A stretch of DNA of 32,363 nt, taken from NCBI GenBank assembly GCA_945901405.1, contig CAMDLH010000058.1, positions 1 to 32,363 of the forward strand. Reading direction: 5' to 3'. Under the pieces are notes generated by a model. It searched no databases and was not told where the DNA came from. It was given only the letters and a program-made list of their open reading frames with translations. Positions 1-32,363 of this stretch are shown piece by piece (within the stretch, counting starts at the first letter, position 1; each line of letters begins with the position of its first letter). The stretch is from Bordetella parapertussis (GTDB taxonomy: Bacteria; Pseudomonadota; Gammaproteobacteria; Burkholderiales; SG8-41). The position numbers were made by a program, and so were the translations under genes.

Positions 1-198
1 CGAGCGCAATACCTCAACATGAAATGACCCACGCTCGATTATCTATGAACGTTTTTCCGTTGTCTAGCCCTATTTCGACATCAATATTTTCAACTCGGAC
101 CCTTCCCCTTGAAAACTAAGCACTTTTTTATACGTGCGTCGGGGCTGCGCGCAGCGTGGGATCCTTGCCAGCCGGCAGCGCATTGCTCTCATCAGTCA

Positions 199-2007
199 TC
201 AGTGCCCCGCGTACATGCGGTCTACCTCGGCGTTGAATTTCTCCATCACTTTCGGGCGCTTAAGCTTTAGCGTCGGTGTGAGCAGGCCGTTCTCGACGCT
301 CCACGGCTCCAACGTGCACGTCACGCGCCGTACCTGTGCGTAGCCGGGGAATTGCTTCAACTGCGCGCCCACGCGCTTGACCACGACATCTTCCACGGCC
401 TTGGCTGAAACGGCGTTCGGATCAGACGCATTCCAGCCATTTTCGGCGGCTAGTTTCTTCCAGTGCTCGGCGGTGAGCACGGCAATCACACTCAAGTACG
501 GCTTGGCTTCGCCCAGCAGCATCACTTGCTCGAACAGCGGGTCGCGCAGGATCGCGTTTTCCATATCCACCGGCGGCAGCTTCTCGCCGTTGGACAGCAC
601 GATGATTTCCTTGATGCGGCCGGTGATGAACACATGCCCGCCCTCGTCGATGCGCGCGGTGTCGCCGGAATTCAGCCAGCCGTCGGCGCCGATCATCGCC
701 TTGGTCGCGGCCTCGTTGTTCCAGTAGCCCATCATGATGTTCGGACCCTTGATCAACAGCGCGTTGTTTTCGCCGATTTTCACCTGCACGCCGGGCACCG
801 CCTTGCCTACACTTGCCGGCACGTTGTCCGATGGTGGATTGGCGCACGAGATCGGGCTGGTCTCGGTCAGCCCATAACCTTGCAGCACCGGCAAGCCCAG
901 GCCGATAAAGATGCGCGAAATATCCGGCGGCAACGCAGCGCCACCCGACATCGCCGCGCGCATGCGGCCACCGAGACGCGCCAGCACCTTGCTCGCCACC
1001 AGCGCGTTAAGTATCGGCCACAGCAGGAACGACGGCTTCCACGGTCCGCGTCCCTGCGCGTGCTCGAAGCGCGCGTAGCCCACTTCCGCTGCCAGCATAA
1101 ACAATTTTTTCTTCAGCGGCGAACCCTCGTCAAGCTTGGCGCGTATCGTGCCCCAGATGCGCTCGTAGATGCGCGGCACGGATATCAGCATCGTTGGACG
1201 TATGGTTTGCAAGTCCTCGCCAAGTTGCGGTATCGAGCGCGCATACGCCACCGACGCGCCGCACATGATGGTGAGGTAATAACCGCAGGTGCGTTCGAAG
1301 GTATGCGACAACGGCAAAAACGACAGAAACGAATCATCCTGGCGCACGGTCAGCACCTGTAAGCCCGCGTTCGCGTTGCTGAGAATGTTCATGTGCGACA
1401 GCATCACACCCTTGGGCCGCCCGGTGGTGCCGGACGTGTATACGATGGTCGCAAGCTCGTTGCTGCCGCGCGGCACATGGCGCGTTACGCCGCCGTCGCC
1501 GGGCAGCCAATCGTTAACAGATTTCACGCGCGCATCGTCCGCGGGAGCGCCCGCCTCGACGATCAGGATGCGCACCAATCCACCCAACTGCCCGCGCACT
1601 TCGCCAAACGTGGCCCACTGCTCGTTGGTGCCGAACAGCAGCACCTTGCAGCCCGAATCATTGAGAATATAAGCGACGTTGTCGGGCCTGTCCTGCGTGT
1701 AGAGCGGCACCACCACCAGCCCGAGCCCCAATGCAGCCTGATCGAAAATCACCCACTCCGGCGAATTGCGCAGCATGACGCCGACGCGGTCACCGGCTTT
1801 CAGTCCGTCCTTATCCAGCGCCGCCTGCCAGCGCGCGACCTGGTGATCGATCTGCTCCCAGGTGTAGTCGCGCCAGTTTGAGTGTTCATGGTTGTAATCT
1901 CGGTACGCCACCAGATTGGGTGTGCGCTTCACGCGCTCGCGAAACAACCCATCCAGTGTGCCCGCGGCCTCCACTGAAATCACATGCTCCAGGGAATTTT
2001 CAGCCAT
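199..2007 (-). CDS. AMP-forming long-chain acyl-CoA synthetase (FadD-type)
   Basis: 602 aa, a normal length for a long-chain fatty acyl-CoA ligase. It would activate a free carboxylic acid with ATP to an acyl-adenylate and then to the CoA thioester, in the cytoplasm or at the inner membrane. The AMP-binding P-loop signature YTSGTTGRPKGVMLSH lies at about residues 190-205. Further on are the GYGLTETSP motif (about residue 375) and the SGDTARID / GRIKEII segment of the C-terminal hinge. The start ATG is preceded by a strong Shine-Dalgarno (AAGGAGGAAAT). It is the last gene of a minus-strand operon behind fadE, a crotonase and an SDR, so it probably feeds beta-oxidation. The chain length or type of its substrate cannot be read from sequence. 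Confidence 0.93.
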   Translation of the reverse strand: MAENSLEHVISVEAAGTLDGLFRERVKRTPNLVAYRDYNHEHSNWRDYTWEQIDHQVARWQAALDKDGLKAGDRVGVMLRNSPEWVIFDQAALGLGLVVVPLYTQDRPDNVAYILNDSGCKVLLFGTNEQWATFGEVRGQLGGLVRILIVEAGAPADDARVKSVNDWLPGDGGVTRHVPRGSNELATIVYTSGTTGRPKGVMLSHMNILSNANAGLQVLTVRQDDSFLSFLPLSHTFERTCGYYLTIMCGASVAYARSIPQLGEDLQTIRPTMLISVPRIYERIWGTIRAKLDEGSPLKKKLFMLAAEVGYARFEHAQGRGPWKPSFLLWPILNALVASKVLARLGGRMRAAMSGGAALPPDISRIFIGLGLPVLQGYGLTETSPISCANPPSDNVPASVGKAVPGVQVKIGENNALLIKGPNIMMGYWNNEAATKAMIGADGWLNSGDTARIDEGGHVFITGRIKEIIVLSNGEKLPPVDMENAILRDPLFEQVMLLGEAKPYLSVIAVLTAEHWKKLAAENGWNASDPNAVSAKAVEDVVVKRVGAQLKQFPGYAQVRRVTCTLEPWSVENGLLTPTLKLKRPKVMEKFNAEVDRMYAGH

Positions 2008-2039
2008 ATTTCCTCCTTATTATTCAAACACTTACAGAC

Positions 2040-2858
2040 TTATTGATCCAGGAAAAGATCAGTATACAACGTTGCGTTTGGTGTCATGGCGTAGGCCGAA
2101 AAATCGCTGATACCCGTCTCGCGCAACACGGATTCGTCAATGTAAAAGTTGCCGGTGGCCGCTCGACTGTCGCGGTTGAAAATGACATACGCCGCGTCGG
2201 CCATGATCGCGGGTTTGCGGCTCGCCTTCAATATCGCCTCCGGGAAATTCATCGCGATCGCGGCGGTGGCGATGGTGGTGCGCGGCCACAGTGAATTAAC
2301 CGCGATGCCCTGCGCGCGAAACTCCTCCGCCATGCCCAGCGTGCACATGCTCATGCCGTATTTGCTCATGGTGTAGGCGGTGTGATCCTTGAACCAGCGC
2401 GGCCGCATGTTCAGCGGCGGCGACAAGGTAAGGATGTGCGCATTCGCGGCCTTCGCGAGGTACGGCAGGCATGCCTGCGAACACGCAAACGTGCCGCGCG
2501 CGTTGACACTTTGCATCAAGTCGTAGCGCCGCATCGGCGTCGCCGCCGTGCCAGTGAGACTGATGGCGCTGGCGTTGTTGACCAGGATGTCGATGCCGCC
2601 GAAAGTACGCGCCGCAGTCTCGACCGCGGCCTTGATCGCATCCTCGTCGCGCACATCGAGTTGCAACGCCAGCGCCCTGCCGCCAGCGGCCTCGACCTCG
2701 GCGGCCACGCTGTGTATGGTGCCTGGCAGCGTGGCATGCGCTTCGGCGGTTTTCGCCGTGACCACAATGTTTGCGCCGTCACGCGCGCAGCGCAGCGCGA
2801 TCTCGCGGCCGATGCCGCGGCTGGCGCCGGTGATGAATATGGTTTTGTTTTTCAGCAT
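2040..2858 (-). CDS. SDR family oxidoreductase, HSDL2-like
   Basis: 272 aa classical short-chain dehydrogenase/reductase. The N-terminal cofactor motif TGASRGIGRE (about residues 11-20) and the structural NNAS motif are present. The active-site region reads LSPPLNMRPRWFKDHTAY with YTMSK supplying the Tyr-x-x-x-Lys pair. The NNAS / SPPLNM / AYTMSKYGMSM / LWPRT pattern is typical of the hydroxysteroid dehydrogenase-like 2 (HSDL2) subgroup, whose substrates are poorly defined but linked to fatty-acid metabolism. It lies 32 nt before the acyl-CoA synthetase and 52 nt after a crotonase gene on the same strand, so an acyl-chain hydroxyl/keto redox role is likely (inference). The Shine-Dalgarno is weak, suggesting moderate expression or coupling. 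Confidence 0.88.
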   Translation of the reverse strand: MLKNKTIFITGASRGIGREIALRCARDGANIVVTAKTAEAHATLPGTIHSVAAEVEAAGGRALALQLDVRDEDAIKAAVETAARTFGGIDILVNNASAISLTGTAATPMRRYDLMQSVNARGTFACSQACLPYLAKAANAHILTLSPPLNMRPRWFKDHTAYTMSKYGMSMCTLGMAEEFRAQGIAVNSLWPRTTIATAAIAMNFPEAILKASRKPAIMADAAYVIFNRDSRAATGNFYIDESVLRETGISDFSAYAMTPNATLYTDLFLDQ

Positions 2859-2910
2859 TCAGAACTCACAATCAAAGGCCTCATTGGGTGATGTGTTGCT
2901 TTTGACGTTG

Positions 2911-3696
2911 TTACTTTCCCTTGAACCCCGGCTTGCGCTTTTCCACAAACGCCGTCACGCCCTCGGCAAAATCAGCAGTCTTGGCGCTGCGCATGAAAGC
3001 CTTGGTCTCGCGCTCCATCTGATCCGCGAGCCCGTTTGCCATGGATTGGTTGGCGAGTTTCTTTACTTCCGCGAATGCCTTCGTTGGCCCGGCGGCTAGA
3101 CGTTGCGCGAGCTTGCGTGTTTCTTTTTCGAGACTCTCCGCCGGCACAATACGATTGACCACACCCATGGACAGCATGACATCGGCGCCCACCGGCTCGC
3201 TCAGCAACAATAGTTCCATCGCACGCTGATAACCGACGAGATGCGGCAGAAACCAGGTCATGCCGCCGTCGGGGCTGGTGCCTATGCGCGTGTAGGCGGT
3301 AGTAAACTTCGTGCCCTCCGCCGCGATGATCAAGTCGGCCGCCAGCGCAACACTCATGCCCGCGCCCGCGGCCGCGCCATGCACGCTGGCGATCACGGGT
3401 TGCGGCGCGGCGCGCAACGCCAGCAGCCCGCGATGCAACTCACCCGCCAGATCGGACACCAGACCCACCACGCGCGACAGATTTTTCTGGAACATCTCGA
3501 CGTCACCGCCGGCCAGGAACGCCGGCCCCTCGCCGCGCAACACAATCACCTTCGCACTGGCATCGCCCGCCGCCTTCTCACACGCCGCGCGAAACGCATA
3601 TATCGTTTCAGGATTCAGCGCATTCATGACCGCCGGACGATTAAACGAAATCGTCGCGATGCCATCCTCGACTTGATACTTCACGGAGTCACTCAT
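2911..3696 (-). CDS. Enoyl-CoA hydratase/isomerase (crotonase fold), PaaG-like active site
   Basis: 261 aa crotonase-fold protein with the usual N-terminal ISFNRPAVMNALN block and a C-terminal FVEKRKPGFKGK tail. In the active-site region (GAGMSVALAAD, then IGTSPDGG) neither classical hydratase glutamate is present: the GGG-x-E position is Met-Ser, and the PE of the second site is replaced by a TAYTRIGTSPDGG block. An aspartate in that SPDGG context is typical of PaaG-like enoyl-CoA isomerases, so isomerisation is at least as likely as hydration. Its ATG overlaps the fadE stop by 4 nt (ATGA), indicating translational coupling with the upstream dehydrogenase. Confidence 0.88.
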   Translation of the reverse strand: MSDSVKYQVEDGIATISFNRPAVMNALNPETIYAFRAACEKAAGDASAKVIVLRGEGPAFLAGGDVEMFQKNLSRVVGLVSDLAGELHRGLLALRAAPQPVIASVHGAAAGAGMSVALAADLIIAAEGTKFTTAYTRIGTSPDGGMTWFLPHLVGYQRAMELLLLSEPVGADVMLSMGVVNRIVPAESLEKETRKLAQRLAAGPTKAFAEVKKLANQSMANGLADQMERETKAFMRSAKTADFAEGVTAFVEKRKPGFKGK

Positions 3697-6176
3697 GTGC
3701 GGCTCAGCGCTTCAAACGTAACCGCCTGCGTCGTCTGGAACATCTCGCTGCGGCCGAAATCCTTGGGGAAATCGTCCACCATGATGGCCTTGCGCCGCAG
3801 CGCCTTGGCGCGCGCGAGTATGTCCGCCTCGACATTGTTGATCACGCCTTTCGCCTTCGCGTCCCGCACCAGCATGTCGGAAAACTCGCCGCTGATCTTG
3901 CCTTCGCGCTGCGCCGCGCGCATTTTCGCCTCGATCGGCTCGGCGGCAATCACCGCGAGCAATGCCATATCGAGCGCGGTCACCGGATCGTTTTCGTCCT
4001 TCGGTATGCAAATGCCGGCGGTCAGCCGGTCGCGCGCGGGGCCGGGCGTCATCATCAGCCCCACCACCTTGCTGCCCAGCGCATCTACGGGCGCATTGAA
4101 CACGCGGCCCCACGGAAAAATAGTCACCCGCAGCGCCCATCCGACAAGACGATTGGGCAAATTCTCAAACAGACCGTAGAACGCATCCTGCATCTTATTG
4201 AGCGCATTGCGCATCGCCCAATGCACAAACGGCAGATCGTCGGCCTGACGGCCATCGTCCTCATAACGCTTCAACACGCACGAGGCCAGATACAACTGGC
4301 TGAGGATATCGCCCAACCTCCCGGACAAACGTTCGCGGCGCTTGAGCGAGCCGCCGAGTACGAACATCGAGATATCCGCCGCCCACGCAAACGCGCTGGA
4401 GAGCCGCGTCAATTGCTGATAGTAGTGCCGCGTATGCGCATCACCCGGTGCGCCCGTTAACCGTGCACCAGTAAGCCCCATCCACGACGCGCGCCCCTTG
4501 TTTGATATCGCGAACGCCACGTGGCCAAAAAACGCCGCGTCGAAATCACGCAGCGCCTTGACGTCATCTTTTTCCTGCGTGGCCTCGATCTCCTTCAGCA
4601 CATACGGATGGCCGCGTATCGCGCCCTGCCCGAAAATAATCATGGTGCGCGTGAGGATGTTCGCGCCCTCGACCGTGATCGCAATCGGTATCTGCTGATA
4701 CGCGCGGCCCAGATAGTTATTCGGCCCCATGCAGATGCCCTTGCCGCCGTGCACGTCCATCGCATCGTTGACGACCTGACGGCCGAGCTCGGTCAGATGG
4801 TATTTTGCAATCGCCGAAATCACCGACGGCTTTTCGCCCAGATCGACCGCGCCCGCGGTCATGGTGCGCGCGGCTTCCATCAGATACACATTGCCGCCGA
4901 TGCGCGCGACGGCCTCCTCCACGCCTTCAAAGCGCCCGATGGAGATGTTGAACTGCGTGCGCACCCTGCCGTAGGCGCCGGTGGTGCGCGCCGCGAGCTT
5001 GGACATGCCCACGCCGTTCGCCGGCAGCGAAATCGAGCGCCCCGCCGCTAGGCAATTCATCAGCATCTTCCAGCCCTGGCCTACGTAATCGACGCCGCCA
5101 ATTACGTAATCCATCGGCACGAATACATCGCGGCCCCAGTTCGGGCCGTTCATGAACGCGCCGTTCAACGGAAAATGCCGCCTGCCAATGTTCACGCCGG
5201 GCGTATCGGTCGGTATCAAGCCCAGCGTAATGCCGCGATCTTCATCCGCGCTGAGCAAATGATCCGGGTCGTAAAGCCGGAACGCGAGGCCCAGCAGCGT
5301 CGCGATAGGCCCCAGCGTGATGTAGCGCTTCTCCCATGTCAGCCGGATGCCGAGCACGTCGGGTTTGCCCTGCCACTCACCGCGGCACACGATACCAAAG
5401 TCGGGAATGCCGCCGGCGTCCGAACCGGCCTCGGGGCTGGTCAGCGCGAAGCATGGCATTTCCAATCCCTTTGCGAGGCGCGGCAGGTAATAGTCCTTTT
5501 GCGCCTTGGTGCCGTAGTGCAGCAGCAACTCCGCGGGGCCTAACGAATTGGGCACCATCACCGACACCGCCGCCGTGCCGCTCCTCGTGGTGAGCTTGAC
5601 GATCACCGACGAATGCATCAGCGCGGAGAAACCCTTGCCGCCGAATTCCTTGGGAATAATCATGCCGAGGAAACCCTGATCCTTGATGAACTGCCAGGCT
5701 TTGGGCGGCAGATCATGCAGGTCGTTGGTGATTTCCCATTCGTTGACCATCGCGCACAGTTGCTCGACCGGGCCATCGAGAAAGGCCTGCTCCTCGGCGG
5801 TGAGCGTGGGCTTCGGGTATGCGTGCAGTTTCTTCCAGTCCGGCCGGCCGCTGAATAATTCGCCGTCCCACCATACCGTGCCCGCGTCGAGCGCCTCCTT
5901 CTCGGTTTGCGATACCTGCGGCAGGATGCGCTTGAACAGCCCGAGCAGCGGCACACCCACGATCGCGCGGCGTATCGGCCCTGGGTTGAGCAGCAAGGCG
6001 ACAATGGCGAAGATCAACCACGCCAAAGCCACGACCGTCTGCGAGACACCGCCCAAAAAGGTCAGCAACAACAGCCCCGCGGCGCCCGCAATGGTCCACA
6101 CAAGAGCCGGCGCGCGGTGATACGCAAGCGCCCAAGCCACGGCTGCCACGGCGGCGGCAATTAGAACAGTTTGCAT
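3693..6176 (-). CDS. fadE: Membrane-associated acyl-CoA dehydrogenase FadE
   Basis: 827 aa with the chosen start, close to E. coli FadE (814 aa). It catalyses the first, FAD-dependent oxidation of beta-oxidation. Hydrophobic segments lie near residues 1-20, 28-48 and 50-68, as in FadE membrane anchors. The substrate/FAD region carries ALTSPEAGSDAG and the C-terminal part carries the VEGANILTRTMIIFGQGAI motif that includes the catalytic glutamate. A longer frame opens at 6251, but the ATG at 6176 has a GAGG about 10 nt upstream and begins directly with the hydrophobic anchor, so it is preferred. First gene of the operon fadE-crotonase-SDR-acyl-CoA synthetase, divergent from the reductase operon. 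Confidence 0.94.
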   Translation of the reverse strand: MQTVLIAAAVAAVAWALAYHRAPALVWTIAGAAGLLLLTFLGGVSQTVVALAWLIFAIVALLLNPGPIRRAIVGVPLLGLFKRILPQVSQTEKEALDAGTVWWDGELFSGRPDWKKLHAYPKPTLTAEEQAFLDGPVEQLCAMVNEWEITNDLHDLPPKAWQFIKDQGFLGMIIPKEFGGKGFSALMHSSVIVKLTTRSGTAAVSVMVPNSLGPAELLLHYGTKAQKDYYLPRLAKGLEMPCFALTSPEAGSDAGGIPDFGIVCRGEWQGKPDVLGIRLTWEKRYITLGPIATLLGLAFRLYDPDHLLSADEDRGITLGLIPTDTPGVNIGRRHFPLNGAFMNGPNWGRDVFVPMDYVIGGVDYVGQGWKMLMNCLAAGRSISLPANGVGMSKLAARTTGAYGRVRTQFNISIGRFEGVEEAVARIGGNVYLMEAARTMTAGAVDLGEKPSVISAIAKYHLTELGRQVVNDAMDVHGGKGICMGPNNYLGRAYQQIPIAITVEGANILTRTMIIFGQGAIRGHPYVLKEIEATQEKDDVKALRDFDAAFFGHVAFAISNKGRASWMGLTGARLTGAPGDAHTRHYYQQLTRLSSAFAWAADISMFVLGGSLKRRERLSGRLGDILSQLYLASCVLKRYEDDGRQADDLPFVHWAMRNALNKMQDAFYGLFENLPNRLVGWALRVTIFPWGRVFNAPVDALGSKVVGLMMTPGPARDRLTAGICIPKDENDPVTALDMALLAVIAAEPIEAKMRAAQREGKISGEFSDMLVRDAKAKGVINNVEADILARAKALRRKAIMVDDFPKDFGRSEMFQTTQAVTFEALSRT

Positions 6177-6462
6177 TGAATACCTCGAGTAAGCACTACA
6201 ATCCTGGCCACTACAGAAATCACAGTGTGGCCACCCGTGATTTTGGCCCACCGGTAACCGGAAAGTCGCATTATTTCATACCCTGACGCCAACATTCCGA
6301 TACTCCAGAATCAATTACACCTGCGTGACATGCCGGAACAAATTGCCGCTACGCTACTAGCCATCTATTCCCATGAAGCGATTAGGGTTGTAGTCTTCCA
6401 AGCCTCGTGCATACTATTACAGCCAACAAGAAGCTCAGTACCTAACGAATAAGGAGTTTGTC
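6177..6462. promoter_or_regulatory. Divergent intergenic region between fadE and the reductase operon
   Basis: 286 nt non-coding gap from which two operons are transcribed outward: fadE to the left and the HgdB-like/activase operon to the right. It must contain both promoters. The ribosome binding site of the right-hand operon is visible (AAGGAG at 6451-6456, 6 nt before the ATG at 6463), as is the GAGG before fadE. I could not identify convincing -35/-10 hexamers or a named operator by eye. Shared regulation of the two operons is possible but is inference. Confidence 0.5.
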
Positions 6463-7974
6463 ATGGATCAGGCCATACACGAACCTTACCGAGCCTATAA
6501 ACCCCGTCCGTTTCTCAAGGAGGAACGTGACGAAACGACAATTCTGTTCGGCGGCCTCCAGCGCCATGCCGAACGCTTCCTGCAGGGTGCGATGGAAAAT
6601 CTCGGTTACAAGGTCGAGATTTTGCCGGTCGCCACCAAGGAGGACCTGCTGACGGGGCGCGAGGTGGCCGACATCGGCCAGTGCTGCCCCACCAGCTTTA
6701 CCACCGGCAATCTCGCCAACTTCCTGCGCAACAAGGCCAAGGTCATGGGCGTGGAGGAAGTCGCAAAGAAATACGCCTACGTCACCGCCGGGTCGTGCGG
6801 CGCCTGCCGCTTTGGGCAATATCACCAAAGTTACGAACTCGCGCTGCGCAACACGGGCATGGAAAAATTCCGCATGTTCCTGATGGCGCAGGACGTGAAC
6901 CAGGCCGAGAACGAAGGCGGCGGGCTTGATTTGAATCCTGCCTTCATGATGGGCGCGGTATGGGCTGTCGCCGCCGCCGACGTGGTGCAGGATCTCGAAT
7001 ACCAGATTCGCCCGTATGAAGTGAACGCGGGCGAAACCAACCGCGTGATCGCCGAATGCGTGCAACTAGTCTACGAAGCTTTCCGCGATTCGACATTGAA
7101 AGCGCGTGGCTGGGATGCGCTGCTGTGGTATCTGACCACGCGCCGCTTTACCAGCGTGCTGAAAAAAGTGCACGCCAAGCTCGGCGCGATCGAAGTCGAC
7201 CGGCTGCGCGTCAAGCCGCTGGTCAAGATCACCGGCGAGTTTTATCTGCAAACCGTGGAAGGCGAGCCCAACTACAACATGCATAGCTGGCTCGAATCCG
7301 AAAACGCGCAGGTATATCCGGCGGCGACGACGATTTGGCTGGATTACCTGCTGCGCCTCGCCGATCAGGATTTCGAGGATCACATCGGCGTGAAATCCGG
7401 TGCGCGCATCAAATCGATGACGGTAAAAACCATGCAGGGCATGGTGCGCCGCACGTATAACCAGATGCGCCGCGCGCTGGGCCATCTGCCGAACGAGATT
7501 CCCGATCAGCGCATCATCCGCGAACTGGCGGCGCCTTATTTCCACAGCCGCATGAACGGCGGCGAAGGCGACATGCTGATCGGCAAATCGCTGTGGATAC
7601 ACCAGAAGAAAAAAGCGCACATGATCTGCGAACTCTCGCCGTATTCGTGCATGCCCAACACCATGAGCATAGGTGCGATGGCATCAGTACTTGGCAAGCA
7701 CCCCGATCTGCTCTACGCGCCCATCGAAATCAAGGGCGACTCCGAGATACACGCGCTGTCGCGCTGCCAGATGATTTTGACCGAAGCCAAACGCCGCGCG
7801 CAAAACGAGTACGAAGATGCGCTCGAACGCACCGGACTCACCACCGAGAAGGCGCGCGCGCTGCTCGACAAATATCCCGAAATGAAAATCGCCACCTATC
7901 GGCTGCCGCACGGCGGCGTGGCGGGCACCGCCGCGAAAATGGTGTTGCATCTGGCCGAGAGGGCCGCACAATGA
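6463..7974 (+). CDS. HgdB/DUF2229-superfamily component, C-terminal type (2-hydroxyacyl-CoA dehydratase-like)
   Basis: 503 aa. It resembles the C-terminal part of the large proteins annotated as acyl-CoA dehydratase activase-related, here encoded as a stand-alone gene. Cysteines in conserved-looking contexts are GQCCPTSF (C74, C75), GSCGACRFGQYH (C112, C115) and ICELSPYSCMPN (C389, C396); they are candidate ligands of an iron-sulfur cluster. The family includes 2-hydroxyacyl-CoA dehydratases, benzoyl-CoA reductase subunits and double-cubane [8Fe-9S] proteins. The role inferred is a catalytic or electron-accepting subunit reduced by the activase encoded next. Its stop codon overlaps the activase start (ATGA), so the two are translationally coupled. 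Substrate unknown. Confidence 0.8.
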   Translation: MDQAIHEPYRAYKPRPFLKEERDETTILFGGLQRHAERFLQGAMENLGYKVEILPVATKEDLLTGREVADIGQCCPTSFTTGNLANFLRNKAKVMGVEEVAKKYAYVTAGSCGACRFGQYHQSYELALRNTGMEKFRMFLMAQDVNQAENEGGGLDLNPAFMMGAVWAVAAADVVQDLEYQIRPYEVNAGETNRVIAECVQLVYEAFRDSTLKARGWDALLWYLTTRRFTSVLKKVHAKLGAIEVDRLRVKPLVKITGEFYLQTVEGEPNYNMHSWLESENAQVYPAATTIWLDYLLRLADQDFEDHIGVKSGARIKSMTVKTMQGMVRRTYNQMRRALGHLPNEIPDQRIIRELAAPYFHSRMNGGEGDMLIGKSLWIHQKKKAHMICELSPYSCMPNTMSIGAMASVLGKHPDLLYAPIEIKGDSEIHALSRCQMILTEAKRRAQNEYEDALERTGLTTEKARALLDKYPEMKIATYRLPHGGVAGTAAKMVLHLAERAAQ

Positions 7975-10376
7975 AAATCGTCGGACTCGATATCGGCTCC
8001 ACCACCATCAAGGCGATTTGTGTCGAAGACGGAAAGATTATCTGGCGCGACTACAAGCGTCACAATACCAAGCAGGCGGAATGCGTGGTGGAATACCTGG
8101 CGCGCATGGAAGCCGAATGCGGATTGAAGCCCGGCGTTGACCGTATTTTCGCCACCGGCTCCGGCGCAGGCCTGATCGGGCCGAATCTCGGCGCGAAACT
8201 GGTGCAGGAAGTGGTCGCGGTTGCGGCGGCGGTGGAGAAAATGCATCCGAACGTGCGCTTCGTGTCGGAGATCGGCGGCGAGGACATGAAAACCGTGTTC
8301 TTCACCCCCACCGGCGGCGGCAAGAACGCGGTGACTTCCACCACCACGAAAATTACGATTCCGATTCAGCCGGTGGACAAGATCGCCGCTCCGACGAAAA
8401 AGCACGCGCATAAAAAAGAAGGCGAGACGCGGCACTCATCGACCGTGATCAAATCGCGCGACGGCGGCACCAGCAAGCAGGTTTACATGCAGTCGGCGTG
8501 CAGCGGCGGTACCGGCACCTTCATCGAAAAAACCGCGCGCAAGCTCGAAGTCGAGTCCGAGCAGTTGGCGAAGATGAACTATACCGACATGAGCCTGCAC
8601 AAGATCAGTTCCAAGTGCGGTATTTTCGCCGAGACGGACGCCAACACGCTGGTGAAATCCGGCGTGCCGGTCGAGGAAATCATCGCTAGTTTGTATGAAG
8701 CCGTGGTCTATCAGAACCTCGCCTCGCTCACCAAGGGCAACACGCCGCTGCCCGAAGTGCTGCTGCTGGGCGGGCCGAACATGTTCTTCACCGGACTGCA
8801 ACAGGCTTGGCGCCACCATCTGAAAAAGATGTGGAAAGAGCGCAAGATCGAAATGCCCGAAGGCAAGACCGCCGACGACATGATTCTGATTCCGGCCGAC
8901 GCGCTCTACTATGCCTGCATCGGCTGCGTTGAGGTTGCCAAGGAGGAAAACGCGAACGTCGCGATCTATACCGGCCCGGAAAAACTGCACTGGTGGATCA
9001 ACGAAGGCCAGCACGAACAAAAAGCCAAGGAAGGCGGCACGGGTTTGATCGCCGGTGATGTCGAGTTCAAGGCGTTCCTGGATAAATACGCCAAGCCGCA
9101 TGCGGTGTCGCCGGTGCGCGACGCTTCAGATTCGGCGGTTGATGCGCGCACGGTGTTTCTCGGCTGTGATTTCGGCAGCACCACCGCCAAGGCCGTGGTG
9201 CTCTCGGATGAGAAAGAATTGCTGTTTCACTGCTACGCGCAATCCCGCGGCAATCCGATCGAGGACGCCAAGGCGATTTTGCGTCAGATCAAGGCGGCGG
9301 GTTATGAAAAAATCGGCGGCCTCGCAATCACCGGCTACGGCAAGGATTTGTTGAAAGACATCATCGGCGCCGATGCCGGCATTGTCGAAACCGTGGCGCA
9401 CGCCACGGCATCGCTGCATTTCTTCCCCGATGCGGATGTGATTTGCGATGTCGGCGGCACCGACGTAAAAATCATGCTGCTGCGCCAGGGCACGGTATCG
9501 GATTTCAGATTGAACTCGCAGTGCTCGTCGGGCAACGGCGCGTTCCTGCAAGGTGTGGCTGACCGTTACGCCACGCCACTCGACGAATACGCCGGCAAAG
9601 CATTTCAGGCGCGCTCGATTCCGACGCTGGCGATGGGCTGCGGCGTGTTCCTGCAATCGGACATCGTCAATCAGCAGCGCAAGGGCTGGTCGGCCGAAGA
9701 GATCATGGCTTCGCTCGCCGCCGTGCTGCCGCTGAATGTGTGGATCTATGCCGGGCAGTTGAACAATCTGGCTGCGGCTGGCAGAAAATTTATTCTTCAG
9801 GGCGGCACGCACCGCAACCTCGCGGTGGTCAAGGCGCAGGTTGATTTCATCAAGAACAAGGTGCCCAATGCCGAAGTCGTCGTGCATCCCTACCCTGGCG
9901 AAGCCGGTGCGATTGGCGCCGCGCTGTGCGCCATCGACTGGGCCAACCGAGGCGGCAAAGCGGCGTTCCGCGGCTTTGAAACCATCGAGGCGCTCACCTA
10001 CAAAAGCACCACCAACGAGCACACCACTTGCAACTGGTGCGCGGTGAATTGCCGCCGCACGTTCATCGACGTCGACTTGCCCGGTGCAAAAGGCCGCGAG
10101 TGGAGCAAGGTGCCGCTGGAACCGGGCTGGGAGCGCGTGATCAGCGGCAACACCTGCCCGAAAGGTCTGCTCGAAGACGCCAATGAAATGCGTGTGGTGA
10201 AGGATCAACTGGAGAAAACAAAACGTGCTCACCCGAATATTGCAGAGATGGTCCGTGAAGACGGATTCCGCCGCCCTAGAAGCGCGCAAGAAATTGCGGA
10301 TCGGGATTCCGAAGATTCTGAACATGTGGTCGACGCACCAGTTCTGGATGGGGTACCTGCAAGCGCTGGGCATTGA
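7971..10376 (+). CDS. Double ASKHA-domain ATP-dependent activase (BcrAD/BadFG/HgdC family)
   Basis: 801 aa with two tandem acetate/sugar kinase/Hsp70/actin-type ATPase domains. Domain 1 opens with DIGSTTIKA at D7 and domain 2 with CDFGSTTAKA at D400. Each has the activase cysteine pair that holds a bridging [4Fe-4S] cluster: C177 (ACSGGTGTF) with C216 (SKCGIFAETD), and C518 (QCSSGNGAF) with C557 (MGCGVFLQSD). The C-terminus carries a Cys cluster C687, C690, C694 and C729. Such activases use ATP hydrolysis to push one electron at very low potential into a partner dehydratase or reductase. The ATG at 7971 is chosen over a longer frame opening at 7593 because it overlaps the previous stop and starts at the nucleotide-binding motif. 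The last roughly 35 residues overlap the next gene and look non-homologous. Confidence 0.9.
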   Translation: MKIVGLDIGSTTIKAICVEDGKIIWRDYKRHNTKQAECVVEYLARMEAECGLKPGVDRIFATGSGAGLIGPNLGAKLVQEVVAVAAAVEKMHPNVRFVSEIGGEDMKTVFFTPTGGGKNAVTSTTTKITIPIQPVDKIAAPTKKHAHKKEGETRHSSTVIKSRDGGTSKQVYMQSACSGGTGTFIEKTARKLEVESEQLAKMNYTDMSLHKISSKCGIFAETDANTLVKSGVPVEEIIASLYEAVVYQNLASLTKGNTPLPEVLLLGGPNMFFTGLQQAWRHHLKKMWKERKIEMPEGKTADDMILIPADALYYACIGCVEVAKEENANVAIYTGPEKLHWWINEGQHEQKAKEGGTGLIAGDVEFKAFLDKYAKPHAVSPVRDASDSAVDARTVFLGCDFGSTTAKAVVLSDEKELLFHCYAQSRGNPIEDAKAILRQIKAAGYEKIGGLAITGYGKDLLKDIIGADAGIVETVAHATASLHFFPDADVICDVGGTDVKIMLLRQGTVSDFRLNSQCSSGNGAFLQGVADRYATPLDEYAGKAFQARSIPTLAMGCGVFLQSDIVNQQRKGWSAEEIMASLAAVLPLNVWIYAGQLNNLAAAGRKFILQGGTHRNLAVVKAQVDFIKNKVPNAEVVVHPYPGEAGAIGAALCAIDWANRGGKAAFRGFETIEALTYKSTTNEHTTCNWCAVNCRRTFIDVDLPGAKGREWSKVPLEPGWERVISGNTCPKGLLEDANEMRVVKDQLEKTKRAHPNIAEMVREDGFRRPRSAQEIADRDSEDSEHVVDAPVLDGVPASAGH

Positions 10377-11457
10377 ACCGCGCTACATAACCTGGTCGTC
10401 TGATAGCTCCGAGGATCAGGCACGCACGTTTGCCAAGGGCCGCGGCACGGTCGATTGTTGTTATCCGGTGAAGTGTGTCTCCGGGCATTACGGCGAGCTG
10501 CTCGCGCTCGACAAGCGCCGCAAGATCAACGTTCTGTTGGCACCCATGGTGTATTCGCTGCCTTCCTATCTGAAAGGCAGCGTCGTTGATTCCATCGCCT
10601 GCCCGCGCGTGATGGCCGCGCCCGAAAACATCAAATCGGGCTTTCTCAAAGAAGGCGACGCGTTCAAGGAACGAGACGTAATCTATTGCTCGCCGATTGC
10701 ATCGCTTGCCGATCCGGCGATCGTGCCCAAGCAATTGTTCGAGGGCATGAAGGACGCGATTCCTGGTCTCACCATGGAAGAAACCAAGCGCGCGGTCGAT
10801 GCAGGGTACGCCGCGCTGACCGCGTTCAACGAACGTGCGCGCGCCAAGAGCCGCAAGGTGCTAGAACACTGCGCGAAGACCGGCACGCCGTGCCTGTTGG
10901 TGGTGGCGCGTCCCTATCACATGGATCCCGGCATCGGTCACGAAATCGAAATCGACATGCAGGCGTACGGCTACCCGGTGTTGTGGGCGCAGTATCTGCC
11001 CATAGACGCCGATATTCTCGACTGGATGTTTGCACCCGATATTAGAGACGGCTACATCAAGAACACACTTGATGTCGCCGACGTGTGGCCCTCGTCGTAC
11101 AGCGCCAACACCAACGAGATTTTGTGGGGTGCCAAGTTCGCCGCGCGCATGCCGTGGATCGCCGGCGTGATACGGCTGGCAAGCTACGAATGCGGCATGG
11201 ATCAACCGACCTACACGCCGGTGCAGCAGATCGTCGAGCGTTCGGGCACGCTGTTCTTCTCGTTCCAGGAACTCGACTCCACCAAGCCCGCGGGCTCGGT
11301 GAAAATCCGCGTTGAAACCATCGCGCACTATCTCGAAAAATACGCATCCGAAATCATCGCGCGCAAGTTGAAAGTGTCGCAGCCTGGATGCCCGCTGTTG
11401 CCGGCGACTGATGAAAAAGATGTACCGCAGCCAGAGAAGGTTGCAGTACCCGCTTGA
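10225..11457 (+). CDS. DUF2229/HgdB-like component of the activase-linked reductase
   Basis: 410 aa from a GTG at 10225 preceded by GGAG 10 nt upstream; a second GTG at 10255 is also possible. The conserved part starts at about residue 22 with KKLRIGIPKILNMWSTHQFW, followed by the cysteine motif VDCCYPVKC (C78, C79, C84), a DSIACPRVM segment, ARPYHMDPGIGHE and ASYECGMDQPT. These blocks are typical of the DUF2229 and HgdB-like parts of activase-related proteins. It is probably the second cluster-bearing component of the reductase. It overlaps the activase reading frame by 152 nt in the +1 frame, which is unusual; see the finding on a possible ancestral fusion. Substrate unknown. Confidence 0.82.
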   Translation: MLTRILQRWSVKTDSAALEARKKLRIGIPKILNMWSTHQFWMGYLQALGIEPRYITWSSDSSEDQARTFAKGRGTVDCCYPVKCVSGHYGELLALDKRRKINVLLAPMVYSLPSYLKGSVVDSIACPRVMAAPENIKSGFLKEGDAFKERDVIYCSPIASLADPAIVPKQLFEGMKDAIPGLTMEETKRAVDAGYAALTAFNERARAKSRKVLEHCAKTGTPCLLVVARPYHMDPGIGHEIEIDMQAYGYPVLWAQYLPIDADILDWMFAPDIRDGYIKNTLDVADVWPSSYSANTNEILWGAKFAARMPWIAGVIRLASYECGMDQPTYTPVQQIVERSGTLFFSFQELDSTKPAGSVKIRVETIAHYLEKYASEIIARKLKVSQPGCPLLPATDEKDVPQPEKVAVPA

Positions 11458-11477
11458 TTGCCCGCTTGTGAGATTAA

Positions 11478-11497
11478 CGTAAGTAATTGTTTTTAAA
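11478..11497 (-). repeat. Intergenic motif copy 1 (TAAAAACAATTACTTACG type)
   Basis: One of five near-identical 20-nt AT-rich intergenic motifs. On the minus strand it reads TTTAAAAACAATTACTTACG. It sits 20 nt past the stop of the reductase operon. Confidence 0.6.
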
Positions 11498-11548
11498 CAC
11501 TTTTTTATTTTCCTGACGAACCACTGACCTCCGCGTCCTAGATAAGGA

Positions 11549-11583
11549 ATCCGCTGTTTGCCCGACTGACTGCAAGGGCGGAT
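11549..11583 (+). other. Imperfect hairpin downstream of the reductase operon
   Basis: ATCCGC (11549-11554) pairs with GCGGAT (11578-11583), and TTGC with GCAA inside it, separated by a small internal loop. No proper T-run follows, so a rho-independent terminator is only weakly supported. It may simply be a structured mRNA end or leader. Confidence 0.3.
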
Positions 11584-11627
11584 GTTTCAAGTGATACGCA
11601 TTACACCCTTACTGAATGGAACGACGC

Positions 11628-11912
11628 ATGCGCGGATTAACTCTCGAATCAGGATACTGGCCTCTGTTCATGGCGGCTGTCGTACTGCCCGGCGGCGCGC
11701 TCTTGCTGGCATGGGTGCTGATAAGGCGCTACATTGCGGCGCGCAGAGCCGCGCCGGCCATGGTGCAAAACGATCTTGCAATAAGCGCAATCGAATTCGC
11801 CAATGAAAAATTGCAGCGGCGCGTTGCAGTGCATTGCGGCGGTGGCCGGCGCACTCCTTGCCGCCACGGTATTCGCCGCGCAACGGACGCCGGAACACGC
11901 GTTTTTCGCTGA
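11628..11912 (+). CDS. Possible small single-pass membrane protein
   Basis: 94 aa if started at the ATG at 11628 (a GGA lies about 7 nt upstream); 98 aa from the ATG at 11616. Residues about 10-32 form one clear hydrophobic segment (YWPLFMAAVVLPGGALLLAW) followed by RRYIAARR, a typical membrane-anchor signature with a positive cytoplasmic flank. The last third is arginine-rich and overlaps the start of the next gene in another frame by 110 nt, so it is probably not under protein selection. I do not recognise a family. It may be real, a remnant, or chance. Confidence 0.3.
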   Translation: MRGLTLESGYWPLFMAAVVLPGGALLLAWVLIRRYIAARRAAPAMVQNDLAISAIEFANEKLQRRVAVHCGGGRRTPCRHGIRRATDAGTRVFR

Positions 11913-12699
11913 CGGAAAAAAGGGCGTCCAAGTTCTCGCCCATCGCGGCGGCGCGGGCCTGCGCCCCGAAAACACGCTCGCCGCATTCACGAACGCCGCC
12001 ACGCTCGGCGCCGATATTCTTGAAATGGATGTACAGCTCACCGCCGACGGAGCGATCGTCGTCATGCATGATGTGACGGTTGACCGCACCACCAACGGCA
12101 CGGGGCGGGTGGATTCAATGACGCTCGCAGCGCTGCGCGAGCTCGATGCCGCATACCGTTGGAGCCGCGACGGCGGAAAAACATTTCCCTATCGCGCGTC
12201 TCGCGTGCGGATTCCCGCGCTCGACGAAATATTCGCGCGCTTCCCGCTGATGCGCATGAACATCGAAATGAAAAACGCAAGCCCCGCGCTCGCGCAAGCA
12301 CTGTGCGCGCTGACGCGCCAGCGCGGCATGAGCAAGAAAATACTGGCGGCCTCGATGAACTCCGAGGCGATTGCTACATTTCGCCGCGAGTGCCCCGAAG
12401 CTGCAACGTCAATGACGGCGAGCGAGGCGAAATGGTTTTATGCGCTGCACTTCGTCGGTCTCACCAAGACATACAAGCCCAACGGCCTGGCGCTGCAAAT
12501 GCCTTATCGGCTGGGTGAGCGCGTCGTGGCGACCGCCGATCTGATACAAGCCGCGCGCGGCCGCGGTCTCAAAACACATGTGTGGACCATCAACGACGAA
12601 GCGTGCATGCGCGAACTTATCGCGGCGGGCATAGACGGCATCATCACCGACCGGCCCGACGTGCTGCTTAAAGTGCTGGGGCGCGGCAAGATCGATTGA
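11803..12699 (+). CDS. Periplasmic glycerophosphodiester phosphodiesterase
   Basis: 298 aa. An N-terminal signal peptide (hydrophobic stretch about residues 9-26 ending in FAA) suggests export. The GDPD TIM-barrel signature follows: LAHRGGAGLRPENTLAAF, then ILEMDVQLTADG and VMHDVTVDRTTNG, giving the catalytic His, Glu/Asp and second His. The C-terminal HVWTINDE and GIDGIITDRPD motifs complete the fold. It would hydrolyse glycerophosphodiesters to glycerol-3-phosphate and an alcohol, so it is a phospholipid-turnover enzyme rather than part of the acyl-CoA pathways around it. No good Shine-Dalgarno precedes the ATG at 11803, and the start lies inside a small upstream frame, so the exact start is uncertain. 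Confidence 0.9.
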   Translation: MKNCSGALQCIAAVAGALLAATVFAAQRTPEHAFFADGKKGVQVLAHRGGAGLRPENTLAAFTNAATLGADILEMDVQLTADGAIVVMHDVTVDRTTNGTGRVDSMTLAALRELDAAYRWSRDGGKTFPYRASRVRIPALDEIFARFPLMRMNIEMKNASPALAQALCALTRQRGMSKKILAASMNSEAIATFRRECPEAATSMTASEAKWFYALHFVGLTKTYKPNGLALQMPYRLGERVVATADLIQAARGRGLKTHVWTINDEACMRELIAAGIDGIITDRPDVLLKVLGRGKID

Positions 12700-12886
12700 G
12701 TTCGGCCGTCAAGAGATGGCCGCCAGCCCGTACTCCGCAACCTATTCGGTGAACACATTGAACTCAGAATAGCGCTTGCTTAAGTTGAAAACCACCCGCA
12801 ATCATGCACCACACCAATGCCAACGTGCGCCAGCCCATGAATCTCATGGTGGTCTCCGGTTGTTGGCCATCTATCGGACACGTTCG

Positions 12887-13765
12887 CTATCTGAAGCCGA
12901 AGAGTTTTGCGGGGTTATCAACCAGCACCTTTTGCCGCGTGGCCGCATCCGGCATCCACCGTGCAACCAGATTGAAAAGATCAATCGAATTCACCTTGTC
13001 CGCATGCGAAAGATACGGATAGTCGCTGCCCCAGATCACGCGATCCGGCGCGGCGGCAATCAGCGCCTTGGCGATGACCGTTGAATCGGCGTACGTGGGT
13101 GTGGTGGCCATGCGATAGGGTGCGGTCAGCTTCATGTAACAACGCTCGCCATCGTTGCGCAAAAAATCGATCATTTTCAGCAGACCCGGCTGCTGGCCGC
13201 CGTCGCGCGCGAGAAACATGCCGAAATGCGCCAGCGTGAAATTCGATTTCATTTTGCGATAGACATCGAGCATGTCGATGATGAGCCAGCTCGGCGACAA
13301 AATGTCGATCTGCCAGCCGGTCTCGGCGCAACGCGCATCCAGCCGCAACAGGCGCGCGAGATGTTTTTCCATCAACCCGGCTTCGCGCGGCCGGTTGGGC
13401 GGCCCGAGATTAAAACGGATGCCCGCCACGCCGGCGTTATTGAGACGCGCGAGCTCGGCATCGGACGCGTTCTCGTCGATATCAACGATGCCACGCGCGT
13501 TGCCGCCGCACAACTTGATGGCGTCGAGCATGCAGGTGTTGTCGCGGCCATAGGTGCTGGGCTGCGTGAACACCATGCGCTCGATGCCGCAGCGGCGCGC
13601 GAAATCCAGGTAACCCGCCATGTATTCGGCAAGCGGTATCGCCGGCGGCGAATTGCGGCGCTCAGCGCTGTACGGATAGGTAACAGGGTCGCCGAAGACG
13701 TGCAGATGGCAATCACAACTCAATGATGGGCCTTTGACTTCAGGCGGTCTCTGATCAGCCGGCAT
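12887..13765 (-). CDS. Amidohydrolase, 2-pyrone-4,6-dicarboxylate lactonase-like (LigI-type)
   Basis: 292 aa from the ATG at 13765. The open frame extends up to 13918, but the extra residues are unlike the family and would run into the region preceding the divergent gene. The metal-site motif CDCHLHVFGDP (about residues 17-27) and the PYPYSAERR-like substrate-loop region suggest the LigI branch of the amidohydrolase_2 family. A GSDYPY motif near the C-terminus holds the last metal/catalytic Asp. LigI members hydrolyse the lactone of 2-pyrone-4,6-dicarboxylate; related enzymes act on other lactones. The gene diverges from a Bug receptor and a racemase-fold gene, suggesting one small carboxylic-acid locus. 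Substrate not provable here. Confidence 0.85.
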   Translation of the reverse strand: MPADQRPPEVKGPSLSCDCHLHVFGDPVTYPYSAERRNSPPAIPLAEYMAGYLDFARRCGIERMVFTQPSTYGRDNTCMLDAIKLCGGNARGIVDIDENASDAELARLNNAGVAGIRFNLGPPNRPREAGLMEKHLARLLRLDARCAETGWQIDILSPSWLIIDMLDVYRKMKSNFTLAHFGMFLARDGGQQPGLLKMIDFLRNDGERCYMKLTAPYRMATTPTYADSTVIAKALIAAAPDRVIWGSDYPYLSHADKVNSIDLFNLVARWMPDAATRQKVLVDNPAKLFGFR

Positions 13766-13923
13766 GTGTTTTCCCGATTCGTTTCGATCAGCGATGATAC
13801 TGGTTTTGTTGGATGCCGAATGCATGCACTCTTGCGTGCGCTGCGTCCAATCCATGAGCGGCACCGGCTGGCCGCCCCGGCACTGGCAAGGTAAACTGGC
13901 CTCCCTTCTGGAGATCAACCGCC

Positions 13924-14895
13924 GTGACTGTTTATTTCAAAATTGCTTCAGTGTGCGCTCTGGCGCTGTTTGCGGCGCACATGGCCAACGCCGCGCAGCC
14001 CTTTCCATCCAAACCAATTCGTCTGATCGTGGGTTCGCCGCCGGGCGGCGGCAACGATATCGTCGCGCGCATACTCGCCGCCAAACTCACCGAAAACTTC
14101 AGCCAGCAAGTGATTGTTGACAATCGCGGCGGCGCCAACGGCATCATCGGCATGGAACTCGCCGCGCGCGCCGCGCCCGACGGCCACACGCTCTACATGG
14201 GCACTACCGGCCATCTGAGTGTCAACGCGGCGTTGTACCCGAAGCTGCCATTCGATATCGAACGCGATTTTGTGCCGCTGACCGAAGTGGTGTCGTTGTC
14301 TTTTCTGATTTATCTGCATCCCTCCGTTCCGGCGAAAACACTCGGCGAACTGATCGCGCTTGCCAAGGCGAATCCCGGCAAGCTCGCATGGTCATCCAGC
14401 GGCAGCGGCGGCCTGCCGCATCTCACCGGCGAACTGCTAAAACTCAATGCAGGAATCAATACGCGCCGCATTCCGTATAAAGGCAGCTCGCCCGCGTTTA
14501 ACGACCTGCTCGCTGGGCAGGTTCAATACTGCATCGAGGCGGTGCCGATAGGCTTGCAGCACGTAAAGTCAGGCCGGTTGCTCGCGCTTGCCACCACCGG
14601 CGGCAAACGCCTGCCGTTCTTGCCCGACGTGCCCGCGCTCAATGAAACCATCGCGGGCCTCGAAGTCTATAACTGGTACGGCATGATGCTGCCGGCGGGA
14701 ACTCAACCCAATCTTGTTGCGCGTTTGCACGGCGAAATCATCAAGGTGATGAATGTGCCTGACACACGCGCGAAGCTGATCGCCCAAGGCACCGACCCGG
14801 TCGGCAGCACGCCCGCTGAATTCACGCTCCGCAGACGAGCGGAGCAGACAAAATGGGCGCGCGTGATCAAGGAAGCCAACATCAAGGCTGAGTAA
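13924..14895 (+). CDS. Bug/TctC-type periplasmic solute receptor 1
   Basis: 323 aa, GTG start with GGAG 9 nt upstream. N-terminal signal peptide (about residues 1-23, ending NAA) followed by the family hallmarks PFPSKPIRLIVGSPPGGG and the Asn-Arg-Gly-Gly loop (VDNRGGANG). The C-terminal part has the usual AEFTLRRRAEQTKWARVIKEANI ending, the short form of which is common in the family. Bug proteins bind carboxylates (citrate, dicarboxylates, nicotinate, aromatic acids) in the periplasm for tripartite tricarboxylate transporters. No TctA/TctB membrane genes are in the window, so it is an orphan receptor. It is 31 nt upstream of a racemase-fold gene on the same strand, suggesting that its ligand is that enzyme's substrate. 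Confidence 0.92.
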   Translation: MTVYFKIASVCALALFAAHMANAAQPFPSKPIRLIVGSPPGGGNDIVARILAAKLTENFSQQVIVDNRGGANGIIGMELAARAAPDGHTLYMGTTGHLSVNAALYPKLPFDIERDFVPLTEVVSLSFLIYLHPSVPAKTLGELIALAKANPGKLAWSSSGSGGLPHLTGELLKLNAGINTRRIPYKGSSPAFNDLLAGQVQYCIEAVPIGLQHVKSGRLLALATTGGKRLPFLPDVPALNETIAGLEVYNWYGMMLPAGTQPNLVARLHGEIIKVMNVPDTRAKLIAQGTDPVGSTPAEFTLRRRAEQTKWARVIKEANIKAE

Positions 14896-14926
14896 AAATC
14901 AGCTCTTGCCAGCGAGGAGTACTACG

Positions 14927-15718
14927 ATGCGTTTATGGGTACAGGTTTTCTCGGCGCGCGAGCGCAATCCAAATTATCACGAGGCGTTGGAGGCGCATCT
15001 GCGCTCCGTCGTAGAGCCAGGCACCGAGATCAAGGTGCATGGCACGAAGAAGGGCGGGCTGGGCGAACAGTTCCGCATTTTTCAGGCAATAGACACGCCC
15101 GACATCATCGAGAACGTGCTCAAATGCAAATACGCCACGGGTGACCAGCGTTACGACGCGTTTGTCTCGCTCAATTCCACCGACCCCGCGCTGGTCGAGG
15201 CGCGCGAAGTGCTTGAAATACCCGTGCTGGGATTTCTTGAAACAACCGCGCTGATGGCGTGCATGATGGGCAAGACTTTTTCACTCATCACGCCGAACCC
15301 GAAATTCGCGCTTTCGTTTGAACAGAAACTTCAGCTTTACGGCCTGACCGAACGCCTGACCTCCATCGAGGCGATGAACATACCCAAGCTCGCCGATTAC
15401 CGGCAGGGCTTTATCGACCCCGCCGCGCACCAGCGCATCATGAACGAATTCGACAACGCCGCGCGGCGCGCGATCGCGGCCGGCGCGGAGGTACTAATCC
15501 CCTGCGGCTCGCACGCCGTGCTGCAGGCACGCAGGGGTTTAAGAGAAATCGACGGCGCGCTGATCATGGATGGCCTCGCCGTGCTGATCAAGATGGCGGA
15601 AACCGCGGTGAAGCTGCAAAAAATCATGGGCACGATGGTCAGCCGCAGGATGCTCTACCAGATGCCCGACAAGGACGTGCTTGAAAAAGCGAAGAAGGAT
15701 TACGGTATCGATCTTTGA
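14927..15718 (+). CDS. Asp/Glu/hydantoin racemase-fold enzyme lacking the first catalytic Cys
   Basis: 263 aa from the ATG at 14927, chosen because GAGGAG lies 7 nt upstream; a TTG at 14906 opens a slightly longer frame. Two-domain racemase fold pattern. The second catalytic cysteine is present (LIPCGSHAV, C193). The position usually holding the first, in the ...DP motif, reads SLNSTDPAL with Asn83. A racemase needs two opposed acid/base cysteines, so a one-cysteine reaction such as arylmalonate-type decarboxylation, a lyase or an isomerase is more likely. It is immediately downstream of a Bug receptor and convergent with the next gene (3 nt between stops). Confidence 0.78.
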   Translation: MRLWVQVFSARERNPNYHEALEAHLRSVVEPGTEIKVHGTKKGGLGEQFRIFQAIDTPDIIENVLKCKYATGDQRYDAFVSLNSTDPALVEAREVLEIPVLGFLETTALMACMMGKTFSLITPNPKFALSFEQKLQLYGLTERLTSIEAMNIPKLADYRQGFIDPAAHQRIMNEFDNAARRAIAAGAEVLIPCGSHAVLQARRGLREIDGALIMDGLAVLIKMAETAVKLQKIMGTMVSRRMLYQMPDKDVLEKAKKDYGIDL

Positions 15719-15721
15719 TTG

Positions 15722-17512
15722 CTAAAACGCCGACTCCGCCAGCGCCATCACGCTGTCTGCTCCGCCGAGCACCGTACGTCCGTATGCCGCCGCGCGCGGC
15801 AGTTCGTGTTCCACATAAAAGCGCGCGGTAACCATTTTGGATTTCAAGAATTCGCTATCGGCGCCCGCCTCGCCGAGTTTGCGTTTGGCGACCAGCGCCG
15901 AGCGCGCCATCATCCAGCCGCCCGCCATCGTGCCGAACTGTTTGAGATACGGCACCGCCACTGCCGCCACGGCGTTGGGGTTTTTCGGAAACGTCTCCAC
16001 GATCCAGCGTGTTGCCTCGGCAAGCGCATCGATTGATTGCGTGAGGCCCGCGGACATCGCCGCGCAGTCGCCGCCCGCGGCCGTGAGCTCGCCCGCGCAT
16101 TTGCGCATTTCCTCGATCAACGCCAATGCGGTGGCGCCCTTCTCGTAACCCACCTTGCGCCCGACAAGATCGTTCGCCTGTATGCCCGTTGTGCCTTCAT
16201 AAATCGTGGTGATGCGCGCATCGCGCAGATACTGCGCGGCGCCCGTTTCCTCGACAAAACCCATGCCGCCGTGTATCTGCACGCCGGTGGAAGTGATCTC
16301 CACGCATTGCTCGGTGCACCAGGCCTTCACTACGGGGATCAGCAAATCCACAAGACTCTGGCTGCGGCGTTTTTCAGCAGCGTCCGGGTTGCGTTTTGCC
16401 TTGTCGAGCAAGGCGGCCGCGACGTACGCAATCGCGCGCATCGCCTCGATCTGCGACTTCATGCTCATCAGCATGCGCCGCACGTCGGGGTGATTGATGA
16501 TGGTGACCCTGTCGCCGCTGCGCTGGCCGATGGCACGGCCCTGCACGCGCGTCTTCGCGTATTCGAGGGCGTGCTGATACGCGCGCTCGGCGATGGCAAC
16601 GCCTTCGAGGCCTACGCCCAGCCGCGCGTGGTTCATCATGGTGAACATGCACTCGAGACCGCGATTGGGTTCACCAACCCGGTAGCCGATCGCGCCGCCG
16701 GCATCGCCATATTGCAACACGCAGGTGGGGCTCGCGTGTATGCCCATTTTGTGTTCGATAGAGACGCATTTCACGTCATTGCGTTTGCCTGGCGTGCCAT
16801 CGGCGTTGACCATGAATTTCGGCACCACGAAGAGCGATATCCCCTTCACGCCTTCGGGCGCATCGGGCAGTCGTGCGAGCACGAGATGCACAATGTTGGC
16901 CGCCATGTCGTGCTCGCCCCAGGTAATGAAAATCTTGGTGCCACTGATTTTGTAATGATCGCCATCGGGTACGGCCTTCGCGCGCACCGCCGACAAATCG
17001 CTGCCCGCCTGCGGCTCGGTCAGATTCATCGTGCCGCTCCACTCGCCGCTGGCAAGCTTGGCGAGATAGGTCTGCTGCAAATCGGCGGATGCATGGTGCT
17101 GCAAGGCCTCGATCACGCCAGAAGTCAGCATCGGGCACAGGCAGAATGACATGTTGCTGCTGTTCCACATCTCCTGCACCGGGTTGGCGACGATGTGGGG
17201 CAAACCCTGCCCGCCGAAATCAGTTTTTGCCCCCAGGCCATTCCAGCCGGCATCGACGAATTGCTTGTAGGCGTCGCGAAATCCCTCGGGGGATTTCACC
17301 ACGCCGTCCGACAACTGTGCGCCTTGCGCGTCACCCACGCGGTTCAACGGCTCCAGCACTTCCTGCGCGAACTTGGCTGCTTCGTCGAGCACCGAGTCAA
17401 CCAGATCGGAACTGACATCCTCGCAACCGGGCAAGGCCTTGACTTCGGACAAGCCCGCCAGTTCGTTGATGACGAATTTCATGTCTTTTAGTGGCGCGAC
17501 GTATGACGACAT
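15722..17512 (-). CDS. Acyl-CoA dehydrogenase with extended C-terminal domain (DmdC/AcdA-like)
   Basis: 596 aa, the length of the acyl-CoA dehydrogenase subgroup with an extra C-terminal domain, which includes the 3-methylmercaptopropionyl-CoA dehydrogenase DmdC and several substrate-unknown enzymes. FAD-binding motifs NLTEPQAGSDLSAVRA and GTKIFITWGEHD are visible. The catalytic glutamate lies in IYEGTTGIQANDL (about residue 435). It is preceded by GGAG 8 nt before the ATG. A Bug receptor ends 61 nt upstream, making a Bug-dehydrogenase transcription unit. Electrons would pass to the ETF encoded upstream on the same strand. Which acyl-CoA it oxidises is unknown. Confidence 0.92.
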   Translation of the reverse strand: MSSYVAPLKDMKFVINELAGLSEVKALPGCEDVSSDLVDSVLDEAAKFAQEVLEPLNRVGDAQGAQLSDGVVKSPEGFRDAYKQFVDAGWNGLGAKTDFGGQGLPHIVANPVQEMWNSSNMSFCLCPMLTSGVIEALQHHASADLQQTYLAKLASGEWSGTMNLTEPQAGSDLSAVRAKAVPDGDHYKISGTKIFITWGEHDMAANIVHLVLARLPDAPEGVKGISLFVVPKFMVNADGTPGKRNDVKCVSIEHKMGIHASPTCVLQYGDAGGAIGYRVGEPNRGLECMFTMMNHARLGVGLEGVAIAERAYQHALEYAKTRVQGRAIGQRSGDRVTIINHPDVRRMLMSMKSQIEAMRAIAYVAAALLDKAKRNPDAAEKRRSQSLVDLLIPVVKAWCTEQCVEITSTGVQIHGGMGFVEETGAAQYLRDARITTIYEGTTGIQANDLVGRKVGYEKGATALALIEEMRKCAGELTAAGGDCAAMSAGLTQSIDALAEATRWIVETFPKNPNAVAAVAVPYLKQFGTMAGGWMMARSALVAKRKLGEAGADSEFLKSKMVTARFYVEHELPRAAAYGRTVLGGADSVMALAESAF

Positions 17513-17573
17513 GGCTCTGCTCCGTAAAAGTATGGCAATACCTACGTTCCATATTACCGTAAAGATTGCAACG

Positions 17574-18557
17574 TTACCCCAGGCGTATGCCTGCTTGCTG
17601 AATTACCTTCAGCCATTTTGCGAACTGCTCGGCATTCAGTTTGCCGAGCTCCGCCGGCGTCGAGGTGCGCAGCTCGATGCCTTCGCCGGCGAGCCGCTGC
17701 CTGACTTCCGGCGTGGAAAGCCGCTGAATCACTTCGCGATTCAAGCGGTTGATGATGTCGGGCGGCGTGCCGGCGGGCGCGACCACCGAATAAAACTGTT
17801 CAAGCTCGAAACCGCGCAACCCGGATTCGTCGACCGTGGGAATATCCGGCGCGAGCGAGGTGCGTTTAAGACTGGTGACACCCAGCGCGCGCACGCGCTT
17901 CTCGCGCACTTGCGGCAGCGCGGTCAAGAAGTTGGCGATCATCACGAACGTCTCGCCTTGCAGCAGCGACATCATCGCGGGCGCGCCGCCCTTGTACGGC
18001 ACGTGCAGCATTTTCACCTGCGCCAGGGCCTGAAACAATTCACCGCCGAGATGCGCCGGGCCGCCCTGCCCCGTGGACGAATACGTAATCTTGCCTTCGC
18101 TCGCCTTTGCCAGCCGTATCAGATCGCGCACGTTCTCCGCCGGAAGCGACGGATGCGTCACCAGCATATACGCCGTGGTGCCGATCAGCGAGATCGGCGC
18201 AAAATCCTTCACCGGATCGTACTTGCGATCGACAATCAGCGCGGGGCCGGTGATCAAGGTCGCGGCACTGCCGAGCAGCAACATGTAGCCATCCTTCGGC
18301 GCACGCGCCACCATCTCCGCCGCAATGCCGCCGCCCGCGCCGCCGCGATTGTCGGGCACAATTTGCTGGCCCAGCGCGGGGCTGACTTTTTCCGCGATCA
18401 GGCGTGCGACGGTATCGGTGCCGCCGCCGGGGGCGTTGGGCACGATCAGGCGGATGGGTTTTGAGGGGTAGGTTTGGCCATGGGCAATAGGCGCGGTTGC
18501 TGGAATTCCCAGCATGGTCACCACACAAACAACGCTGATTTTGGAGTTTCTGTTCAT
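17574..18557 (-). CDS. Bug/TctC-type periplasmic solute receptor 2
   Basis: 327 aa from the ATG at 18557, which has AAAGGAA about 9 nt upstream. The ATG at 18581 lies inside a short extragenic palindrome and is less likely. Signal peptide (about residues 1-28, ending HGQ), then TYPSKPIRLIVPNAPGGG and the DNRGGAGGG loop typical of the family. Probably co-transcribed with the dehydrogenase gene ending at 15722. Ligand unknown. Confidence 0.91.
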   Translation of the reverse strand: MNRNSKISVVCVVTMLGIPATAPIAHGQTYPSKPIRLIVPNAPGGGTDTVARLIAEKVSPALGQQIVPDNRGGAGGGIAAEMVARAPKDGYMLLLGSAATLITGPALIVDRKYDPVKDFAPISLIGTTAYMLVTHPSLPAENVRDLIRLAKASEGKITYSSTGQGGPAHLGGELFQALAQVKMLHVPYKGGAPAMMSLLQGETFVMIANFLTALPQVREKRVRALGVTSLKRTSLAPDIPTVDESGLRGFELEQFYSVVAPAGTPPDIINRLNREVIQRLSTPEVRQRLAGEGIELRTSTPAELGKLNAEQFAKWLKVIQQAGIRLG

Positions 18558-18588
18558 TGCAAATATTCCTTTATTGCGCATTCCGCCA

Positions 18589-18609
18589 GGCGCAATTAAA
18601 GATTGCGCC
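18589..18609. repeat. Perfect 8-bp palindrome, REP-like
   Basis: GGCGCAAT (18589-18596) and ATTGCGCC (18602-18609) are perfect inverted repeats around a 5-nt TAAAG loop. The sequence resembles the short GC-rich extragenic palindromes with a GTAGGGCGCAAT end common in betaproteobacteria. Only one copy is in the window, so the repeat status is inference. Confidence 0.5.
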
Positions 18610-18624
18610 CTACAAGTTCAAAAC

Positions 18625-18660
18625 AAAAAAGGGCGCAACCCTTGCGGATCACGCCCCTTT
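18625..18660 (-). terminator. Rho-independent terminator of etfBA
   Basis: On the minus strand AAAGGGGCG (18660-18652) pairs with CGCCCTTT (18635-18628) with one bulged base, enclosing a nested perfect TTGCG-like stem (CGCAA 18634-18638, TTGCG 18642-18646), and is followed by a run of T residues. It starts 23 nt after the etfA stop, so it should end the etfBA transcript before the Bug receptor gene. Confidence 0.75.
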
Positions 18661-18682
18661 GCCGCATCCCTGATGAACTAAC

Positions 18683-19612
18683 TCAGCCCAGTTCCTTCAC
18701 CATCTCCGGCACGGCCTTGAACAGATCATCCACGATCCAGTAACTTGCTATCGAGAAGATCGGCGCTTCAGCGTCCTTGTTGATGGCGACGATGACCTTG
18801 CTGTCTTTCATGCCGGCCAGATGCTGAATCGCGCCGGAGATGCCGACCGCGATGTACAGCTCGGGGGCGACGATCTTGCCGGTTTGGCCGACTTGATAAT
18901 CGTTGGGCACAAAACCAGAATCAACCGCCGCGCGTGATGCGCCCACGGCAGCACCCAGCTTGTCTGCCAGCGGTTCGAGAATTTTGAAATTCTCGGCGCT
19001 GCCCATGCCGCGGCCGCCGGAGACGATGATGCGTGCCGCCGTCAATTCAGGACGCGCGGACTTGGTGAGTTCCTGTCCGTTGAACTTGGACAAGCCCGCA
19101 TCCGGCGCAGCCGCCAATGTCTCGACCGCCGCACTACCGCCCGCGCCCGCCGGATCAAACGCCGTGCCACGCACGGTGATGACCTTGATTGCGTCGCTCG
19201 ATTGCACCGTCGCCATCACATTGCCGGCGTAGGTCGGGCGCACGAAGGTGTCGGCGGAAACCACGCCGCTGATGTCCGAAATCTGCTGCACGTCGAGCGT
19301 GGCCGCCACGCGCGGCATGAAGTTCTTGCCGAAGCCGCTGGCGGGTGCAACCAGATGCGTGTAGTTCTTGGCGATGCTCAAAATCAACGCCGCCATGTTC
19401 TCGGCCACCGCGCCTTCGTATTGCGGCGCATCCGCGAGCAATACCTTGGCTACGCCAGCGACTTTCGCCGCCGTGGCGCCCGCTTCCGCGCAACCGTGCC
19501 CGGCGATCAGCACCGTGACATCACCGCCAAGCTTGGTGGCGGCCGTAATTGTGTTCGCCGTGCCCGGCTTCAATTGCTTGCCGTCGTGTTCGGCTATGAC
19601 CAGGACTGCCAT
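18683..19612 (-). CDS. etfA: Electron transfer flavoprotein alpha subunit
   Basis: 309 aa, normal for EtfA/FixB. The C-terminal FAD-binding region is clear: [37 protein letters not shown] and [15 protein letters not shown], the hallmark of the alpha subunit. With EtfB it takes electrons from acyl-CoA dehydrogenases and passes them to ETF:quinone oxidoreductase, which is not in this window. Its ATG shares a base with the etfB stop (TAATG), so translation is coupled. Confidence 0.96.
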
Positions 19613-20361
19613 TAGATTACCCTCGCTTCGGTCTTGAGTTTGGCTATGAGTTCTTTTGCGTCGGCCACCTTCACCCCGGCGCTGCGCTTGGCGGGTTCTT
19701 CAACCTTCAACGTCTTCAGACGCGGCGCGGGGTTTACGCCCAGCGCGTCGGGCTTGATGACCTCCATCGGTTTTTTCTTTGCCTTCATGATGTTGGGCAG
19801 CGTGACGTAACGCGGTTCGTTCAAACGAAGATCGGCCGTGACCACCGCCGGCAATTTCATTGTGAGTTTTTCCAGACCGCCATCGATTTCGCGCGTGATG
19901 TCGGCGCTGTCGCCGTTGATCGTCACGTTCGAGATATGCGTCGCCTGCGGCCAGCCGAGCAGCGCGGCGAGCATTTGCCCGCACTGATTCGAATCGTCGT
20001 CGATCGCCTGCTTGCCCATGATGACGAGGCGAGGCTGTTCTTTTTCGCAAATCGCCTTCAACACCTTGGCCACCATCAGCGGCTGCACTTCCTCGGTGGT
20101 TTCGACGAGGATGCCGCGATCCGCACCCATCGCCATCGCGGTGCGCAGCGTTTCCTGACACTGCTGCACGCCGATCGACACCACCACGATTTCGGTGACG
20201 ATGCCCGCTTCTTTCATGCGTACTGCTTGTTCCACGGCGATTTCGCAGAACGGATTGATTGTCATTTTGACATTGGCCGTTTCGACTCCGCTGCCGTCTG
20301 ACTTGACGCGCACCTTCACATACGGGTCGATCACGCGCTTGGCCGTGACCAGGACTTTCAT
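19612..20361 (-). CDS. etfB: Electron transfer flavoprotein beta subunit
   Basis: 249 aa EtfB/FixA. Start [20 protein letters not shown], the [13 protein letters not shown] segment, and the AMP/domain-III region [24 protein letters not shown] are typical. GGAG lies 6 nt before the ATG. First gene of the etfBA operon, with a copy of the intergenic motif 122 nt upstream. This is the hub expected to serve the three acyl-CoA dehydrogenases encoded in the window. Confidence 0.96.
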
Positions 20362-20482
20362 TGATTCTCCTTCAGGGAAATTAACAACTGGGTAAACAAC
20401 TTGGGAAAGAACAGGACTGACGAAACGGCGTATTTTAGCGAAAAGCCCTCGCGCGCGAAACCTTCACGTAATCAGCGAATTA

Positions 20483-20502
20483 CGTAACTTATTGTTTTTA
20501 TT
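20483..20502 (-). repeat. Intergenic motif copy 2 (upstream of etfB)
   Basis: Minus strand AATAAAAACAATAAGTTACG, 122 nt upstream of the etfB start and in the same orientation relative to its downstream gene as copies 3 and 4. Confidence 0.6.
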
Positions 20503-20539
20503 CATGTTTTTTACATCGTGGACTCGTGCTTGCGGCACA

Positions 20540-21583
20540 TCAGAGCATCGCACGCATGGGCAGAAACTTCACGAAGCCAGGCGTCATCGCCTCCGAACTC
20601 CTGGGTTTACACTGCGCGGCCGAGAGTTTTTCGGCCCACTCGCGATAACGCAACACCAGCGGCGGGTTCATGATGCATTCCGCGCGGCCGTGCGGGTGCC
20701 CGAAGTGAAACAGCAGGTGCCCGATCTCGTGCACCAGCATCAGCGCCGCGTGGCGCAGCGCCTCGTCTTCCGAATATGTCTCGTTGCCGCGCATCTGCCG
20801 CGTATTGTCGTCGCCGCCCATGAACGGATACAGGCTCAAAATCGCGGTCGTGCCGAAACGCGCCGACGGATTGACCGTGGTGAATCCGTCGGTGACACCG
20901 CCGCGAATCGCGCTGTGTATCGACACCGCGCCGTACTCCGCGCTGGCGATCAATTGATTGGTGATGACCACATCGAAGGGCACCGCGACGCGCGGCACGG
21001 CGCTCCAGTAGACCAGTTCATTGTACGGCATGTCGTCGATCAGCTTGCCGCCGAAGCGTGCGTTGAACATTGTGAAATCCACCAGCCGCTCGATATGCGT
21101 GCGCAACAGCGAACTTGCCAGCGCCTCGGGCGTGCGTTCCGTCAGCGGGCCGAATAAATACGGCTGCGCCAGCCCGTATAAATCATCGAACTCATCCGCC
21201 GCGCCGCGCAGGTAACTCGCGAAGCTCCTGCGCATGCGCTCGATATCGCCCGTGCCGCCGCGAAAATCGTAAATCGCGCCGTCGAGTGATGTGCGCAACT
21301 GCGCGGGAAATTTATCGAACACGTCCTGCACCTGCATCTCGACGGGGCGCGTGAACATGACCTCCACGCCGAAGTGTTCGCGCGCGGCCGCACGCGCATG
21401 GGCCAGCAACTTGTCCACGTCCTGCATCGAAAGCTCCACCGGCATGCGCGGATTGGCCACATACGCCACGCGCAACTCCGCCGCCCCGTTGGCAAGCTTG
21501 GGCAGGGCCAGCGCGGGGATGGGTTTAAACGGCTGGGCCGTGGCGGTGACGGCAAACATCATGCCGAGCATCGCGATGAGCAT
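20540..21583 (-). CDS. Putative secreted zinc metallopeptidase with unusual histidine cluster
   Basis: 347 aa from the ATG at 21583; the open frame extends to 21730. The N-terminus (LIAMLGMMFAVTATAQ) is a signal peptide. Near the C-terminus is the zinc-binding helix HEIGHLLFHFGHPHGRAECIM, with H285, E286 and H289 as the HExxH core, further histidines at 293, 296 and 298, and Cys303-Ile-Met305. The layout recalls metzincins (HExxHxxGxxH and a later Met), but the third-histidine spacing is off by one and the glycine is Phe. I do not recognise the family. It lies 97 nt after a Bug receptor on the same strand. GGAG is too close to the first ATG (1 nt), so an internal ATG at 21571 may be used. Confidence 0.65.
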   Translation of the reverse strand: MLIAMLGMMFAVTATAQPFKPIPALALPKLANGAAELRVAYVANPRMPVELSMQDVDKLLAHARAAAREHFGVEVMFTRPVEMQVQDVFDKFPAQLRTSLDGAIYDFRGGTGDIERMRRSFASYLRGAADEFDDLYGLAQPYLFGPLTERTPEALASSLLRTHIERLVDFTMFNARFGGKLIDDMPYNELVYWSAVPRVAVPFDVVITNQLIASAEYGAVSIHSAIRGGVTDGFTTVNPSARFGTTAILSLYPFMGGDDNTRQMRGNETYSEDEALRHAALMLVHEIGHLLFHFGHPHGRAECIMNPPLVLRYREWAEKLSAAQCKPRSSEAMTPGFVKFLPMRAML

Positions 21584-21680
21584 GCTCCAATAAGAACCAT
21601 GCCTGGATGCGGCGCCAGAGCGGCGAACGTCAAGCCGCGATACGCACTCGAAAAACACTAAAAACTCAACACTGTAGTCA

Positions 21681-22640
21681 TCACTCCGCCCGCAACCGCG
21701 CCGCGCCCACAACGATGCGCCATTTCTCAAGATCGCTGTCGATCAACTTTGCGAATTCGGCGCGCGTGGAGGAGCGCGCCTCGCCGCCCTGGTTGGCGAA
21801 GCGCTCGCGCACGTCGGCACCGGCTACGATTTGCACGAGCTCGGTGTTAAGCCTGTCAAGGATGCTCGCGGACACGCCCGCGGGCGCGAGCAGGCCGTAC
21901 CATGTCGCGGTCTCGAATTCAGGCAGCCCCTGCTCTGCTATCGGCCTCACGTCGGGCAAAACCGCCACGCGCTTGCGGCTGGTGACGCCGAGCGCCCTTA
22001 ACTTGCCGCTCTTGATCAGCGGCACGGCGTTGGTCATGCCGGACATCACCAGCTCGATTTGCCCGCCCGCAAGATCGATCATCGCCGGCGCCACGCCCTT
22101 GTAAGGCACGTGCGTCATGTCGATCTTCGCCTGATACTTGAATAGTTCCGTCACCAGATTGATCACGCTGCCCACCCCGGAAGAGCCATACCGCAGCTTG
22201 CCCGGATTCGCGCGCGCCAGCGCGATCAGCTCCTGCACCGAATTCGCCGCGACCGACGGGTGCACGGCAAGCACGCCGGGCTGCTCGAATATCAGCGCAA
22301 TCGGCGCGAGATCGCGTTTCACGTCATAAGGCGATTTGCGATTCACCGCGGCATTCATGGTGATCGCGGTCGATGCCACCAGCAGCGTATAACCATCCGG
22401 CGTTGATTTCGCCGCGAGATCGACGCCCACCACCGAGCCGCCACCCTCGCGATTGAACACCACCATGTTCTGGCCGAGCCGCTGGCCCAGACGTTCGGCG
22501 ATGGTGCGGCCCAAGATGTCGGCCACACCCGCGGGTGCGTACGGCACGATCACGCGTACCGGCTTGGCGGGGTAATCCTGCGCGAACGCAACTCCCGCCA
22601 ACGCCAACGCCACAAATCCGACTTTTGCAAACGACACCAT
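21681..22640 (-). CDS. Bug/TctC-type periplasmic solute receptor 3
   Basis: 319 aa. Signal peptide (about residues 1-20, ending AFA), then QDYPAKPVRVIVPYAPAG, with the family GGG motif replaced by AGV in APAGVAD. The FNREGGGSV loop replaces the usual DNR-GG. The ATG lies 4 nt after the stop of an enoyl-CoA hydratase gene, so the two are coupled; the AAGGCAG before the ATG is inside the hydratase end. Same architecture as the pair at 29819-31559. Ligand unknown, but it may be the free acid whose CoA ester the hydratase handles (inference). Confidence 0.91.
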   Translation of the reverse strand: MVSFAKVGFVALALAGVAFAQDYPAKPVRVIVPYAPAGVADILGRTIAERLGQRLGQNMVVFNREGGGSVVGVDLAAKSTPDGYTLLVASTAITMNAAVNRKSPYDVKRDLAPIALIFEQPGVLAVHPSVAANSVQELIALARANPGKLRYGSSGVGSVINLVTELFKYQAKIDMTHVPYKGVAPAMIDLAGGQIELVMSGMTNAVPLIKSGKLRALGVTSRKRVAVLPDVRPIAEQGLPEFETATWYGLLAPAGVSASILDRLNTELVQIVAGADVRERFANQGGEARSSTRAEFAKLIDSDLEKWRIVVGAARLRAE

Positions 22641-22644
22641 GGCG

Positions 22645-23424
22645 CTATCTGCCTTTAAAATCTGGCTTGCGCTTCTCGCGAAACGCCGCGCCCGCTTCCT
22701 TGCGATCCTCGGTGGAAGCGATCAATGCCGATAAATCAGCCTCGATGCGCAGTCCTGTAGGCAAATCGGTATCGAGGCTGCCGCGTACGGCTTCTTTCAC
22801 CAGCAGCACCGACAACGGCGCATGTCCGGCGATTCGTTGCGCGAGTTTTTCAGCGGCGGCGAGCAACTCCGCGCGCGGCACCAGGCGGCTGATCAAGCCC
22901 ATGCCGTGCGCGGCCTTGGCGTCAATTTGATCGGCGGTCAGCGCGATGTCGAGCGCGCGGCCCAGACCGACAATGCGCGCAAGCCGCTGCGTGCCGCCGG
23001 AGCCGGGCAAGGTGCCGCGAGCGACTTCCGGCAGGCCGAATTTCGCGTCATCCGACGCGATGCGTATGTCACACGCCATGGCTATCTCCAGCCCGCCGCC
23101 GAGGCAATAGCCGTGAATCGCCGCGATCATCGGTTTGCGCGCGCGGTCGAACGCGAGTATCCAGTGCTCGTGCGCGCGATTTTGCCGGTACTTCACCAGC
23201 GACCCCACGTCGCCAAAACCTTTCACGTCGGCGCCCGCGCAAAACGCACGCTCGCCCGCGCCGGTGAACACCATCACGCGCACTTCGTCGTCGGCTTCCG
23301 CGCGCTCTATCGCCAGCGGCACCGCCGCGCGCAGTTCGTCGCTGATGGCGTTGAGCGCCTGCGGACGATTTAGCGTGATCCAGGCCACCGTGCCGCGTTT
23401 TTCGTACAGAATGACTTCGTTCAT
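22645..23424 (-). CDS. Enoyl-CoA hydratase with both catalytic glutamates
   Basis: 259 aa. The only crotonase in the window with a complete classical active site: GGGLEIAMACD supplies the first glutamate and GLPEVARGTLPGSGGTQRL the second, with the oxyanion-hole glycines (GAGERAFCAGADVKGF, GYCLGGG). It ends in FREKRKPDFKGR. Hydration of a trans-2-enoyl-CoA to the 3-hydroxyacyl-CoA is the likely reaction. No Shine-Dalgarno is visible: the ATG is preceded by ATTTATT and, 7 nt further up, by intergenic motif copy 3, so leaderless translation or an unusual leader is possible. First gene of a two-gene cassette with Bug receptor 3. Confidence 0.92.
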   Translation of the reverse strand: MNEVILYEKRGTVAWITLNRPQALNAISDELRAAVPLAIERAEADDEVRVMVFTGAGERAFCAGADVKGFGDVGSLVKYRQNRAHEHWILAFDRARKPMIAAIHGYCLGGGLEIAMACDIRIASDDAKFGLPEVARGTLPGSGGTQRLARIVGLGRALDIALTADQIDAKAAHGMGLISRLVPRAELLAAAEKLAQRIAGHAPLSVLLVKEAVRGSLDTDLPTGLRIEADLSALIASTEDRKEAGAAFREKRKPDFKGR

Positions 23425-23431
23425 AATAAAT

Positions 23432-23451
23432 CGTAAGTAATTGTTTTTACA
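23432..23451 (-). repeat. Intergenic motif copy 3 (immediately upstream of an enoyl-CoA hydratase)
   Basis: Minus strand TGTAAAAACAATTACTTACG, only 7 nt before the ATG of the hydratase at 23424 and 9 nt after the stop of the preceding dehydrogenase gene. At this position it may affect transcription or translation start. Confidence 0.6.
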
Positions 23452-23460
23452 TGATATTTT

Positions 23461-24606
23461 CTAGGGCACTGATTTCAGCACATCACGTGCGATCAGCATG
23501 CGCTGAATCTCCGACGCGCCTTCGCCGACTCGATAATGCCGCACATCGCGGTACATGCGTTCAATCGGATAACCCTGCACGATGCCCATGCCGCCGTGAA
23601 TCTGCACCGCGCGGTCAGCGGCACGGCCGACCATTTCCGAACAATACAGCTTGCACATATTCGGCAGCGTGCCGACGTGCTCCCCGGCGTCGATGCGCGT
23701 CAGCGTGTCGTAGACCAGTGCGCGCGCGCTCGCCAGATCAACCGCCGAATCCGCGAGCATCCATTGTATCGCCTGGCGTTCCGCCAGCGGCTTGCCGAAA
23801 GTCACGCGCGCCTTCGCATGCGTGGCGGACATTTCAAGCATGCGGTCCGCCATGCCGATGCACGAACACGACACCGCCATGCGACCGTCGAGCAACGATT
23901 CCTTCGCAAGATCGAAGCCGCGCCCCACTTGCCCCAGCATCGCGCCATCGGGCACGACGCAGTTGTCGAATTCGATCTCGGCGAGCTTGATCACCGCCGA
24001 ACCCATGGTGGTATCGACGCGCGTGATGTTGAACCCATTGGTGCCACGATCCACCAGGAAGGCGGTGACGCCGCCGCGCGTGCGCTTCTGTTGATCGGTG
24101 ATCGCCATCACCATGATGAAATCCGCATCGTGCGCGCCGTTGATGTAATGCTTGCGGCCGTTGATGGTCCAGCCGGCCGTGGTCTTGTCGGCGCGCGTGG
24201 TCATCGCCGAGTTATCCGAGCCGCCAGCGGGCTCGGTCAGCGCGAACGCGGTGCGTAGCGTGCCGTCGATCAGACCCGGCAGATATTTGCGCTTTTGTTC
24301 ATCCGTGCCATGGCGCGAAATCGCGATTGGCGTAAGCCCGCCGCCGCCGCTCGCCAGCAAACCGAAAATGCGGTGCGAGCGGCTGAATTCCTCGAGCATC
24401 AAGCAATATGGAAATAGCCCCATGCCCGCGCCCCCCGCAGACTGCGGCAGGCGCATCGCGAGATAACCGTGCTTGCCCATCAGCGGCAACACATGCGGCG
24501 GCAACACGCCGCTGGCGTCGATGTCCTTTTCCAGCGGTGCGAGTTCGCGCGTGACGAATTTGCGCAGCGCGTCGCGCATTTGAATGAGTTCGGGTGTCAG
24601 AGACAT
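23461..24606 (-). CDS. Acyl-CoA dehydrogenase (short/medium-chain type)
   Basis: 381 aa from the ATG at 24606; a TTG at 24618 gives four more residues. Family motifs: FALTEPAGGSDNSAMTTRA, GRKHYINGAHDADF and the C-terminal GIVQGYPIERMYRD. The catalytic base is expected in VGEGASEIQRMLI. Normal soluble tetrameric acyl-CoA dehydrogenase length. The preceding crotonase gene stops 15 nt upstream, so the two form an operon. Electrons would go to EtfAB. Substrate chain unknown; the branched-chain or short-chain subfamilies share these motifs. Confidence 0.93.
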   Translation of the reverse strand: MSLTPELIQMRDALRKFVTRELAPLEKDIDASGVLPPHVLPLMGKHGYLAMRLPQSAGGAGMGLFPYCLMLEEFSRSHRIFGLLASGGGGLTPIAISRHGTDEQKRKYLPGLIDGTLRTAFALTEPAGGSDNSAMTTRADKTTAGWTINGRKHYINGAHDADFIMVMAITDQQKRTRGGVTAFLVDRGTNGFNITRVDTTMGSAVIKLAEIEFDNCVVPDGAMLGQVGRGFDLAKESLLDGRMAVSCSCIGMADRMLEMSATHAKARVTFGKPLAERQAIQWMLADSAVDLASARALVYDTLTRIDAGEHVGTLPNMCKLYCSEMVGRAADRAVQIHGGMGIVQGYPIERMYRDVRHYRVGEGASEIQRMLIARDVLKSVP

Positions 24607-24621
24607 GATTGCATGCAAGCG

Positions 24622-25335
24622 CTACTTGTTGCTCTTACGATATACCACCATCTCGTGCTGCGCGCGCGCGAGTTCGGCACGAAGCGGCGCACGCGACCAT
24701 TGCTTGTTGCGCGCAAAGGCGCGCGGCGCCTTGGCCATCAGTTCGCGCACCACATACCCGGCTTCCTTGAGCACGTCCGTGCTGACTACCGTTCTCACCA
24801 GACCGTGGCGCCGCGCTTCGTCGGCCTTCATGCGGCGCGCGCTCTGCACTAGATCCGCCGCCAAGGCCCTGCTTGACAGGCATTCGATGATCGCAAGCCC
24901 GGCCAATGCCGGCGTGCCCAAGTCGATTTCCGGCAGCGCAAACGATGCGGTATCCGACGCAACGATCACGTCCGCCAAAAACGCCATCATGGCGCCACCG
25001 CCGCTTGCCACGCCGTTGACCGCCGCGGCCACTGGTTTTTCGAAATCGACGAGTTGCATCAGCACGTCGAAAAAAGCTGTCGAGCGCTGCAAGTGATGCT
25101 CGGCCTCGGGTAGCGTGGACGCCTGCCGCACGTCCACGCCGCCGGAAAACACACGCCCGCCGGCAGCCGCGAGCAGCACGCCACGCGTGGCTGCGTCGCC
25201 GCGCGCTTCCTTCAGCAACCGCGCCAGCGTCTGCATCATTTCAAGCGTAAGTGCGTTGGCCTTTTGCGGACGATTCAATGTCACGCACAACAGGCCGTCG
25301 CGCGTTTCAATGGTCAGTTCTTCGGGGATATTCAC
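24622..25335 (-). CDS. Crotonase-fold protein lacking the first catalytic glutamate
   Basis: 237 aa, short for the family, with a GTG start and no clear Shine-Dalgarno. CVTLNRPQKANALT and the oxyanion segment AAGGRVFSGGVDVRQ are conserved. In the active-site helix the usual Glu is missing (ASGGGAMMAFLADVIVAS), while the second site (FALPEIDLGTPAL) keeps its Glu. It could therefore be an isomerase, a thioesterase-like or a decarboxylase-like crotonase rather than a hydratase. It ends shortly after RAPLRAELARAQHEM and lacks the usual KRxxxFKG tail. Operon partner of the acyl-CoA dehydrogenase that follows. Copy 4 of the intergenic motif lies 72 nt upstream. Confidence 0.85.
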   Translation of the reverse strand: MNIPEELTIETRDGLLCVTLNRPQKANALTLEMMQTLARLLKEARGDAATRGVLLAAAGGRVFSGGVDVRQASTLPEAEHHLQRSTAFFDVLMQLVDFEKPVAAAVNGVASGGGAMMAFLADVIVASDTASFALPEIDLGTPALAGLAIIECLSSRALAADLVQSARRMKADEARRHGLVRTVVSTDVLKEAGYVVRELMAKAPRAFARNKQWSRAPLRAELARAQHEMVVYRKSNK

Positions 25336-25407
25336 GTTTGACGTTTACACAGATGGATGCTGAACAGCGGAGCACAGTGCAGCGCGGCGGCCATTCAACA
25401 AATAATT

Positions 25408-25427
25408 TTTAACTTATTGTTTTTATT
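25408..25427 (-). repeat. Intergenic motif copy 4 (upstream of a crotonase-dehydrogenase operon)
   Basis: Minus strand AATAAAAACAATAAGTTAAA, 72 nt upstream of the GTG at 25335. It is almost identical to copy 2. Confidence 0.6.
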
Positions 25428-25451
25428 GACCTTTTACAACAACATCGATTA

Positions 25452-27589
25452 CTAAAACTTGAATTCCGCATTGATGCCGACCACACCGTTGCGCCCCGGC
25501 GCGGGTTCAAAGAAACGGTTGTTGGCTTCAGCCACGATCACCGATCCAACGTAGCGCTTGTCGCCAACATTGTCTATGCGCACATATTCAGTGAGCTTCC
25601 AGTTCTTGCCGCGTTGTTGCAGGCCGGCGCGCAAATTCCAGATGTTATAGGCGGCGGCGGAATCGGCGTTCTGATCGTTCACGTAAATCTTGCCGCTGTG
25701 ACGGAACTCAACACCGGCGTGAAATCCGCTCGCGGCATGGCGCCATACGAGCTCGCCGAACAGGTTGCTGGCTGCGATGCCGGGGAGCTTGCTGCCGGAG
25801 TTAACGGTGACCGCGACCGAGGGCGTGCCGGTAACCGTGGTAAACCGTTGCGTGAAGCGCGCATTAAGCAAGGTGTAGGACAAAGCCGCTTCAAATCCAT
25901 GCGCGAATTTCTGCTCCCAACCCAACTCCAACCCTTCGCGGCGCGTGCCAGGCACGTTCTTGAAATCAGAGCGTCCGCCCGCATTGCTGTTAACCACAAT
26001 TTCATCGGTCACATCAATGCGAAATACCGCTGCATTCACGCGCCCGTTGTCGCCCAGTAGCGTTTTTATACCGATTTCGCGATGCAAACTTTTGGCGGGC
26101 CGCAACGCGAAATTCAAACCAGTCACGCCGCCGGGCCGATACGCAAGCTCCGCAAAGGTCGGCGTCTCGAAACCTCTGCCGACATTGGCGTAAACATTCA
26201 GCGTTGGAGTGATTTTATAAGTCGCCCCAGCGCCGGCGTGGTGCGTGCATAATCCACCGAACCGCTGTCATTGCCGTTACCGGTCGCGATGAAGTAGTCC
26301 GTCGATTCAAAGCTCACGCGGCTGTGCCGAATACCCGCGAGCAAATTCAAATCCTTGATGACCTGCCATTCGGCTTGAGCGTAGAAGTCGGTATTGGACA
26401 CCACGTTATCTTCATTGCGCTTCAACGCCCCGGTGACGCCGAAGACATTAAGAAATCCGCGGCGGCGTTCTTTCATGCGGTCATAATCGACACCCGCGCT
26501 AACGGTGAACGGACCACCCGCCATACGCCTTTCGTGCGTGAGCCGCAGCGCGGCGCCACCGTAACCGCGATCCAGATCGACCACGCCGCCGGAATGCGTG
26601 CTGCCGCCCTGCGTGTTGGGCACCAGCGGCGATATGGGTATCGCCAGATGCTGCGTCACCTGCCGGTCGCCAAAATACGCCCGTGCGTTGAGCCTGGTGC
26701 CACCCGCAAACGCCACATCGTACGTCAGTCCCGCCTGCGACTGCGCGATGCTCTTGCGCGTATTGAAGTTAATCGCGTTTGCCCCCGCCGGATTGCCGCC
26801 CGCCTGCCTTGGGTTTGCCGTCATCTGTGCTCGGTCTAACCCAAGCGGATCTTGCGTCTCCGGCTGATCGAACACATTCATCACGAATGTGAACACGCCA
26901 GCGCTGCCCAGATCGTATTTGATCTTGCCGTTAAAGTGATCACGCCGCGCCGCGCTGTGGTCACGATAACCGTTGGTCTCGAACCGCGATGCGTCGAATA
27001 CCACGTTCACCGGCCCATGCTGGCCGCCGTATTGCGCGCCCAGTTTCCACGTGTCGAAGCTGCCGTATAAGCCGCTCACCGATGCCGTGGGTTCTTTCGG
27101 CCCATCGGCGGTGAAAATCTGGATCACGCCGCCGGCGGAGTTGCCGTACATACTCGCAAACGGGCCGCGCATCACTTCGATGCTTTTCGCCGATGAAAGG
27201 TTGAACGTCGCGGCCTGGCCTTGCCCATCGGGCATGGTCGCCGGGATGCCGTCGGCGATGAGCCGCAGGCCGCGCACGCCGAAGGTCGAACGCGCGCCGA
27301 AGCCGCGCGACGAAATCTGCAAATCCTGCGCGTAGTTCTGGCGATTGAGCACCGAAATGCCGGGCACTTTGTTAAGCACTTCCGACAGATTCACCTGCGG
27401 ATTGGCCTCGCGTATCGCGCGCTGATCGATGGTGTCGATGGAGGCCGGAATATCCATGTTGTCACGCTCGACGCGCGTGGCGCTCACCGAAACCTCCGGC
27501 AGCGAAGCGGGTTTTTGCTGCGCATACGTGCCGCCCGTCATGCACATAAGTGCTGCCGCGACGGCGGCATGCAACGATGTGTGTTTCAT
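25452..27589 (-). pseudogene. pqqU: TonB-dependent receptor, PqqU/YncD-like, with one frameshift
   Basis: Outer-membrane TonB-dependent receptor, about 712 aa if repaired. Two frames, 27589-26198 (463 aa: signal peptide, plug, first strands) and the frame ending at 25452 (last strands, terminal Phe), join at a CCCC run at 26225-26228. One added base restores a continuous ALGATYKITPTLNVYANVGR reading. From memory, E. coli YncD (PqqU, the PQQ importer) shares NRQNYAQDLQ, the RGFG-RST block, DGIPATMPDGQGQ and YVGSVIV with it; this similarity is strong and extends to the C-terminal EPxPGRN. Neighbours are a diheme cytochrome c and a PQQ-type dehydrogenase, which fit PQQ uptake. An ATG with AGGAGTGAGG upstream starts it. 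Either an assembly error, decay, or slippage explains the frameshift. Confidence 0.85.
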
Positions 27590-27616
27590 TACCTCACTCC
27601 TGTTACGTGATTTTGA

Positions 27617-28198
27617 TTACTTCAATCCGGCCAGATAGTGCGCAAGATTCTCGATGTCCTGCTCGGTGAGCGCCTGCGCGGCGCTCGCCATGGTGCCGTC
27701 AATATCTGGACGGGTGCCCGCCTTCAATCCACGCAACTGTTTTACCAGATATTCGTAATTCTGGCCCGCAAGCCGCGGAATATGATTCTGCCCCGCCAGG
27801 TTCGGCATGTGGCACGAGCCGCAGTAATGCATCTCCAGCGTCTTGCGTCCCAATGCGGCTTTTGTTGCATCCGCGTTGAACGCCGCCGGCAGCGGTTTTT
27901 GCGCCGCATAGTACGCGCCGATGTCCTGCATGTCGCGGTCGGTGAGTTTTTCGGCGAACGGCGACATCACCGGGTCGCGCCGGCGCTTCTCGCGAAACTG
28001 CACGAGCTGCAAAAAGGTATGCATCGCCGGTTGCGCCGCGAGCGAAGGCAGGCCCGGCTGCGTGGCGTTGCCGTCAGGCCCGTGGCACGCCGCGCAGGTT
28101 TGCGCCTTGCGCTTGCCGGCTTCGGCGTCGGCGCCGCGGGCGTTGACATGGACGCAAAACAGCAGCGCGCCCGTCAATAGATAGAGAGTCTTGTGCAT
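27617..28198 (-). CDS. Diheme cytochrome c (c4/c553-like), periplasmic
   Basis: 193 aa from the ATG at 28198; the frame runs further up through a terminator and cannot be coding there. Signal peptide about residues 1-23. Two c-type haem sites: CAACH at C35/C38/H39 and CGSCH at C126/C129/H130, with candidate Met ligands further along each domain (PVMSPF, DGTMASA). Two similar haem domains indicate a c4-type electron carrier. It sits between the PQQ-type dehydrogenase and the PqqU-like receptor on one strand, so it probably accepts the dehydrogenase electrons (inference). The pqqU start follows 27 nt after its stop. Confidence 0.9.
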   Translation of the reverse strand: MHKTLYLLTGALLFCVHVNARGADAEAGKRKAQTCAACHGPDGNATQPGLPSLAAQPAMHTFLQLVQFREKRRRDPVMSPFAEKLTDRDMQDIGAYYAAQKPLPAAFNADATKAALGRKTLEMHYCGSCHMPNLAGQNHIPRLAGQNYEYLVKQLRGLKAGTRPDIDGTMASAAQALTEQDIENLAHYLAGLK

Positions 28199-28213
28199 CG
28201 CGTAACCGTGAAC

Positions 28214-28244
28214 AAAAAACCCCCGCCACATGGCGGGGGTTTTT
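28214..28244 (-). terminator. Strong bidirectional rho-independent terminator
   Basis: Perfect stem CCCCCGCC (28220-28227) and GGCGGGGG (28232-28239) around an ACAT loop, flanked by A6 on one side and T5 on the other, so it can act in both directions. It lies 15 nt after the stop of the PQQ-type dehydrogenase gene and only 15 nt before the cytochrome c start. Confidence 0.92.
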
Positions 28245-28259
28245 ATGTTGCCGTGGAAA

Positions 28260-29561
28260 CTACTTCTTGCCGAATGAGATGCGGAACAGCGCACCCGCCA
28301 CATCATCCGACACCAGCATCGCGCCGTCGGGCATCACGAACACATCCACCGGGCGGCCCCAGTAGGTGTTGCCCTGCGCCCAGCCTTCGGCGAACGGTTC
28401 GTACTTGGTGACCTTGCCCGTGCCGTCGAGCGTGACCTGCATCAGGTTAAAGCCGATCTTTTGCGACTTGTTCCACGATCCGTGGTTGGCGATGATCATG
28501 CGGTTGCGGTATTCGGCGGGAAACATATTGCCGGTGTAGAACTTCACCCCCAGCGGCGCGATGTGCGTGCCGAGTTTCAGCGCCGGCGGCGAGAACTCGC
28601 TGCATGAACGGCCTTTGCCATGCTCGGGATCAAGCGTGTCGCCTTGATGGCAGTACGGATAGCCGAAGTGCATGCCTTTCTTCGTCACGCGGTGCAGCGT
28701 GTCGTGCGGCAAGTCTTCGCCCATCCAGTCGCGCCCATGATTGGTGAACCACAGTTCCTTGGTGGCCGGATGAAAGGTCATGCCGACGCTGTTGCGCACG
28801 CCTCTTGCCACGGCTTCCATCACCCCGCTCTTCGGGTCGACGCGCACGATCTGTGCATGCGTATCCGGCGGCACGCAGATATTGCACGGCGCGCCGATGT
28901 TGAAATACAGCCACCCGTCCGGCCCCAGCGCCATGTACTTCCAGCCGTGCGGCTCGTCCTTGGGCAGCGCGTCGAACACCACCGTCGGCTGGCCGGGGTT
29001 GTCGAGATTCGCCTCGATGTTCGAGTACTTAAGAATGCGCGAAAGCTCGGCGACATAGAGATCGCCGTTGTGAAACACCACCCCGTTTGGACGATGCAAA
29101 TCCTTGAGTATCGTCTTCACTTCGCGCTTGCCGTCCTTCTCGGTCACGGCATACACGTTGCCGACAAGACGCGCGCCGACGAAGATCGTGCCCTTGGCGC
29201 CACGCGCGATGGAACGTGCATTGGGTATGCCCTCGGCCCACAATTCAATCTTGAATCCGGGCGGCAGCTTGATCTGGTCGAGCTTCATCTCCGACGCGGG
29301 CTTCGCGGTCAGCCCAGGCGGATTGGGCGCGAGCGTGGAATCCTTCATCGAATCCGGGCGGCCCTGCTGCCACGACGGCGGTGGCGGTGGCGTCAATGGT
29401 TTTTGCGCGGGTTGCGCTTGCGGCGCGGCGGCGGGCGCGGCGGCGGGCGTGGCGGGTTGCTGTGCGCCTGCGATGCCTGATCCGAGTAATAGTAGCGCTG
29501 CCGCAATGCCAGCCGCGAGCGGACGGCAACGACGTTTAATGCGAGGGTGATCGATCATCAT
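28260..29561 (-). CDS. PQQ-dependent sugar (sorbosone) dehydrogenase-family protein, periplasmic
   Basis: 433 aa from the ATG at 29561 (AGGGGG 4 nt upstream); a second ATG follows at once. A signal peptide (about residues 15-33) is followed by a Pro/Ala-rich linker to about residue 75, then a six-bladed beta-propeller. Family hallmarks: LPPGFKIELWAEG, RPNGVVFHNGDLYVAE, KDEPHGWKYMALGPDG, GAPCNICVPPDTHAQI, RGVRNSVGMTFHP, GRDWMGEDLPHD, YCHQGDT and GRPVDVFVMPDG. This family (sorbosone / glucose dehydrogenase type) oxidises aldoses or aldehydes with PQQ; substrate and true PQQ use are inferred. The PqqU-like receptor gene two positions downstream supports PQQ dependence. Confidence 0.9.
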   Translation of the reverse strand: MMIDHPRIKRRCRPLAAGIAAALLLLGSGIAGAQQPATPAAAPAAAPQAQPAQKPLTPPPPPSWQQGRPDSMKDSTLAPNPPGLTAKPASEMKLDQIKLPPGFKIELWAEGIPNARSIARGAKGTIFVGARLVGNVYAVTEKDGKREVKTILKDLHRPNGVVFHNGDLYVAELSRILKYSNIEANLDNPGQPTVVFDALPKDEPHGWKYMALGPDGWLYFNIGAPCNICVPPDTHAQIVRVDPKSGVMEAVARGVRNSVGMTFHPATKELWFTNHGRDWMGEDLPHDTLHRVTKKGMHFGYPYCHQGDTLDPEHGKGRSCSEFSPPALKLGTHIAPLGVKFYTGNMFPAEYRNRMIIANHGSWNKSQKIGFNLMQVTLDGTGKVTKYEPFAEGWAQGNTYWGRPVDVFVMPDGAMLVSDDVAGALFRISFGKK

Positions 29562-29713
29562 GGTTCCCCCTGTTACTGCGATTTGAATATGAACAATTAG
29601 CCTCCCGATCCACTGCAATGAACACACAGCGTGATCAACAAGCCGACAATGTAGAACGAAGCGCGGCAAGCATTATGCCGCAAAACCGGCATTCGATGAA
29701 TCAAGAACAGTTG

Positions 29714-29733
29714 TTTAAAAACAAATACTTAAG
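29714..29733 (+). repeat. Intergenic motif copy 5 (opposite orientation)
   Basis: Plus strand TTTAAAAACAAATACTTAAG, in the gap between the PQQ-type dehydrogenase start and Bug receptor 4. It is the only copy on the plus strand, and the last bases are less conserved. Confidence 0.55.
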
Positions 29734-29776
29734 ATTAAGGATGAACTGCGGATTCACCCCATTGCCGGAGTGTAGT

Positions 29777-29810
29777 TAATCTGCGTAAATCTGCGTAACT
29801 CCGCGTCAAA
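29777..29810 (+). repeat. 34-nt repeat, left copy: three 10-nt tandem units
   Basis: Three tandem 10-nt units of the form ATCTGCGTAA / ATCTGCGTAA / CTCCGCGTCA. It matches 27 of 34 bases with the reverse complement of 31588-31621. It lies just after Bug receptor 4 (stop at 29819 on the minus strand). Confidence 0.6.
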
Positions 29811-29818
29811 AAAAAACT

Positions 29819-30784
29819 TCACTCCACGCGAATATTCGCCTCGCGCACCACCCTGCTCCACTTTACGTGCTCGCCCTTGATAAACACCGCGAATTCCTCC
29901 GGCGTATTGCCGATGGCGACGGAGCCATCGAACGCGAGGCGTTCGACGGTGTTGGGCATGCGCAGAATTTTGGCGATCTCGCCGTGCAGCCGATCGATGA
30001 TGGCGCGCGGCGTGCCGGCGGGCACCATGATGCCGTTCCAGGTGCTTGCGTCGTAGCCGGGCAGCCCCGCTTCGGTGAACGTCGGCACATCGGGCACGGC
30101 ATTGGAACGTTTCGCCCCGGTGACGGCAAGCGCGCGTATCTTGCCCGCGCGTATGTGCGGCACCACCGCCAGCGGCGCGCCCATCATCGACTGCACCTGC
30201 CCCGCAAGCAGATCGTTGATCGCGGGCGGCGCTCCGCGATACGGCACGTGCACGATATTGATCTTGGTCATCAGGCGCAGCAATTCGCCCGCGAGGTGGC
30301 CGGAGCCGCCCGGCCCCGAGGTCGCGTAGTTGATGTCGCCTGGCCGCGCGCGCGCAAGCGCCAGGTATTCGTTAAGCGTTTTCGCCGGCAGCGTGGGGTG
30401 CACTTGCAGCAGCAGCGGCTGCTGCGTCGCCAGCGTCACCGGCAGAAAATCGCGCTGCGCGTCGTACGGCATGCTCTTGTGCACGTAGGTGGACAGCACC
30501 AGCGTGGTGATGCCGCCCAGATAAAACGTGTAGCCGTCGGGCGGCGACTTCGCCGCAAGCTGCCCGCCGATCAGCCCTCCCCCGCCCGGACGGTTGTCGA
30601 CCACGACCTGATGTCCCCACGTCTCGGCAAGGCGCTGGGCGATCAGCCGCGCCACGATGTCGGTGGGGCCGCCGGCCGGGAACGGCAATATCAGTTTCAT
30701 CGGCTTCGCGGGATACGGCTGTGCGCCGGCCTGTGCCGCCGCACACAGCAGCGCACCAATGATGACACCGCGAGTCAGCCTCAT
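29819..30784 (-). CDS. Bug/TctC-type periplasmic solute receptor 4
   Basis: 321 aa. Signal peptide (about residues 1-21, ending AQAGA), QPYPAKPMKLILPFPAGGP, DNRPGGGG loop and the usual C-terminal VKWSRVVREANIRVE. The ATG is 4 nt after the stop of a crotonase gene (TAA TTCG ATG), the same arrangement as Bug receptor 3. Orphan receptor. Ligand unknown. Confidence 0.91.
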   Translation of the reverse strand: MRLTRGVIIGALLCAAAQAGAQPYPAKPMKLILPFPAGGPTDIVARLIAQRLAETWGHQVVVDNRPGGGGLIGGQLAAKSPPDGYTFYLGGITTLVLSTYVHKSMPYDAQRDFLPVTLATQQPLLLQVHPTLPAKTLNEYLALARARPGDINYATSGPGGSGHLAGELLRLMTKINIVHVPYRGAPPAINDLLAGQVQSMMGAPLAVVPHIRAGKIRALAVTGAKRSNAVPDVPTFTEAGLPGYDASTWNGIMVPAGTPRAIIDRLHGEIAKILRMPNTVERLAFDGSVAIGNTPEEFAVFIKGEHVKWSRVVREANIRVE

Positions 30785-30788
30785 CGAA

Positions 30789-31559
30789 TTATCTGCCCTT
30801 GAATACCGCCGCGCGTTTTTCCTTGAACGCAGTCACGCCTTCAATGTGATCGTCGGTGAGCTTGACCGTGCTCTGGCACAGGTTCTCCTGTTCGAGCTGC
30901 GTCTCAAGCGTGGGCACGTACATCGCCTGGAACATTTTCTTCGCCAGCGCGATTGCAAACGTGGCCGAACTCGCAAGCTCCTGCGCCAGCGCCATCGCGT
31001 TTGCCTCGAGTTCCGCATCAGGCGCAACACGATTGATGAGGCCCCATTCAAGCGCTTCGGGCGCCGGCAACATGCGCGCGGTGTAGACCAGATCCTTGGC
31101 GCGCGCGATGCCCAGACGCTGCGTCAGGAAGTATATCGAGCCGCCGTCGGGCACCAGACCTATCTTCTTGAATATTTGGGAGAATTTTGCATTGTCCGAG
31201 GCGACTATCAGATCGCACGCCATCACGATCGCAAAGCCGATGCCCGCCGCCACGCCGCGCACCGCCGCAATCACCGGCTTCTCTAGATTGTGGATGGCGT
31301 TGATCATCGCGTGCCGAGTCTGCATGCGCGCGCGGCCCGCCACCACGCCGGCGTTGACCATGGTGGTGACATCGCTGCCCGAACAAAACGCGCGCCCGGC
31401 GCCGGTGATGATCACCGCGCGCACCGCGTCGTCGCTCTTGAACTGCGTGAACAACTCGGTGATGCGGTTGTACATCACATCGGTCAACGCGTTCAGCTTG
31501 TCGGGCCGGTTGAGCGTAACAACGGCGATATTGTTTTCAAGTTTGTATTCAATTGTCAA
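30789..31559 (-). CDS. Enoyl-CoA hydratase/isomerase, PaaG-like active site
   Basis: 256 aa from a TTG start, which is 8 nt after AAGGAG; an ATG 5 nt upstream is out of frame and hits a stop at once. Oxyanion segment GAGRAFCSGSDVTTMV. The active-site region (GIGFAIVMACD and IFKKIGLVPDGGSIYF) lacks both hydratase glutamates and has Asp in the VPDGG context, as in PaaG-like enoyl-CoA isomerases. It ends FKEKRAAVFKGR. Coupled to Bug receptor 4. Together with the gene at 2911 it makes two PaaG-like enzymes in the window. Substrate unknown. Confidence 0.9.
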   Translation of the reverse strand: MTIEYKLENNIAVVTLNRPDKLNALTDVMYNRITELFTQFKSDDAVRAVIITGAGRAFCSGSDVTTMVNAGVVAGRARMQTRHAMINAIHNLEKPVIAAVRGVAAGIGFAIVMACDLIVASDNAKFSQIFKKIGLVPDGGSIYFLTQRLGIARAKDLVYTARMLPAPEALEWGLINRVAPDAELEANAMALAQELASSATFAIALAKKMFQAMYVPTLETQLEQENLCQSTVKLTDDHIEGVTAFKEKRAAVFKGR

Positions 31560-31587
31560 TTCATGCGCTCCTTTTGTTCAATAGCCC

Positions 31588-31621
31588 TTTGCCGCGGATT
31601 GACGCGGATTTACACGGATAA
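31588..31621 (-). repeat. 34-nt repeat, right copy: three tandem units, inverted
   Basis: Reverse complement of the left copy with 27 of 34 matches, containing GCGGATTGACGCGGATTTAC. It starts 28 nt upstream of the crotonase start at 31559, so the two copies bracket the crotonase-Bug cassette. The remainder of the 31560-31815 gap holds no gene I can see. Confidence 0.6.
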
Positions 31622-31815
31622 AACCCATATTTTCCATTCCGGCGCAGACCGGACTCCATTGCGTTCAAATATGCAATGCATTCTGAATCTTCGGTAAACC
31701 TGGAATCCATCGGTACGGGAAAGCCGGGACGAGAAGCGGAGTGAAGCCGAATTGACCGTGCCGCATCGCCATTTTAGCCTATCGCTTCGCTGAACAAGAA
31801 ATTGAGAGGCGCGCG

Positions 31816-32196
31816 CTACCCGATTTCACAGCTGAACATGCCGATGAGATCCCTCACATCGACCGCGTCACCGATAAATCGGCAGCCCGCGCGAGCCTGC
31901 AGGCTGCCGTCCGCAAGCCGCACCGCGCTCGCATAAAGAATCTGCAAATCAATTGCAATGGGAGACCCCAACGGTTGAACAATACGGCATCCGGTAAGCT
32001 CGGCGCCGGGTTTCAGTTTGATATTGCGATCGTGTACGACGATACCCAATCCGGCGCGGCTGATGTCCGTAATCTCCAATTTGAATCGGCCATGCCCCGG
32101 GCGATCCACGATGCACTTCGTGCGTAACCGAGGTGGTATAACGATACGATGATGATCCCGAACGTTATGCTGGAGGAGGTATTCCGGAAACGCCAT
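31816..32196 (-). CDS. PilZ-domain protein, putative c-di-GMP effector
   Basis: 126 aa. The two c-di-GMP binding motifs are present: RxxxR as RDHHR (about residues 13-17) and the (D/N)xSxxG box as DISRAG (about residues 44-49), in a chain the size of a single PilZ domain. No other domain is attached, so it would be a small receptor-like protein influencing motility or surface behaviour. It is unrelated to the CoA metabolism nearby. The Shine-Dalgarno before the ATG is weak. Target unknown. Confidence 0.78.
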   Translation of the reverse strand: MAFPEYLLQHNVRDHHRIVIPPRLRTKCIVDRPGHGRFKLEITDISRAGLGIVVHDRNIKLKPGAELTGCRIVQPLGSPIAIDLQILYASAVRLADGSLQARAGCRFIGDAVDVRDLIGMFSCEIG

Positions 32197-32234
32197 CTAG
32201 TAGTTCGTTCCATTAATATAGTTACAGATTAGGC

Positions 32235-32240
32235 TATAAT
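32235..32240 (+). promoter_or_regulatory. -10 element of the transposase gene
   Basis: Perfect TATAAT 37 nt before the transposase ATG; a weak TTAATA at 32213-32218 is placed 16 nt upstream as a possible -35. The SD GGAGGTGATC before the ATG is strong. Confidence 0.5.
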
Positions 32241-32277
32241 GGCCATGATCTTTGTGCAACTCTTGACGGAGGTGATC

Positions 32278-32363
32278 ATGGCGGGAAAGACTAAACGTGC
32301 GGCACTGGTGTTGACGCCAGAGCAAAGGGCGACGCTCAAGGAACGGGCCGGATCGAGAACCGC
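32278..32363 (+). mobile_element. N-terminus of an IS630-like transposase (runs off the window)
   Basis: Only 28 codons are visible. The start MAGKTKRAALVLTPEQRATL recalls the helix-turn-helix N-terminus of IS630-family transposases (LTPEQRAxLxxxA). The rest lies beyond the window, and no terminal inverted repeat can be defined without the right end. Alternative: an unrelated HTH protein. Confidence 0.5.

Follow-up and report, generated by a model that had tools for sequence, protein, structure and literature searches.

A conserved, permuted three-gene variant of the PlsA/PlsR-Ger reductase family in a betaproteobacterial operon

The window, meaning the whole 32,363-nucleotide stretch of betaproteobacterial DNA that was analysed, carries three genes, P1, P2, and P3, in a single tight operon at 6463-11457 on the + strand, where an earlier note had placed three linked genes. 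The genes and the features within them are as follows.

6463..7974, + strand: P1, or Red2 (PlsR-equivalent), HgdB-like reductase subunit; open reading frame with ATG at 6463, 503 aa
7971..10376, + strand: P2, fused double activase, 801 aa; PF01869, TIGR00241
8325..8471, + strand: insertion of 49 residues within activase 1 (P2 residues 119-167), from alignment
9156..9932, + strand: second activase half of P2 (approximately residues 396-654); its cluster-type cysteines are Cys 518 and 557
10029..10157, + strand: linker CxxCxxxC...C (C687, C690, C694, C729) at the activase 2/Red1 junction, from sequence
10225..11457, + strand: P3, or Red1, DUF2229, HgdB-like reductase subunit; 410 aa, PF09989

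A clear ribosome-binding site (AAGGAG) lies upstream of the P1 ATG at 6463. The P2 open frame begins at 7593 and would encode 927 aa; the most likely coding start, however, is an ATG at 7971 (MKIVGLDIGSTT), which shares 4 bases with the P1 stop and gives 801 aa. P3 likely starts at GTG 10225, within the 3' end of P2, and with this start the two genes overlap by about 150 bases. The 49-residue insertion in activase 1 was found in the window copy and in at most two more of 70 aligned rows.

P2 matched PF01869 (BcrAD_BadFG; Pfam) in both halves, in three stretches with 231.7 bits, and TIGR00241 (NCBIfam). Its relatives of solved structure in the PDB are activases (HgdC 1hux, 4eht, MbdQ/MbdP, and DCCP-R), in keeping with the fused double activase that the earlier note had described alongside two HgdB-like subunits. 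P3 matched PF09989 (DUF2229; Pfam) with 126.6 bits, against a cut-off of 29.4. No Pfam or NCBIfam model matched P1, neither P1 nor P3 matched the HGD-D or Bcr/Bzd reductase-subunit families in these collections, and the PDB gave no significant sequence match to P1 or P3, whether searched singly or as profiles. Because sequence searches alone were insufficient, a fold comparison was required for the HgdB-type assignment. AlphaFold (AF2) models were built on alignments of 41 sequences for P1 (pLDDT 88.1, pTM 0.89) and 36 sequences for P3 (pLDDT 89.0, pTM 0.87). Both models had DCCP, BzdN, and 2-hydroxyisocaproyl-CoA dehydratase as top Foldseek matches, the best match of P1 being DCCP from the DCCP:DCCP-R complex. 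With VIA-align, P3 scored Z 14.3 against HadC (3o3m_D; rmsd 4.2, 272 aligned), 13.4 against BzdN, and 12.9 against DCCP, with unrelated folds at or below 8.8; the corresponding values for P1 were 10.4 (rmsd 4.9, 285 aligned), 9.5, and 9.3, with unrelated folds at or below 6.6. Judged by their predicted folds, P1 and P3 are both HgdB-type (BCR/HAD) subunits. Profile searching, proposed in the earlier note as a check, identified P3 as DUF2229 and left P1 without a Pfam match; taken literally, this is for P1 the outcome that the note had named as refuting, but it is overruled by the fold of P1 and by its alignment to a fused relative.

The same bacterial order also has fused single proteins of 1467-1469 aa. 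When aligned to the 1469-aa relative, P2 fell on residues 52-664, P3 on 719-1031, and P1 on 1039-1455. The fused order is therefore activase-activase-Red1(P3)-Red2(P1), and the window order, Red2/activase-activase/Red1, is permuted, which bears out the proposal that the parts of one large protein had been split with the C-terminal part placed first. Profiles of P1, P2, and P3 also matched a 1475-aa Listeria protein, two Collinsella copies, a Haliovirga protein, and a Fusobacterium set (E about 1e-22 to 1e-128), homologues used here as stand-ins for the tested T. maritima, D. alkenivorans, and C. perfringens enzymes. The Fusobacterium set has two genes, Act-Act-Red1 (975 aa) and Red2 (404 aa); the P1 profile matched residues 18-401 of the second (E 4.7e-22) as well as the C-terminal part of the Listeria, Collinsella, and Haliovirga fused proteins. 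The PlsR-type label for P1 comes from the published two-gene layout. In place of the PlsA/Ger layout, in which Act-Act-Red1-Red2 is encoded in that order by one or two genes, the window has three genes with Red2 first. Because the domain order differs, we classed the set as a permuted variant of the family, neither PlsA nor Ger proper.

Besides the window and L020, we compared 80 named loci (labelled L with a number) from public genomes. All 58 loci scored complete had the three genes on a single strand in the order P1-P2-P3, so the arrangement is not due to chance; a 59th locus, L066, was scored P2-P1-P3 because its P2 open reading frame start was over-extended upstream. In a second tree, from which Monoglobus, Paraclostridium, and L023 were left out for their very long branches, the permuted sets formed one clade (SH-aLRT 100) spanning Pseudomonadota, Rokubacteria, Acidobacteriota, Aquificota, and others. 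L063 was set aside; two stop codons interrupt its P1 frame (L063:676-2148), which is either a decayed copy or a sequencing error. The sister group is an Aquificota clade (SH-aLRT 100) with unpermuted or dispersed genes, either three genes in canonical order (L131) or an Act-Act-Red1 gene (L146-L149) with the Red2 gene elsewhere in the genome (L129, L133, L135, L138). Fused PlsA-type proteins branch outside both clades, and the deep position is provisional because the intervening branch is long and the method was quick.

Other layouts were seen among these loci. The canonical-order Aquificota set (L131:6591-11775) has a TetR gene upstream, and its cysteine linker sits on the Red1 gene rather than the activase gene, indicating a different break point. 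One Rokubacterial and two acidobacterial genomes with a permuted set (L150, L151, and L152) carry a second, distant PlsA-PlsR-like pair of about 1050-1080 aa and 450-474 aa. In Monoglobus (L111:2995-6212), a different three-gene split, Red1-Red2-single activase, is followed by a small TSCPD-domain gene.

P1 homologues were present in 53 of 101 Aquificota genomes and in few among hundreds of Pseudomonadota. Across 26 Aquificota genomes, DUF2229 was encoded in 14/14 with P1 and 0/12 without it, a co-occurrence with an exact probability of about 1e-7, although these genomes are related and so not independent. Most permuted-form genomes (26/30) had no second DUF2229 beyond the split set. Among 14 control genomes, PF09989 was confined to those of Thermotoga maritima, Lactococcus lactis, Thermus, and Deinobacterium, which fits an ester-reductase family, since T. 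maritima and L. lactis represent lineages with tested Ger/PlsA. We found no description of the permuted three-gene arrangement in the literature searched, which excluded the primary Ger and C. perfringens PlsA papers.

The cysteines separate features of the whole family from those of the permuted clade. C74, C115, and C396 of P1 and C79, C126, and C323 of P3 were invariant in every architecture examined, with spacings similar to those of BzdO Cys95/128/380, which hold a catalytic [4Fe-4S]-OH2 cluster (PMC11971306). The candidate ligands listed in the earlier note thus included four invariant residues (C74, C115, and C396 of P1; C79 of P3) together with five that are not (C75, C112, and C389 of P1; C78 and C84 of P3), and C126 and C323 were missed. 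C75, C112, C389, and C435 of P1 are conserved within the permuted clade and not family-wide; C435 of P1 and C78, C216, and C223 of P3 are clade-specific. P1 of this clade has six cysteines arranged as three pairs (74/75, 112/115, and 389/396) plus C435, and because C75, C112, C389, and C435 are retained there, a double cubane is possible in these proteins. In P2, each activase half has a cysteine pair as in HgdC (177 and 216 in the first, 518 and 557 in the second). The linker CxxCxxxC...C, absent from the earlier note, recurs in nearly all homologues whatever their architecture, including the fused and Aquificota proteins, and is a candidate for an extra Fe-S (or Zn) site.

Neighbouring gene families differed between loci, save for a TetR gene (12 loci), which adjoins the set in several phyla, and an FA_desaturase_2-like gene (14 loci). 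The TetR protein beside an acidobacterial permuted set was 39% identical over 168 residues to the one beside L131, which indicates that the regulator was retained while gene order changed. The TetR beside the Collinsella fused copy is of another kind, and the idea of a regulator in common with the permuted set found no support (28% identity over only 60 residues). At L049:9172-9993 and at 13 further loci, nearly all Rokubacterial, the gene immediately upstream of P1 codes for the FA_desaturase_2-like protein (PF03405, 24.9 bits); it mostly ends no more than about ten bases from P1, and the two genes often overlap. Here an enzyme type that uses oxygen neighbours a reductase type that is sensitive to it. 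The divergent FadE-type gene of the window recurs at two other fetched loci, and the downstream glycerophosphodiester phosphodiesterase gene of the window at one. The window also contains four TctC/Bug-like tripartite tricarboxylate receptor genes, assigned by sequence resemblance (13924-14895, 17574-18581, 21681-22640, and 29819-30784) with acyl-CoA dehydrogenase, electron-transfer flavoprotein, and enoyl-CoA hydratase-like genes lying between them.

The operon is a permuted three-gene member of the PlsA/PlsR-Ger family, as its family matches and architecture show. Among its relatives, the fused and two-gene forms correspond to the lipid-ester reductases PlsA/PlsR and Ger (PMC9702350, PMC8788747, PMC11150832, PMC13274423), a link overlooked when the set was put forward as a candidate for a novel enzyme system; it is a real and conserved variant of a known enzyme family and not a wholly new system. 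In C. perfringens, PlsA and PlsR convert diacyl phospholipids to plasmalogens, from ester to vinyl ether, and the pls genes of facultative anaerobes have a TetR gene upstream (PMC9702350). Single-ORF PlsA from Lactococcus and others confers plasmalogen formation on E. coli (PMC12838417). The Thermotoga homologue was first proposed to make alkyl ethers and Ger was then shown to do so (PMC8788747, PMC11150832, PMC13274423), with T. maritima and D. alkenivorans Ger yielding alkyl ethers in E. coli (PMC11150832).

The window set has the same four modules (two activases, a DUF2229 reductase, and a second reductase) as PlsA-PlsR of C. perfringens in its published layout, the Fusobacterium two-gene set, and the Listeria and Collinsella fused proteins. 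It shares the linker and universal cysteines of the homologues compared here, and P1 is the equivalent of the second gene. It differs in having three genes with Red2 first, where PlsA-PlsR has Act-Act-Red1 followed by Red2 in one or two genes, and in being encoded by bacteria that respire. Identity between the permuted clade and tested-type enzymes is about 20-28% over a long branch. Ger of Thermotoga maritima and Desulfatibacillum alkenivorans, likened to our set by published description, is reported as PlsA-like with two activation domains and makes alkyl ethers; it has the same double activase, DUF2229, and second reductase, but as one polypeptide of about 150-160 kDa from anaerobes rather than three proteins. 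The Aquificota PlsA-like and PlsR-like proteins of the sister clade have the same parts, and L131 the same TetR subfamily, but their genes are unpermuted or have the PlsR-like gene elsewhere in the genome.

By analogy with these relatives, we propose that the set encodes a three-subunit, ATP-driven reductase that turns lipid acyl esters into ethers, a reading to which we assign a probability of roughly 0.6. A lipid substrate is inferred because tested relatives act on phospholipid esters and because the set is present in Aquificota, a phylum with known glycerol ethers. Alkyl glycerol ethers are found in Hydrogenobacter and other Aquificales (PMC3111988, PMC4339782), in species that could not be matched one-to-one to the genomes searched. 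The co-occurrence of P1 with DUF2229 in Aquificota, the absence of a second DUF2229 from most permuted-form genomes, and the TetR gene beside the set, as at pls loci, speak for the same reading. In the proposed mechanism, the activase pair would receive an electron from ferredoxin or a comparable donor, and ATP hydrolysis would drive it through the bridging [4Fe-4S] cluster of the activases (Cys 177/216/518/557) into the iron-sulphur clusters of Red1 and Red2, which three cysteines in each subunit would ligate. At the super-reduced centre, the ester carbonyl of a fatty acyl chain on the glycerol of a phospholipid would then be reduced, and loss of water or a further reduction step would give a vinyl or alkyl ether. 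Respiring bacteria of the permuted clade may in this way form glycerol ether lipids of the 1-alkyl (or alkenyl) kind. The low-potential, ATP-driven electron delivery envisaged in the earlier note is probably right, on the same analogy.

Besides the distance from tested-type enzymes and the unmatched Aquificales species, other points count against the ether-lipid reading. Neighbours are not conserved and give no hint of complex lipids, and the oxygen sensitivity of tested relatives, several of which lose activity in oxygen (PMC12838417), sits poorly with carriers that respire. A haem-copper oxidase was encoded in 30/30 split-set genomes tested, compared to 3/6 fused-form genomes, although the presence of an oxidase shows only the capacity to respire oxygen and says nothing about the enzyme working in oxygen. 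Named carriers include Roseomonas, Falsiroseomonas bella, Caldovatus sediminis, Actibacterium pelagium, Serpentinimonas, and Aquificaceae.

Since the long branch and low identity to tested-type enzymes mean that the substrate may differ from a lipid ester, other readings were weighed. Reduction or dehydration of an acyl-CoA or aroyl-CoA ester, as by benzoyl-CoA reductase or 2-hydroxyacyl-CoA dehydratase, is unlikely in our view. The fold and tri-cysteine pattern do resemble BzdO and HadBC, the activase kin include HgdC and MbdQ, and class I benzoyl-CoA reductases (BzdNOPQ/MbdONPQ) likewise combine an activase pair with two HgdB-like subunits. These benzoyl-CoA reductases, however, have two separate activase genes and lack DUF2229, a hallmark of PlsA/Ger that the nearest sequence relatives of our set possess, and the missing matches of P1 and P3 to HGD-D and Bcr/Bzd subunit families also argue against this function. 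The earlier note had drawn its CoA ester from the surrounding genes, and acyl-CoA ligase, FadE-type acyl-CoA dehydrogenase, and enoyl-CoA hydratase-like genes do lie near the set in the window. Because neighbours vary across loci and CoA-metabolism genes are not kept among them, we rejected neighbouring genes as a substrate clue, and the surroundings lend a CoA-ester substrate no support.

It is slightly less likely again that the permuted clade diverged in aerobic bacteria to another ester or thioester, such as acyl-ACP or another lipid ester. The long stem branch, the clade-specific cysteines of P1 and P3, and the position of most Rokubacterial copies next to the desaturase-like gene would suit such a change, but nothing positive was found for any such substrate, and the Aquificota distribution fits glycerol ethers. 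Least probable is a double-cubane-type small-molecule reductase, or an electron-delivering reactivator of another metalloenzyme, like DCCP: despite the Foldseek match of P1, the shared reductase-subunit fold and activase, and paired cysteines that, counted with C435, might hold an [8Fe-9S] cluster at the clade level, only three of these cysteines persist family-wide, and DCCP, itself without a known physiological role, forms a homodimer, has its single activase (DCCP-R) as a separate protein, and lacks DUF2229.

A tentative extension of the lipid ester-to-ether proposal, which we regard as doubtful, is that the permuted sets form an ancient, separate class of three-subunit reductases in oxygen-respiring bacteria. 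With a double cubane in P1 and clade-specific cysteines, such enzymes would reduce an ester, of a membrane lipid or of another kind, at very low potential in respiring cells, and could be the source of the alkyl ethers of Aquificaceae and of aerobic phyla from soil and freshwater.

Most known ether-lipid genes of the PlsA/Ger type come from anaerobes and facultative anaerobes, while alkyl glycerol ethers also occur in aerobic or microaerobic bacteria, Hydrogenobacter being one example. What makes the permuted set interesting is that it is spread among respiring bacteria and has a testable tie to their ether lipids. As a naturally split, separately expressible version, it differs from the single-chain form, which tends toward inclusion bodies (PMC11150832), and it raises the question of how an iron-sulphur enzyme with a super-reduced centre can function in cells that respire. 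The set would provide a candidate ether-lipid enzyme for respiring Aquificota, Acidobacteriota, Rokubacteria, and Proteobacteria, and would widen the list of possible ether-lipid producers behind environmental lipid proxies.
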